A stretch of 64,000 nucleotides of DNA from an uncultured SAR86 cluster bacterium. Lineage in GTDB: Bacteria > Pseudomonadota > Gammaproteobacteria > Magnimaribacterales > D2472. The position numbers and the translations under genes were made by a program. The stretch spans positions 1-64,000 of the forward strand of contig CACBGD010000001.1 in the NCBI GenBank assembly GCA_902538705.1, read 5' to 3'. The notes under the pieces were generated by a model that was not told the origin of the DNA, made no database searches, and saw nothing but the letters and a program-made list of their open reading frames with translations. Position 1 is the first letter of the stretch, and each line of letters opens with the position of its first letter. Shown here one piece after another: positions 1 to 64,000 of this stretch.

Positions 1-23
1 TCACCTAGTTGTTGAATATAAAT

Positions 24-890
24 CTAAAATATTTTAGGAAAAAATACAGGTGTTTTCTTAACATATTTTTGATAATCAGAACTTTTTCCCCATTTTACAT
101 TGGCTCTTGCCTCAAGCATTCTGACACCACTTACAAAATAGATAAGAACAAAAGAGAAAATCGGCGATATTAATGTCCAATATTGAACTCCTTGAAGGTA
201 TGGTAGAGACATGATTGCTATCCCAGCCCATAGAACAACTTCGCCAAAGTAGTTTGGGTGCCTAGAAGCAGACCAAAGCCCTGTTGTAATAAACTTATTT
301 GCATTCTCTGGAATTGCTCTAAATTTTGTTTTTTGATTATCTGCAATAACTTCAATAGAAAAGCCAGCAATAAAAATAAATAGTCCTAAATAAAATATTG
401 GCTCAACTGCAAGCACTCCATTTGAGACTGCAGTTACGGCACATAATGAGCAAATCACTACCCACAATGCAGATAAATTAAATGTCATAAAAAATTGTGT
501 TGGGCTTTTCTTTATTGTTCTAAATCTTTTATCTTCCCCTGCATCTAAGACTCTTTTAAGTAGAAAACTTCCAAGCCTTATAGTCCAAATTAAAACTGCA
601 ATAGAGATAAATAAGCTTAATGAGAATGTTGCTCCATATGTCTGATAGTAAACAAAAACAGATCCAAATGCGTAGCAAATAGATCCAGTTAAGTCATAAA
701 ACTTTTCAGTTTTAAAAATTAACGCCGGTAAAAAGGCAATCCAATGAATTATTAAAATATACCAAGCTGTTTGAATAACTAGGTCTGAACCTGAAATCCC
801 AGCAAAGGCGACTGTTGCTAAAATTACGACAAATGAAATAATTAAATTAATAATCATATTTTTTGGCTCTTCTACAAAGAATTTGTTCAT
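24..890 (-). CDS. DUF1295 / steroid 5-alpha-reductase-like membrane protein
   Basis: Multi-TM protein with C-terminal SRHPNYFGEVVLWAGIA motif typical of DUF1295/ICMT-like families. Confidence 0.85.
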   Translation of the reverse strand: MNKFFVEEPKNMIINLIISFVVILATVAFAGISGSDLVIQTAWYILIIHWIAFLPALIFKTEKFYDLTGSICYAFGSVFVYYQTYGATFSLSLFISIAVLIWTIRLGSFLLKRVLDAGEDKRFRTIKKSPTQFFMTFNLSALWVVICSLCAVTAVSNGVLAVEPIFYLGLFIFIAGFSIEVIADNQKTKFRAIPENANKFITTGLWSASRHPNYFGEVVLWAGIAIMSLPYLQGVQYWTLISPIFSFVLIYFVSGVRMLEARANVKWGKSSDYQKYVKKTPVFFPKIF

Positions 891-931
891 TTAATGACTC
901 CCAATTAAAATGAGTAGATATATTGTAAACC

Positions 932-1501
932 ATGAAGATACCAACAAATCAATTTAGAACAGGAACTAAAATACTTCTCGATGGGGCGCCATGCTCAATA
1001 CTAAGTCATGAGTTTCATAAGCCTGGAAAAGGTCAAGCAGTTGTAAGAATTAAATATAGGAATTTATTATCAGGAAATGTCATTGAAAAAACTTTTAAAT
1101 CTAATGAAAGTGTTGAGCTTGCTGATGTTACAGTGAAAGAAATGGCATTTTTGTATAAGGATGATACAAAATGGTACTTTATGGATAACAGTACATATGA
1201 ACAAATTGAGCTAGATGAAAAGGTTATGGTCGATGCAAAAAAATGGCTTATTGGCGAGGAACTTTGTGAAATAGTGCTTTGGAATGACTCAGCTATAGCA
1301 ATTAATGTTCCAAAAATTGTGAGTTTAAAGATTGAAACATCTGAGCCTGGCGTAAAAGGAGATACTGTGTCTGGAGCTCAAAAGCCCGCGGTTCTTGAAA
1401 CAGGAGTTTCAATTCAAGTACCTCTTTTTGTTGAGGAAGGTGAAGTTGTAAAGGTGGATACTCGTTCATCAGAATATTTAGGAAGAGCTAATGATAGCTG
1501 A
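932..1501 (+). CDS. efp: Elongation factor P
   Basis: N-terminal KOW-like domain, HEFHKPGKGQA loop, full-length 189 aa. Confidence 0.97.
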   Translation: MKIPTNQFRTGTKILLDGAPCSILSHEFHKPGKGQAVVRIKYRNLLSGNVIEKTFKSNESVELADVTVKEMAFLYKDDTKWYFMDNSTYEQIELDEKVMVDAKKWLIGEELCEIVLWNDSAIAINVPKIVSLKIETSEPGVKGDTVSGAQKPAVLETGVSIQVPLFVEEGEVVKVDTRSSEYLGRANDS

Positions 1502-3188
1502 TGAAATAAAGAATAAGATTCTTAGCTACATTGAGAAGCACTTCTCTGAAGAAGAGGTTTCAATAGCTTCTTCAAAGTTCCTTATTGAGATACCCGATAG
1601 TCCTGAGAAAGGTGATCTTACATGCAATATTGCTTTGATATTGGGAAATATTAATAAAAATAATCCTAAAGAAATCGCTCTTGAGATTGGAAATATTTTG
1701 AAGGAGCTTAATTTAGTAAGCTCTATTGAGATTGCTGGTCCTGGATTCATTAACATCTTTCTCAACCATTCTGGGACTCTAAAAATAATTAAAGATATCC
1801 TTGATAAAAATACCATCAGAGAGGAAGAGGATTCAAAGAAAATTCAAGTCGAATTTGTCTCAGCAAATCCAACTGGTCCACTTCACGTTGGTCACGGAAG
1901 AGGAGCTATTTACGGTGATGTAATTTCAAGACTACTTGAAAAGAAAGGCCACGAAGTTCAAAAGGAGTACTATGTCAATGATGCGGGAAGGCAAATAGAT
2001 ATTCTTACGGCTAGTGTATATTTAAGAGCCATTAATATAGAAGATAATATTTTTCCTAAAAGTGCTTACAGAGGAAAATATATAAAGGAAATCGCAAAGA
2101 ATGCTAACTTACAGGAAGCTGTAAATATCGATGATCTTTTTAAAGGTCTTCCCGAGAGCGATGAAGAGAAAATAGATAAAATTATCTCACATCTCAAATC
2201 TGCTAGTGAGAAAGACTGGCAATCAGTTAAAAAAGTGTCACTAGAGAATGTTCTTTCGACAATAGAAAAAGACCTTGAAAATTTTGGTGTAACTTTTGAT
2301 AACTGGTTCTTAGAATCCTCTTTACTCGGTGCTGATTCAAAAATTGATGCTGCTGTCCAACAGCTAAGTACAAATAATCTAATAGATAATCGAGATGGAA
2401 ATATCTGGTTTAAGTCTTCTGATTTTGGCGATGATAAGGATAGAGTTTTGATAAGAGCTGATGGAAGACAAACCTACTTCGCTTCTGATGTTGCTTATCA
2501 TAAAGATAAATTAGACAGAGGTTTTGATGAAATCATAAATATTTGGGGCTCCGATCATCATGGATACATTAAGAGGGTTGAAGCATCTCTGGAAGGCCTA
2601 GGCTATGACAAAAATAAACTTTCTGTGAAGCTTGTACAATTTGCAAATCTAATTAAGAGCGGCTCGCCAGTTAAGATGTCTACAAGGAGTGGAGAATTTT
2701 ACTCTCTCGAGGACTTGTTAAGTGATGTTGGCTCTGATGTTGCCAGATTTTATTATCTTTCAAAACAAACTGATCAGCATTTGGATTTCGACCTAGACTT
2801 AGCAGTCTCAAGCAAAAAAGAAAATATGTATTATTACATTCAATACGCACACGCTAGAATATGCTCTCTTGAAAAAAAAGCTGGCTTAAAAGATTTTCTA
2901 GCAGAAGATATTTCTGAAGATCATGTAAATACTTGCTCAAATCTAATTCATGAAATCTCAAAATATCCAAATGTACTTGAAAAAACCTGTAACAACCTGT
3001 CACCACATTTATTAATTTTTTATTTAAGAGATTTAGCTTCAATTTTTCATAATTTTTACAATGATAATAAGATATTAGACAAGTCAGAATCTGAAAAATT
3101 AACTATTCTTGCGGTTACTCATGCCATAAAGGAAGTAATAGCGGATAGCCTTAATCTATTGGGTGTTAAAGCATTAGAAGAAATGTAA
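1491..3188 (+). CDS. argS: Arginyl-tRNA synthetase
   Basis: VEFVSANPTGPLHVGHGRGA signature, DALR-type C-terminus. Confidence 0.97.
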   Translation: MIADEIKNKILSYIEKHFSEEEVSIASSKFLIEIPDSPEKGDLTCNIALILGNINKNNPKEIALEIGNILKELNLVSSIEIAGPGFINIFLNHSGTLKIIKDILDKNTIREEEDSKKIQVEFVSANPTGPLHVGHGRGAIYGDVISRLLEKKGHEVQKEYYVNDAGRQIDILTASVYLRAINIEDNIFPKSAYRGKYIKEIAKNANLQEAVNIDDLFKGLPESDEEKIDKIISHLKSASEKDWQSVKKVSLENVLSTIEKDLENFGVTFDNWFLESSLLGADSKIDAAVQQLSTNNLIDNRDGNIWFKSSDFGDDKDRVLIRADGRQTYFASDVAYHKDKLDRGFDEIINIWGSDHHGYIKRVEASLEGLGYDKNKLSVKLVQFANLIKSGSPVKMSTRSGEFYSLEDLLSDVGSDVARFYYLSKQTDQHLDFDLDLAVSSKKENMYYYIQYAHARICSLEKKAGLKDFLAEDISEDHVNTCSNLIHEISKYPNVLEKTCNNLSPHLLIFYLRDLASIFHNFYNDNKILDKSESEKLTILAVTHAIKEVIADSLNLLGVKALEEM

Positions 3189-3707
3189 ATGAAAGATTTC
3201 GCTCAACAAAAAAAAGGTATAAAAAAAAATAAAAGTGTTTCAAATATAACTACTGGCAAATCGCCGGTTCCTATAAAGTTGGTCTTAGCTTTAATGGTTT
3301 TTCCAGTCATATTCCTTGTGGGTTCTGGACTATTCTTTAATACAGATTCTGAAATTTACACAGTAGAAAAAACAGAAAATGATATTACTTTTACATTTGA
3401 GCAAGATCTCAAAAATGAAAATATACACCTTGAATTAGAGAAGATTTATGAAGAGGCAACCTGCGAGTCCTATCTTCAAATTGAAACTTATGGTAAAAAA
3501 ATGTTTGCTGAAGAAACCATAGATAAGATGAGAGAATTGGATTTTGAGCCCTATTTAGAAGAGGTAACATCAAAAAACTATGACGGAATACTTTTCAGAG
3601 TAATGATCGGACCCATGCAGAGCATATCTGATACAAATAATGCAAGAGAAACTCTTATAAGAGCTGATTTCCTTCCTCTTCTAAGAACAAGGTGTACCAA
3701 AATATGA
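3189..3707 (+). CDS. SPOR-domain membrane protein
   Basis: One N-terminal TM plus SPOR-like C-terminal repeat (YLQIETYGKK..., FRVMIGPMQS); position after argS. Confidence 0.7.
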   Translation: MKDFAQQKKGIKKNKSVSNITTGKSPVPIKLVLALMVFPVIFLVGSGLFFNTDSEIYTVEKTENDITFTFEQDLKNENIHLELEKIYEEATCESYLQIETYGKKMFAEETIDKMRELDFEPYLEEVTSKNYDGILFRVMIGPMQSISDTNNARETLIRADFLPLLRTRCTKI

Positions 3708-4378
3708 CAAAGCCTTTTTCAGACTTCAAAGAAGATCTAAGATTGTTTTGTAGTGAAAATAAAGTCGACAATGACAAAATATCTATCGTTGGTGTTTCCA
3801 AGAAAAAGAGTTTAGAAGATATTTTGGGCCTGTATAGGCTTGGTCTTAGAGATTTTGGTGAGAATTATGCTCAAGAACTTAATGAGAAATCTTTGGCTCT
3901 TGATTTAGAAAAAATAAGGTGGCATTTTATGGGTCCAATACAAACTAATAAGATTGGTTTAATTGTCAAAAATTCTTATCTTGTTCATTCGGTTGATAGA
4001 GAAAAAGTAGTTAAAAAAATGGATCTTGAGTCAAAAAAGATTAACAAAATACAAAAAGTTTTGGTTCAAGTAAATATTAGTGGAGAAGCCTCTAAGTCTG
4101 GAATCTTTCCAGGCGATGCTGAAGAGTTTTTGCACTTTGTTGATAGCTTCGATAACTTAGGGCTTGCTGGATTGATGTTTATGCCAAATATAAACCAAGA
4201 TAAAGTTTTACATATCAAAGAAATAAAAGATTCTGTTGCTTTATTTAAAGATATGAAATCAAAAAGAAGAAATATACAAGTTCTGTCTTTAGGGACTTCA
4301 TCTGACTATAAAGAATGTATTAAAGCAGGCTCAAACTTAATAAGAGTTGGGGAAATCCTCTTTGGCCCTAGGCTTTGA
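3704..4378 (+). CDS. yggS: YggS-family PLP-binding protein (start probably at 3704, ATGA overlap)
   Basis: VGVSKKKS, FGENYAQE, WHFMGPIQTNK, LSLGTSSDYKECIKAGSNLIRVGEILFG. Confidence 0.93.
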   Translation: MTKPFSDFKEDLRLFCSENKVDNDKISIVGVSKKKSLEDILGLYRLGLRDFGENYAQELNEKSLALDLEKIRWHFMGPIQTNKIGLIVKNSYLVHSVDREKVVKKMDLESKKINKIQKVLVQVNISGEASKSGIFPGDAEEFLHFVDSFDNLGLAGLMFMPNINQDKVLHIKEIKDSVALFKDMKSKRRNIQVLSLGTSSDYKECIKAGSNLIRVGEILFGPRL

Positions 4379-4394
4379 TTTATAATTCAATTTT

Positions 4395-4916
4395 ATGAAT
4401 AGTAATTTATTTTCTTTCCTAGAGCTTATAAGTACCGGCCTGATGTTTATTGCTGTAATTTATTCTATTTTTTCAATATTTAAAGTTAGTTATTTCAACC
4501 CCATAGTCCAAATATTTGTAAAGATTATGGATCCATTTACTAAAGTCTTTCTGGGAATTAATAAATCTGTGTCAGGATTGATTGTCGCAATAGTTTTTAA
4601 GTTTTTAGGGCTCTTGAGTTATGTATCTAGTTATAGCTATATTCTGCTTATTTCTATAAGTTTTTTTGAGGTTCTTATCGTATTCTTTAAGATACTTTTT
4701 TACTTTGTTATTGCCGGTGTTGTTAAGAGTTGGGTTGCTCCATTTTCTAAAAATGACATGTGGATGATTGTTGAAGAAGTTTCTAATAAAATTCTCGATC
4801 CAATTAGAAAATTTATCCCATCTTTTGGTGGCATAGACATCTCTCCTATCTTTGCATTTATTTTGCTTAATTCCATAAATGTTTTTCTTGCGCAGCTTGC
4901 AGTTTCTATTCTCTAA
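4395..4916 (+). CDS. yggT: YggT family membrane protein
   Basis: Two YggT-like membrane repeats with NPIV...DPFTK / DPIRKFIP; conserved neighbourhood. Confidence 0.85.
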   Translation: MNSNLFSFLELISTGLMFIAVIYSIFSIFKVSYFNPIVQIFVKIMDPFTKVFLGINKSVSGLIVAIVFKFLGLLSYVSSYSYILLISISFFEVLIVFFKILFYFVIAGVVKSWVAPFSKNDMWMIVEEVSNKILDPIRKFIPSFGGIDISPIFAFILLNSINVFLAQLAVSIL

Positions 4917-6005
4917 ATGATTGTAAAGACAAAAAAAATACTTATTGATTCCAAATTAGAATGTGCTTCGGGAGAGGCTCTTGAAAGCTTTGAGTTGATG
5001 ACCGATTTTTATGGAGAGCTAAATGAAAAAAAAGATAATGCAGTCCTTGTATGTCACGCATTCTCCGGAAGTCATCATGCTGCAGGTAAAAGGGGTGATA
5101 GTGTTGGTTGGTGGGATGAGTTCATTGGTCCTGATAAAACAATAGATACGAATCGTTTCTTTGTAGTCTCTGTAAATAATCTTGGAAGTTGTTTTGGATC
5201 TAGTGGCCCACTTAGTGAGGATAAAAATGGAGAGAAATTTAATAATGACTTTCCTCAGTTAGAGATTATTGATTGGGTTGAGTCTCAAAAAATGCTTGCA
5301 GATAAATTAGGAATAGAAAAGTGGCATTTAGTCATAGGTGGCAGTTTAGGTGGAATGCAGTCGCTCCAATGGGCTGTAAGTTACCCAAAAATGGTAAAAA
5401 AAGTTGGTATTCTTGCTGCGGCAGCGAAAACAAGCTCTCAAAATATTGCTTTGAATGAAGTTGAGAGAGAAATTATAAGGAAAGATGAAGATTATCATGA
5501 TGGAAAATATCTTGATTTTAATAAGTCTCCAGTTAAGGGTCTAAAAGCTGCGAGGATGCTTGGCCACATAACTTATTTATCTGCTAAAAATATGGATCAG
5601 CGCTTTGGAAGAAAGCTACAAAATACTGCATCAAAAGTAGCTGAAGGTGTAAATTTTGAAATTGAAAACTACCTTCAATATAAAGGAGGAAAGTTTGCAG
5701 AATTATTTGATGCTAACTCATATATTCTTTTAACGAAAGTTATGGATAAATTTGATATTGCCCATGGATATGATGATAGCCTCGAGACTGCTCTTGAAAG
5801 TGTTTCTGCAGAAATGCTAGTTGTATCATTTACCTCTGATTGGATGTTCCCACCCCAAAATGGAAAAGAGATATGTTTGGCGTCTATTAAAGCGAATAAA
5901 AAATGTTCTTACGTTGAATTAGAAGGAGAATATGGCCATGACAGTTTTCTGTATCCAAATAAAGGTTACCAAAATGCTATAAAAAACTTTATTGAATCAA
6001 AATGA
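4917..6005 (+). CDS. metX: Homoserine O-acetyl/succinyltransferase
   Basis: Alpha/beta hydrolase with LVCHAFSGSHHAAG, GGSLGGMQSLQWA, EYGHDSFL. Confidence 0.93.
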   Translation: MIVKTKKILIDSKLECASGEALESFELMTDFYGELNEKKDNAVLVCHAFSGSHHAAGKRGDSVGWWDEFIGPDKTIDTNRFFVVSVNNLGSCFGSSGPLSEDKNGEKFNNDFPQLEIIDWVESQKMLADKLGIEKWHLVIGGSLGGMQSLQWAVSYPKMVKKVGILAAAAKTSSQNIALNEVEREIIRKDEDYHDGKYLDFNKSPVKGLKAARMLGHITYLSAKNMDQRFGRKLQNTASKVAEGVNFEIENYLQYKGGKFAELFDANSYILLTKVMDKFDIAHGYDDSLETALESVSAEMLVVSFTSDWMFPPQNGKEICLASIKANKKCSYVELEGEYGHDSFLYPNKGYQNAIKNFIESK

Positions 6006-6595
6006 AATCAAATTTTAAGAGAATAATAGAAAAATGGATTCCACAAAACACTAAATTGCTTGATTTAGGCTGTGGCGATGGAGATCTTTTAGGGCACCTT
6101 AAGAATTCAAAAAATGTTAATGGTTATGGTATTGAAATTGATATTTCTAAAGCTAATGAGTGTCTTAAAAGAAATATCCCAGTTATACAATGTGATATTG
6201 ATGAAGGTATAAAGGAGTTCAATGATTTGGACTTTGATATAACAATAATGGCAAATTCAATCCAATGTTTAAAAAATCCTAATGTAGCCCTTAAAAATAT
6301 TCTCAATATCTCTAATAAATGTATCGTTACTCTTCCAAACTTTGCCCATTGGTCCTGCAGATTAGATTTATTTTTAGGAAAAATGCCAGTTACAAAGAAT
6401 CTTCCAGTGCCCTGGTATGAGACTAAAAATATTCATTTGTGTACTATTAAAGATTTCGAGGAACTCTGTAACAAATTAGATTTACTTATAGTCGAGAAAT
6501 TATATTTAAACAATAACTTCAAAGAGAGTATTTTGACAAAACTATTACCAAATCTTTTTGCTGCTGAAGGTGTGTACTTAATTGAAAGGAAATAA
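6002..6595 (+). CDS. metW: Methionine biosynthesis protein MetW
   Basis: SAM-methyltransferase fold LLDLGCGDGDLL, PNFAHW; directly after metX. Confidence 0.93.
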   Translation: MKSNFKRIIEKWIPQNTKLLDLGCGDGDLLGHLKNSKNVNGYGIEIDISKANECLKRNIPVIQCDIDEGIKEFNDLDFDITIMANSIQCLKNPNVALKNILNISNKCIVTLPNFAHWSCRLDLFLGKMPVTKNLPVPWYETKNIHLCTIKDFEELCNKLDLLIVEKLYLNNNFKESILTKLLPNLFAAEGVYLIERK

Positions 6596-7169
6596 ATTAA
6601 TTATTGCTTCCTCCAATAAGGGGAAAATTAGCGAATTCCAAAAGATCCTTCCAAATTTTGATTGCATTCCTCAATCTGTCTTCAATATCAGTGATGTCGA
6701 AGAAACAGGAAAAAATTTTGAAGAGAATGCAATCCTGAAAGCTAAAAATGCATTCTCGAATACAAATATCTCATCTATTGGTGATGACTCAGGCTTAATA
6801 GTTCCTGAAATTAATAATGAGCCTGGTCTTTACTCGGCAAGATATTCGGGAGTGAATGCAACGGATAGTGATAACAGAAATAAACTTATATCAAAACTTA
6901 AAGATAAAAAGCTTAAATCAACTTATGCATACTTTTTTTGTTGTATTGTTGCTGTTGGGATAAAAGGTCAAAATGAAATTATAGTTTGTAGTGGAAAAGT
7001 TGAGGGTGAGGTCAAAACTATTGAAAGAGGTAAAAAAGGTTTTGGTTATGATTCAATGTTTTATCCGAAAGGATATTCTGAGTCTTTCGCAGAACTTAAT
7101 TCCTTAGAAAAGAATAAAATAAGCCATAGAGGCTTGGCTCTAAAAAAACTTATGGAAAAATTAAATTAA
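6582..7169 (+). CDS. rdgB: Non-canonical purine NTP pyrophosphatase (HAM1/RdgB), TTG start
   Basis: IIASSNKGKISEF, SIGDDSGLIV, GYDSMFYP. Confidence 0.95.
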   Translation: MKGNKLIIASSNKGKISEFQKILPNFDCIPQSVFNISDVEETGKNFEENAILKAKNAFSNTNISSIGDDSGLIVPEINNEPGLYSARYSGVNATDSDNRNKLISKLKDKKLKSTYAYFFCCIVAVGIKGQNEIIVCSGKVEGEVKTIERGKKGFGYDSMFYPKGYSESFAELNSLEKNKISHRGLALKKLMEKLN

Positions 7170-7805
7170 ACTTAATTTGAAAGTATATATATCTCGTCCT
7201 TCCTTGATTCCTTTTTTCTGAAACTTTGAGAGCTCTCTGCCGGGTATTTGCTTTACATTCTCAATTGAGAACTTATCTTCAAAATCTCTCAATACATCTT
7301 GAATATTAAAAGCATAATTTTCCCAATCTGTAGAGAGAAATATAAATGAGTTTGGTTTCAAGCATGACTGAATGCGTTCAAAAAAATCTCTGCTTAAAAG
7401 TCTTCTTTTATGATGTCTATCTTTTGGCCATGGATCTGGACAAATTATATAAACTTCATCAAATCTAAAACCTTCTTCTTCAAAGATAAGATCTCTTATG
7501 TCCCCTTCATAAATGCAAATATTTTCTAGTGAATGTTCTCTAATTTTTCCTATTAAATTACCAATTCCAGATTTATAAACTTCGGAAGCTAAAAATAATG
7601 TGTTGTTTTTTTCTTTCGCAAAAGAAAAGAAATCTTCTCCGTTACCAAAGCCTATTTCAAGTGCAGTTTTATCAAATGACCTATTATCATTTAAGGTACT
7701 GGAATCTTTTATCAAATAATCTTTTAAGAAATTTAAATTTCTCTCTTGTAGCTTTGTAATTCTTCCTTTTCTTCTGACAAAACTTGGAAGAAAGTTATAT
7801 CTCAA
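7161..7805 (-). CDS. trmB: tRNA (guanine-N7-)-methyltransferase
   Basis: LEIGFGNGEDFF, CPDPWPKDRHHKRRL. Confidence 0.95.
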   Translation of the reverse strand: MRYNFLPSFVRRKGRITKLQERNLNFLKDYLIKDSSTLNDNRSFDKTALEIGFGNGEDFFSFAKEKNNTLFLASEVYKSGIGNLIGKIREHSLENICIYEGDIRDLIFEEEGFRFDEVYIICPDPWPKDRHHKRRLLSRDFFERIQSCLKPNSFIFLSTDWENYAFNIQDVLRDFEDKFSIENVKQIPGRELSKFQKKGIKEGRDIYTFKLSLI

Positions 7806-8597
7806 TTACTTTATTACTCCGTCTTTTGGAGACGATTTTGATGCATAAAGTCTTTTCTCCATTCTTCCAGCGAGAAATGCTTCTCTACCTGATTCAATTG
7901 CTTTTTTCATAGCTGAAGCCATGAGAATAGGTTTTTTGGCTTCAGCTATTGCTGTATTCATTAGCACACCATCACATCCTAACTCCATTGCTATCGTCGC
8001 ATCCGATGCAGTCCCTACACCTGCATCAACTATTATTGGTTTATTTGAGTTCTCTAAAATTATCTCTATATTATAGGGGTTTGTTATTCCCAGCCCTGAA
8101 CCGATTGGAGCTGCCAGAGGCATGATTGAAACACAGCCAATGTCGTCTAATTCTTTACACAAGATGGGGTCATCAGTGCAATAGACCATCACCTCAAAAT
8201 CATCTTCAACTAATATCCTTGCTGCTTCAAGTGTTTGGGTCATGTTAGGAAACAAGGTTTTTTCATCTCCAAGAACTTCTAACTTAACTAGATTGTGGCC
8301 ATCTAATAGCTCTCTTGCGAGATTACAAGTACGAACAGCATCATCGACGTTATAGCAACCTGCAGTATTTGGAAGAATTATAAATTTTTCTGGGTTTAAG
8401 AAGTCTAGAAGATTTGGTTCATCTTTATTTTGCCCTATATTAGTCCTTCTAATTGCTACAGTAACCACTTGTGCTCCAGAGGCAACTATTGCATCTTGCG
8501 TTTCCTGAAAATCTTTATATTTACCAGTGCCTACTAAAAGCCTAGATGAAAATTCTCTAGTGCCAATAATCAACTTTTCCAATTTATCCTCCACCAA
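7806..8597 (-). CDS. thiG: Thiazole synthase
   Basis: [32 protein letters not shown]. Confidence 0.97.
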
Positions 8598-8796
8598 CAG
8601 CTATAACTATTTCAACAACGTCCTCTTCATTGAGAGTATAGTTATCAATCTGCGATTTTGGAACAATCTCTCGATTTATTTCTACAGCAAATCTAGCCTC
8701 AGAGAGATTTAAACTTTCTAAAAGTTCTTTGAGGGAGTTTGATTTAAGATGGATTTCTGAGCCGTTAAGGGTAATACCTATTGATTTAGCATTCAC
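8584..8796 (-). CDS. thiS: Sulfur carrier protein ThiS (GTG start overlapping rpoH stop)
   Basis: Ubiquitin-like 70 aa with C-terminal VGGG; adjacent to thiG. Confidence 0.93.
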
Positions 8797-9656
8797 AGAG
8801 CATCAGACATAGAGCTTCTTAATTTCTTAAGAGCGCCATTTTCGATCTGTCTAATTCTTTCAGCAGAAATCTTATACTCTTCTGCAAGTTCGTGAAGGGT
8901 GACTTTAGAATCAGATAAATATCTTCTTCTTATAATATCTTTACTTCTATCATCAAGGCCTTTAAGTGCATCTAAAAGTTCAGCATTATTAAATGCCATT
9001 GTTTGTTCTGCCTCAACTAAGTCTTCAGGATTAAACCTTTTGTCTTCAAGATATTGTGATGGCGCCATTATTTCATTTTCCCCATCTCCTGTATTAACGG
9101 GAGCATCAAACGACGAATCATTAGAAGATAGCCTATTTTCCATATGCAGAACATCTTTAACTTGAACATTTAAATCTTCAGCTATTTTTTCTGCTTCTTC
9201 TTTAGTAAGCCATTCCAAAGATTTTTTCTTACTTCTTAAGTTAAAAAATAATTTCCTTTGTGCTTTAGTAGTAGCTATTTTTACTAATCTCCAATTTTTA
9301 AGAATATATTCGTGGATTTCAGCTTTTATCCAGTGAACTGCAAAAGAAACGAGTTTTACACCTCTGTTAGGATCAAATCTATCAACAGCTTTCATAAGAC
9401 CTACATTGCCTTCTTGTATAATGTCGCCTATTGGCAAACCATAACCTTGGTATGACCTAGCAATATGAACTACAAAACGTAGGTGTGAAATAACTAATTG
9501 CCTTGCAGCATCTAGATCATCGTTATCATAAAGTTTGTGAGCAAGTTCTTTCTCTTGTTCAGGTGTAAGTATTGGTATTGAATGCACACAGGCAAGGTAA
9601 GATTCTATATCTTTACCTGGCGTTGTTAGCTCAATTTTTTGTAAATCAGTACCCAT
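8793..9656 (-). CDS. rpoH: RNA polymerase sigma-32 factor
   Basis: HLRFVVHIARSYQGYGLPIGDIIQEGNVGLMKAVDRFDP; sigma region 4 helix-turn-helix. Confidence 0.95.
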   Translation of the reverse strand: MGTDLQKIELTTPGKDIESYLACVHSIPILTPEQEKELAHKLYDNDDLDAARQLVISHLRFVVHIARSYQGYGLPIGDIIQEGNVGLMKAVDRFDPNRGVKLVSFAVHWIKAEIHEYILKNWRLVKIATTKAQRKLFFNLRSKKKSLEWLTKEEAEKIAEDLNVQVKDVLHMENRLSSNDSSFDAPVNTGDGENEIMAPSQYLEDKRFNPEDLVEAEQTMAFNNAELLDALKGLDDRSKDIIRRRYLSDSKVTLHELAEEYKISAERIRQIENGALKKLRSSMSDAL

Positions 9657-9707
9657 TATAATTTCTGTTTATATTATATTATACATAAAAATTATGTAGA
9701 CCTTAAA

Positions 9708-10499
9708 TTATAGCAATTTTTTTACATAATCTTCCACTTTTTGACTATAAGTTTGTCTCATAAGTTCACTGCTATAGGCTATAAAAGATGGATTAAGTAT
9801 GTTTTTTTTGGAATATTTAAGCTTTTCAAAGTCCTCTAGGCTAAATATTGAACCTCCATAAGACTCAAGAACTGCATCCGCAGCAGAAATATCCCACTCA
9901 GAAGTTGGACCAAATCTCGGGTATATATCTGCTTCATCATCGCATAAAGCACAAATTTTTAATGAACTACCCTTTTCAACAAGTTCATAATCTATTCCAG
10001 AGTCCTTAAGGAATCTCAAAAACGCTTTGTCTGCTTCTCCTTTATGGCTTCTGCTCATCACAATCCTTAATGGTGATTTTATTTCTTGGATCTTTGGTTG
10101 AGAAACTTTATCTAGGCTCGTCCATATTCTCAAATCCATTGGCCTTTGAACAATCCCAAAGATGCTGCAGTGATTATGTATAAAAGATATATTTACTGAA
10201 AAATCTCCATTTCTATTAATAAATTCCTTTGTCCCATCAAGTGGATCTATCAACCAATAGCTATCTTCATAAGAAATATTATTTTTGAAGGTTTCTTCAG
10301 AAATAACCTGAATTTCAGGAGTTATTCTTTTTAGTCCTTCGATAATTATATTATTAGATGATTCGTCCGCCAGTGTTAAAGGAGACCCATCATTTTTATT
10401 TTTATATGAAAAATCAGAATTGTAGATATCCATTATTGAGGAGCTTGCTTGCGAAGAAAGATCTATCAAATCAGGTAAAAATTTATTGAAATCGAGCAT
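9708..10499 (-). CDS. cysQ: 3'(2'),5'-bisphosphate nucleotidase (CysQ-like)
   Basis: DPLDGTKEFINRNGDFSVNI; inositol monophosphatase fold. Confidence 0.9.
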   Translation of the reverse strand: MLDFNKFLPDLIDLSSQASSSIMDIYNSDFSYKNKNDGSPLTLADESSNNIIIEGLKRITPEIQVISEETFKNNISYEDSYWLIDPLDGTKEFINRNGDFSVNISFIHNHCSIFGIVQRPMDLRIWTSLDKVSQPKIQEIKSPLRIVMSRSHKGEADKAFLRFLKDSGIDYELVEKGSSLKICALCDDEADIYPRFGPTSEWDISAADAVLESYGGSIFSLEDFEKLKYSKKNILNPSFIAYSSELMRQTYSQKVEDYVKKLL

Positions 10500-10566
10500 T
10501 TTTTGTATTTTTTTTTGATTATAGTGATCATTTACTTATAATTACAACTTTCAAGTAATAGAAATA

Positions 10567-10725
10567 ATGAATCAAAAACTTATAGATAATTTAGAATTTG
10601 TTCATAGTAGACTCAAGTGGCTCAGCAAAGATAGAAAAATCGTATTGCCTCATCATAAAACATTTGATCTTGTGGATGACTTAATGGACAAAGTATCTGA
10701 ATCAATAGACATAGCAAAAAAATGA
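10567..10725 (+). CDS. Small 52-aa protein of unknown function (not in ORF track)
   Basis: ATG..TGA reading MNQKLIDNLEFVHSRLKWLSKDRKIVLPHHKTFDLVDDLMDKVSESIDIAKK; stop overlaps next start (ATGA). Confidence 0.6.
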   Translation: MNQKLIDNLEFVHSRLKWLSKDRKIVLPHHKTFDLVDDLMDKVSESIDIAKK

Positions 10726-11582
10726 GTAAATATTCCTGCTTTGATATAAGAATAAAAGATCATATATGTAATATGGTCTTAAACCGCCCAAATGAACTTA
10801 ACACAATGACCAGAGACTTTTGGGTTGAGTTGGGCGATGCGTTAGAAGAAATAAATAGAGATTCTGACATAAGAGTTGTCATTCTTTCATCTACTGGAAA
10901 ACATTTTTGTGCAGGTATGGACCTTAGTGCTTTTTCTAATGGAGTTGATGATATTCCTGATGATAAGAAACCAGATCATGCTCGAGTTGGAGAAGTTCTC
11001 TATAGAACAGCAAAAGAACTTCAAGGATATATCAGCAGACTCGAAGAAATAAGAGTCCCAGTAATCGCAGCTGTTCATGGAGGTGTTATTGGAGGAGCTT
11101 TAGATTTAATTACTGCATGTGATATGCGTTTTGCCTCAAACGATGCTTTCTTTTGCATCCAAGAAATAAATATTGGCATGGCTGCTGATGTTGGTACCCT
11201 TCAAAGGCTGCCAAAGATTATTCCTGATTCAAAGATGAGAGAGATGGCTTATACCGGAAGGAGAATGCTTGCTGATGAAGCTAAAGATTCAGGGCTCGTA
11301 GGAGAAATTTATGAAACACAAGATGAAATGCTTGATGCAGTTCATAAACTAGCAGCTGAAATTGCCTCTAAATCGCCAGTAGCTATATATGGTCTTAAGG
11401 CGGTAATGAATTACTCAAGAGATCACAATGTAAGTGATAGCTTAGACTTTAACGCTCTGTGGAGTGGTGCAATGCTTAGTCAAGCAGATATGACTGAAGC
11501 TATGACTGCTCAAATGGAAAAAAGAGATGCTAACTTCGACAAAATGATCGATGTTAAGAAATTCAACGAATCAAAAAGTTAA
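10722..11582 (+). CDS. Enoyl-CoA hydratase/isomerase (crotonase) family
   Basis: LSSTGKHFCAGMDLSAF; HGGVIGGALDLITACDMRFAS. Confidence 0.92.
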   Translation: MSKYSCFDIRIKDHICNMVLNRPNELNTMTRDFWVELGDALEEINRDSDIRVVILSSTGKHFCAGMDLSAFSNGVDDIPDDKKPDHARVGEVLYRTAKELQGYISRLEEIRVPVIAAVHGGVIGGALDLITACDMRFASNDAFFCIQEINIGMAADVGTLQRLPKIIPDSKMREMAYTGRRMLADEAKDSGLVGEIYETQDEMLDAVHKLAAEIASKSPVAIYGLKAVMNYSRDHNVSDSLDFNALWSGAMLSQADMTEAMTAQMEKRDANFDKMIDVKKFNESKS

Positions 11583-12334
11583 GACTTTCTAAGAAATACT
11601 GGGCTATCAGCAGTTGAGTCAGCTTTAGAGTATTTATACCCATCGAGATCAAAATTAACTAACTCATCAGTTTTCTTGATTCTGTTCTGAATAATGAACC
11701 TAGCCATTAAGCCTCTAGCTTTTTTGGCATAAAAACTAATGATTTTGTATTTCCCATTTTTATAATCTTTAAAAACTGGAGATACCACCTTCGCTTCATC
11801 ACTTATGTTGCCCAGAACCTTATAGTACTCATTAGAAGCTAAGTTTACGATTGTGTCTGAATCTTTGAGTAGATCTTTTTTAACAGACTCGCCCCAAAAC
11901 TCATATAAGTTTTTCCAACCATTAATTTGTAATTTAGTTCCCATCTCTAATCGATATGGATTCATTACGTCAAGAGGTTTAAGTGCGCCATATAAACCAG
12001 ATAATATTCTCAAGTGCTTTTGTGCAAAATTAAGATCGCCTTTTTTAAAGTCTTCAGCCTGTAAACCCTGATAAACATCGCCTTTGAAGACAAGCAGGGC
12101 AGGCTTTGAGTTATCTGAAATCTTTTTTTCAGCTTTCCAGGATTGATATCTATCAAAGTTTAATGATGCCAGTTTGTCACTAAGGCTCATTAAGGATGCG
12201 ATTTCACTTGGCTCCTTTTGCTTCAGCTCTTTTACAAGCTCGCCTGACTTTTTTAGAAAGCTTGGCACAGAGTGTGTATCATTATAATTAGCACTATAAT
12301 CTAGTGTCTTTGCTGGAGATAAAACTGTAATCAT
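11579..12334 (-). CDS. yaaA: YaaA peroxide-stress protein (DUF328)
   Basis: MITVLSPAKTLDY, LSGLYGALKPLD, ISFYAKKARGLMARF. Confidence 0.94.
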   Translation of the reverse strand: MITVLSPAKTLDYSANYNDTHSVPSFLKKSGELVKELKQKEPSEIASLMSLSDKLASLNFDRYQSWKAEKKISDNSKPALLVFKGDVYQGLQAEDFKKGDLNFAQKHLRILSGLYGALKPLDVMNPYRLEMGTKLQINGWKNLYEFWGESVKKDLLKDSDTIVNLASNEYYKVLGNISDEAKVVSPVFKDYKNGKYKIISFYAKKARGLMARFIIQNRIKKTDELVNFDLDGYKYSKADSTADSPVFLRKS

Positions 12335-12360
12335 TGGCTTATTTTAGAAATTAATATTTT

Positions 12361-12813
12361 ATGAATCAATCTATAGGCAAATTTTTTTCATATTTTTTAC
12401 CAATAATTGTGATTCTGGTTATATATATTGTCTTTAGTAGGTATATATTTGGGGTTGGCAGAGCAGATTTACAAGAGTTGGCCTTGTATTTGCATGCATT
12501 AGTTTTTTTGGGTTGCGCTGGTTGGGCTCTTACTGAGGAAGAGCATGTCAGAGTAGATATTCTCTACAAAGACAAATCAGAATCATACAAAAAACTCGTA
12601 AACATCTTGGGTTTAGTTTTTTTTGTTTTACCAGTAGTTTTTATAATAAGTTTTTACTCAATAGATTTTATTAAATTATCTTGGCTCTTAAAGGAATCAT
12701 CAACTGAGCCAGGTGGTTTAAAGACTGTTTATCTGCATAAAACAATTATTTTGCTGTTTCCGCTTGTACTTTTTTTAGCAGCTGTTAAACAATTAAAAGA
12801 GCTATGGAAATAA
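12361..12813 (+). CDS. TRAP transporter small permease (DctQ-like)
   Basis: 4-TM protein directly upstream of large permease; WALTEEEHVRVDILY. Confidence 0.85.
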   Translation: MNQSIGKFFSYFLPIIVILVIYIVFSRYIFGVGRADLQELALYLHALVFLGCAGWALTEEEHVRVDILYKDKSESYKKLVNILGLVFFVLPVVFIISFYSIDFIKLSWLLKESSTEPGGLKTVYLHKTIILLFPLVLFLAAVKQLKELWK

Positions 12814-14135
12814 TACCGCTTTTATTAATAATTTTTGTTTGTAGTTCATTGCTAATAGGTTATCCAGTTGCTTTTACGTTAGCTGGTGTATCAATAATAT
12901 TTGCTCTGGTATGTTCGTTATTTGGAGTTTTTGATTTAAATCTTTTAAAAAACTTACCAATAAGAATATTTGGAATTATGAATAACCAAACCCTTCTTGC
13001 TGTTCCATTATTTGTTTTTATGGGAGTTGTGTTGGAAAGATCAGGAATTGCAGCAAAGATGCTACAAGATATGGCTAGAGCCTTTGCCGGCATAAAAGGC
13101 GGTCTTGGTATTTCAATTGTTATCGTGGGTGCATTATTAGCTGCAAGCACAGGTATCGTTGGCGCAACAGTTGTGACTATGGGGTTAATGTCACTTCCAG
13201 CCCTTCTTAAAGAGGGTTATGATAAAAAATTCTCTTCTGGTCTTGTCGCAGCAACTGGAACTTTAGGCCAAATTATTCCTCCGTCAATTGCATTGATTCT
13301 TCTTGGTGATGTTATGTCTAATGCATATCAGCGAGCTCAAAATGATATGGGCATCTTCTCAGTAAAAACAGTTTCTGTAGGTGACTTATTCATAGGAGCA
13401 CTTTTGCCAGGACTAATTATTTGTACTCTTTTTCTGATCTACACAATCTTTTGGAACAGAAATTTAAATATCAGTAGTGAGAAGGAAAGCAAAGTTAATC
13501 TTCTCTCTTTATTAAATACTCTTTTGCCACCGATATTACTAATCTTTATGGTTCTGGGATCTATTATTTTTGGTATTGCTACGCCAACAGAAGCAGCTGG
13601 CGTTGGAGCAATCGGTTCAATACTAATATGTTTATACTTTAAAAAGTTAAATATGGAGCTTATAAAAGAAGCTAGTAGAAGAACAGCTTTGGTTACAACT
13701 ATGGTCTTTACTATCTTAATTGGTGCATCAATATTCTCTCTAATTTTTAGAGGTGTTGGTGGTGATGAATTAATAAGCTTAGTTTTTGAGATGTTGCCGG
13801 GGGGAAAATATTCAGCGTTATTTTTTGTAATGCTAATGATATTTTTGCTGGGTTTTATATTAGATTTTATTGAGATTTGTTATGTGTTCGTTCCATTAAT
13901 TGCGCCACCATTACTTATGATGGGTTTTGATCCAGTTTGGCTTGGAATAATGCTAGCAATTAATCTCCAAACTTCTTTTTTAACACCTCCTTTTGGTTTT
14001 TCGCTTTTTTACCTCAGAGGAGTAGCAGATAAATCAATAAAAACAATTGAAATTTACAAGGGGGTGATACCTTTTATAGCGATTCAGTTATTAGTCTTGT
14101 TGCTGGTTATTGTATTCCCAAGCTTAATCTTATGA
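12804..14135 (+). CDS. TRAP transporter large permease (DctM-like)
   Basis: NQTLLAVPLFVFMG, ATPTEAAGVGAIG, NLQTSFLTPPFGFSLFY. Confidence 0.95.
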   Translation: MEIIPLLLIIFVCSSLLIGYPVAFTLAGVSIIFALVCSLFGVFDLNLLKNLPIRIFGIMNNQTLLAVPLFVFMGVVLERSGIAAKMLQDMARAFAGIKGGLGISIVIVGALLAASTGIVGATVVTMGLMSLPALLKEGYDKKFSSGLVAATGTLGQIIPPSIALILLGDVMSNAYQRAQNDMGIFSVKTVSVGDLFIGALLPGLIICTLFLIYTIFWNRNLNISSEKESKVNLLSLLNTLLPPILLIFMVLGSIIFGIATPTEAAGVGAIGSILICLYFKKLNMELIKEASRRTALVTTMVFTILIGASIFSLIFRGVGGDELISLVFEMLPGGKYSALFFVMLMIFLLGFILDFIEICYVFVPLIAPPLLMMGFDPVWLGIMLAINLQTSFLTPPFGFSLFYLRGVADKSIKTIEIYKGVIPFIAIQLLVLLLVIVFPSLIL

Positions 14136-15217
14136 GAGTTTTATTTTTTACCGTTTTTTTAATTGTTTCTTGCTCTCAAGATGAAGTAATCGAAGAGCAA
14201 ACTTTAAAGGTATTTGAAGAACAAAAAATCAGGTTCGATTCAGGTCTTATAAATAATGAAAACGAAATCACTAGGACGATTGGATCAGGAAGAGTGGTCC
14301 TTAAGAAGATTGAATTCCCTGTGACTGGCAATTTTCATCGTGCTAATGCCATTATCACTTTAAAGTCGATAGGAGATCCATGGGATAAGTCTGGGTCATT
14401 CTTTATATTACCTGAAGCTGATCTTGATAATCTTAACGAAGTAACTTCATTAGAGTTATTAAGATTTATAACTCCTTTTGGTGTTGGTCACTTTAATAAC
14501 AAAGAAAATATTCAAAAACTAAAACCTTCTTATATACCAAGATGGGAGGATGACATCACTTGGGAAGAAGATATATCTCATCTACTGCCAGTTCTGAAAG
14601 ATCAGGTTTGGGTTGGGCTTTACATTGATACTTGGTCAAATCAAGGCTGGAGTGTTGATGTTAGTTTTAAGTTTGATGAATATTACACAAAAACAAATAA
14701 ACCACTAAAAACTATATTTCCTCTGCTGAATACAACTCCAATGTTTCCGGGGCAAAGTGGTTACGATAAATTTGCTAGCGAGCCTATAACCAAAAAATTT
14801 AAGTTAGCCAAAGATCATGAAAACGTAAGATTATATTATTTAACAACAGGTCATGGCGGCCATAGTGGCGGTGATGAATTTGTAAAGAGACTTAATGTGA
14901 TAAGTCTTAATGACAAAGTTATAAAAAAGTTTATCCCTTGGCGGGACGATTGTGCTTCATTTAGAAGATTTAATCCTAGCTCAGGCGTTTGGACGACAGA
15001 AGCTGAGTGGAAAGGTGTGATAATTGAAGAAAGAATTGCATCGTCAGATTATTCGAGATCTGGTTGGTGCCCTGGTAGCAAAGTAACTCCTGAAATAATT
15101 GAATTAGGTAAGCTACTAAAGGGAGAACACTCTATTTCAATTTCTATTCCTGAAGCTCAAATAACAACAGAGGAATTTTTCAATTTTTGGAATGTATCTG
15201 CTTATATAATTTACTGA
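14132..15217 (+). CDS. Predicted lipoprotein similar to peptide-N-glycosidase F
   Basis: Lipobox IVSC; DPWDKSGSFFI and LRFITPFGVG resemble PNGase F CDEWDRYANVYV/GRFITPYWVG; TTGHGGHSGGDEF; RSGWCPGSKVTP resembles RAGWCPGMAVPT. Confidence 0.75.
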   Translation: MRVLFFTVFLIVSCSQDEVIEEQTLKVFEEQKIRFDSGLINNENEITRTIGSGRVVLKKIEFPVTGNFHRANAIITLKSIGDPWDKSGSFFILPEADLDNLNEVTSLELLRFITPFGVGHFNNKENIQKLKPSYIPRWEDDITWEEDISHLLPVLKDQVWVGLYIDTWSNQGWSVDVSFKFDEYYTKTNKPLKTIFPLLNTTPMFPGQSGYDKFASEPITKKFKLAKDHENVRLYYLTTGHGGHSGGDEFVKRLNVISLNDKVIKKFIPWRDDCASFRRFNPSSGVWTTEAEWKGVIIEERIASSDYSRSGWCPGSKVTPEIIELGKLLKGEHSISISIPEAQITTEEFFNFWNVSAYIIY

Positions 15218-15225
15218 ATTAATTA

Positions 15226-16212
15226 TTAAGCTGTTTTTGTTTTGAGCTCAATTCCTGCATTATTTTTTTGCAAAGCTTGTTCAGCTCTATAGCTTGACCT
15301 AACCATTGGACCTGAAACAACTTCTAAGAAGCCTTTGCTAATTCCAATCTCTCTATATTTTTCGAACTCTTCAGGCTTTACCCATCTCTCAACTGGCAAG
15401 TGGTTAAGGGTTGGTCGCAGATATTGACCAAGAGTTAAGATATCAACTTTATGATCAATAAGGTCATCCATTGCTTGTTCAATCTCTTCATCTGTTTCGC
15501 CAAGGCCCAGTATTAAACTTGTTTTTGTTAATACTTCCTTATTTATTTCTTTTGATTCGTATAAAACATCCAGTGTTTGCTGATATCCTGCTCTAGGATC
15601 TCTTACTGGATGAGTTAATCTTTTAACTGTCTCAAGATTCTGAGCAAAAACTTCGATACCTGAATTCACAATAGTATCTATTGAGGATTTAATTCCTTTA
15701 AAGTCTGGAGTAAGTGCCTCTACAGCTGTGTTGGGATTAAGATCTTTTATAGCCTGCACTGTCTGTGCATAATGTTCAGCACCTCCATCTTCAAGATCAT
15801 CTCTATTAACTGAAGTTAGAACAACATATTTGAGGCCCATAGTTCTTACAGCTTTAGCTGTTTTCAAAGGCTCTTCTTGATCTAACCAGCCTTTTGGATT
15901 TCCTGTATCAACCGAACAAAATTTACAAGCCCTTGTGCAAACTGAACCCATCAACATAAAGGTTGCTGTTCCGCTTGACCAACACTCTGAGATATTTGGA
16001 CACATTGCCTCTTCACAAACTGTATTAAGTTTTTTGGAGGCAACTTGATCTTTGACCAGCTTATATTTGGGATCAAAACTAGCTTTTACTCTAATCCAGC
16101 TTGGCTTCTTTTCAGCAGGAATAGATGCAAACTTATTTGCCTTTTGACCATTTTTAACAGCCTTAATGCCGTCTCTATTTACAATCTTTACTGTAGGTAT
16201 TATTTCCATCAA
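15226..16212 (-). CDS. lipA: Lipoyl synthase
   Basis: Radical [29 protein letters not shown]. Confidence 0.97.
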
Positions 16213-16824
16213 TTAAAAAATCTGTTGAATGTTAACTTCTACTGCCGATTTTACTTTCTCTAGAGTGATGTTGCCATATATATCTTTAATTTGTGTAACT
16301 TGAAGCCCTTCGTAACCACAGGGATTAATATTTTTAAAAGGATCTAGATCCATATCAACATTGATGCTTATGCCATGATAGGAATAACCTTTTGAAAAAC
16401 GGAGTCCAATTGAAGCTATCTTCTTTGAATCTACATAGACTCCGGGTGAGCCTTCTATAGTATTACTTTGGATCTGAAAATCTAAAAGCGTCTTCTGCAC
16501 TAAATTCTCTAATTGCTTTACAAACTTCTTTGGTCCAAGATTCCTTTTTTTTATGTTTAACAAAAAATATATAATGAGCTGGCCTGGTCCGTGAAAGGTA
16601 ACCTCTCCTCCTCTATCTGCTTGGAATATATCAATATCTGTTCTTTTTAAAATGTGTTTTTGGTCTGCAGCGGTTCCAAGTGTGAAGACTGGATCATGCT
16701 CAAGCATCCAAATAGATTCATCTTCACCCTTTGCTACAAAATCTTTCATAGCAGAAAAGGTTTCTTGATATTGTTTTTTACCTAAATCTTTAATCACTAC
16801 TTGATCTAGCTTCAATAAAGGCAT
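16213..16824 (-). CDS. lipB: Octanoyltransferase LipB (likely ATG at 16824; longest ORF reaches 16857)
   Basis: DRGGEVTFHGPGQLIIYFLLN, GVYVDSKKIASIGLR, NPCGYEGLQ. Confidence 0.93.
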   Translation of the reverse strand: MPLLKLDQVVIKDLGKKQYQETFSAMKDFVAKGEDESIWMLEHDPVFTLGTAADQKHILKRTDIDIFQADRGGEVTFHGPGQLIIYFLLNIKKRNLGPKKFVKQLENLVQKTLLDFQIQSNTIEGSPGVYVDSKKIASIGLRFSKGYSYHGISINVDMDLDPFKNINPCGYEGLQVTQIKDIYGNITLEKVKSAVEVNIQQIF

Positions 16825-17911
16825 CTTCTGCAATTGAATGATAGTCTGAGACCTCATCTAAAAAATCTTGAAAAGAAGTATGAACCTTTCTTATCGTCTT
16901 GTCGTTAAGACTTTCCGCAATAATCTCATCAGAGATTCTTTTAAATTCCATAATGACTTCTTCAGGAAGTTTTCTTAACTCAACTCCATGAGTCTCAATA
17001 AGTTCTTTGAGAGCCTTATTGTTTGAGGCCGTGTATTCATCTAATAAATCTTGATTAACAGCTTTAGCTGCAGTTTCAATAATTGCTTGTAAGTGAAGTG
17101 GAAGTGAATCCCATGCATCATTATTCACTAATAATTCCAACATAGATCCGGGCTCATGCCACCCAGGATAATAATAATATTTTGCAACTTGTTGGAAACC
17201 AAAAGCTAAATCATTGTATGGGCCAACCCACTCAACAGCATCTATGGTTCCAGTCTGCATAGCAGTATATAACTCACCGCCTGGGATATTTACTGGATTA
17301 CCGCCGGCTCTTTTAAACACCTCTCCTCCAACTCCAGGTATCCTCATTTTTAATCCCTTTAAATCATCCAATGAGTTAATTTCCTTATTGAACCAACCAA
17401 ACATCTGTGTTCCAGTGTTACCACAAGGAATCGGATAAATATTAAAGGGTTTATAAAGCTCTCTCCATATTTCTAACCCGCCACCTCTGTTTACCCATGC
17501 ATTCATTTCTTTGGCATTTAGCCCAAACGGAACCCCAGCAAAGAATTGTGCTGCAGGAATCTTGCCTTTCCAATAATAAGCCCCACTGTGCCCCATTTGA
17601 ACTGATCCTGAAGATACAGCATCAAAAACTCCCATTGCAGGTACAATTTCGCCAGCTCCGTAGACTGTTATATTCATTCTTCCATCACTCATTTCTTTAA
17701 CGAGCTTTGCTAGCCTTTCTGGGGCCATCCCTAAACCAGGATAGTTTTTAGGCCATGTTGTTACGAGAGACCAATTATAGGTTTCTTGCTTATCTATTTT
17801 TTGTTCGGAATTGGGAGAATCTGAGCAGCTTACTGCAAACAATAAAGCAAAGAATACTAAACTACTCCTAATTAGATTTTTTCTAATTTTGCGAATGCTA
17901 AAACTAACCAT
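16790..17911 (-). CDS. TRAP transporter substrate-binding lipoprotein (DctP/TakP-like)
   Basis: Signal/lipobox AVSC; WSLVTTWPKNYPG, LKGLKMRIPGVGGEVFKRAGG, TAMQTGTIDAVEW; SD-like GAGGG before ATG. Confidence 0.92.
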   Translation of the reverse strand: MVSFSIRKIRKNLIRSSLVFFALLFAVSCSDSPNSEQKIDKQETYNWSLVTTWPKNYPGLGMAPERLAKLVKEMSDGRMNITVYGAGEIVPAMGVFDAVSSGSVQMGHSGAYYWKGKIPAAQFFAGVPFGLNAKEMNAWVNRGGGLEIWRELYKPFNIYPIPCGNTGTQMFGWFNKEINSLDDLKGLKMRIPGVGGEVFKRAGGNPVNIPGGELYTAMQTGTIDAVEWVGPYNDLAFGFQQVAKYYYYPGWHEPGSMLELLVNNDAWDSLPLHLQAIIETAAKAVNQDLLDEYTASNNKALKELIETHGVELRKLPEEVIMEFKRISDEIIAESLNDKTIRKVHTSFQDFLDEVSDYHSIAEDAFIEARSSSD

Positions 17912-20049
17912 TTTGTTCCCTCTTGTTCAAAATTTATTTGAACTCGTGCTGACTCACCAGCTCCTTCATAATTTAGTACTATACCCTCTCCAAACGTTGG
18001 ATGTGAAACTTTTTCACCGAGAGAAATTCCAATGGAATCCGAAGAATCCTTTAAAGATGGACTCATCTGACCTTTTCTTTTATAAGGGATTGTTGTCTGT
18101 GCCCTAGGTCTTATTTCTTCGATTAGCTCTGCTGGTATTTCCTTAAGAAATCTCGAGGGTGGATTAAATATATCAGCTCCATGAAGTCTTCTTGATTCTG
18201 CATAGGTTAAGTAAAGTTTTCGCATTGCTCTTGTTATTCCTACGTAACAAAGGCGTCTTTCCTCTTCTAGCTGAGATGCACTTTCCATTGATCTGCCATG
18301 TGGAAACAAGCTTTCTTCCATGCCGGTTAAGAAAACTAATTTAAATTCTAGTCCTTTTGCTGAATGTAATGTCATTAACTGAACAGCATCATCATGTTCA
18401 CCTGCTTGCCTGTCTCCTGCATCTAAAGAAATAACATCTAAAAAACTTTCAACAATCTCCTTATTGTCTTTATCTTCATTAAAAGATTGTTCAAAGTTTT
18501 TTGCAGCCGATACAAGCTCATCAAGGTTCTCTGTCCTTGTTTTACCCTTTTCTCCAGGCTCCTTCTTATGGAAATCATATAGACCTGACTTTACATTTAT
18601 ATGCTCAACTAATTCAGAAAGGTTATGAGTTTGCAACATCTCAAAAGCATTCGCAATAAACTCTAAATATGAGCCAAGCCCCGAAGCTCCCTTTCCTTTT
18701 ATTGCACCTTCATCAATTAATTTAGCAGCAGCTTTGATATAAGAAATCCCAGATTTTTTTGCTTCACCTCTTACCTTGGCTAAAGTTTTTTGGCCAACGC
18801 CTCTGGTTGGATTCGATATTGATCTTTCAAAAGCCGGGTTATCCGAATTATTAAAAATTACCTTTAAATAACTTATTGCATTCTTAATCTCAAGCCTGTC
18901 ATAGAATCGAAGTCCACCATAAATTCTGTAGGGAATACCTACCCTTAATAAAGCCTCCTCTATGGCTCGTGATTGAGCATTAGATCTATAAAGCACAGCT
19001 GAGTCTTGATAAAGTTCTCCCTTTTCCATCCAATCCTTTACGACACCAGCTACAAATCTTGCCTCCTCTTGTTCATTGAAGGCTTGATATAAGATTAGGT
19101 TTTCTCCCTCAAGCTCCTCGGTCCATAGGTTCTTTCCAAGCCTATCAGCATTATTATCGATCAAAGCATTAGCTGCGGAGAGAATTTTGCTTGTTGACCT
19201 ATAGTTCTGCTCTAATTTAACAACACTTACCTTTTTAAACTCTTTTATAAAAGCATCTACATTTTCAACTTTTGCGCCCCTCCATCCATATATGGATTGA
19301 TCATCATCTCCAACGGCTGTTGTAAGTGCGTCCATTGAGGTTATTTCCTTTAACCACTTATATTGAATAGTGTTGGTGTCTTGAAACTCATCAATCAAAA
19401 TAGATCTAAATCTTTTATGAAAATAACTTTTAACAGAAGCATTTTTTCTGATGAGCTCATAAGATTTTAAAATTAACTCTGCAAAATCTACCAAACTGTC
19501 ATTTCTACAAAGCTCTTCGTATTCTGTATAGACTCCTTTAATTGTTTTTTTATAAAAGTCACCTCTATCTCTTATTGATTTTGCTCTTTTTCCGCAGTCC
19601 TTCCAGCTATTTATTTGCCATTGAGTTTGTCGATATGGAAACTTCGCTTCATCAATGCCTTGTTCTTTGGATAGCCTTTTTATAATTCTCAACTGATCAT
19701 CAGCATCAAGGATTGTAAAACCTGAAGACAGCTCAGCTTCTTTGTTAAACCTTCTTAAAATCCTATGAGAGAGACTGTGAAAAGTTCCACACCAAATTTC
19801 TGGTGATGGATGTTGCAGAAGATCTTCAATTCTTGATCTCATTTCATTAGCTGCTTTGTTTGTAAAAGTCACTGCCATAATTGAGCCAGGTGAAAAGCTC
19901 AGTGCCTCTACTTGCCATGCAACTTTATGAACAAGCACCCTAGTTTTTCCTGATCCAGCTCCCGCTAAAACCATTATATTTTGATCTTCAGAGGCAACAG
20001 CATGCCGTTGTTGATCGTTCAGGTTTTCAAGTATGTGGGATACGTCCAT
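17872..20049 (-). CDS. uvrD: UvrD/PcrA-type DNA helicase II
   Basis: LAGAGSGKTRVLVHKVA, DEFQDTN, VGDDDQSIYGWRGA, LMTLHSAKGLEF. Confidence 0.96.
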   Translation of the reverse strand: MDVSHILENLNDQQRHAVASEDQNIMVLAGAGSGKTRVLVHKVAWQVEALSFSPGSIMAVTFTNKAANEMRSRIEDLLQHPSPEIWCGTFHSLSHRILRRFNKEAELSSGFTILDADDQLRIIKRLSKEQGIDEAKFPYRQTQWQINSWKDCGKRAKSIRDRGDFYKKTIKGVYTEYEELCRNDSLVDFAELILKSYELIRKNASVKSYFHKRFRSILIDEFQDTNTIQYKWLKEITSMDALTTAVGDDDQSIYGWRGAKVENVDAFIKEFKKVSVVKLEQNYRSTSKILSAANALIDNNADRLGKNLWTEELEGENLILYQAFNEQEEARFVAGVVKDWMEKGELYQDSAVLYRSNAQSRAIEEALLRVGIPYRIYGGLRFYDRLEIKNAISYLKVIFNNSDNPAFERSISNPTRGVGQKTLAKVRGEAKKSGISYIKAAAKLIDEGAIKGKGASGLGSYLEFIANAFEMLQTHNLSELVEHINVKSGLYDFHKKEPGEKGKTRTENLDELVSAAKNFEQSFNEDKDNKEIVESFLDVISLDAGDRQAGEHDDAVQLMTLHSAKGLEFKLVFLTGMEESLFPHGRSMESASQLEEERRLCYVGITRAMRKLYLTYAESRRLHGADIFNPPSRFLKEIPAELIEEIRPRAQTTIPYKRKGQMSPSLKDSSDSIGISLGEKVSHPTFGEGIVLNYEGAGESARVQINFEQEGTKWLVLAFAKLEKI

Positions 20050-20102
20050 ATGATTGTTTTAGTATATATTGAAACTAATCATGTGGGTGTTAATATAATT
20101 TT

Positions 20103-21032
20103 ATGAACAAAGTTGTTGAACATCTAGGAAGTAAGTACCCAATTATTCAAGCTCCAATGGGCTGGATTGCAAGAAGTCAGCTTGCTTCTGCCGTCTCAAA
20201 TGCAGGTGGGTTCGGAGTGATAGAAACCTCATCTGGAGAGGTTGATGCTTGTAAAAAAGAAATCAAAAAAATGGCAGAGTTAACTGATAAACCTTTTGGA
20301 GTAAATTTGCCTCTATTGTTTTTAAGTGATTCAACAATGGTGGATTTTATTGTTGAACACGGTGTAAATTTTGTTACAACTTCTGCTGGAGATCCTGGGA
20401 AATATATAGATGTCCTAAAATCAGCAGATATAACTGTTTATCATGCAGTTCCAAGTTTAGCAGGAGCAAGGAAAGCCTTTGAAGCCGGTGTAGATGGGCT
20501 AGTGGTTGAAGGTACTGAGGGTGGTGGTTTTAAGAGTCCAGAAGAAGTTGGTTTGTTTGTCTTAATTCAAGCAATTAAGAATGAAATTGACTTACCAATT
20601 GTTGCTGCTGGAGGAATCGTAGATGGCGTTGGGATGGCAGCTGCATTTGCTGCTGGAGCTGAAGGCATCCAGATGGGAACAAGATTTGTTTCAAGTAAAG
20701 AGAGCCCTGTTCATGACAATTTCAAAAATACAATTGTGGGTTCGGGGACAAATGGTACTTTAATTCTTAATAAAAAATCAAAACCTTGTATTCGAGCACT
20801 TAAAACAGAACTAACAAGTTCAATTTACGAAAAAGGCATTATGGAAATGTCAGAAATGATGGGTATTAAGAATCTATACTTCGATGGAGATATGGAAGCA
20901 GCTCCTGCTCTTGCAGGTCAATCAGTGGGTTTAATTGATAGAATAAAATCAGTTGAAGAAATAATTAATGAAACTATTCATGAATTCAATCAAACAGTTT
21001 CTAAGTTAAGTGAGAGTAAATTTAATGAGTAA
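20103..21032 (+). CDS. Nitronate monooxygenase / FabK-like flavoprotein
   Basis: YPIIQAPMGWI, LPIVAAGGIVDG, GAEGIQMGTRFV. Confidence 0.9.
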   Translation: MNKVVEHLGSKYPIIQAPMGWIARSQLASAVSNAGGFGVIETSSGEVDACKKEIKKMAELTDKPFGVNLPLLFLSDSTMVDFIVEHGVNFVTTSAGDPGKYIDVLKSADITVYHAVPSLAGARKAFEAGVDGLVVEGTEGGGFKSPEEVGLFVLIQAIKNEIDLPIVAAGGIVDGVGMAAAFAAGAEGIQMGTRFVSSKESPVHDNFKNTIVGSGTNGTLILNKKSKPCIRALKTELTSSIYEKGIMEMSEMMGIKNLYFDGDMEAAPALAGQSVGLIDRIKSVEEIINETIHEFNQTVSKLSESKFNE

Positions 21033-21441
21033 TGAAATAAAAGATTTTTTTAAAACGTATTCGGACTTCGTCACCAAAGTAACTAGTGATCCCAGTCTTG
21101 ATCTTGATGCATTGATGGATAGATTAAAAGAAATTGATACTTCCTCTAATATTAAATCTGCAAGATTGTTAACTGCCGCAATGGGCCTTGGCAGTGAAAC
21201 TGGAGAATTTGTTGAAATTGTAAAGAAAATGTATCTTCAAGGTAAGCCAGCTTCAGAGGAGAATATCTTTCATATGAAAAGAGAGCTTGGTGACATTATG
21301 TGGTATTGGGCTACAGCCTGTGCTGCTCTTGATTTAGACCCACATGAGGTAATTGCTGAAAATCAAAAGAAGTTAGAGGCGAGGTATGGCGAACAATTTG
21401 AAGTACAAAGAAGTGAGGTTAGGAAAAAAGGCGATCTTTAA
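21025..21441 (+). CDS. MazG-like nucleotide pyrophosphohydrolase
   Basis: GLGSETGEFVEIVKK..., MKRELGDIMWYWA; start probably 21025. Confidence 0.8.
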   Translation: MSNEIKDFFKTYSDFVTKVTSDPSLDLDALMDRLKEIDTSSNIKSARLLTAAMGLGSETGEFVEIVKKMYLQGKPASEENIFHMKRELGDIMWYWATACAALDLDPHEVIAENQKKLEARYGEQFEVQRSEVRKKGDL

Positions 21442-21788
21442 TGATTGAAAATATAGTTGCTTATATTTATTCAATAACCGGTTTGATTTTTTTTATTTCA
21501 TGGCAAATGAATTACAGCCTTACAAAGTATTTTTTAAAAGAGCGGAATTTTGGAAAGACGCTATACTTAGAGCTCTTTTTTTTAATCCTTGTTGTGTTTT
21601 CTTATTACCTTAGTAGCTCAGCTTTTTTTATTTTGTTATTCATAATCCATGCGGCTAACGTATTTACAATTTTTTTCCTAAAGGATCATATCATAGATTC
21701 TTCAAAGATTTTTGATTCGCAAATTATGGAGATAACAACAGTTTCCTATTACATAGTTGTTGGGTTTTTGCTAATATTTTTAGCTTAA
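21441..21788 (+). CDS. Small membrane protein of unknown function
   Basis: 115 aa, about 4 hydrophobic helices. Confidence 0.65.
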   Translation: MIENIVAYIYSITGLIFFISWQMNYSLTKYFLKERNFGKTLYLELFFLILVVFSYYLSSSAFFILLFIIHAANVFTIFFLKDHIIDSSKIFDSQIMEITTVSYYIVVGFLLIFLA

Positions 21789-22661
21789 TTTTTTATCTAG
21801 CGTATCTAATCGCTTAAGTAGGCTTGAAGTATCAAGCTTACCTGCTCCCATCTCTTGAAGTTCTTTATAATATGATTTGATTAACTCGGTTACGGAAATA
21901 TTAGCTCCGATCTTTTTAGAAAATTTTGAAACTATTTCTAAATCTTTAATCATTAGGTCAACCGCAAACCCAAAATTATATCGATCATCTATCATCGAAT
22001 TCCATCTATTTTCCATTTGCCAAGATTGTGCTGCCCCTTTTGAAATAACATCTAAGACATCTTTTGATGAGATGCCAGCCTTCTTTGAAAAGCTGGCTGC
22101 CTCTGCGAGGGCTTGAAGCAGGCCAGCAATGCAAATTTGATTAATCATTTTTGTTAATTGTCCATTCCCGGATGGCCCCATGTATTTATGAAAGGATGAA
22201 TAACAATCAAGAATAGAAGATATTTTTTTATAAGCGGCTTTATCTCCTCCTATCATAACTGAGAGTTTTCCATTTTGTGCTCCAGCCTCGCCTCCTGAAA
22301 CAGGAGCATCCAAATAAAAAGAATCTTTTTTAAGAAGCTCTTTGCTTATTGCATTTGCTATATCAATGGAAGTTGTTGAGTGATCAATAACTATAGTTCC
22401 CTTATTTAAATGTACTAAGATACCGTCACTGCCTAAAACAATCTCTTCAATATCTTTATCTTCACTTAGGCATATCAGAATGATATTTGATTTTGAAACA
22501 AGATCTTCTACAGATTTGCATATTTCTCCATCAAATTCGGAAGTCCATTTCTGAGATTTTTTTATCGTTCTATTAAATACTACAGTCTCGTAATATTTTG
22601 AGATGTGGCCTGCGATAGGGTACCCCATAGTCCCAAGGCCTATGAATCCAACTTTTAACAT
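21780..22661 (-). CDS. 3-hydroxyisobutyrate dehydrogenase-family oxidoreductase
   Basis: VGFIGLGTMGYPIAGHI, DAPVSGGEAGAQNGKLSVMIGG. Confidence 0.92.
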   Translation of the reverse strand: MLKVGFIGLGTMGYPIAGHISKYYETVVFNRTIKKSQKWTSEFDGEICKSVEDLVSKSNIILICLSEDKDIEEIVLGSDGILVHLNKGTIVIDHSTTSIDIANAISKELLKKDSFYLDAPVSGGEAGAQNGKLSVMIGGDKAAYKKISSILDCYSSFHKYMGPSGNGQLTKMINQICIAGLLQALAEAASFSKKAGISSKDVLDVISKGAAQSWQMENRWNSMIDDRYNFGFAVDLMIKDLEIVSKFSKKIGANISVTELIKSYYKELQEMGAGKLDTSSLLKRLDTLDKKLS

Positions 22662-22665
22662 TTAG

Positions 22666-23310
22666 TTATCTTTCTTTGAGGCCATTTTCTTTGAGTGTTT
22701 CCATTATTTTCTCAAATTGATCCTGACCAAAGAAATATTTTTCTCCGATAACTGTTAGTGGAACACCGTGATGACCAGCATTGAGTTGATCAACCTGGTT
22801 TTGTTTTATTTGCTTTATAATTTCTTCCTCATGAACATCAACGCTTTCTCTAAGTTGATTTAAATCAAGGCCTACTTTTTTCGCTGCACTAGATAAATTT
22901 TCATCGCTGTTCCAGTTTTCTACACCGCCGAAAATAAGGCTTGATACCTCAAATGCAAATTCTATTCCTACACCTTTAATTTGAGCCATTTGTCCTAGAT
23001 GACATATATCAAAAATATATGGCTGATTTTTTGATATCTTTCCAGTGACAGTATTTTGCACAATTGGATCAGGTTTTAATTTAGTTGTAAAAGACATGCC
23101 GAGTCTTCTTGCTTTCTTGTTAGCATCTATGCTCAGTGCCAAAAAATATGGTAGTCCTTTTTTATCGAAGAACTCTGGTTTTCTGATTGCTAAAGGGTAA
23201 ACAACCTTAAAATTTATTTCGATTTCATACTTTTCTTTAAGCTCAAGCATTCTAGGGAGTATTAGAAATGAATATGGACTTCTATAAGAAAAATATAAAT
23301 CTATTTTCAT
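22666..23310 (-). CDS. 2-hydroxychromene-2-carboxylate isomerase-like (DsbA/GST kappa family)
   Basis: IDLYFSYRSPYSFLILPRM; GVPLTVIGEKYFFGQDQF. Confidence 0.85.
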   Translation of the reverse strand: MKIDLYFSYRSPYSFLILPRMLELKEKYEIEINFKVVYPLAIRKPEFFDKKGLPYFLALSIDANKKARRLGMSFTTKLKPDPIVQNTVTGKISKNQPYIFDICHLGQMAQIKGVGIEFAFEVSSLIFGGVENWNSDENLSSAAKKVGLDLNQLRESVDVHEEEIIKQIKQNQVDQLNAGHHGVPLTVIGEKYFFGQDQFEKIMETLKENGLKER

Positions 23311-24284
23311 GAAGTCTTTGCTTTGGTATTAAATGCTGATGCAGCTTCAGTGAATTCACTTTTTAGTCTTTCAACTAATTCTTCAACGGTAGGGGCATCT
23401 TCAATTAATCCAATTCCTTGACCAGAACCCCAAATATCTTTCCAAGCTTTTGAGTCAGTATTACCTCCTGAACCAAAATTCATTGCGGACTTGTCTGCTG
23501 TAGGAAGATTATCTGGATCGAGTCCAGAATTCTGAATAGACGGCTTAAGATAATTACCTAGGACACCAGTAAATAGGTTTGAATATACGATATCATTAGC
23601 TGAACTTTCAATTAACATCTGCTTATATTCGGGTTCAGCATTTGCTTCATGAGTTGCAATAAATCTTGTTCCTAGATAGGCAAAATCCGCGCCAAGCGCA
23701 AGTGCAGATGCAACAGAATAACCATCTCCAATGGAACCAGATAAGATAATAGTTCCATCAAACCAAGATTTTACTTCTCTTAAAAGAGCAAAAGGAGATA
23801 ATGCTCCAGCATGACCTCCTGCTCCAGCGCAAACTAAAATTAATCCATCGACACCCATGTCAGCTGCTTTTTTTGCATGCCTAACATTGATGACATCATG
23901 GAAAACTAAACCACCATAACTATGAGTAGCTTTCACAACTTCTGCAGGTGGTCTTAATGACGTAATAATTATTGGTACCTCATGCTTAACACAAATTTCC
24001 ATATCACCTAGCAATCTATCATTTGATCCATGGCAAATTTGATTAACTGCAAAAGGTGCAACTTTTTTATCAGGATTCTGTTCTTGATATTCTTTCAATT
24101 CAGTTTTAATTCTAATAATCCATTCTTCAAGAACACTTTGTGGTCTTGCGTTAAGGGCAGGAAAAGATCCTATTATTCCAGCTTTACATTGCGCTATAAC
24201 TAAATCAGGAACAGAAATAAGAAATAAAGGTGCTCCAATTACTGGTATAGAAATGTTATCTTTTATGGAATCTGGTATAGGCAT
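23307..24284 (-). CDS. Nitronate monooxygenase family protein
   Basis: PVIGAPLFLIS, GGHAGALSPFALL, LALGADFAYLGTRF. Confidence 0.9.
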   Translation of the reverse strand: MPIPDSIKDNISIPVIGAPLFLISVPDLVIAQCKAGIIGSFPALNARPQSVLEEWIIRIKTELKEYQEQNPDKKVAPFAVNQICHGSNDRLLGDMEICVKHEVPIIITSLRPPAEVVKATHSYGGLVFHDVINVRHAKKAADMGVDGLILVCAGAGGHAGALSPFALLREVKSWFDGTIILSGSIGDGYSVASALALGADFAYLGTRFIATHEANAEPEYKQMLIESSANDIVYSNLFTGVLGNYLKPSIQNSGLDPDNLPTADKSAMNFGSGGNTDSKAWKDIWGSGQGIGLIEDAPTVEELVERLKSEFTEAASAFNTKAKTS

Positions 24285-24328
24285 ATAAGCTCCTAAGTAA
24301 TAGAATTAAAAACTTAATATAACAGCAA

Positions 24329-24961
24329 ATGAATAACCCTTTTAATCTATTTTTAATTTTTTTTTCTATTTTTTTATTTTCATGTTCTGAACGAAGTACA
24401 AATTCAAAATGTCTAGAGTATAAAAGTCAAGAGGAAGAGTTCTCTGCAATTCAAGTTGTTGGGAATGAGGATATTAATTTAGATCTTTCTTCGTTTGTCA
24501 CAACCTACTCATATCGAGAAGAGTTTAGTGGAAATTTAGGAAAACCTGCAGATCATGAGGGCTTAGATTTAATTAATGATGATGAGGAAATATCAGATAT
24601 ACCTATTCATGCAATAGCTGAGGGAACTGTAATCTATGCAAGGACTGGATGTCCTTCAAGCACTCAATTTAGTGATAACACTATTCTTAGAGAGTGTGGT
24701 GCGGGTTGGGGAAATCATCTAGTGGTAGATCATGGTGATAATATTTATTCGAGATATGCCCATTTAAGATTTGATGGGATTTATAAAAAAGTCGGTCAAA
24801 AAGTTAGCAAAGATGAAATTATTGGGCTTATGGGTAACTCTGGAAGAAGTGATATTAGACATCTTCATCTTGAAATAGGCCACTACTTGGGTGACTTTGA
24901 TAGTTGCAAGCCTTCTAGGTCTTTCGATCGCGTTGTTGATCCAGCATTTTATGGGTTTTAG
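24329..24961 (+). CDS. M23-family metallopeptidase, predicted lipoprotein
   Basis: Lipobox LFSC; DHEGLDL, GWGNHLVVDHG, RYAHLR, HLHLEIG. Confidence 0.82.
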   Translation: MNNPFNLFLIFFSIFLFSCSERSTNSKCLEYKSQEEEFSAIQVVGNEDINLDLSSFVTTYSYREEFSGNLGKPADHEGLDLINDDEEISDIPIHAIAEGTVIYARTGCPSSTQFSDNTILRECGAGWGNHLVVDHGDNIYSRYAHLRFDGIYKKVGQKVSKDEIIGLMGNSGRSDIRHLHLEIGHYLGDFDSCKPSRSFDRVVDPAFYGF

Positions 24962-25005
24962 TTATTATTTGCATAATCTAAAGCGAAATAAATAGTAAAT
25001 ATACT

Positions 25006-25692
25006 TTATTGGTTAAAGTTGTCAGCAACCCAACTAATTGACCAGAGGTGGCCCAGTCTTCTTTCATTATATTCAGATGGCAGTCTAACAACTGAAGATT
25101 CTGCAAAATCTATAATTTGTGGATCATAATCATAGCTATTGAATGCATTATCCAGTGCTTTAATTGTTCTCCATTGAAAATATGAAATATTTTTGTTTTT
25201 GAATTTGGGATGATTATAATCACAATATTTTTTTAGGTCATCGCTTCCTAGTGGGGCCGCAACAACATGAATTTCAGTTTCAATGTCATCTATTTTGTTT
25301 AATAGTAAAGATGAAAATACGCCCCCATAACTGTGACCTATGATAGTAATTTTTTCTATGTCTCCTTCCTCTTTAATCGCTTCCAAAAAAAGCTTAATTG
25401 ATTCTTCTGCGCACTTTGAAGTATCCCATCTAAAGAAATAGGTATTGATGCTTTCATTATCTATCTTCTGGAGCGGATAAATCCATTCAAAACCTCTGCT
25501 ATCACCTCCATGAATACCAATCAGTATTTCTTTACTACTTGAGTTTGGTTCAAGGTCATGAAGACCAAATTCAAGGTTCATAAGTGTTCTGCCTGAATTT
25601 AGATAATCATCTTTAAAGTCTAATTCATATAAATCAAGAGAAATGAGATTAGGTTTAAAAAATAAGATTGTTAATAATAGTAAGACTCTCAT
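25006..25692 (-). CDS. Alpha/beta hydrolase-like secreted protein
   Basis: Signal peptide, IIGHSYGGVFSSLL nucleophile elbow. Confidence 0.7.
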   Translation of the reverse strand: MRVLLLLTILFFKPNLISLDLYELDFKDDYLNSGRTLMNLEFGLHDLEPNSSSKEILIGIHGGDSRGFEWIYPLQKIDNESINTYFFRWDTSKCAEESIKLFLEAIKEEGDIEKITIIGHSYGGVFSSLLLNKIDDIETEIHVVAAPLGSDDLKKYCDYNHPKFKNKNISYFQWRTIKALDNAFNSYDYDPQIIDFAESSVVRLPSEYNERRLGHLWSISWVADNFNQ

Positions 25693-25746
25693 TTTTATGA
25701 TTTGTTTTGTGATATCTTAATACTTTTATTTTGTGAGGAATATAGA

Positions 25747-26346
25747 ATGATGAAGAAAATTTATTTTACTTTTTTAATCGCTCCGTTTTGCTTGTTGGCT
25801 GATGATCATAAGGCTCAAGGTAACTCTATTGATTGGGAAATTGAAGCTTATACAACCTCTGCTCCAGATTTCATTGGTAATTTTGCGACAGTAATTAGTG
25901 CTTCTGGTGAAGTTTTAAGAGAGGGAAGTAATGGTTGGACTTGCTTACCGTTTATTGCGATGCCAAAAATGGGGTTCAAAACTAAAAATGAGGCAGCTCC
26001 AGCATGTGCTGATCAAAATGCAATGGCGTGGGCAAACGCCTATTTGAGTCAAACAGAGCCTAAGCTTGAAAATGATGGCTGGATTTGGATGCTTCATGGT
26101 GATACAGGTGTTGACAATTTTAGACCTTATTCTGAAGGTGACGAGAAAAATACGGATCCAAAAGATTGGATATACTCTGGCGCTCATCTAATGTTAATGC
26201 CAAAAGATCCTAATTCGCTTGGCAGTCAAACAACTGATTTCACAACTGGTGCACCATATGTGATGATGAAAGGGACTCCTTATGTTCATTTAATGATACC
26301 GGTTGAGGGTTATTATGACTATCAACCTGAATCAGCACCTAAGTAA
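25747..26346 (+). CDS. Secreted protein of unknown function
   Basis: MMKKIYFTFLIAPFCLLADDHKA signal peptide; start probably 25747. Confidence 0.6.
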   Translation: MMKKIYFTFLIAPFCLLADDHKAQGNSIDWEIEAYTTSAPDFIGNFATVISASGEVLREGSNGWTCLPFIAMPKMGFKTKNEAAPACADQNAMAWANAYLSQTEPKLENDGWIWMLHGDTGVDNFRPYSEGDEKNTDPKDWIYSGAHLMLMPKDPNSLGSQTTDFTTGAPYVMMKGTPYVHLMIPVEGYYDYQPESAPK

Positions 26347-26361
26347 GTTTTAGTTTCAAAT

Positions 26362-26397
26362 CTTCTACATCTATATTTTCTTTTATAGGTGTAGAAG
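26362..26397. terminator. Putative bidirectional intrinsic terminator between convergent genes
   Basis: CTTCTACATCTATA...TATAGGTGTAGAAG 14-bp stem with one G-U pair, flanked by A/T tracts. Confidence 0.65.
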
Positions 26398-26402
26398 AAG
26401 AT

Positions 26403-27479
26403 TTATTCTTCTACAAAACCCTGCCATCTTTGCATATATTTGATAAATCTATTACTTAGACCCTCATTAGATAAATATTTTTTTGAAACAGGAAGTTGGA
26501 TTGGTTTGAATTCTGGATTACCGATTACCTTTTTTGGAAAATCATGATGAAGGATCCCACCCCTTCCAATGGTTACAAAGTCAACTCCACTTTCTAAAAT
26601 TTTAGATACATCATTGGCAGTCCTTATATTTCCTGCCACTGTTAAAAAAGTATCCTTAAAATCCATATCGGTAAAATGTTTTAACAAGTTTTTTTCTTTG
26701 TGTTCCTCTTCATTTGGTTCCTTAAAAGAGTCCCATAAGGATATATCTAAGAAATCAATCTTTTTGGTTGATATTAAAGACTCACAAATTTCTTTAATCT
26801 CTGCAAGCTTCAATCCAAAACCTTCTGGAGATAAGCGAACACCTAAAATAAAATCACTACCGCATACATCCCTTATCCCATCAACAATCTCAAAAAGGAT
26901 TCTTGATCTATTTTCATTTGATCCTCCGTATTCATCTTCTCGTCTATTAATTTCGGATGATAAAAATTGAGAGAGAATGTAGCCATGTGCTCCATGTATT
27001 TCAACACCCTGATAACCAGATACCTTTGCTCTTAGGGCAGCAGAAATAAAATCTTCTCTGAGTTTTATGACTTCCTCAGTTGAGAGTCCTCTGGATCCTG
27101 TGCTGCTATCATCTGATGGGCATACTGGTTGAGTTTTGATCAATTCCTCCGGAGATCTCATTCCAGCATGATGGAGTTGGGCAATTGCTAAACTATCATG
27201 TTTTTTAATTTCTGCTGTTAGTTTCTTAAGGCCTTCAATATGTTTATCATCAAATATCCCTAACTGGCCTGGAAATCCTTTGCCAATTTCTTGGACATGG
27301 GAAGCACAGGACATTGTTATGCCAAAACCACCCTCTGCCCTCTTAGTTAACCATTTATATTCGTCATCTGAAAGAGTTCCATCTTCGTGACTTTGTGTAT
27401 TAGTCAAAGGTGCAAGCATAAACCTGTTTTTCATCTCTTGGCCAGATTCAAAGATTAATTTGTCATTTGATGATCTCAT
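26403..27479 (-). CDS. Old Yellow Enzyme-family NADH:flavin oxidoreductase (start probably 27479)
   Basis: NRFMLAPLTNTQSHEDG, LHHAGMRS, VEIHGAHGYILSQFLS. Confidence 0.92.
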   Translation of the reverse strand: MRSSNDKLIFESGQEMKNRFMLAPLTNTQSHEDGTLSDDEYKWLTKRAEGGFGITMSCASHVQEIGKGFPGQLGIFDDKHIEGLKKLTAEIKKHDSLAIAQLHHAGMRSPEELIKTQPVCPSDDSSTGSRGLSTEEVIKLREDFISAALRAKVSGYQGVEIHGAHGYILSQFLSSEINRREDEYGGSNENRSRILFEIVDGIRDVCGSDFILGVRLSPEGFGLKLAEIKEICESLISTKKIDFLDISLWDSFKEPNEEEHKEKNLLKHFTDMDFKDTFLTVAGNIRTANDVSKILESGVDFVTIGRGGILHHDFPKKVIGNPEFKPIQLPVSKKYLSNEGLSNRFIKYMQRWQGFVEE

Positions 27480-28414
27480 GTAAGTTTCAAACTTCTGAAA
27501 TAGAAAAAGAAAAATAGAGTAGCTATTGATGAAAGTATATGCCAAAGGGCATGAGCCTGAATTAAAGAATCAGGATTACAGAAGTCTGTTTCAGGATAAC
27601 CCTGAAGCCAAATAGCAAATGCTGTTAAATAGGTAAACATGCCAAACCAAAACCATCTAAATCTAGTCTTTCTCATTGCTGATTGCTTGTTAATGAAGAC
27701 TGCTGGTATCCAAAACAAAATTACCCACCAATATTCATTTAAGTTAAGAAGAATCTCATTTGGGAAAACTCCAAAAACCGAAGCTACTAAAAATCCTATA
27801 AAACCTGAGGATAATCGAAGTAGTGGTGAATAAAAATGTTGTAATGCTTCTGTGATTATCCATAAGGCTATGGATAAAAACCACAAATTGATTCCGATAC
27901 CTAAATCGCCACCGAAATTCCAGCTAATTAATGCATAAATTGTAATGTATGAAACATATGTTTTTGCAAAGATTTTTTCTGAGTAATCTTTGATTACAAA
28001 TATATTTACAAGCCAAGGTATTGAAATAAACATAATCATGCTTAACCAGTCTGCCCATTGACCCCAAGCGGTATGGGTTCCATGCATTAATAGTGATCCA
28101 GGGCCTAAAAATAAAGCAGCAGTTGCGAATATTATTGCGGTTGGTGATGCACCATGAAATCTTGATTCACCTCTTGATTCTCGAGATAAAATCCAAAACA
28201 TTATAAGTCCAGTAGTTATAAACCCTATGTTAGATAGGGCATTACTGGGCTCTCTAAAATATCCACCACTAATCCTTTCGCACCACCGAGAAACATCATT
28301 AATGCTATAACCGGGCTCAACAGATAAAAAATTTCCAGTCTGTGCTAATAGGAGATAAGCAACAAAAAAAAGAAATGAGCATAGTAAAGGTATAAGAAAG
28401 ACTTTTTTATTCAT
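27476..28414 (-). CDS. Alkaline-ceramidase-like (CREST superfamily) membrane protein
   Basis: 7-TM-like; CERISGGYFREPSNALSNIGF, GPGSLLMHGTHTAWGQWADWLSM, QAHALWHILS. Confidence 0.7.
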   Translation of the reverse strand: MNKKVFLIPLLCSFLFFVAYLLLAQTGNFLSVEPGYSINDVSRWCERISGGYFREPSNALSNIGFITTGLIMFWILSRESRGESRFHGASPTAIIFATAALFLGPGSLLMHGTHTAWGQWADWLSMIMFISIPWLVNIFVIKDYSEKIFAKTYVSYITIYALISWNFGGDLGIGINLWFLSIALWIITEALQHFYSPLLRLSSGFIGFLVASVFGVFPNEILLNLNEYWWVILFWIPAVFINKQSAMRKTRFRWFWFGMFTYLTAFAIWLQGYPETDFCNPDSLIQAHALWHILSSIATLFFFFYFRSLKLT

Positions 28415-28427
28415 TTCTATATCTTCC

Positions 28428-28988
28428 TTAATCCCAAACAGAAATATATTCTTCTGTATTCATTTTAGGTAACGATTTTTTCTTACCTTTTGGTGTGCCA
28501 ATATAAATATAGCCGATTATTGTCTGATCATCATTTAAGCCAAGTCTTTCTGAAATCTTCTCATTAAATGCAAATCTACCAGTCCTCCAAATTGCGCCAT
28601 AACCTAGTGCATTCAAGGCAAGCATAATATTTTGCCCAGCAGTTCCAGTAGATATAATTTGTTCTATCCTAGGAACTTTTGGATGATCCTTTTTTGTAGA
28701 CACAAGTATTACAATTAATGGAGCTCTAAATGGTGCGTTTTTATATTTCTCTATTTTGTCGTCAGTTAAATCCTCAAAGCTCTCTTTTGCTACCTCTACA
28801 AAGGTATCAGAGAGTTTTTGAAGTCCTGCACCACTCAACTGAATAAAGCTTGAAGGTCTTACCCATGCATGGTCTGGTGCTCTTAGGGCGGCTTGGAATA
28901 CTTGCTCCATTTCATCTTTAGATGGTATGGGATCAACAAGATTTCGATGAGAGTTTCTTTCTAAAATGTTCTTAAGTGCTTTATTCAT
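28428..28988 (-). CDS. Nitroreductase family protein
   Basis: RNSHRNLVDPIPSKDEMEQVFQAALRAPDHAW; AGQNIMLALNALGYGAIWRTG. Confidence 0.9.
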   Translation of the reverse strand: MNKALKNILERNSHRNLVDPIPSKDEMEQVFQAALRAPDHAWVRPSSFIQLSGAGLQKLSDTFVEVAKESFEDLTDDKIEKYKNAPFRAPLIVILVSTKKDHPKVPRIEQIISTGTAGQNIMLALNALGYGAIWRTGRFAFNEKISERLGLNDDQTIIGYIYIGTPKGKKKSLPKMNTEEYISVWD

Positions 28989-28991
28989 GAA

Positions 28992-29438
28992 TTAAATAAA
29001 GGACTTAAGGACTGTTTTTATATTTTCAATTAAATTTGGGTTTTGATTAAAACTTTTAATACTGGAATCAGGTTTATTCCAATCATGAGATGAGTCAGTA
29101 AAATAGTTTGAGTCAATGGTTACCCAACTTGAATCATCTAATGTTCCTGCTTTTATAAAAACTATCCTATCAAGTTCTTTTGCAAAGCTAATAACTCCGG
29201 ATCCACATTTTTCACAAAACCCTCGATTTATATGCATGCCATCAGTGCCAACACTCTCATAAAATTTGGGCTCGCCTTTTATTGTAAGATTCTTTTTCGC
29301 TAGAACAAGAATAGTTGCTTTTCCAGAGCCAGTAGCTTTTTGACAATCTTTGCAGTGACAATGATGTCCGGAAATAACTTTATTCCTTTGGAATGAGTAA
29401 CTTACTGCCCCACATAGACAGCTACCAGTTTCAATCAT
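28992..29438 (-). CDS. GFA-family (glutathione-dependent formaldehyde-activating-like) zinc protein
   Basis: GSCLCGAVSYSF, HCHCKDCQKATGS, FCEKCGSGV. Confidence 0.9.
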   Translation of the reverse strand: MIETGSCLCGAVSYSFQRNKVISGHHCHCKDCQKATGSGKATILVLAKKNLTIKGEPKFYESVGTDGMHINRGFCEKCGSGVISFAKELDRIVFIKAGTLDDSSWVTIDSNYFTDSSHDWNKPDSSIKSFNQNPNLIENIKTVLKSFI

Positions 29439-31126
29439 GAATTAATTGCCCAATCTTCGATGATCATGTCAGATGCTTTTTCACCAATCATAATTGTAGG
29501 CGCGTTAGTATTGCCTCCTATTAATGTTGGCATAATTGAAGCATCTATAACTCGTAAGCCTTCTACTTTATGAACTTTAAGCCTTTGATCAACAACAGCC
29601 TCTTGGTCATTACCCATTTTGCATGTTCCAACTGGATGATAGACAGTATCGGCACTTTCTCGAATAGCCTTCTCAATATCTGCATCATCATTGATATCAA
29701 TTGGCCTTTGACAATGTTGCTTTATATATTTGTTTACAGGCTCTGTATTTAGAATCTGCATCATTTTCTTATATCCTTCAATCATGTCTTTCATATCATC
29801 AGGATGTGAGAGAAATTTTGGATCTATTAAAGGATCTTCTAATGGATCAGCAGACTTAAGTGTCACAGTGCCTCTTGATTTTGGTCTTAATAAACAGCTA
29901 TGGCAACTGAATCCATGACCCCAAATTTGTGTTCTTCCATGATCAACAACCATAGCAGGAGCAAAATGAAGTTGTATGTCTGGAATCTCCTTAGAGTCGC
30001 TTGATTTAATAAAGCCTCCTGCTTCAGCGATGGTTGATGTAAATAGTCCTGTTTTCTTCAGAATATACTTTAGAACCTCAAGTGGGTATTTGATTAGAAA
30101 TGCCTTAATAGAGGTTCCAATAAACTGCATGGAGTTATATTTATGAACAGTTAAATAATCAATGTGATCTTGAAGGTTCTTTCCTACTCCGGGTAAATCG
30201 ACCTTATGCTCTATACCATGTTTTTCTATTTCTTCTTTTGGGCCAACTCCAGATCGCAACAATATTTGCGGGGAACCAAAAGCACCTGAGCACAATAAAA
30301 CTTCTTTTGATGCAGCAATACTTTTTATATTTCCATCTTCTTCTGTATATTCAACGCCGGAAGCTTTATCGTTATCGATTAAGATTTTATTTACATTTGC
30401 TTCAGTAATTACAGTAAGGTTTGATCTTTCTAGTGCAGGTACTAAATATGCTTTAGCAGTGCTGCATCTTTTTCCATCTTTTTGGGTTGTTTGATAGAAC
30501 CCGACGCCCTCTTGTTCGCCACCATTAAAATCCTCATTAAATTCATGAATTTTTGATCCGGCTTTAACAAAATCTTTTGTTGGTTGGTTTTCATGCATAA
30601 TTTTTGAAACATTTAATGGGCCTCCTTGACCATGAAAGTCATTATCAAACATTTCATTATGCTCTGCTTTCTTAAAATATTTTAAGACTTCATCATATGA
30701 CCACCCCTCATTGCCTAGACTAGCCCAGTGATCGTAATCCCATTTGTGACCCCTAACATATAACATCGCATTAATGGAGCTTGAGCCACCAAGAGTTTTT
30801 CCTCTTGGTTGTGCCCCTCTCCTATGTTCTTTAATTTCGTCTTTAAAAGAGTGAACACCTCCTGTTGTATCAACAACTTCTGAAGTAGGTTCAGCCACAG
30901 TTACTTCTTCAAACTCTTTTTGAGGAACTGTTTCGTAGTTCCAACTAACAGGATTATCTGGACCAAAAAATGCAAAACCAATTGGAATATGAATTCTCGG
31001 ATCTTTATCTTTTTTTCCAGCTTCAATGATGCAGACAGATATATTGGGATTAGAAGTAAGTCTATTTGCTAAGACACAACCTGCTGAACCTGCACCAATA
31101 ATTACAAAATCATATGCATTTTTCAT
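29435..31126 (-). CDS. GMC oxidoreductase (choline dehydrogenase-like)
   Basis: VIIGAGSAGCVLANRL, RGKTLGGSSSINAMLYVRG, VYHPVGTCKMG. Confidence 0.93.
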   Translation of the reverse strand: MKNAYDFVIIGAGSAGCVLANRLTSNPNISVCIIEAGKKDKDPRIHIPIGFAFFGPDNPVSWNYETVPQKEFEEVTVAEPTSEVVDTTGGVHSFKDEIKEHRRGAQPRGKTLGGSSSINAMLYVRGHKWDYDHWASLGNEGWSYDEVLKYFKKAEHNEMFDNDFHGQGGPLNVSKIMHENQPTKDFVKAGSKIHEFNEDFNGGEQEGVGFYQTTQKDGKRCSTAKAYLVPALERSNLTVITEANVNKILIDNDKASGVEYTEEDGNIKSIAASKEVLLCSGAFGSPQILLRSGVGPKEEIEKHGIEHKVDLPGVGKNLQDHIDYLTVHKYNSMQFIGTSIKAFLIKYPLEVLKYILKKTGLFTSTIAEAGGFIKSSDSKEIPDIQLHFAPAMVVDHGRTQIWGHGFSCHSCLLRPKSRGTVTLKSADPLEDPLIDPKFLSHPDDMKDMIEGYKKMMQILNTEPVNKYIKQHCQRPIDINDDADIEKAIRESADTVYHPVGTCKMGNDQEAVVDQRLKVHKVEGLRVIDASIMPTLIGGNTNAPTIMIGEKASDMIIEDWAINS

Positions 31127-31142
31127 GTTAATATATTAACAT
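31125..31142. promoter_or_regulatory. Perfect 18-bp palindrome overlapping GMC oxidoreductase start; possible operator
   Basis: ATGTTAATATATTAACAT is self-reverse-complementary and lies between divergent genes. Confidence 0.4.
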
Positions 31143-31205
31143 CTATTCAGATTGCATGTTGGTTGTATGACCATTAGAATAACCACCTAGTTTATGAGGT
31201 TGAAA

Positions 31206-33638
31206 ATGAAAAATATCAGTTATTTGTTGAGTTTATTAGTGCTTTTTTCCTTTGTATTGATTGCAGATGAGAGTGTTGAAGATGCAGCAGAAGAATCTTC
31301 AGAAAGTGTCGTTGAAGAAGAGAATCAGGAAGAAAAAGAGGAAGAGGAAGAAGAAAAAGAACCGACTATCAGCGAGTTTATTGAAGAGGGAGAGTTTGAA
31401 ATCATTGAAGGAATGCTCGATATTTATTATGAAACAGAAGAAGATACTTATTACACAATTGTTGATGAAGAAAGCCTCTCCAAAGAATTCATTTATTTTT
31501 ATTACATCATAAGCGGTGCTCAAGCAGGAGGTGCCAGCGGAGGAGATATGGGTGACAGCTCTGTGTTAGAGTTTAGAAAGTTTAAAGATGATATTGCCCT
31601 CTATAAGAAAAATACAATTTTTAGCTATGACGAATCCAATAATATTTCGAAATCTACACTAACAAATATTCTTGAGTCTTTTGTTGGAAGGTTTGAAGTT
31701 AAGATCGAAGAAGATGGAAAGTATCTAATCAATATTGATAAATTATTTCTTGGTGAAATGCTTGTTGGCCTTACTCCACCTAAAGAATATGCTGAATATT
31801 ACAGCTTAATTCTTGGTAGGATTGATGACAAAAAAACTTACATCAGTAGAGTAAAAAATTACCCAAAGAATACTTCTATAGAAGTTACCTATGGTTTCTT
31901 TAATCCAAGTCCAAAAGGCTCAGTTGATGCGGTTCCTGATGCAAGATACTCCAGTATTGTTGCTAGACATATGTTTGTTGAAATGCCTGATAGTAACTAT
32001 GAGCCCAGGGTTGCCGATCAAAGAATAGGATATTTTTCAACGAAGATCACTGATCTGAGCACCTATGATTATTTTAAAGGAAAGGACTTAATTAATAGGT
32101 GGCGTCTAATTAAAAAAGATCCATCAGCAGAACTTTCAGAACCAATAAATCCTATCGTTTTCTGGGTTGAAAACTCAACTCCTGAGGAGATTAAACCTTT
32201 TGTTGTTGAGGCAATTGAGCTTTGGAATATAGCTTTCGAAAAAGCAGGTTTCAAGAATGCAGTTGTTGCAAAAATTCAACCTGATGATGCTGAATGGGAT
32301 GCAGGGGATGTTCAATATAATGTAATAAGATGGGCATCTACACCCTCACCTAGATACTCAGGATACGGTCCAAGTGTTGCCAATCCTCGAACTGGAGAAA
32401 TGATTGCCGCTGATATTGTGCAAGAATTTAACTCTATTAGTTATGGTTATAGGCTCAGGAAGATATGGGGTTATGATGAAGACAATGATCCACTAAGGCA
32501 ATGGATTATCTCACTTACCTTGCATGAGATAGGTCATACTTTAGGACTTCGCCATAATTTTAAAGCAAGTTGGTTGTATGATGCATCTGAAATTCATGAT
32601 ACAAGTGTCACTGGGAAGAATCATATTGGCTCAGTGATGGACTACGATCCAATAAATATTGCTCCAGAAGGAGTCGAGCAAGGAAATTTCTTTCCAACTG
32701 TGCCAGGCCCATATGATATTTGGGCTATCACCTTTGGTTATACACAAGAAATGAATGAAGTGGACAGAGAAAATCACCTATCTCAATCAACAAAACCTGA
32801 GTTCATCTTCGGAACTGATGATGATGCTATGGGTTCTCCTGGTGGGAATACGGATCCAAGAAATAAACGATATGATATGTCCAGTGATCCAATAACTTAT
32901 TCTGTTCAAAGGCTAAAAATAATCGATGATAAAATTAATGAGTTACCTGAAATATTTAATGAACCAGGATCTACATATACTGAACTAAAGGCAACATTCG
33001 ATAGCCTCTTAAGGGATAAGGGTAGATTTGCAGAATCTATTGCTATTCAAATAGGTGGGGTTTATTCAAATAGACTTGTTGTCGGTCAAGAGGCTGGAAT
33101 GACGCCTTTTGAAGTTGTCCCCTATGAAGAACAAAAACGAGCTATGAAAGCATTAAATGAACATCTATTTGCAAACGATGCTTTTGTTTTTAATCCAGAC
33201 ATATTAAAAATCCTCCAATCTGAAAAACGTGCTGCTTCATATGGAAACTCTGATGATGATCCTAAAGTTCATGACAGAGTTCTTAGAATGCAATTAAGCT
33301 CACTCAGCTTTATTCTTCATCCGCGAGTAATGAAAAGGTTAACGAATAGTTCGAAATATGGAAATGAGTATCTACCTAATGAGGTTCTTCAAGATATATT
33401 CGATGGTATTTTTGTAGCTAGAGAAATTCCTAATACTTTTAAAATGAACCTACAATCTGCCTATGTGGATGGTCTAATAGAGGCCATGAGTGATGAAAGA
33501 TATGATGAAATTTCAAGATCAGCTATATTTAATTCTCTCCAAAGGATTAGAAATTACTCAAATTCTTCCTATGGAAATAAGATGGTAAAAGGGCATTTTG
33601 ATTACCTAAACTGGAAAATTAACAACGCACTTGATTGA
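31206..33638 (+). CDS. Secreted zinc-dependent metalloprotease (DUF5117/DUF5118-like, metzincin motif)
   Basis: Signal peptide, acidic tract, HEIGHTLGLRHNFKAS; longest ORF starts 31194. Confidence 0.88.
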   Translation: MKNISYLLSLLVLFSFVLIADESVEDAAEESSESVVEEENQEEKEEEEEEKEPTISEFIEEGEFEIIEGMLDIYYETEEDTYYTIVDEESLSKEFIYFYYIISGAQAGGASGGDMGDSSVLEFRKFKDDIALYKKNTIFSYDESNNISKSTLTNILESFVGRFEVKIEEDGKYLINIDKLFLGEMLVGLTPPKEYAEYYSLILGRIDDKKTYISRVKNYPKNTSIEVTYGFFNPSPKGSVDAVPDARYSSIVARHMFVEMPDSNYEPRVADQRIGYFSTKITDLSTYDYFKGKDLINRWRLIKKDPSAELSEPINPIVFWVENSTPEEIKPFVVEAIELWNIAFEKAGFKNAVVAKIQPDDAEWDAGDVQYNVIRWASTPSPRYSGYGPSVANPRTGEMIAADIVQEFNSISYGYRLRKIWGYDEDNDPLRQWIISLTLHEIGHTLGLRHNFKASWLYDASEIHDTSVTGKNHIGSVMDYDPINIAPEGVEQGNFFPTVPGPYDIWAITFGYTQEMNEVDRENHLSQSTKPEFIFGTDDDAMGSPGGNTDPRNKRYDMSSDPITYSVQRLKIIDDKINELPEIFNEPGSTYTELKATFDSLLRDKGRFAESIAIQIGGVYSNRLVVGQEAGMTPFEVVPYEEQKRAMKALNEHLFANDAFVFNPDILKILQSEKRAASYGNSDDDPKVHDRVLRMQLSSLSFILHPRVMKRLTNSSKYGNEYLPNEVLQDIFDGIFVAREIPNTFKMNLQSAYVDGLIEAMSDERYDEISRSAIFNSLQRIRNYSNSSYGNKMVKGHFDYLNWKINNALD

Positions 33639-34487
33639 TTAAAATGAGCCACCTCTAAGTCTTGTGTTTGGAGGGCCGAAAATAATTGAAAAAGCTTCTC
33701 TAATTGTTCTAGCTTTTTTTACATCTTTGAAAATTGCGCTCCAACCCATGAAAGTAATCTTTACTGGGTTGAATGTATTCACATTGTTAACTAATCCGTA
33801 TTTAACAGTTGCATGCTCTGGTTCAAATGTCCCAAACATTTTGTCCCAAATAATAAATAAATTTCCATAATTCTTATCTATATATTCTTTATTTGCTCCA
33901 TGATGCACCCTGTGATGAGAAGGTGTGTTAAAAATCATCTCTAGTGGCCCCAGTTTGTCAACAATTTGTGTATGGCCAACAACTCCCCACAAGGTACTTA
34001 TAATTCCAGCAATTACTACAATAGTTGGATCAAGTCCTAATATTGGGAGAACCAAAAAGAAAGGTATCTTAGACAAAGGTGCGAACCAAGCTTGTCTTAG
34101 TGAAACCGCAAAATTCATCTCCTCACTTGAATGATGACTCATATGTATTGCCCATAAAAATCTCACTCTATGAGAGAGTCTGTGGTAAATATAAAAAACT
34201 AAATCAATTAAAATAAAGGTTAAAATCCACATAGCCCAAACAGGTATTAAGCTAGCAAGATCAATGAGCCTAAATTGGTATAAAAAAATATGAATGCTAA
34301 ATGATATTCCTTTAGCAGCAAATCCGATAAGAATATTCCCAACAAGTAAGCCAGCCGTGCATAAAGTATCATTTAATCTATAAAAAGATTTGTTGCTCAT
34401 AGAAGAAAATAAAGCCTCTAAAGCAATCATTCCGTATATTATTGGAAGACCTATCGCATAAACTTCTGGTACAGTCAGGCTAGTCAT
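33639..34487 (-). CDS. Sterol desaturase / fatty acid hydroxylase family
   Basis: Histidine boxes HRLSHR, HMSHHS, HHRVHHG. Confidence 0.92.
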   Translation of the reverse strand: MTSLTVPEVYAIGLPIIYGMIALEALFSSMSNKSFYRLNDTLCTAGLLVGNILIGFAAKGISFSIHIFLYQFRLIDLASLIPVWAMWILTFILIDLVFYIYHRLSHRVRFLWAIHMSHHSSEEMNFAVSLRQAWFAPLSKIPFFLVLPILGLDPTIVVIAGIISTLWGVVGHTQIVDKLGPLEMIFNTPSHHRVHHGANKEYIDKNYGNLFIIWDKMFGTFEPEHATVKYGLVNNVNTFNPVKITFMGWSAIFKDVKKARTIREAFSIIFGPPNTRLRGGSF

Positions 34488-35053
34488 TTCGATTTCAATA
34501 ATTCAATTTTTTCAATTAGGGAATCAAGCTCGGGCTTGTTTGATCTTATCTCCTCTAAAGTAAGACCTTGAATTTCGTGCGGGAATACCAGCCACTGATC
34601 TGTCTTATGAATATAATAATCAGGAGCTCTATCAGTTTTATTATTCTTTGGCTTAAAGTAAGGAGTTGCAACTTGTATTTCTGGCATATTTTCTTTGCAA
34701 GCTTCCTTGATTTCTTCTATTACCTTGCTGATTGACATACCTGAATCATAAACATCATCTACTATCAAAAGAGAATCGTTTAACTTCAGCTGCTTAACCA
34801 CGTAGTTGAGTCCATAAACTTGAACTCTGTCTTTAGTTGAGTTGATACCAGAATAGTAGGAAGTTCTTATTGCAATGTGGTCAGATGGTATACCCAGGTA
34901 ATCAAGAAATTCTTGAACAGCAATTCCAACTGGGGCTCCGCCACGCCATATACCTATAATGAAGTCTGGTTTAAAGCCTTTCTCATAAATCTTCCAAGCT
35001 AAATTATAAGAGTCTTTTAAGAGCTGGTCTGCCTGGATGTAATGCTTTTCCAT
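34484..35053 (-). CDS. Purine-type phosphoribosyltransferase
   Basis: IIGIWRGGAPVGIAV and LLIVDDVYDSGMS PRPP-binding motif. Confidence 0.85.
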   Translation of the reverse strand: MEKHYIQADQLLKDSYNLAWKIYEKGFKPDFIIGIWRGGAPVGIAVQEFLDYLGIPSDHIAIRTSYYSGINSTKDRVQVYGLNYVVKQLKLNDSLLIVDDVYDSGMSISKVIEEIKEACKENMPEIQVATPYFKPKNNKTDRAPDYYIHKTDQWLVFPHEIQGLTLEEIRSNKPELDSLIEKIELLKSK

Positions 35054-35108
35054 AAAGCTAATATTACTCCAAAACAGACCTTATATATAAACTAGCAGTT
35101 TTAAACTA

Positions 35109-37466
35109 CTAGAAGCTATATCTTATTCTTGTCATAGCTTGTCTTGGCGGAATCAGCTCAAGGCCAGTTGCTGCTACTCCAAAAACGTCCGTCATGCTTG
35201 AATTAACTCCTGCCTCATCAGTGATGTTTAAGAGCATAAAATCTACAGCTAGGCTGTCACTAAAGCCAACCGAAGTGATTATGTTTCCAATTTGATAGGC
35301 TCTAACATAATCAACAATAGGATTATTAGAAACTCTTTGTTGGAAAGAACCTCTTTTAATAAATTGAGCTATTGTTGTAAGTGAGTTACCTGAAGACAAG
35401 TTGGTCTCATATTTAAATGAAATATCTGCGGTAATTTCAGGCGTCTTAGCCAGCTGATTACCTCTAACATTTTCTCTTAAACCATATCTGATATCTTCCG
35501 CACCAATGAAATAGGCGTAAGCATCAACATTATCTAAAACTTCATAATCTGAAGTTACTTCTGAGTTTAAAAAGGCAAGGTTCATGTCAACACTAAAAGA
35601 ATCCGATAAAAATCCTGTGAATTCAATTTCTAAACCTGACATTTCAGCTTCGGGTATATTTGCTACTCCTCCTCTATACGGATCTGGGTCAGTAGCTTGG
35701 AACTGGAGATTTTCGTATGTGTATGAAAAAGCTGCCAAGTTAGCTCGTGCTCTGCCGTCTGCAAAAGTGGACTTTAGGCCTACTTCAAAAGAGTCAACTG
35801 TTTCGCTTTCGAATACTTGAAAAACCATAGGATCAACTAAAACAGCCCCCTGATCTGTTCTTCCTGCTGCATCAAGCTCTTCTTGAGTAGAAAAACCGTA
35901 TGTTAAGTTTGTTCCGCCTGGTTTAAATCCTCTTGCTAGTGCAAGGTATAACATTGTGTCATCAGATAAATCAAATTCACCTACCACTCTAGAAGTAATC
36001 TCATCAGTAGTTCCTTCCTGTTCAAAGATATCTACATTTAAAAAGTTAGTTACGTCTGTAGTAAAGGTATCCTCGGAATAACGAAGTCCTGAAACAATTC
36101 TAAATGTTTCACTTACATATAGTGTTGTTTGTCCATAGATTGAAAAAGATTCTCTTGTTGGAAAAGCATCTGTAAAAAAGTCAACATCTGCTCCCGGACC
36201 AAAGATACCAAACAATCCAGGAAATCCATAGTCATGCTCATAGCAATAATTAGGATCTGCAAAAGATTCACTACAAAGATACTTTATCCTTCCATCAAAG
36301 TCATCATCTCTGTAACCTCTGATAACATTTTCAATTTCGTGATCAATATAAAATAACCCTACCGTCCAATCAAGTCTATCTTCAATTGGTTCATTAGAAA
36401 TTAAGTTGATCTCAAGAGTTGTTGTATCAACAACTGAAGTTTCGGGTCTAAATTCTGCTCTTTGATAAGTGGCGCCAGCTCCTAAATCAGGAATTGAAAG
36501 AACTGGATCAAGATAATTATGCCTGTCGTTGTCCCTTGTAACCGATATATCATCTTCTTGAATACTAGCTATCGCTTTTAGATTTGCAAAACCAAAGTCA
36601 GATTCATAAATTGCAGCAATTACCATTGAAGATAGCTCATGCTGGGAAACGGTATCTTGTGAAAGCTTTCTCATTCCAGGCGATTGATCATCAATACCTC
36701 TTATAGCTGCCCCATTTCTATCTTCTTTAAAATACTGACCAAATACCCTTAGGCTAGATGTTTCACTAAGATCAAACATCCAATCAGTTCTAACTGACTT
36801 ATTATTGGCATCATCTAGGTCTTGACCTGTAACCAGATTTTTTGAAAACCCATCTCTTGTTGTTGACGATATTGATAACCTTGTTGCAATAGTGTCGCTG
36901 ATAACAAAATTATTTGAGGTTGTAAACTTCTGAAGGCCGTAATCTCCAAAGGTTACATTTAATTTACCAGAGCCTCCTTCAGTTGAAGGTGCTTTAGTAA
37001 TAACATTAATTGCCCCCCCAGTTGAGTTTTGGCCGAATAATGTGCCTTGTGGACCACGTAAGACCTCAATCCTTTCGACATCAAGGAAGTCAGTGCTTAG
37101 TGCAAATGGTGATGCTATAAAAACTCCATCCATATGGAATGCAACAGATGGTGCAGCTATTGCATTTTGGTTGGTCTCGTTGCCTACTCCTCTTATTGAA
37201 ATAACTGTTTTATAACCTTCATTTTTAGCAACTGTTACACCAGGCACGATTGCACTTAAATCAACAAAGCTTGTTATATTTTTCTCTTCAATATCTTCCT
37301 CAGTAAGCGCAGTAACAGCTTGAGAAATATCCTGAAGGCTTTCAGAACGTTTTTCAGCAGTCACAACTACCTCTTCAACCTCTTGTGCTAAAAGAGATAA
37401 GCCAAAAGAGCCTACAAAAGAAGCTAAAATAATTCTTTTAAATAAAATATTAAAATAAATTTTCAT
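35109..37466 (-). CDS. TonB-dependent outer-membrane receptor
   Basis: TonB box-like VEEVVVTAEKR, plug LRGPQGTLFGQNSTGGAINVITKAP, C-terminal aromatic RIRYSF. Confidence 0.95.
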   Translation of the reverse strand: MKIYFNILFKRIILASFVGSFGLSLLAQEVEEVVVTAEKRSESLQDISQAVTALTEEDIEEKNITSFVDLSAIVPGVTVAKNEGYKTVISIRGVGNETNQNAIAAPSVAFHMDGVFIASPFALSTDFLDVERIEVLRGPQGTLFGQNSTGGAINVITKAPSTEGGSGKLNVTFGDYGLQKFTTSNNFVISDTIATRLSISSTTRDGFSKNLVTGQDLDDANNKSVRTDWMFDLSETSSLRVFGQYFKEDRNGAAIRGIDDQSPGMRKLSQDTVSQHELSSMVIAAIYESDFGFANLKAIASIQEDDISVTRDNDRHNYLDPVLSIPDLGAGATYQRAEFRPETSVVDTTTLEINLISNEPIEDRLDWTVGLFYIDHEIENVIRGYRDDDFDGRIKYLCSESFADPNYCYEHDYGFPGLFGIFGPGADVDFFTDAFPTRESFSIYGQTTLYVSETFRIVSGLRYSEDTFTTDVTNFLNVDIFEQEGTTDEITSRVVGEFDLSDDTMLYLALARGFKPGGTNLTYGFSTQEELDAAGRTDQGAVLVDPMVFQVFESETVDSFEVGLKSTFADGRARANLAAFSYTYENLQFQATDPDPYRGGVANIPEAEMSGLEIEFTGFLSDSFSVDMNLAFLNSEVTSDYEVLDNVDAYAYFIGAEDIRYGLRENVRGNQLAKTPEITADISFKYETNLSSGNSLTTIAQFIKRGSFQQRVSNNPIVDYVRAYQIGNIITSVGFSDSLAVDFMLLNITDEAGVNSSMTDVFGVAATGLELIPPRQAMTRIRYSF

Positions 37467-37548
37467 AAATTTTCCCCGTATAAATTTTTATTTTTGCAAT
37501 CTTTGTCTGCAGGACAAATTGAAGTTAAACTCGGTCGGTTTAACGGTT

Positions 37549-37594
37549 GCGTTCCTTCGGTTTTCACCTACTTCCGTCTCCTAAGAGATGAACG
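37549..37594 (-). ncRNA. Glutamine-riboswitch-like (glnA-type) aptamer, copy 2 (start-proximal)
   Basis: Minus strand CGUUCAUCUCUUAGGAGACGGAAGUAGGUGAAAACCGAAGGAACGC: CGUUC/GAACG closing stem, two hairpins, conserved GACGGAAGUAGG and CCGAAGGAACGC. Confidence 0.85.
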
Positions 37595-37600
37595 ATTAGC

Positions 37601-37646
37601 GCGTTCCTTCAGCTTTCGCTTACTTCCGACTCCGAAGAGTTGAACG
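37601..37646 (-). ncRNA. Glutamine-riboswitch-like (glnA-type) aptamer, copy 1 (promoter-proximal)
   Basis: Minus strand CGUUCAACUCUUCGGAGUCGGAAGUAAGCGAAAGCUGAAGGAACGC; same three-way junction, compensatory changes relative to copy 2. Confidence 0.82.
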
Positions 37647-37724
37647 ATTTTAACTCACTATTTACTCAATCACTTGAGCTCCTTTTTAACCATGGAGATG
37701 GTGCAAATTAAATCACAATATAAA

Positions 37725-37753
37725 ATAATACGTTTTAAAATTTAACTTAACAA
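37725..37753 (-). promoter_or_regulatory. Putative sigma70 promoter for riboswitch/TonB receptor transcript
   Basis: TTGTTA - 17 nt - TATTAT on minus strand, giving a leader of about 250 nt. Confidence 0.55.
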
Positions 37754-37839
37754 GGCAGAAATCGATATTAGTGGATATTTTTTGTTTTTTTTTCTTGAAA
37801 AACTAAATTTACTAACTTAAACATGTAAAATCTTAAAAA

Positions 37840-39129
37840 ATGTTAGAAAAAATCTTTAAACTTGAGTCTAACAACACTTCCTTTAGCAAAGAGGTTTTGG
37901 CTGGATTTACCACCTTTGTGACCATGGCATATATTATCTTTGTGAATCCGCAGATGATGGCAGTAAGTGGAATGGATTTAGGTGCAAGCTTTGTTGGTAC
38001 CTGTCTGGCAGCCTCACTTGCTTGCATAGTAATGGGACTATATTCCAATTGGCCTGTCAGTTTAGCCCCTGGAATGGGATTAAATGCCTTTTTTACTTAT
38101 ACAGTTGTTGGTGAGATGGGATATTCTTGGGAAATAGCTCTTGGGGCAGTTTTTTTAGCAGGTGTTTTATTCTTTATAATGAGCGTAACGCGACTCAGAC
38201 GATGGATGTTAGATAGTATCCCTCTTAATCTTAGGATTGCCATGGGAGCAGGTGTTGGACTCTTTATTGGTTTTATAGGATTAAAAAATGGCGGATTAAT
38301 TGTTGCGAACGATGCTACCTTTCTAAGTCTTGGTGATTTTACAAACCCTGAAACGCTATTGGCAGCATTGGGTTTTTTAATAATCAGCTCCTTGTCGGTA
38401 AGAAATGTTCCTGGGGCTATTCTCGTTGGTGTAATTCTAGTGACAATATCTTCAATTTTTTTTGGGCTAATCGAATTCCGTGGATTAGTTTCTATGCCTC
38501 CAAGTATTGCCCCTACTTTCATGAAAATGGACATAGTCGGTGCATTAGATGTTGCAATGCTGAGCGTGGTTATGTCATTTCTTTTTGTAAATCTTTTTGA
38601 TACTGCCGGTACCCTTTTAGGCGTGGCAAACAGAGCAAAAATCACTGATGAATACGGTAATGCAAAGAACTTTGATAAAGCTCTGAAAGCTGACAGCGGT
38701 TCCAGCATATTTGGTACTTTCTTTGGTTGCTCTCCTGTCACAAGTTATGTCGAGAGTTCAGCCGGAGTTGAGGCTGGAGGTAGAACGGGCTTAACTACGG
38801 TTGTGGTTGGTCTTCTATTTTTAGTAGCTATCTTTTTTTCACCCTTGGCAGCAATAGTTCCAGCCTATGCAACCGCTGGTGCTTTAATTTATGTATCTAT
38901 CTTAATGATGAGCGGTATGGAAAAACTTAACTGGTCTGATTTAACTGAACTCTTGCCAGCATTAGTAATAATAGTAATGATCCCACTTACTTTTTCTATT
39001 GCTAATGGTATTGCTCTCGGATTCTTAGCATATGTTGTCTTAAAAATTTCTATTGGTGAAATAAAAAATATCTCCTCAGGAGCTTGGTTCTTAACTGCTA
39101 TTTTTGTTTCAAAGTTTCTCTTCTTATAA
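37840..39129 (+). CDS. NCS2-family purine (guanine/hypoxanthine-type) permease
   Basis: EVLAGFTTFVTMAYIIFVNPQMM, APGMGLNAFFTYTVV, DTAGTLLGVANRA. Confidence 0.93.
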   Translation: MLEKIFKLESNNTSFSKEVLAGFTTFVTMAYIIFVNPQMMAVSGMDLGASFVGTCLAASLACIVMGLYSNWPVSLAPGMGLNAFFTYTVVGEMGYSWEIALGAVFLAGVLFFIMSVTRLRRWMLDSIPLNLRIAMGAGVGLFIGFIGLKNGGLIVANDATFLSLGDFTNPETLLAALGFLIISSLSVRNVPGAILVGVILVTISSIFFGLIEFRGLVSMPPSIAPTFMKMDIVGALDVAMLSVVMSFLFVNLFDTAGTLLGVANRAKITDEYGNAKNFDKALKADSGSSIFGTFFGCSPVTSYVESSAGVEAGGRTGLTTVVVGLLFLVAIFFSPLAAIVPAYATAGALIYVSILMMSGMEKLNWSDLTELLPALVIIVMIPLTFSIANGIALGFLAYVVLKISIGEIKNISSGAWFLTAIFVSKFLFL

Positions 39130-39130
39130 A

Positions 39131-40657
39131 ATGCTGCATAATTTTTCGAGGATTTTTATCATCCTTCTCAGTTTTGCGGTCTATGGGTCATCAGACCCAA
39201 ATCCAACTTTATTTGTTGAAGAGACAAAACTTGTAGGTAGCTTTCATGAGAATGGAGAAGTTGAAATGTTTCTTGGCTTACCCTTCGCTAGACCTCCCAT
39301 TGGTGAGATGAGATGGAAAAAACCGCATCCTTGGATGCCAATTCCTGATGAAGAAATTTATGTCAACAAATTTAAACCAGCTTGTTTTCAAAATCAAAGA
39401 ATTGTTCTTTGGTATAAAAGATTAATTCAAGATTTTGGAGGTGATCCAAACACTTTTGCAGTCCCAGATTTCAGTGAAGATTGTTTATATTTAAATTTAT
39501 GGCGACCAAAAGGTAAAAAAAATAATTTGCCTGTAATTGTTTATATCCACGGCGGCAGCAATAAGGCTGGATGGGCATATGAGCCAAATTATCTAGGTCA
39601 TAATATTGCTAATAAAGACTTTATTCTAATAAGTGTTCCATACCGTTTAGGAGTTTTTGGATTTTTTTCTCATCCTGAAGTTGAAAGTCCAAATCTAGCT
39701 CTTTTTGATCAAATTTTGGCTCTTGAGTGGATAAGTAAATATGTCTCTTCTTTTGGGGGAGATCCCTCAAATATTACTTTAATTGGCGAATCAGCAGGTG
39801 CTGGAGGAATAAGTCACCTTATAGCCTCTCCACTAACTGAGGGTTTATTTCAAAGAGCTGTTCATCAAAGTGGGGGTTCTTCCTTTACTTATCCAACTTC
39901 AGCTTCTGAGGTAAAAAACCTTGCAAATGAATTTAGTAAATCTTTCCAAGACTCATCAATTAAGAATCTAAGGACTATAAGTGCTGAAGAAATACTTAAA
40001 ATTTCTGAAAAAATTTATGCAAACCATTATTTCAATTATGTTAATGATAATTTATCTTTAAATGAGCATTTGTCTGAATCCTATAAAGAGGGAAAAATTC
40101 AAAGTGTTGACTTGATTATTGGATCTAATAATGATGAGTGGTCCTTATATTTTGATGGCAATGTTGATATTGAGCTCTGGCTAGATCAGGAAACATCACA
40201 AGAGAAAAAAGTTAAACTCTTAACACTTCTCGAAGATATCGATGATCCTGTAAGAAAAATGGATCTATTAATAACAGCAAAGAATTTTGTTTGTCCTTCT
40301 TTGTTTATGGCTAAAAGTTTAAAAAATAAAGGCAAAAAAACTTGGGTTTATCAATTTAATAGAGTTAGGGATGACGAGTTAGCAAAAAAATATGGGGCAT
40401 TCCACGGTGCTGAACTACCTTATGTTTTCGATACTCATGATGATTGGCTTCCTACAAATGATGCGGATAAGGAGCTTACTGAAGTAATTCAGTCTTATTG
40501 GTTGTCCTTCGCAAGAACTGGCAATCCTAATAATGCCAATAACGTTATTTGGCCAGAATATATATCAAGTGATGACTCAAGTATTGTTCTTGATACTGAG
40601 GTCTTATCTAGGGGCCATGAAAGCTCTGAGATATGTAAAATAATGGACTTGTTTTAA
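39131..40657 (+). CDS. Carboxylesterase type B (start probably 39131)
   Basis: FLGLPFARPPIGEMRWKKP, SEDCLYLNLWRP, GESAGAGGISHLIASP. Confidence 0.93.
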   Translation: MLHNFSRIFIILLSFAVYGSSDPNPTLFVEETKLVGSFHENGEVEMFLGLPFARPPIGEMRWKKPHPWMPIPDEEIYVNKFKPACFQNQRIVLWYKRLIQDFGGDPNTFAVPDFSEDCLYLNLWRPKGKKNNLPVIVYIHGGSNKAGWAYEPNYLGHNIANKDFILISVPYRLGVFGFFSHPEVESPNLALFDQILALEWISKYVSSFGGDPSNITLIGESAGAGGISHLIASPLTEGLFQRAVHQSGGSSFTYPTSASEVKNLANEFSKSFQDSSIKNLRTISAEEILKISEKIYANHYFNYVNDNLSLNEHLSESYKEGKIQSVDLIIGSNNDEWSLYFDGNVDIELWLDQETSQEKKVKLLTLLEDIDDPVRKMDLLITAKNFVCPSLFMAKSLKNKGKKTWVYQFNRVRDDELAKKYGAFHGAELPYVFDTHDDWLPTNDADKELTEVIQSYWLSFARTGNPNNANNVIWPEYISSDDSSIVLDTEVLSRGHESSEICKIMDLF

Positions 40658-41244
40658 AAGTTTGCAGGGTTCTTGGGTGTAAAGGCATTATAGTATTCTT
40701 TAATACTTAATATGTCTTTCTTGTCGTCTCCTGTGGGTATAAACTCTTTTCCAAAAACTAATTCTTTCTTAAGAAAGTCTAGGGAAACCAGTACTACGCC
40801 TGAATTAAGTTCTTTTGCAATTCTTAAGAATCCAGTTTTCCACTCATCTACTTTTGAGCGTGTTCCCTCAGGCGCAAGACCAATCAGTCCATTTTTTTTA
40901 TCTTCAATTTGCCTTAAAAGGTCTTTAATCAGTCCGCCTGGTTTTGATCTATCAACGGGAATGCCTCCCATGTATTTCATAAATCTTCCAAGTAAGCCCT
41001 TAAAAACTGTATGTTTGCCAATAAAATATACCTTTAGATCTATAGCAGCAATTGCGGCCAGACCAACTACAGCATCCCAGTTAGAGGTATGTGGCGCAAC
41101 AATGGCAACAAATTTCTTGTTCTCATAGACATCTGAGATGTGACCCTTGATCTTCCATCCAGAAGCTTTGATTATAATTTTGCCTAGCCATTGGAATGGT
41201 TTTGGCCTATTTGCTTTATAGCTGTTTGGAAACTTGAATTTCAT
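40654..41244 (-). CDS. 1-acylglycerol-3-phosphate acyltransferase (PlsC-like)
   Basis: VAPHTSNWD, GGIPVDRSKPGG, LAPEGTRSK. Confidence 0.9.
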   Translation of the reverse strand: MKFKFPNSYKANRPKPFQWLGKIIIKASGWKIKGHISDVYENKKFVAIVAPHTSNWDAVVGLAAIAAIDLKVYFIGKHTVFKGLLGRFMKYMGGIPVDRSKPGGLIKDLLRQIEDKKNGLIGLAPEGTRSKVDEWKTGFLRIAKELNSGVVLVSLDFLKKELVFGKEFIPTGDDKKDILSIKEYYNAFTPKNPANF

Positions 41245-41307
41245 AGTTCACATTATAAGGTTTTTTACTGACATTCCTTCTTTTTTTAGAAGCTCTGCCT
41301 TTAGCAT

Positions 41308-42147
41308 TTATTTAATGTGTTCAATTAAAAGCGTTGGCACATTGCAGGTATGAGATTTAATGGTTGCTACCAAAGTTCCTTTCTTAAGTCCTTTTTTGAT
41401 TGGTGTAACATCAATATTTTTGTTTATTAATCTTTTATGAGCTTCTTCTATTGATTCAACTACCCAAGCAAGTCCCCACAGCTCATCAGCTGATTCTGCT
41501 TTATCTTTCTGTTCTATAACCTCAATTGTTGTTGCATTTGTTCTGAAAAAAAGCATTCTTCTCTTCCAGTGCTCTATTGTTGTGTCTAAAGCTAGTCTTA
41601 TTTTATAAATATCTCTATAAATGCTTACAAAATTATCGGCGTCTTTAGTATTAATTACCACATGATCAAGGCTTCTGACAAAAGATTTATCATCATGCTC
41701 ATACTTTGTAAGGCTTCCTTCGGTGTGCTCAATAATAAATACAAAAAGCTCTCTGCTAAGGTTTTTTGGTAAAAAAATATTCTTCCATTTATGCTTCTCT
41801 CCATCTATATCATTTATTGCTTGTCCAGAAGTTATCTCCACTCCTTCTATATTCTTGGCTAAATTTTCTTTTACAACTTCCGCGTTATCTGTGCCTAATG
41901 CAATCCCAGCCAAGTGATCCCCTTTTTGTTCAATCAAAGGTTTTATAAAGTCTGTTCCTGGCCCATCTTCGTGAGGTGATATTAATTCTAAGTATGTATT
42001 CTCAAGATTAAATAATACATTTCTTGTTCCGAGTTCATTATGTCTTCCTCTCCAGCATGGGGAGATACCAAAAATTTTTTTATAGTTATCTGTGGCTTGA
42101 TCCAGATCACTTACTGCGATTATTAGGTGATCAACTGATGAAATCAT
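41308..42147 (-). CDS. VOC / glyoxalase-like protein
   Basis: VDHLIIAVSDLDQATDNYKKIFG; repeated DHVVINTKDADNFVSIYRDIY. Confidence 0.85.
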   Translation of the reverse strand: MISSVDHLIIAVSDLDQATDNYKKIFGISPCWRGRHNELGTRNVLFNLENTYLELISPHEDGPGTDFIKPLIEQKGDHLAGIALGTDNAEVVKENLAKNIEGVEITSGQAINDIDGEKHKWKNIFLPKNLSRELFVFIIEHTEGSLTKYEHDDKSFVRSLDHVVINTKDADNFVSIYRDIYKIRLALDTTIEHWKRRMLFFRTNATTIEVIEQKDKAESADELWGLAWVVESIEEAHKRLINKNIDVTPIKKGLKKGTLVATIKSHTCNVPTLLIEHIK

Positions 42148-42686
42148 TGGTTCTCTAATTTATTTATTGTTTCTATAAAAACCTTACTACCAAGTGAAAC
42201 ATTTTCTACCCAATCATTTTTTGCTTCATTGTCAGCATTGTCTGAAATAAACTTAAAACACCTAAAGTCAATACTTTCTAGCTTGCATACTTTTGCAATA
42301 GCAAAAGCTTCCATATCAACAATATCTGTTTGTAATCTTGGAGTACTAGTTACAAATTTGTCTCCTGAGCCGCAAGTTACACCCTGTCTTCCAAAAGTTA
42401 TCTCAATGTCATTCTCAAATGGAGTTTGCCCAATTTCGAAACCAAGTGGGGAAGCATCCATATCTCTTTGAAGAAATTTTGAAACCTCAACCAGCCCTTT
42501 TATGTTTGGGTCCAAAGATCCAGCTGTTCCAAAATTTATAACTATATCAGGTGAATATTTTTGTATGGCCTTCAGTGTGTTGAAAGCGGCATTTACTTTA
42601 CCTACTCCAATATATTCAATTTGTAGATTAGGTAAATCAGTTCTTTTGAGCTCGTCTTCAATAGCTACCAAGATTAGTATCTTCAT
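42144..42686 (-). CDS. Nucleoside phosphorylase / MTA-SAH nucleosidase-like protein
   Basis: IGVGKVNAAFNTLKAI, VINFGTAGSL, VDMEAFAIAKV, FKFISDNAD. Confidence 0.85.
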   Translation of the reverse strand: MKILILVAIEDELKRTDLPNLQIEYIGVGKVNAAFNTLKAIQKYSPDIVINFGTAGSLDPNIKGLVEVSKFLQRDMDASPLGFEIGQTPFENDIEITFGRQGVTCGSGDKFVTSTPRLQTDIVDMEAFAIAKVCKLESIDFRCFKFISDNADNEAKNDWVENVSLGSKVFIETINKLENQ

Positions 42687-42764
42687 TTCCAATCTCCCTT
42701 TCTTCCGGAAAGATCCCATTCTATTCTTGAGTTCATTAACTGTATCCTTTTATTAACATATCTT

Positions 42765-43091
42765 TTAATTTACTGATTTATAAATATTAACAATCGTAAC
42801 ACCAACAACAATTAAAAATAGTCCAACTATTGATTGCCAACTAAGAGTTTGCTTGTAAAAGATGTAACTAAGTAATGCTACTGTGAAAACTCCCATACCT
42901 GACCAGGTGGCATAAACAACTGATAGAGGTAGTTTTTGTGTAACTATAGCAAGGAAATAAAAAGATATGCCATATGAGAAAAGTAAGATTGAGCTTGGCA
43001 GCAGCTTAGTAAAGTTTTGTGAGACGGGAAGGAGCATGGTTCCTATAACCTCAAATATTATTGCTAAGAAAAGAACAATATATGGGTTCAT
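42765..43091 (-). CDS. SMR-family multidrug efflux protein (EmrE-like)
   Basis: Four TM, IFEVIGTMLLPVSQ, YATWSGMGVFTVALLSYIFYKQ. Confidence 0.92.
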   Translation of the reverse strand: MNPYIVLFLAIIFEVIGTMLLPVSQNFTKLLPSSILLFSYGISFYFLAIVTQKLPLSVVYATWSGMGVFTVALLSYIFYKQTLSWQSIVGLFLIVVGVTIVNIYKSVN

Positions 43092-43109
43092 TCAGAATTT
43101 ATATTCTTG

Positions 43110-43508
43110 CTAAATAACATCATGACAATCACAATCAAGCTCTTTACATAACTGAAAGTTCCTCATATGGGCATAGACTACAAGGGCTGATCCCATTAAA
43201 GTAAAAATAATTACATTTAACTCTGTAAGGAAGCTTTCTGATAATGCTGTAGCAGTTAAAACACCTAGCCCTAAAATCCCAAGCAGAAATACTGCAAAAT
43301 TATTGTGATTTGAGACTCCTGTGAAAAGAGCATAAGTGCTAATAGGAATAGCAAGAAATAGAATAGCCCAATGAATAAACTCATTGTCTATAGAAATAGC
43401 TAATGCACCTGAAGTAACAATAAAAAAAGATGGCACTAATAAACAATGTAGTGCACATGCTATTGATAATCCAGCTGCTAATTTGTCACTATTTGGATGG
43501 GTTTTCAT
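43110..43508 (-). CDS. MerC-domain membrane protein
   Basis: SIACALHCLLVP and C-terminal CKELDCDCHDVI. Confidence 0.82.
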   Translation of the reverse strand: MKTHPNSDKLAAGLSIACALHCLLVPSFFIVTSGALAISIDNEFIHWAILFLAIPISTYALFTGVSNHNNFAVFLLGILGLGVLTATALSESFLTELNVIIFTLMGSALVVYAHMRNFQLCKELDCDCHDVI

Positions 43509-43557
43509 GATTACAATATTATACTTTACCAGTTTCCGACTATTTTCTTCTGCTATT

Positions 43558-44592
43558 TTAATTTGGTAATTTCGTAATCCACTCTCTTAGCATTTCAACT
43601 GCTTCTTGGTGAGTTAATACTCTACCTGACTCAGGCATCATAATCCCGGGATCCATTGATTGCATTCTATATAACAGAATAGATTCATCAGGTTTACCAG
43701 GAACAATTGAATATTTATTGCCTCCACTTCCTCTTCCTGTTGCGACAGGTTTTTTGTAAATCCCAAGATTGATATCTCTTGTTTCAACAAGGTTAAGGTA
43801 TAATCCGGTTGAGTTTGCATTACCAGTTGCTGAATGACAATGGCCACAATTCACATCTAGATATGACCTTGCTCTATCGTCTATGTTTTGGGTCTCATCA
43901 CTCCAGTCAACTGGTGAAACTAAATCCTGTGGAAAAGCATTGATAATTTCTTTTTTCATCCAATAGGCAAGTTGATTGAACTCTCCTTCTTCATAACTAA
44001 AATCTTTATTTATATTTTTCGCTTTTGGGCCTATAGGAGTTATAACGTCTTTAGCAGCATGACATTCTTTACATTGATTTACATTTGGAACTCTATAACG
44101 CACCTGTCTTTGATCTCCCATAAAATCTATCCAAGAAGCATTGATAGTCTTTCCTGCTATTTTTTTATAGGCTTCATTTTGTTCTTCGTTCCAAGCATAG
44201 GAGACTCCCTCCCAGCCATCTTTTTTTCTTAACAACAATCTAGTTTCTAAAAGTTGTTTACCCAAGTCAGGATTTCTTTCATCAATAGGATAATAAAAAG
44301 TTTTTATTAATGCTGAGCCTTCAGGAAAGTCGAATACCCAATCTTTCACATATGTTGCATTAGCATGATCTGGTACATATACCCAGCGTTGCTTATATGA
44401 GTAATCTGAAAATAAAGTTGATATTAATTCGTAAGGAATGACTTTTTTATGAGGTTCTTGGGCAGAGTAATCAATAAAAAATCCGAATTCTGATAATTTC
44501 TCTGGAAAGGAATCAGCTAAAATTAAATTGTTGTTTACAGAGAAGGTGTTAGTGCTGAATATAAATAATAAAAAACAAAAAAAACTTCTCAT
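43558..44592 (-). CDS. Secreted diheme c-type cytochrome-like protein (HNE_0200/SO2930-like)
   Basis: Signal peptide; CKECHA and CGHCHS heme motifs; adjacent beta-helix gene. Confidence 0.78.
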   Translation of the reverse strand: MRSFFCFLLFIFSTNTFSVNNNLILADSFPEKLSEFGFFIDYSAQEPHKKVIPYELISTLFSDYSYKQRWVYVPDHANATYVKDWVFDFPEGSALIKTFYYPIDERNPDLGKQLLETRLLLRKKDGWEGVSYAWNEEQNEAYKKIAGKTINASWIDFMGDQRQVRYRVPNVNQCKECHAAKDVITPIGPKAKNINKDFSYEEGEFNQLAYWMKKEIINAFPQDLVSPVDWSDETQNIDDRARSYLDVNCGHCHSATGNANSTGLYLNLVETRDINLGIYKKPVATGRGSGGNKYSIVPGKPDESILLYRMQSMDPGIMMPESGRVLTHQEAVEMLREWITKLPN

Positions 44593-44597
44593 TTCTG

Positions 44598-45815
44598 TTA
44601 ATAAGTCTCTATCTTTATCTCTTTAAGAGGAGATATCTTACCCTTAAAGTCTTCTTTGTTTGTGTTGGTTGGATCAGAAAATCCGAGCATGTACTTAATT
44701 GGCTTGATTGTTAAAAATCTTGCATTTTCCTCTTTAATGATTAATTTTTCATCATCAGGCTGACCAAATATTATTTGTGACAGGGGAACAACCCCATCCC
44801 AGAATATATCTGGCATATTTCCGCCACTTATTTCGAAGAGGGCTTTAGCTAAGTCTCCTGTTTCAATATCTGGATCAAAGCCACTCGGACCATAAGTATT
44901 TCCATGTACCTGAATATTTTTTGGGTGTGGATAGTAATTAGGATCATCTGTTTCATCACCATAGGAAACTATTGAAAGATTTACCGTACCATTTCCACTT
45001 ATCAGGTTATTAAATATCTCAACGTCTGAATTTGCCATAATAATTATGCCGGTTCCTCTTGGAACTTCCCCAACGATATTCCCCTCAGGTGCAAAGTTAT
45101 CTGTATCATTATCAATCGATTTATTATCAAAGACTCTTATGTGATGACCGCCTTGCTGAGGCAGATCTGGTAGATCAAAAACAAGGATGCCGCCTGTATT
45201 ATGCGAAGCTAAATTGTTGTAGACATCTGCATAGTAGGAGTTCTCAATCTCAATTCCTGCAACATTGAACTGAGCGATGCTATTCCTAACGATAATGTTT
45301 TTAGATTGTCCAACATATATGCCTGCATCAGAAGCACCGATAGCAACACAACCATCAATTAAAACATCTTCCGATTCAACAGGATAAAATCCATAAGCTC
45401 CATTTGTGCTCTTGGGTCCACCAGTCCACTCAGTTTTAAGATTTATCATGCTGATACCTTTAGCACCAATAACTTTAAGAGCATCTCCCTTTGCATCTAG
45501 TATTGAAAAATCAGTTAATGTCACCCTATCTGATGTGACCAGTAGGCCTTGGGCGCCAGATTGTTGATTCTTGAAATCTAAGATTGTATTTTCTATTCCT
45601 TCGCCTTTGACAGTTACATCACTTACATCTAAGGAAAGCCCATCTTCAAATTCATAATAGCCACTTTTGATTATTAGAGTATCGCCACGCTCCATAAGTA
45701 TCATCGCTTCCTGGATTCTCTCTTGTGCATAAGGGCCAGGATCTATGAATACCTCTTTTGAATAAAGGTTAAAGCATAATAATAAAGGGATAGAAAAGAA
45801 TAGATTTCTTTTCAC
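44598..45815 (-). CDS. Secreted parallel beta-helix protein (GTG start at 45815 suggested; longest ORF to 45893)
   Basis: Signal peptide VKRNLFFSIPLLLCFNLYSK and repeated right-handed beta-helix motifs. Confidence 0.78.
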   Translation of the reverse strand: MKRNLFFSIPLLLCFNLYSKEVFIDPGPYAQERIQEAMILMERGDTLIIKSGYYEFEDGLSLDVSDVTVKGEGIENTILDFKNQQSGAQGLLVTSDRVTLTDFSILDAKGDALKVIGAKGISMINLKTEWTGGPKSTNGAYGFYPVESEDVLIDGCVAIGASDAGIYVGQSKNIIVRNSIAQFNVAGIEIENSYYADVYNNLASHNTGGILVFDLPDLPQQGGHHIRVFDNKSIDNDTDNFAPEGNIVGEVPRGTGIIIMANSDVEIFNNLISGNGTVNLSIVSYGDETDDPNYYPHPKNIQVHGNTYGPSGFDPDIETGDLAKALFEISGGNMPDIFWDGVVPLSQIIFGQPDDEKLIIKEENARFLTIKPIKYMLGFSDPTNTNKEDFKGKISPLKEIKIETY

Positions 45816-45828
45816 TTTTTTTAAGATT

Positions 45829-45876
45829 CTACTTCGAGCAGCAGGAGCACTCGCAGCAATCACAACAATCACACAT
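45829..45876 (-). CDS. Possible Cys-rich micro-ORF MCDCCDCCECSCCSK
   Basis: ATG TGT GAT TGT TGT GAT TGC TGC GAG TGC TCC TGC TGC TCG AAG TAG, just upstream of the beta-helix gene. Confidence 0.3.
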   Translation of the reverse strand: MCDCCDCCECSCCSK

Positions 45877-45896
45877 GCGAACATTATAAACAAAAT

Positions 45897-46922
45897 TTAA
45901 TCTTTTAGCCTATTAATAAGCAATCTCTCAAAATTTTTCTTTGAGTTCTCAACTTTCTCTTGAATATTAGTTTCTCCCCTTAGAAAAAATTTATCTATGC
46001 TTTGAATATCACACCTCTCAATGAATCCCAAACTTTCATATTTCATAATTATCTGTGAATACTTTTCTGGAGCTTTAATGTTTTGAGGAAAAATAGAAGC
46101 AACTTTCTTACCAGATGAAATTGCTTCAGAAATCATTGTTGAGCTATCTTCAGTCACAAAAATATCATGAGCAAGATATAGGAGATGATCAAATTTACCT
46201 CTGGCTTTTTCACTATGAAAAAGCACTGACATGGAGACCTCAAATCTTTCTTTTATTAAGTTCTCTATTTCCTTGGGAGTTCTTCTTGAAGTTATAAACA
46301 AAGGGTTGCTTTCTTTGGTTTCACAAAAAGAAGAAAAATTATCTATTAATTCTATCCACTCTCTTTTTGTATAAGTATATCCAATCCCATCACCTCCGAG
46401 CACCAGTAAAGAGAATTTGATTCCTTCAATTCCTTTTTCAGAAATAAATTTAGTGCCTAGCTCTTTGCATGTTTTTGGATCAAACTGATTAGGCACAATT
46501 TCTGGGACTAAGTTTGAAGGCGATGTAGATACTTTGCTCGAAGTAATATATGCGCTGAAGTCTGATATTTTCCAGTCCCTTGGAGTGCTTAAATGAATAT
46601 TTTTAACCTTTAGTGTTTTAGAAATCGCTAAATTTAAAGGGGCAAGATTGGCGCCTCCAGAAATAATGACATCAACTTCATTCACTGACGCGAACTTATA
46701 ACAAAACAAAATAAGTTTTCTAGATATAAAATTAGGATATTTTGAAAGCTTTCTTGACAATAGCCTAAGTAGACCCCTTAAAAAATGTATCTTCCATCTC
46801 ACACTTACGGTCTTTGTCGAAACATCGTACCCAGCATCTCTTAAAGTTTTTATAACTCCAAGAACTTGACCATCGTGGCCTGCCACTCCTTCACTAAGGT
46901 GACATATTCTAATTTTCATCAC
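45897..46922 (-). CDS. ELM1-like (mitochondrial-fission ELM1 / GtrOC1) glycosyltransferase-like protein
   Basis: ICHLSEGVAGHDGQVLGVI, VDVIISGGANLAPLNLAIS, GGDGIGYTYT, VTEDSSTMISEA. Confidence 0.8.
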   Translation of the reverse strand: MMKIRICHLSEGVAGHDGQVLGVIKTLRDAGYDVSTKTVSVRWKIHFLRGLLRLLSRKLSKYPNFISRKLILFCYKFASVNEVDVIISGGANLAPLNLAISKTLKVKNIHLSTPRDWKISDFSAYITSSKVSTSPSNLVPEIVPNQFDPKTCKELGTKFISEKGIEGIKFSLLVLGGDGIGYTYTKREWIELIDNFSSFCETKESNPLFITSRRTPKEIENLIKERFEVSMSVLFHSEKARGKFDHLLYLAHDIFVTEDSSTMISEAISSGKKVASIFPQNIKAPEKYSQIIMKYESLGFIERCDIQSIDKFFLRGETNIQEKVENSKKNFERLLINRLKD

Positions 46923-47943
46923 TAATAAGTCGCTTAAGGTCAGCTGATAATCTTTTTAAACTAAAATTATTTTCTATGTTTGCCTGGGCATTCTTAGATA
47001 ACAGATTCCTATAATCTTTATCTTGAAGTCTTGAAATTGCCTCTACTATTTGATTGGGTGATGAGAAGTCCACTAATATCCCACCACGATCTTCAGGCAA
47101 GCCACCAAATATTTGTAACGCACCATCAGTTTTTGTAGAAATGACAGGAAGACCATTCATCATAGCCTCGCCAATAATTAATCCAAATGGCTCAATTAAC
47201 GAAGGTAAACAAAAAATGTCATATTTAGTAAATTCGTCTTTTAGATTTGGGCACCAGCCCATTAGTGAAATATTTCCAAGCTCAAGTTCATTTATTTTAT
47301 TCGCTAATTTGCTTTGAAGTGGGCCCTCCCCATAAAGACTGATTTGTGCTGGAATTTCCTCTTGTTTAAGCATTACTGCAGCATCTAAAAGATCTTCAAA
47401 ACCTTTTTTTTGTATAAATCTTCCAGCAGCAATAATTTCTAAATGCCTAGAGTTTGCCCTATAGTTTTGAATTTTTGGTTTTATTAAATCAAACCCATGA
47501 CAAATGACAATATTTTTTGAGACGTTATCAGGATATTTTTTTAAAAATCTACTTAGTCCCGATTGAGTAATAAATATGTTGTATGCCTTGTGATTAGTAT
47601 TTCTAAGTTTGCCGGAATGATTAATTAGGCCTGTTTTGTTAAAAAAATTACTAAAATGTTTGAGTAACTTTGAATTATGAATAAATATCCACTTACTTTT
47701 CTTTAAGTGTTTTGCTATATCCGGCCTAAAAATAAATTTTGTATAAATATGAAAATATAAACTTTTCTTATTGAGTTCCAATATTTCTACATTGGAATGA
47801 TCTTGCAAAACCTCTATGGCATCAGCATGTTTTGGGAGTACTACTAAGTGTTTTTCATGTATAAGATTGAGTGCCTTTGAGTATGAGATCAGGCTATTTG
47901 CAATCCCCCCTTTATTTCTATCAACAGTTACAGAAACTATCAT
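46909..47943 (-). CDS. Glycosyltransferase family 4-type
   Basis: IIAAGRFIQKKGFEDLLDA, SLIEPFGLIIGEAMMNGLPVISTKTDG. Confidence 0.92.
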   Translation of the reverse strand: MIVSVTVDRNKGGIANSLISYSKALNLIHEKHLVVLPKHADAIEVLQDHSNVEILELNKKSLYFHIYTKFIFRPDIAKHLKKSKWIFIHNSKLLKHFSNFFNKTGLINHSGKLRNTNHKAYNIFITQSGLSRFLKKYPDNVSKNIVICHGFDLIKPKIQNYRANSRHLEIIAAGRFIQKKGFEDLLDAAVMLKQEEIPAQISLYGEGPLQSKLANKINELELGNISLMGWCPNLKDEFTKYDIFCLPSLIEPFGLIIGEAMMNGLPVISTKTDGALQIFGGLPEDRGGILVDFSSPNQIVEAISRLQDKDYRNLLSKNAQANIENNFSLKRLSADLKRLISDEN

Positions 47944-47958
47944 TTTTAGCCTTTATAT

Positions 47959-49713
47959 TTAATTTTTATAACTTTTTCTTCTTCTTATAAAGAAAATAAC
48001 TATAAATGCAATAAATATAATAAGAAAGATTGCTCTCCATAAGAGGGGAAGATAATTCCTTTTAAAGGTGTTTACTGTCATTTCTTCTGCCCACCCATAA
48101 TCTTGTGGTAACTCTATAACGCCATTTTTTTCGACATAAATATCATAATCTTTTAATAGCTCAAAAAGCTTATCTGGCATTTTGGATGCTAAATTTTGTG
48201 TTTCACCAGGATCTTTATAAAGATTGTATAGCTCCCACTCATTCGATCCATGTGGAGGTCTATTTCTTACTATTTTGTAATTGCCTTTAAAGAGAGCTGA
48301 GTTGCCGGTTACTTCTAAACCAATCGCTTCTGAGTCTGTATAGTTATTTTCATTAGCTCCAGCAAGAGAATTTTTAAGTGATTTACCAATTATTCTCTGA
48401 TCAACCTCCTCAAATACCATGTCACTAATTGTTGCAGCAATATCTGTAACAAATGCAAAATTATGATTTTTTCCTTTTTTAACTCCTGGCCCACTAATTA
48501 TAAGTGGCACTCTAAGGCCGCCTTCAGACATATGGAATTTAAATAAATGACTTGGGCTTGCTGTTGCTTGAGCAAACTCAGTTCCAATGTAAACATAACT
48601 ATCTTGATCACCTAGAGTCTCATAATCACGATCATAAATAGTTGTTTTTATCCAATCTCGCCAGGGCTTATGATCACTTGGATCATTTCCTTCAGGTCCA
48701 TTATCTGCAGTTACTATGAAGATTGTGTTTTCATAAAGGCCCTCCTCTTTTAGATAGTTTATGAATCTACCAATGTGGAAGTCCATTGCATCCAACATGC
48801 CAGCGAAAACAGCCATACTTTTGATAAACATTTTTTTATCTTCTTGAGTTGTATCAGACCAGCTATCAAAACTAGAAAAAGAATCAACAATATCTTTATC
48901 TGCTGAGAAAATCCCTTTTTCGACCGCTTGTTTTCTTCTAAGTTCTCTCAGAACCTCCCAGCCATCTTCATACGTTGTTAAATATTTATCTATAAACTCC
49001 TGAGGAGCCTGCAGTGGTATGTGTTGGGCTTGAAATGATAAGTATGCAAAAAATGGAGATTCTGATTCCTTATCTTCTTTAATAAATTCAATCATTTGAT
49101 CTACAAAAAATTCACTTGAATAAAAGTCTTCGGGGAGCGTGGCCTCCTTTCCATTTTTGAACCAAGGTGATTCTAAATAATATGGGAGATAAGAGTGATG
49201 ACTGAAGTTATTACCTCCAGTAGCATCTAAAATGAATGTTTTATCAAAACCTCGGTTATATGGAAGTGCTGCTGTCTCCTCTCCGCCAAAAGCCAAGTGC
49301 CATTTTCCTGTCATATATGATTTATAACCGGCTGGTTTAAGTATTTCTGCAAGTGTGAGAGCATCATCTCTTAAATACCCTTCATAACCAGGAGTGTTTC
49401 TATATTTCCAGGGCATGACTTCTGGGATCATTGGGATTCCCGTATTGTGGTTATCCATTCCAGTGAGTAGCATAGCTCTCGAGGGGGCACACTCTGGTGT
49501 TGTATGGTAATTTGTAAACAGCATCCCTTCATTGGCTAAAGTATCCATATTTGGTGTGTCGATCTCACCGCCGAATGCCTGCAAATCAGTTAAACCAAGG
49601 TCATCAATTAAAATTAAAACAATATTTGGTTTGCTTGCAGCAATAGTGTTTAGCGAAGCAAATAAAAGAAAAATGAAGGGTATTTGAAATAAAAAATTAT
49701 TTTTGTTTAACAT
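47959..49713 (-). CDS. Arylsulfatase, exported, C-terminal TM
   Basis: KPNIVLILIDDLG, CAPSRAMLLTG formylglycine motif, GKWHLAFG, hydrophobic C-terminus plus RRRK. Confidence 0.94.
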   Translation of the reverse strand: MLNKNNFLFQIPFIFLLFASLNTIAASKPNIVLILIDDLGLTDLQAFGGEIDTPNMDTLANEGMLFTNYHTTPECAPSRAMLLTGMDNHNTGIPMIPEVMPWKYRNTPGYEGYLRDDALTLAEILKPAGYKSYMTGKWHLAFGGEETAALPYNRGFDKTFILDATGGNNFSHHSYLPYYLESPWFKNGKEATLPEDFYSSEFFVDQMIEFIKEDKESESPFFAYLSFQAQHIPLQAPQEFIDKYLTTYEDGWEVLRELRRKQAVEKGIFSADKDIVDSFSSFDSWSDTTQEDKKMFIKSMAVFAGMLDAMDFHIGRFINYLKEEGLYENTIFIVTADNGPEGNDPSDHKPWRDWIKTTIYDRDYETLGDQDSYVYIGTEFAQATASPSHLFKFHMSEGGLRVPLIISGPGVKKGKNHNFAFVTDIAATISDMVFEEVDQRIIGKSLKNSLAGANENNYTDSEAIGLEVTGNSALFKGNYKIVRNRPPHGSNEWELYNLYKDPGETQNLASKMPDKLFELLKDYDIYVEKNGVIELPQDYGWAEEMTVNTFKRNYLPLLWRAIFLIIFIAFIVIFFIRRRKSYKN

Positions 49714-49750
49714 TTTTAAATTTAGTTATTCACTCAATATCATTATGTTT

Positions 49751-50233
49751 CTAGCATTTACTCCATACAAGGATATCCTTAAATCCATCAAATTCTGCGG
49801 AAAGTTCTAATATATTATTTTCTGATGAAAATTTATGTTTTCTTGTAAGAGTTGTATTTACCCACTGAGGTAGGAGGCTTACCTCCACATTATGATAAAC
49901 ATTAGTATCATCGGCCTCATATCTGCCTGCATAAGATACATAACCGTTAGCAGCTAAGAAAAAATTTTTAACTACTTCATGAGTATCTTCCTCTAGCACA
50001 GTATTGTTTTTTAGTTCATAGACTATCTTTGATATTTTTGATCTGTTGTCAGAAACATGAGAGCGATCTTTTTGCATCAATGTGGCAGACATCCAGCCCT
50101 CAGGATGGTAGATCAAAAACCCATTTACTTTGCCCAAAAAAGGGTATGTCTCTTTTCCATCTGGCTTTAAAACAAACCATTTGTTGAGTTTCCATGTCCC
50201 AATAAATTTTTGTACTAAATTTTTTTTATTCAT
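49751..50233 (-). CDS. Lipocalin-like domain protein
   Basis: KFIGTWKLNKWFVLKPDGKETYPFLGKVNGFLIYHPEGWMSA. Confidence 0.8.
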   Translation of the reverse strand: MNKKNLVQKFIGTWKLNKWFVLKPDGKETYPFLGKVNGFLIYHPEGWMSATLMQKDRSHVSDNRSKISKIVYELKNNTVLEEDTHEVVKNFFLAANGYVSYAGRYEADDTNVYHNVEVSLLPQWVNTTLTRKHKFSSENNILELSAEFDGFKDILVWSKC

Positions 50234-50245
50234 TTTTTATAATTA

Positions 50246-50734
50246 TTAATCGGCGCTTTGAGTCTGCAAACCAACATCTACAGCAATTGAGTTAGGAACA
50301 AGCATGGTTAAAGCATAGTGAACTATCTTCCATTCACCATCAATTAGTTGGACAACACCGGTCCCTCTGCAATGTCCTAACTTTTCATTAAACAAGATCT
50401 CATCAAACCAGCGCATGTCCTTGTTTCCCTCCCAGTTACGCTCAATCACTGAATAGCTCCACCCATTACCATCATCAAAAGCTGGCTTAGCATAAGCTTT
50501 AAATTCTTCTATAGTCCATCGCTCCGTCTTATCTGTTCCAAGAAAAATAGCATTTGTGCTATATCGATCAAAGTAGGTTTCAAAATTTCCCTCATGTGCG
50601 TCTAAATGAAGGCCATCTACAAGAGCATTAATTGCATTAAGCTGGTCATCAGGTACTAAGACATTTTTAGGTGAGCATGATATTAAAAATGTCATTGAGA
50701 CAATTAAGAAAAATTTGTTAGGCTTCATTTTCAT
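50246..50734 (-). CDS. SnoaL/NTF2-like (DUF4440) predicted lipoprotein
   Basis: Lipobox LISC; NTF2-like WTIEEFKAYAKP, start probably 50734. Confidence 0.75.
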   Translation of the reverse strand: MKMKPNKFFLIVSMTFLISCSPKNVLVPDDQLNAINALVDGLHLDAHEGNFETYFDRYSTNAIFLGTDKTERWTIEEFKAYAKPAFDDGNGWSYSVIERNWEGNKDMRWFDEILFNEKLGHCRGTGVVQLIDGEWKIVHYALTMLVPNSIAVDVGLQTQSAD

Positions 50735-50741
50735 ATAGATA

Positions 50742-51020
50742 TTATTCAAACACAGTAAGCGCAAAAATTGCTAAAACAAAAATAGTTATAAAAATGAGGA
50801 AGTCCAATTGATTTTGAAAAGATGACGGTTTAAATGAGTAATAATAGCGAGCTAATAAGCCTATCCAAGTCAAATAAGCCAATAATGTGAGTATTTTTTG
50901 CAGGAAGGCATTTACTATAAAATAGGGGAAAATTCCAAATATAAAAAACATAAAAAAAGCAGTTGTTATCCCGCCAACAAATGATTCGTTTTCAAGAAGA
51001 ATCTTTAACTTCTCTTTCAA
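50742..51020 (-). CDS. Small two/three-TM protein, paralog of the 53877-54083 protein
   Basis: ENESFVGGITTAFFMFFIFGIFPYFIVN...LTWIGLL shared with the other. Confidence 0.6.
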   Translation of the reverse strand: MKEKLKILLENESFVGGITTAFFMFFIFGIFPYFIVNAFLQKILTLLAYLTWIGLLARYYYSFKPSSFQNQLDFLIFITIFVLAIFALTVFE

Positions 51021-51033
51021 GGCTTAGTTAGAT

Positions 51034-51303
51034 TTACAGTTCAAAAGTTTCATCAAGAATAAACATCTCGACACCACCGGTAATTTTATCCTCTGACATT
51101 GCCTCTGCAGTTGCTGGATCATTAAATATTCTTAAGAATTCATCAACATCATTTGTTTCAAAAACAGCAATTACCGTTTTATCATTTGCTGCTCCCATGT
51201 GGGCAAGTGATACGCCCTGACTTTTAAATAAGTCAACGTGGGTTTTAAATTTTTCTCTCCAGTGATCAACGCTTTCAACTTCTGCTCTTACTGCTATCAA
51301 CAT
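51034..51303 (-). CDS. Small ferredoxin-fold-like (DUF3764-like) protein
   Basis: 89 aa, AVRAEVESVDHWREKFKTHVDLF. Confidence 0.55.
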   Translation of the reverse strand: MLIAVRAEVESVDHWREKFKTHVDLFKSQGVSLAHMGAANDKTVIAVFETNDVDEFLRIFNDPATAEAMSEDKITGGVEMFILDETFEL

Positions 51304-51336
51304 TTGCTGCCTCCTTTAATTATTATCAACTTTGTT

Positions 51337-52023
51337 TCATCGCCTTAGAAGTATAACAATCCAACGACTAAGGTTTAGAATATCAGCTAATGCGGCCGAC
51401 ACATAGGTAAGGGCCGCAGCCCTCAAAATATGACTAGCAGCTTTTTCTTCGGACTGTGATACGTAGTTACCTTCTCTTAATAGGGGGAGCGCTTTAGAAA
51501 AACTTGCGTCAAATTCAATTGGCAGGGTCACTGCATGAATCATCATGCGTGCGGTGAAACCAGATAGCCCTAGGAGAAGCAATAAAGAAAATGGCATTGG
51601 ATGACGTGTAATAATTCCAATCACCGGCGACAAAGAGATAATGACAGCACTCCAGCGAGCCACTTTATCAACAATTGGAATCATCTTTGTTCTAGTAGCT
51701 AGACGTTTATCGCCTTGTTGATCTTGGATTGCATGTCCAACTTCATGAGCAGCAATAGCAATTGCAGTTAAGGATTTAGATTCATAATGTTCTCGCGAAA
51801 GCCTAACTTTTTTTTCAATTGGATCATAATGATCTCCTAACTCAGTTACTTCGACGTCCACATCATTTAGTGAAAATTTTTCGATTAAGTGCTTTGCAAG
51901 CTCTCCCCCAGTTCCTGGAATTTCGGGTTTTTCTGATGAATACCTCCACATAACCATCTTCACCCATAAAGATGGTCCAAATATTATCGCTATAACTATT
52001 AACGCGCCCGCAACAAAAACCAT
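51337..52023 (-). CDS. YugP-like neutral zinc metallopeptidase
   Basis: AAHEVGHAIQDQQGDK plus multiple TM. Confidence 0.9.
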   Translation of the reverse strand: MVFVAGALIVIAIIFGPSLWVKMVMWRYSSEKPEIPGTGGELAKHLIEKFSLNDVDVEVTELGDHYDPIEKKVRLSREHYESKSLTAIAIAAHEVGHAIQDQQGDKRLATRTKMIPIVDKVARWSAVIISLSPVIGIITRHPMPFSLLLLLGLSGFTARMMIHAVTLPIEFDASFSKALPLLREGNYVSQSEEKAASHILRAAALTYVSAALADILNLSRWIVILLRR

Positions 52024-52120
52024 ACTTTATGCTCTTAAAAAAATCTTTGATTTGATATTAAAATTACCTTATCAAAGATTCTTTTAAAACTCTAAATAAG
52101 TTTTATAGTGATCTAAAACT

Positions 52121-53782
52121 CTATAGGATATCTTGACCAGTATTTACAAGAGATACAATTTTTGTTTCGCTTTCTTTCCAACCATACCTAACAGCTTTGA
52201 TGTAAATTTTTCTATTTTTTCTTATTTTAATGGGATCGGAATAAACTTCCCAATTATTGCCATCGTAAGAGAATCCAATCGAAGCATTTACACTATCTTT
52301 TTTGTTCTTTAAATACAAAAATCCATCGCTAATGCTATGCAGGGGTTGAGCAGTTCGGGGCTGAGAATTTCCAGGCCAGAAAACTTCTATTAAATCGTCT
52401 TCTTCTAATTCTCCATAAAAGTCATTCCTCTCTATCCATTCCTCAAGGATATTCTCTAACGACTTAGCTACTTCTATATAATTAGGATCGTAAGCGAGAT
52501 TATTAATTTCATAAGGATCTTTATTCAAATCATATAACTGCAATTCAGGAATGAGTTCCATCCATAATTTTTGAATTTCATTAAGTTCATTATTCTCATA
52601 CATTTTTCTTAATTCTTTCATCGACATAAGATTTTCTCTGAATGATAGCTTTTGTGCACCTACAATCCCTAAAGAATAGTTTTTAATTAATTTATATTCC
52701 TTATTTCGTACTGCACGCGTTTTACCTTTAAAATTGTCTAGCCTGTCTCTAGCAGCAAAAATATATTCATTTTTTTCTTTTCCAAAAATTGATTTCCCAT
52801 CCATATAACTCGGTATTGGAATTCCAGCTAGATCAAGAACTGTTGGTGCAATATCTAGAAAAGATACAAGATCATAAATTTTTTCATGTGGTTTGTACCA
52901 CGTTGAAAATTTTTCTGGTACGAGGACCAAAAATGGAACATTAATGCCAGTATCAAATAATTCCCTTTTATATCTTGGTAAACCATCGCCATGGTCAGAA
53001 GTAAAAATAATGATAGTTTGATCAAGAATATTATCATTTCTAAGCTGCTCAATTATTTCTTTTACTTCAATATCAAGTATATAAATGTTGTTATAGGTCC
53101 TTGCAATATCCTTTCTTACCTCATAAGTGTTAGGTAAAAATGGAGGCACTATTACATCTTCGGGTTTTACTGGGGTCTCATAAAACATTTGTTTTGTCTG
53201 CTGAACTAGTTTTATAGCTTCTGTATCTAAGGAGTTCATTAATCCTCTAAAAATTCCACTTTCATGCGTAATTGATAAATTAATCATGCCAAAAAAAGGA
53301 TCAGAGTTTTTTCTATTCCTCCAACCAAATTTTTCTTTTTCTGAATTCCAAATTGTGAAAGGACCACTACCTGGAAATACTCCACTAAATTGGTAATCAA
53401 GCTTGTCGTTTGTGAAAGTGAAATATCCATGTTTCCTTAAAATCTCAGGAAACGCCTTAATGTGTGCTTCTGGAACTGCAAGATAGGGAACGCTTCCACC
53501 AGAACTGGTTCTCATATGCATTGAACCAATTGATATTTGATTCTTCCCTGTTAATAAAGCAGATCTGCTGCAGGCACAAACACCGGCAGTAGTGAAAGCA
53601 TTCATAAAAGAAGTCCCTTTTTCCACAAGCTCATCTAAATTTGGAGTAACTGCAATTCTATCTCCTAGCGCATTAATTCTTAGACTCATGTCGTCTGCCA
53701 TTATTACCAGGATATTTGGTCTTTCATCAGAAAAAATTTCTAGGGAGATTATTACAAATAAAATCGTTAAAACGGTTCTCAT
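52121..53782 (-). CDS. Exported sulfatase with atypical CxCSR motif
   Basis: RPNILVIMADDMS, GVCACSRSALLTGKNQ, IIFTSDHGDGLPRYKREL. Confidence 0.9.
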   Translation of the reverse strand: MRTVLTILFVIISLEIFSDERPNILVIMADDMSLRINALGDRIAVTPNLDELVEKGTSFMNAFTTAGVCACSRSALLTGKNQISIGSMHMRTSSGGSVPYLAVPEAHIKAFPEILRKHGYFTFTNDKLDYQFSGVFPGSGPFTIWNSEKEKFGWRNRKNSDPFFGMINLSITHESGIFRGLMNSLDTEAIKLVQQTKQMFYETPVKPEDVIVPPFLPNTYEVRKDIARTYNNIYILDIEVKEIIEQLRNDNILDQTIIIFTSDHGDGLPRYKRELFDTGINVPFLVLVPEKFSTWYKPHEKIYDLVSFLDIAPTVLDLAGIPIPSYMDGKSIFGKEKNEYIFAARDRLDNFKGKTRAVRNKEYKLIKNYSLGIVGAQKLSFRENLMSMKELRKMYENNELNEIQKLWMELIPELQLYDLNKDPYEINNLAYDPNYIEVAKSLENILEEWIERNDFYGELEEDDLIEVFWPGNSQPRTAQPLHSISDGFLYLKNKKDSVNASIGFSYDGNNWEVYSDPIKIRKNRKIYIKAVRYGWKESETKIVSLVNTGQDIL

Positions 53783-53788
53783 TAGAAA

Positions 53789-53884
53789 CTATCCAATCAT
53801 AAGAAGCATAAATATCCATCCAAGGTTAAAACCTATTAATGTCCAAAAGAGTGCTTTTCTATCAAAATTTATTTTTTTATTCAT
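53789..53884 (-). CDS. 31-aa single-TM mini-protein (not in ORF track)
   Basis: MNKKINFDRKALFWTLIGFNLGWIFMLLMIG; start overlaps upstream stop. Confidence 0.45.
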   Translation of the reverse strand: MNKKINFDRKALFWTLIGFNLGWIFMLLMIG

Positions 53885-54083
53885 TATTTTTTAAAAGTTG
53901 TTTTCTATAAAAAAGGATGCCGATCCAAATCGAAAAAGTAAAAGCCTCAAGGGTTATCATCAAATTAAAATTTCTAACAAAATCAGGGATAATACCAACT
54001 GTGAAGATGCAGAAAAATACTGTTAATGTTCCACCAACAAAAGAATTACTTTTTTTAAGATAGGTATGAAATATTTCTTTCAT
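53877..54083 (-). CDS. Small TM protein, paralog of 50742-51020
   Basis: SNSFVGGTLTVFFCIFTVGIIPDFVRN...IWIGIL. Confidence 0.6.
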   Translation of the reverse strand: MKEIFHTYLKKSNSFVGGTLTVFFCIFTVGIIPDFVRNFNLMITLEAFTFSIWIGILFYRKQLLKNNE

Positions 54084-54202
54084 CTTAAATCACTGTTTCC
54101 TTCTAAAATAGAAAATGACTTATTTGGACAACTTTTTTTAAGGTTATAGCCAGCAGCTATTCCAGATATACCAGCACCAACTATTACTACATCTTTATGC
54201 AT
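54080..54202 (-). pseudogene. N-terminal 40-aa remnant of flavin-containing/Baeyer-Villiger monooxygenase
   Basis: MHKDVVIVGAGISGIAAGYNLKKSCPNKSFSILEGNSDLR-stop: FAD Rossmann GxGxxG N-terminus, truncated before the expected GGTW. Confidence 0.65.
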
Positions 54203-54205
54203 AGC

Positions 54206-55570
54206 TCATTCTGCTCGTTTCAATTCAATATCTTCTATTATCATTTCAGCCTGTTCCACTGCTAGGCCTATGTAAGTCTCAGGATTAAGAATTTTATTTA
54301 ACTCATTTTCAGAAATATTTTCTCTTATAGTTTTATTTGAAAGAGCGGCCTCTTTTAATGATATATTCTCTTTAAGTGCTAGCTTTGCAACATCATGCAT
54401 AAGATTATTTGCTGTATCTTTCCCTATTTTATCCGCTAAATAAAAAGTTAATCTTTGAGAAAGTATCAACCCATTGGTAATTTCTAAATTTTCTCTCATT
54501 TGATTTTTATTTACTTTAAGATCTCTAAGAAGTGGTTTGGCTCTATCAAGCATCTTTTCTGATTCTATAGATATACTTTTCAGCTCATCATCACTTTTTT
54601 GACCATCCCTTTCAAAGCTATTGACCATATCATCAAGGACTATCTCAGCAAGCCTTGGTATCACTCTAGAATATTCTATTAGGTCACCAGGACCTCTAGG
54701 ATTCTTTTTTTGAGGCATTGTGCTACTACCTACAGATCTAGACCCTAAATACTCTTCTGTCTCTGCTATTTCAGTCATTTGGAGTAGTGTAAGCTCATTA
54801 CCAGTCCTACCAAATGATTTTGAAATAATTGCTAATGTTAGAGCATATTCTGCAAAAACATCTCTAATACCGTGCCAATCATCCTTAGACGGACTATTCA
54901 ATCCTAAGTTTTGCATCATTAATGCCTCTGTTTCTATTGCTTTATCTCCCAGCCCTAGATATGAACCAACAGCTCCTTTTAATATACCGGATTTGTTTAT
55001 TTTTGATTGAACGTGTTCTAATCTTTCAATATTTCTTCTATTTTCAGCCAACCATGTGCTTGTTTTTTTTCCAAATGTAATTGGAAGAGCGTGTTGCCCT
55101 AAAGTTCTACCTGGCATGTATGTATATAAGTTATCTTCTGTAAGAATAATTAAATATTCTTCAATCTCTAATAAATCATCAATTAACAAATCTATTGAAT
55201 CTCTAATTTGTAAAACTAAAACAGTGTCCCAGATATCTACAGTAGTTGCACCATAATGCAAGTATTCAGAAGCATCATTATCTATAGATCTTTTCCAAAC
55301 ATTTAATCTTGCTACAAGTGTATGTCTGACTAGCTTGTGTTCTGCATCAATATCATCTTGATTAAGATATTTTAAATTAGCTTTTGATTTAATTTCATTT
55401 GCAGCCCATTCTGGAATTATACCGAGTTCGGCTTGAGCTTCAGCCAAAGCTACTTCAACATCCATAAATAGTTGATTTCTATACTCGGGTGAAAATATGT
55501 CTGCTACTTTTTTATCAGCATTAATAATTAAAGGAAGAATAAAAATGAAGGTAATTAGAGTTTTTTTCAT
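54206..55570 (-). CDS. Adenylosuccinate lyase / cycloisomerase-superfamily protein with predicted signal peptide
   Basis: MKKTLITFIFILPLIINADKK then FSPEYRNQLFMDVEVALAEAQAELGIIP; GSSTMPQKKNP signature. Confidence 0.88.
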   Translation of the reverse strand: MKKTLITFIFILPLIINADKKVADIFSPEYRNQLFMDVEVALAEAQAELGIIPEWAANEIKSKANLKYLNQDDIDAEHKLVRHTLVARLNVWKRSIDNDASEYLHYGATTVDIWDTVLVLQIRDSIDLLIDDLLEIEEYLIILTEDNLYTYMPGRTLGQHALPITFGKKTSTWLAENRRNIERLEHVQSKINKSGILKGAVGSYLGLGDKAIETEALMMQNLGLNSPSKDDWHGIRDVFAEYALTLAIISKSFGRTGNELTLLQMTEIAETEEYLGSRSVGSSTMPQKKNPRGPGDLIEYSRVIPRLAEIVLDDMVNSFERDGQKSDDELKSISIESEKMLDRAKPLLRDLKVNKNQMRENLEITNGLILSQRLTFYLADKIGKDTANNLMHDVAKLALKENISLKEAALSNKTIRENISENELNKILNPETYIGLAVEQAEMIIEDIELKRAE

Positions 55571-55602
55571 GTAATTATTATATGGGTTATGATTAATTGT
55601 AA

Positions 55603-55678
55603 TAGATTCTTGCGAATCTAATTCTCTGTTCAAAACTATTCCACAGTGACTGACTTCAACAAAACAGAGAATTAGATT
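55603..55678. repeat. Nested inverted repeats: 7-bp hairpin and 16-bp perfect IR surrounding a glmS-end copy
   Basis: TAGATTC-TTGC-GAATCTA (55603-55620); AATCTAATTCTCTGTT (55615-55630) / AACAGAGAATTAGATT (55663-55678). Confidence 0.75.
55636..55656 (-). repeat. Copy of glmS 3' end (KSVTVE-stop)
   Basis: Minus strand AAGTCAGTCACTGTGGAATAG, 19/21 identical to glmS end AAGTCAGTCACTGTTGAATAA. Confidence 0.75.
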
Positions 55679-55738
55679 TTTTGTTCTGAAACCCTTTGTG
55701 GAAACTCTGGTAAAACTTTATATATTTCTCTTCCACTG

Positions 55739-55978
55739 CTAATTGTTATATTTTATTTTCTTGCCTTCTGCATCTGTAAACTCTCCAAAACATGCGATTA
55801 TGAAGTCAGCAAGTGCCCAAATGCCCAATCCACCAATTGTAAGTATCATGAAAATGCCAGATTTTATTTTTCCGCAATAAAATCTATGAACCCCAAAAAC
55901 ACCTAAAAGAAAACATAATACTAGCAATAAGAAAAAATTTTTATCACTTGTTTCTGATCTGATTATCACTTCATTCAT
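55739..55978 (-). CDS. TM2-domain membrane protein
   Basis: LLGVFGVHRFYCGKIKSGIFMILTIGGLGIWALADFI. Confidence 0.9.
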   Translation of the reverse strand: MNEVIIRSETSDKNFFLLLVLCFLLGVFGVHRFYCGKIKSGIFMILTIGGLGIWALADFIIACFGEFTDAEGKKIKYNN

Positions 55979-56008
55979 TTTCTTCTCCGTTTAATTATCT
56001 GTTTTGTT

Positions 56009-56026
56009 CTACTCCACCGTAACTGA
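56009..56026 (-). repeat. Diverged copy of glmS 3' end (SVTVE-stop)
   Basis: Minus strand TCAGTTACGGTGGAGTAG vs glmS TCAGTCACTGTTGAATAA; all differences at third codon positions. Confidence 0.55.
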
Positions 56027-56047
56027 TTAAATTTGAGACATCTTTCC

Positions 56048-56980
56048 CTAAGAATCATATTTTTGTTTTAGCAATGAAACAACATAATCGATATCTTTCT
56101 CATCTTTTAGCAGGATTTGATATTGCTCTTTATGACTAGACTTATAAAGAGTATGAATTTTCTTTGGGTCGTCTATTGTGAACATTACTTTTGCAGACTT
56201 TACATTGCCTTTAAAATCAATTCTTCTTAAGAGGTGGAGTTTAAGTCTTTCTTTTTGAATGTTTATATAAATTTTTGTCTTATTTCCTCTACCTACACTT
56301 ACATAATTCTTTGTTGTCTTGAACTTTACATCCTGCCATGAAGACATTCTCTCTTTGAGTTGGAAATATAGTTCTCTAATTCTTTGCGATGACCCCTTTA
56401 GTTGTGAATCTTCGTCATAAACTGATACCTGATCAAGAACCTTGTTGTTATCAATATTTATTGCTTTTACTGACTTGATACTCACTTTTGATTTAGAAGA
56501 AATTTGATTTATTGAGATGACTCCGCCTTTAAATCTTTTTACTTGATACAGTTCAAATGGTATGTCTTTGAAATTTACACTATCAGTCTGAAAAGAGTTA
56601 AAAGAAGTAGAAATAAATATTACTCTGCTTTGGGTCCAGTCCACCTGATCTCTTTTAAGTTCTGAATTTGTTGATTCGTTATACTCCAAAACAAAATCTG
56701 ATTTGTTATTTAGCATCGTTGAGAGATATGAAAAACCTTGATCGATTACTGAATATGAAGATCCTTTTTTGTACTCAATTATTACGAAAGAGTTTGTCTC
56801 TTGATCAAAACATAAACTATCGATTCTATAGTTTTTAATTGCAAATTCGCTCTTGACGAGTTGGAGGTTAAAAATTTCTTCTGTATTTTGTTCTACAATA
56901 TTTTGAATATCTTTTTCTAATTTAAATTGATCTTGATCTATTGGACTTAGTTTATTTTTATTTAACTTATACAAATCCAT
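56048..56980 (-). CDS. DUF5655-like protein with PD-(D/E)XK nuclease-like N-terminus
   Basis: RIDSLCFDQETNSFVIIEYKKGSSYSVIDQ; C-terminal RIRELYFQLKERMSSW...KLHLLRRIDF. Confidence 0.7.
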   Translation of the reverse strand: MDLYKLNKNKLSPIDQDQFKLEKDIQNIVEQNTEEIFNLQLVKSEFAIKNYRIDSLCFDQETNSFVIIEYKKGSSYSVIDQGFSYLSTMLNNKSDFVLEYNESTNSELKRDQVDWTQSRVIFISTSFNSFQTDSVNFKDIPFELYQVKRFKGGVISINQISSKSKVSIKSVKAINIDNNKVLDQVSVYDEDSQLKGSSQRIRELYFQLKERMSSWQDVKFKTTKNYVSVGRGNKTKIYINIQKERLKLHLLRRIDFKGNVKSAKVMFTIDDPKKIHTLYKSSHKEQYQILLKDEKDIDYVVSLLKQKYDS

Positions 56981-56982
56981 TT

Positions 56983-58809
56983 TTATTCAACAGTGACTGA
57001 CTTAGCGAGGTTTCTTGGTTGATCTATTTCTGTTCCTCTGAGAAGAGCAACTTCATAAGCTAAAATTTGAAGCGGTATAGTATAAAGAATAGGTTTTAAT
57101 AAAAAGTCACACTCGGGCATATTTATGAACTTACCTGAGCTTAGATCCATCTTTATGGAGGTATCTGAAAATACGTAAAGCATTCCACCTCTGGCTTTTA
57201 CTTCTTCTAAATTGGATACAAGCTTTTCAACTATTTCACTTTCAGGAGCAAGAGCAATAACTGGCATATTTTCATCAATTAGGGCAAGTGGACCATGTTT
57301 CAACTCACCTGCGGGGTACGCCTCTGCATGGATGTAAGAGATTTCTTTAAGTTTAAGTGCGCCTTCCTTGGATATTGGATAAAAAATTCCTCGCCCTAAA
57401 AAAAGAGCATTTTCTTTTTTTGCTATTTCAGGTGCTATTTTAATAATTTGCTGTTTTAACTCTAATGCTTCCTCAATTTTTTCAGGTAACTTTCTTAGCG
57501 CTGTGATTATTCTTTTTCTTAGCTTTGGATTCATCTTTCTGCTTTTTGCTAGAGATAGGACTAACAACATTAAGCCAGTTAGTTGGGTTGTAAATGCTTT
57601 TGTTGATGCTACACCAATCTCAGGACCTGCATTTGTATAAAGAAAGAAATCAGATTCTCTTGCAAGTGAGCTGGTGGGAACGTTACATATGGTTGTTGTT
57701 GATAAATAGTCTTTTTCTTTGCCATATCTAAGGGCTGCAATGGTATCAGCTGTTTCTCCGGACTGAGAGATCGTAACTAATAGAGAATCTTCATCTACAT
57801 GGGGATTCCTATATCTATATTCAGAGGCATAATCTACTTGAGTTGGGATCCCTGCAATTGCTGATAACCAGTTAGAAGCTACTCTGCCGGCATGTAAACT
57901 TGTTCCACAGGCCACAATTTGAATGCGCTTAACTTTTTTAAATAGTTCTGATGAGCCAATACCAAATATATCATCCCGCACATCATCACCCCCTACTCTT
58001 CCATCCAGAGTATTGAGAATTGCTTGCGGCTGTTCATAAATCTCTTTTTCCATAAAGTGCTTATATTCACCCTTTGATGTGGTTTGATACTCAGAATCAA
58101 TTTCAGTTATTTTTCTTTGAATGGATTGCTTTGTTGCATCATAAATTTGTATGGTGCTCTTAGAAATCACTGCAACGTCATCATCCTCTAAAAAAATAAA
58201 TTCATTTGCCAGTTTCCCAATTGCTAATGGGTCTGAGGCGGCAAAGTTTTCATTGTTACCTTTACCTATTAGTAATGGAGATTTGCTCCTTGCTAGGTAA
58301 ATATTTTCACCATCTTTAATATCTAATACAGCAATTGCATAAGCTCCATCAAGTTTTTCTTTAGTTAAATATATTGAATCAAGGATATTGTTTCGTTGAT
58401 TTAAAAAATAATCTAACAAGTGACCAATTACCTCTGAATCGGTTTCTGAGTTAATTTGATATCCTTCCTCTTCTAAAAAAATTTTTAGTTCAAGGTGATT
58501 TTCGATTATGCCGTTATGAACAATATAGATCCTTTCGTTTGATTTATGGGGATGTGCATTTTTTTCAGATGGCTCTCCATGAGTTGCCCATCTAGTATGA
58601 GCTATTCCGAGAGTACTAGAGGGATTTTCGGATTTTAGTTTTTCTTCTAATAAGCTTACTTTTCCCAAAGCTTTTAGGTGAGTAATGTCGTTTTCTTGGT
58701 GCAGAGCAAGGCCGGCTGAGTCATACCCCCTATATTCCATCTTATGAAGTCCCTTAACAAGGAGTTCGCTAACATTTCTTTCAGAAGCTGCTGCGATTAT
58801 TCCACACAT
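56983..58809 (-). CDS. glmS: Glucosamine-fructose-6-phosphate aminotransferase
   Basis: MCGIIAA, SIS domains, C-terminal QPRNLAKSVTVE. Confidence 0.98.
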   Translation of the reverse strand: MCGIIAAASERNVSELLVKGLHKMEYRGYDSAGLALHQENDITHLKALGKVSLLEEKLKSENPSSTLGIAHTRWATHGEPSEKNAHPHKSNERIYIVHNGIIENHLELKIFLEEEGYQINSETDSEVIGHLLDYFLNQRNNILDSIYLTKEKLDGAYAIAVLDIKDGENIYLARSKSPLLIGKGNNENFAASDPLAIGKLANEFIFLEDDDVAVISKSTIQIYDATKQSIQRKITEIDSEYQTTSKGEYKHFMEKEIYEQPQAILNTLDGRVGGDDVRDDIFGIGSSELFKKVKRIQIVACGTSLHAGRVASNWLSAIAGIPTQVDYASEYRYRNPHVDEDSLLVTISQSGETADTIAALRYGKEKDYLSTTTICNVPTSSLARESDFFLYTNAGPEIGVASTKAFTTQLTGLMLLVLSLAKSRKMNPKLRKRIITALRKLPEKIEEALELKQQIIKIAPEIAKKENALFLGRGIFYPISKEGALKLKEISYIHAEAYPAGELKHGPLALIDENMPVIALAPESEIVEKLVSNLEEVKARGGMLYVFSDTSIKMDLSSGKFINMPECDFLLKPILYTIPLQILAYEVALLRGTEIDQPRNLAKSVTVE

Positions 58810-58813
58810 TTAA

Positions 58814-60184
58814 TTATTTCTTATCTTTTGACCAATCTTGAACATTTTTTTGTTTTGATCTTGAAACGCCGAGTGAGTTATCTGGAACATCTTTTGTGAT
58901 TGTTGACCCTGCTCCAATAAAAGAATTTTTCCCTATATTAATTGGTGCTACTAATGAAGAGTTTGTTCCAACGAATGAATTGTCGCCAACACTTGTTTTA
59001 TTTTTGTTTTTCCCATCATAATTACAGGTTATTGTTCCTGCCCCAATATTTACATCTTTTCCAATATCAGCATCACCCAAATAGGTAAAGTGATTTGCTT
59101 TTGTTGATCGACCTATTTTTGTCTTTTTGGTTTCTACAAAATTACCAATCCTTACTCCATCTCCAATCTGGCTTCCTTCTCTAAGCCTTGCATAAGGACC
59201 AATAAAACAATTTTTTCCTATCTGTGATGAATCAATATGAGAAAAGGGAAGAATCTCAGAATCATCATCTATTTTTGAATTACAAATGATCGAGTTTGCT
59301 CCAATCTTAACATTGTTACCTAATTCTACTTTACCTTCAAAAATTACATTTACATCTATAGTGCAGTCAGCTCCAGCCTCTAAGTTACCCCTTACGTCAA
59401 CTCTACTTTTATCTATTAAAGTTATGCCTTTTTGTAATAGTTCTTCATTCTTCATTTTTCTATAAGTTTGCTCAAGCTGCTCTTGGTCAAAGCGAGTGTT
59501 TGCCCCTAGCGTTTCCTCCCAAGTAGCTCTTAATGTTTCAATTTTAAACCCATTTCCGTAAGCAATGCCAATTAGGTCAGTTAAATAGTACTCTTTTGAG
59601 GCATTTTTGTTATCAATTTCTGGTAGTAGCTTCTTTAATATTTCTCCTTTTGCAGATAAAACTCCAGTAAAAACCTCTTTTGTGTTTTTCTGTTTTGTGT
59701 TTGCATCTTTTTCTTCTACTATTTCTATAACATGATTCCCTTTGTCTTTTATGACTCTTCCATATCCGCTTGGATCATCTAGATTTGTTGTAAGTATTGA
59801 AATGGAATCATTTAATGAACATAGATTTTTTAGGGTATTTGCTTCTATTAGAGGAACGTCTCCATAGAGAATTAAAACCTTTTCATCGTCATCAATAATA
59901 TCGATAACTGTTTTGACAGCATCTGCGGTACCAATCTGATCCTTTTGAGTATAGGCTTTTGCTTTGTTTGATACTTTTGAAACCTCATTTTCAACATTAG
60001 GCTTGTCAAAACCCACAATAACAGAAATTTTATTTGAGATTTCTTCCGCTGAGCTAAGTATGTGTTCAAGTAATGACTTTCCAGCAAGTTTTTGTAAAAC
60101 TTTTGCTTTTTTTGAAAGCATTCTGGTGCCTTTCCCACCAGCAAGAAGTATTGTATGCGTATTCAATTTATTAGGTGTATGCAC
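58814..60184 (-). CDS. glmU: Bifunctional UDP-GlcNAc pyrophosphorylase / GlcN-1-P acetyltransferase
   Basis: LAGGKGTRM, left-handed beta-helix hexapeptides, FVETKKTKIG, GAGTITCNYDG. Confidence 0.97.
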   Translation of the reverse strand: MHTPNKLNTHTILLAGGKGTRMLSKKAKVLQKLAGKSLLEHILSSAEEISNKISVIVGFDKPNVENEVSKVSNKAKAYTQKDQIGTADAVKTVIDIIDDDEKVLILYGDVPLIEANTLKNLCSLNDSISILTTNLDDPSGYGRVIKDKGNHVIEIVEEKDANTKQKNTKEVFTGVLSAKGEILKKLLPEIDNKNASKEYYLTDLIGIAYGNGFKIETLRATWEETLGANTRFDQEQLEQTYRKMKNEELLQKGITLIDKSRVDVRGNLEAGADCTIDVNVIFEGKVELGNNVKIGANSIICNSKIDDDSEILPFSHIDSSQIGKNCFIGPYARLREGSQIGDGVRIGNFVETKKTKIGRSTKANHFTYLGDADIGKDVNIGAGTITCNYDGKNKNKTSVGDNSFVGTNSSLVAPINIGKNSFIGAGSTITKDVPDNSLGVSRSKQKNVQDWSKDKK

Positions 60185-60189
60185 CTATG

Positions 60190-60602
60190 CTAAATCTTTT
60201 TACGAAGTTTTTGAATAGTTTTTAGTCTCGCTGCAGCCTCTGCTAGTTGGGATGCTGCTTTTGCAAAATCAACATTATCTTTGTTATCAGCAAGATCTTT
60301 TTCAGCTTGTTCTTTTGCAGCTATTGCTTTTGCTTCATCCATGTTGTCTGCTCTTTCAGCTACATCAGACAAAACTGTTACAACGTCTGGCTGAACCTCT
60401 ATAAATCCACCACTACAAAAAAAAGTTTCTTCTTTATCTTCGTTACAAACTCTTACTGGGCCTGGCATTAAGCCTGTTAAGAGTGGAGAGTGACCAGGTG
60501 CAATACCTATTTCTCCCAAAGAACCAGTTGCGTACAACATATCAGCTGTGCCAGAGAAAATCTCTTCGTTTGATGAAACAATGCTTACTTTAAATTCACT
60601 CA

Positions 60603-60603
<1 letters not shown>
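60190..60603 (-). CDS. atpC: ATP synthase F1 subunit epsilon
   Basis: SEFKVSIVSSNEEIFSG, GEIGIAPGHSPLLTGL. Confidence 0.95.
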
Positions 60604-62857
<2,254 letters not shown>

Positions 62858-62860
62858 CTT

Positions 62861-64000
62861 TTAGTATGTTTGTGTTTTCTTAAAGTCTTCAACTAAATCT
62901 TTGAACTGATTTTCAATATCATCATCCCAATCTCCAGTATCATTGATTTGGTTTTTCAAGTCAGCCTTTTCTGATTCAAAATAAGCCAATAAGGCTGATT
63001 CAAAGTCAACTACTTTATCTATATCAACATCTTTCATATAGCCTTTGTCAGCTGCATATAAGCTCATAGCCTGGTCAGCAACACTCATTGGAGAGTACTG
63101 TTTTTGTTTCAAAAGCTCTGTAATTCGTTTACCGTGCTCAAGTTGTTCTTTTGTTGCATCATCAAGATCAGAGGCAAACTGTGAAAATGCTGCAAGCTCT
63201 CTGTATTGAGCAAGGTCTGTTCTAATTCCACCACTCAGTTTCTTAATTATCTTGGTTTGAGCCGCTCCACCAACCCTTGATACAGAAAGTCCTGGATCAA
63301 TAGCTGGTCTAATACCTGAGTTAAAAAGGTCTGTTTCAAGAAATATTTGCCCGTCAGTAATTGAGATTACGTTGGTTGGAACAAATGCTGACACATCTCC
63401 TGCCTGTGTTTCAATGATAGGAAGTGCTGTTAATGAGCCTGTTTTACCTTTTACTTTGCCATCTGTTATTTTTTCTACATATTCTGCACTTACTCTAGCT
63501 GCTCTCTCCAGAAGTCTTGAGTGAAGATAAAAAACGTCTCCTGGGAAAGCCTCTCTTCCTGGAGGTCTTCTTAGTAAAAGTGATATCTCCCTGTAGGCAA
63601 CCGCCTGTTTTGATAAATCATCATAAACGATCAAAGCATCCTGACCTGTATCTCTAAAATATTCGCCCATAGCGCAGCCTGAATATGCTGATAAATATTG
63701 CATCGCAGCTGGATCAGCGGCGGCAGCTGAAACAACTATAGTGTGTTCCATTGCGCCATACTCTTCAAGCTTTGCTACCACGTTTGCTATTGTGGATTGT
63801 TTTTGTCCAATAGCTACATAAATACATTTTATGCCTGTGCCTTTTTGGTTAATTATCGCATCAATGGCTACTGCAGTTTTTCCAGTTTGTCTGTCACCAA
63901 TAATAAGCTCTCTTTGGCCCCTTCCTATTGGAACCATTGCATCAATTGACTTAAGTCCGATTTGAACCGGTTGATCGACTGATTGTCTGGCGATAACGCC
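62861..64000 (-). CDS. atpA: ATP synthase F1 subunit alpha, 5' end outside the window
   Basis: Frame continues past 63937 as [41 protein letters not shown]. Confidence 0.97.

Follow-up and report, generated by a model that had tools for sequence, protein, structure and literature searches.

Why should the gene for an outer-membrane TonB-dependent receptor in a SAR86 bacterium be preceded by two copies of an RNA that resembles a glutamine sensor? SAR86 bacteria are among the most abundant heterotrophs of the surface ocean, and they are streamlined, the genomes searched here measuring about 0.7–1.8 Mb. The window, meaning the whole stretch of 64,000 nucleotides that was analysed, comes from a SAR86 genome of 1.0 Mb in 35 contigs. 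The original prediction, made from the letters of this DNA, had described two minus-strand repeats (cores 37646-37601 and 37594-37549) with CGUUC/GAACG stems, CGGAAGUA linkers, UUCG or UUAG loops, GAAA loops and GAAGGAACGC ends, and all of these elements were confirmed by reading the sequence. The compensatory changes that it listed between the two copies (ACUC/GAGU versus UCUC/GAGA, and AGC/GCU versus GGU/ACC) were likewise correct.

The repeats had been likened to both the glnA and the Downstream-peptide glutamine aptamers, and only the first half of this resemblance stood. When the whole 64-kb window was compared with Rfam 15 by cmscan, aptamer 1 (37598–37648, minus strand) matched the glnA motif RF01739 with 66.2 bits (E 1.8e-12) and aptamer 2 (37546–37596, minus strand) with 68.6 bits (E 3.9e-13), for a gathering score of 35 bits. 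The Downstream-peptide motif (Glutamine-II, RF01704) has the CGUUCA 5' half and the CGGAAG linker in common with them, but the window reached only 13.7 bits against a cut-off of 33, and membership was rejected. Apart from the two aptamers, no Rfam 15 match above cut-off was found in the window. Both copies contain the P1, P2 and P3 stems with the conserved core CGGAAGUA and GAAGGAACG, and their core letters equal the RF01739 consensus without exception. In a set of 82 distinct aptamers, taken from SAR86 and from a second gammaproteobacterial lineage, pairing was seen in 98.8% of cells for P2 and 99.6% for P3, whereas 500 shuffles of the columns gave at most 85% and 81%, respectively. The P2/P3 fold is therefore conserved well beyond chance. 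By every sequence test, the two repeats are full type I glutamine riboswitch aptamers of the RF01739 family, and this membership implies that they would bind L-glutamine. They lie in the sense orientation between the predicted promoter and the ATG of the receptor gene, with aptamer 2 ending 80 nt upstream of that ATG, and what they precede is a presumed operon for purine uptake rather than one of the classical nitrogen genes.

The gene downstream of the aptamers (35109–37466, minus strand) was correctly recognised as a TonB-dependent receptor: its 785-aa product contains Plug (PF07715) and beta-barrel (PF00593) domains above cut-off. Its named relatives, at 70% identity, are records labelled "uncultured SAR86 cluster bacterium". 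The next gene of the presumed operon (34484–35053, minus strand) encodes a 189-aa purine-type phosphoribosyltransferase, whose best relatives of solved structure are purine phosphoribosyltransferases. Its end is overlapped by a gene for a 282-aa fatty-acid hydroxylase/sterol desaturase family protein (33639–34487, minus strand), which occupies the same position in the genus; in the other genera checked, no such gene was detected next to that of the phosphoribosyltransferase. On the other side, a divergent gene (37840–39129, plus strand), without a riboswitch of its own, encodes a 429-aa NCS2 permease, closest among solved structures to the adenine/guanine permeases AZG1 and AZG2.

Conserved linkage of the receptor with purine transport and salvage genes was found. 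Wherever the flanks of a SAR86 locus were examined, receptor and phosphoribosyltransferase were neighbours, and the divergent permease accompanied them in ten of ten loci from other genera with an assembled leader and in the two named SAR86 records. Beyond SAR86, a metagenome-assembled genome of the Cellvibrionaceae has a 50%-identical receptor near xdhA, a xanthine permease, a RutR-like regulator and an AZG-like permease, and in Aestuariicella hydrocarbonica a receptor homologue lies near a xanthine permease, two phosphoribosyltransferases, a PF06516 protein and an adenosine deaminase-like protein. Because purine genes surround the receptor in SAR86, Cellvibrionaceae and Aestuariicella, purines are its likely cargo, going by gene neighbourhood in several lineages only. 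Since purF is present in the source genome and a PF02738 (molybdenum hydroxylase) domain was undetected in ten of ten genus genomes, most of them incomplete, breakdown of imported purines for nitrogen via xanthine dehydrogenase is disfavoured, and salvage is likelier. De novo synthesis of IMP spends two glutamines, at the PurF and PurL steps, so that a glutamine signal would be a sensible gate for purine uptake.

The receptor array has counterparts elsewhere in the genus. RF01739 aptamers were present in all ten genus genomes, and the source genome carries a second tandem array, 5' of glnA. The arrays of the genus precede three kinds of target: glnA; a gene for a Gcw_chp/TorF-type outer-membrane protein followed by AmtB, with GlnK between them in one genome; and the TonB-dependent receptor. 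At the TorF-AmtB locus the array is triple in three genomes and double in one. In front of the orthologous receptor it is double in all eight genomes with an assembled leader, a result of the survey of relatives that the original prediction had proposed; left out of this count are one assembly without the receptor locus (G002) and one in which a contig end falls inside the receptor gene (G006). The receptor array thus appears, from sequence, to belong to a genus-wide glutamine regulon together with glnA and AmtB. More broadly, RF01739 was found in 95 of 203 genomes of the SAR86 order and in four of 369 genomes of a class-wide sample, three of these four being SAR86. Array targets were again glnA and TorF-AmtB in family f4; in family f2 and in one genome of another order (G486) the target is a 1323-aa ORF, glutamate synthase judging from its N-terminus, these targets (f4, f2 and G486) being named by eye without a family scan. 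The receptor was seen as a target in this genus only.

Inspection of the receptor leader revealed elements through which such control might act. A sigma-70-like candidate promoter, TTGTTA-17-TATTAT (37725–37753, minus strand), has a predicted start near 37718, upstream of both aptamers and of a pseudoknot-like module described below; four promoter-like sites were found for 1.9 expected, which is weak evidence for this candidate. A sigma-54-like remnant, TTGTGATTTAATTTGCAC (37701–37718, minus strand), is kept in 8/8 genus copies with a degenerate −24 element, and its predicted start near 37691 is also upstream of both aptamers and would truncate the pseudoknot-like module. Downstream, alignment and RNAalifold delimited a 3' platform (37502–37556, minus strand) common to the glnA, AmtB and receptor leaders of the genus. 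In this platform the AGGA of aptamer 2 (37556-37553) can pair with a conserved UCCU (37514-37511) across a hairpin, GUUAAAC/GUUUAAC (37544-37538/37530-37524). The UCCU sits in a stretch, UCCUGCAG, that RNAalifold places in all three leader types, and the ribosome-binding site GGGGA (37473–37477, minus strand), 6 nt upstream of the ATG at 37466, is a possible alternative partner for it. Receptor leaders also have a competing pairing, UUUGUC/GACAAA (37518-37513/37507-37502). An intrinsic terminator was rejected, no terminator-like site being found in the receptor leader, and translational control is therefore likelier than termination.

Our main reading, to which we give a probability of about 0.68, is that the tandem aptamers exert OFF control on the purine receptor at high glutamine. 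The receptor mRNA would start with two type I (glnA) aptamers, each binding L-glutamine, and the pair would respond more steeply than a single aptamer. Tandem arrangements are common in this class, with 157 doublets and 4 triplets in a 2022 survey (PMC9481103). When glutamine is plentiful the aptamers would close and less receptor and phosphoribosyltransferase would be made; when it falls, the receptor would be produced and purines drawn from seawater, each salvaged purine sparing the two glutamines that PurF and PurL would consume per IMP made de novo. At the molecular level, the AGGA of a free aptamer may keep the UCCU off the ribosome-binding site, and glutamine, by locking the AGGA, may release the UCCU to block that site. 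This AGGA/UCCU scheme is a proposal only, since a folding comparison of free and aptamer-closed leaders gave a slight shift in ribosome-binding-site access for glnA and no clear change for the receptor, where the unpaired probability was mostly unchanged. The OFF direction is inferred from the partner genes, as the sister arrays precede glnA and TorF-(GlnK)-AmtB, which are needed at low glutamine.

The aptamers are accompanied, on their 5' side, by a module that resembles an H-type pseudoknot (37646–37702, minus strand), with the pattern CCAU-(A)CUCC-AUGG-UUAAAA-GGAG followed by a hairpin. It consists of S1, ACCAU/AUGGU (37702-37698/37693-37689), S2, CUCC/GGAG (37697-37694/37682-37679), an A-rich linker and the hairpin CUCAA/UUGAG (37678-37674/37669-37665), and it had zero Rfam matches up to E 10. 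Within the genus it was found in seven of eight receptor leaders, in the glnA leaders and in one AmtB leader, and family f4 has two tandem copies 5' of TorF-AmtB (L176, L180, L185, L195 and others). The crossing helices S1 and S2 were paired in 98.5% of cells among 22 distinct copies, compared with 38.9–45.5% when the partners were slid by one column. Two-sided changes affect one pair per helix (A-U to C-G in five sequences, C-G to U-A in two), and with seven of nine module pairs lacking such a change they lend modest support. A covariance model of the module matched in 28 of 202 genomes of the order, at glutamine arrays except for one marginal match; co-location was judged from RF01739 positions, a few of which were not individually confirmed. 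No convincing solo copy was found elsewhere in the order, the marginal one having E 0.002, in a search that scored only 28 candidates per genome and so may have missed some. In L184 and L196, the S2 pairing is kept and extended and S1 is lost. It is possible, though we consider it doubtful, that the module is a second sensor or regulatory domain, forming with the aptamers a composite RNA regulator that, in the leaders of glnA, AmtB and the purine receptor, is read jointly with glutamine. The module is a defined candidate for a new, undescribed RNA domain in two SAR86 lineages.

Two other interpretations of leader elements were rejected. A leader peptide at ATGGTTAAAAAGGAG was discarded because reading frames vary among genomes. 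An NtrC site at the inverted repeat TGCACCA...TGGT was rejected by eye, as its spacing and right half deviate from the NtrC consensus; it is also disfavoured by the second module copy of family f4, which has no TGCA.

Comparison with relatives suggested how the receptor acquired its array. In eleven SAR86 relatives without the riboswitch (L206-L215 and L116), the gap between permease and receptor is about 112–230 bp, and in all eleven a strict sigma-54 promoter, GGCAY-N5-TTGCW, precedes the receptor; the expectation from shuffling is 0.0005 such regions among 11. In the window the gap measures 373 bp. The strict promoter was rejected for this genus, where the motif is absent and the site of the same spacing reads TTGTGATTTRATTTGCAC in 8/8 genomes. 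The two aptamers of the receptor leader have the same sequence as aptamers 1 and 2 of the AmtB triple array, and over its full length this leader can be aligned with that of glnA at about 76%; from these two findings we infer copying within the genome. Aptamer 1 is letter-identical in seven of eight receptor leaders, as is aptamer 2 in seven of eight; the receptor proteins, compared over their C-terminal part, are about 77–83% identical among the genus. The AmtB/glnA leaders are the probable source of the cassette, which would have replaced or joined an older sigma-54 control. If this is right, the receptor gene, having lost a recognisable sigma-54 promoter and gained a copied riboswitch cassette, would clearly exemplify a change from protein-based to RNA-based regulation.

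The sign of the response and the nature of the cargo are the points at which other readings deserve weight. The tandem aptamers might sense glutamine and turn the receptor ON when it is high, as cyanobacterial gifB does. The two glutamine switches studied experimentally in cells, Synechocystis gifB and the Prochlorococcus type 2 element, are both ON with glutamine (PMC6316151), which counts against OFF control, and SAR86 itself has apparent ON-type targets, DUF4278-like and other small proteins encoded directly 3' of an aptamer. These small-protein loci of other genera, however, have a short platform of another kind, their start codon lying only about 17–30 nt past the aptamer, whereas the receptor leader has the 3' platform of glnA and AmtB, genes for which ON control would be counterproductive. 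We regard activation by glutamine as an unlikely alternative, though a serious one, and retain OFF control. The cargo, for its part, might be another nitrogen-rich nutrient or a metal complex, with the purine neighbours there by coincidence. Among TBDT family models that name a substrate, none reached its cut-off for the receptor, a sequence search of solved structures gave only generic plug matches, with siderophore and colicin receptors as best relatives, and in this genus the locus continues with a fatty-acid hydroxylase gene. Yet the link with phosphoribosyltransferase and NCS2 permease holds across the sampled SAR86 genera, and 50%-identity homologues in two other gammaproteobacterial lineages sit among other purine genes, so that a non-purine cargo seems rather improbable to us.

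Two further explanations would sever the array from glutamine control of the receptor altogether, and we hold both to be very remote. The identity with the AmtB aptamers marks the cassette as a copy, and the array could then be a by-product of leader duplication that no longer controls the receptor; but the invariant core positions are kept in 8/8 species-level genomes despite diverged flanks, and in all eight the array lies in the correct orientation between predicted promoter and start codon. Ligand-changed variants are known in other riboswitch classes, and this precedent is all that speaks for a change of ligand here, there being nothing direct in its favour; the core letters fit the RF01739 consensus fully and recur unchanged in the leaders of glnA and AmtB in this genus.

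Cobalamin and thiamine riboswitches precede genes of TonB-dependent receptors (BtuB and others), and their ligand is the transported vitamin. The present array is like them in that a metabolite riboswitch would control an outer-membrane receptor gene; in contrast, glutamine would here signal nitrogen status and the cargo would be another compound. With the gifB (IF17) switch it shares an RF01739-type aptamer reporting nitrogen status, but gifB is an ON switch for a glutamine-synthetase inhibitor, whereas the control proposed here would turn a nutrient receptor OFF. To the glnA motif it corresponds in aptamer sequence and structure, tandem layout, orientation and 5' leader position, and, in line with Weinberg et al. 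2010 (PMC2864571), glnA and an ammonium transporter are the genes behind its partner arrays in the genus. It differs in its target, the outer-membrane TonB receptor of a purine-uptake locus, in its extra upstream pseudoknot-like module, and in its host, SAR86 being Gammaproteobacteria and a 2018 review having limited the class to cyanobacteria (PMC6316151). Published targets of glutamine riboswitches are PII, glutamine synthetase, glutamate synthase and ammonium transporters (PMC2864571, PMC6316151), and glutamine riboswitches of marine phages are also known (PMC9004378). The original prediction knew of no description of the association with a TonB receptor, and none was found in the openly accessible literature searched; the sole co-occurrence of the class and a TonB receptor met there is in a cyanobacterial transcriptome study (PMC10830646). 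Apparently, then, a known riboswitch class has an undescribed target and leader architecture.

If true, the proposed control would mean that SAR86 reads its nitrogen status largely through a small glutamine-RNA regulon. Uptake of dissolved purines would be tied to internal glutamine, ready-made purines being taken when nitrogen is short, and the sensed metabolite would be linked to the use of dissolved organic nitrogen in a way that is testable in metatranscriptomes.

Glutamine aptamers of SAR86 were also observed next to several other kinds of gene. In other genera, very basic micro-protein ORFs (43–54 aa, pI about 10, many ending in FFPYYL) directly follow aptamers at L072, L073, L091, L093, L094, L107-L112, L114, L178 and L200-L202. 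The four tested had no Pfam match; in size, charge and control they resemble the cyanobacterial glutamine-synthetase inactivating factors. DUF4278-like small proteins are encoded 3' of aptamers at L083 and L100, where a scan identified the domain, and at L092 and L096, where the sequence is similar; cyanobacterial IF17 carries DUF4278 in its N-terminal part. A single aptamer directly precedes the gene of a 71–72 aa acidic DUF4177-like protein at L074-L082, L085-L087, L089 and L090, and in several of these loci a 428-aa amino-acid permease ORF comes next. Finally, at L095, L097-L099, L101-L106 and L113, an aptamer lies about 30–50 nt 5' of a two-gene operon of unassigned function, encoding circularly permuted ATP-grasp and alpha-E proteins, an arrangement kept in genus g8 and in G052.
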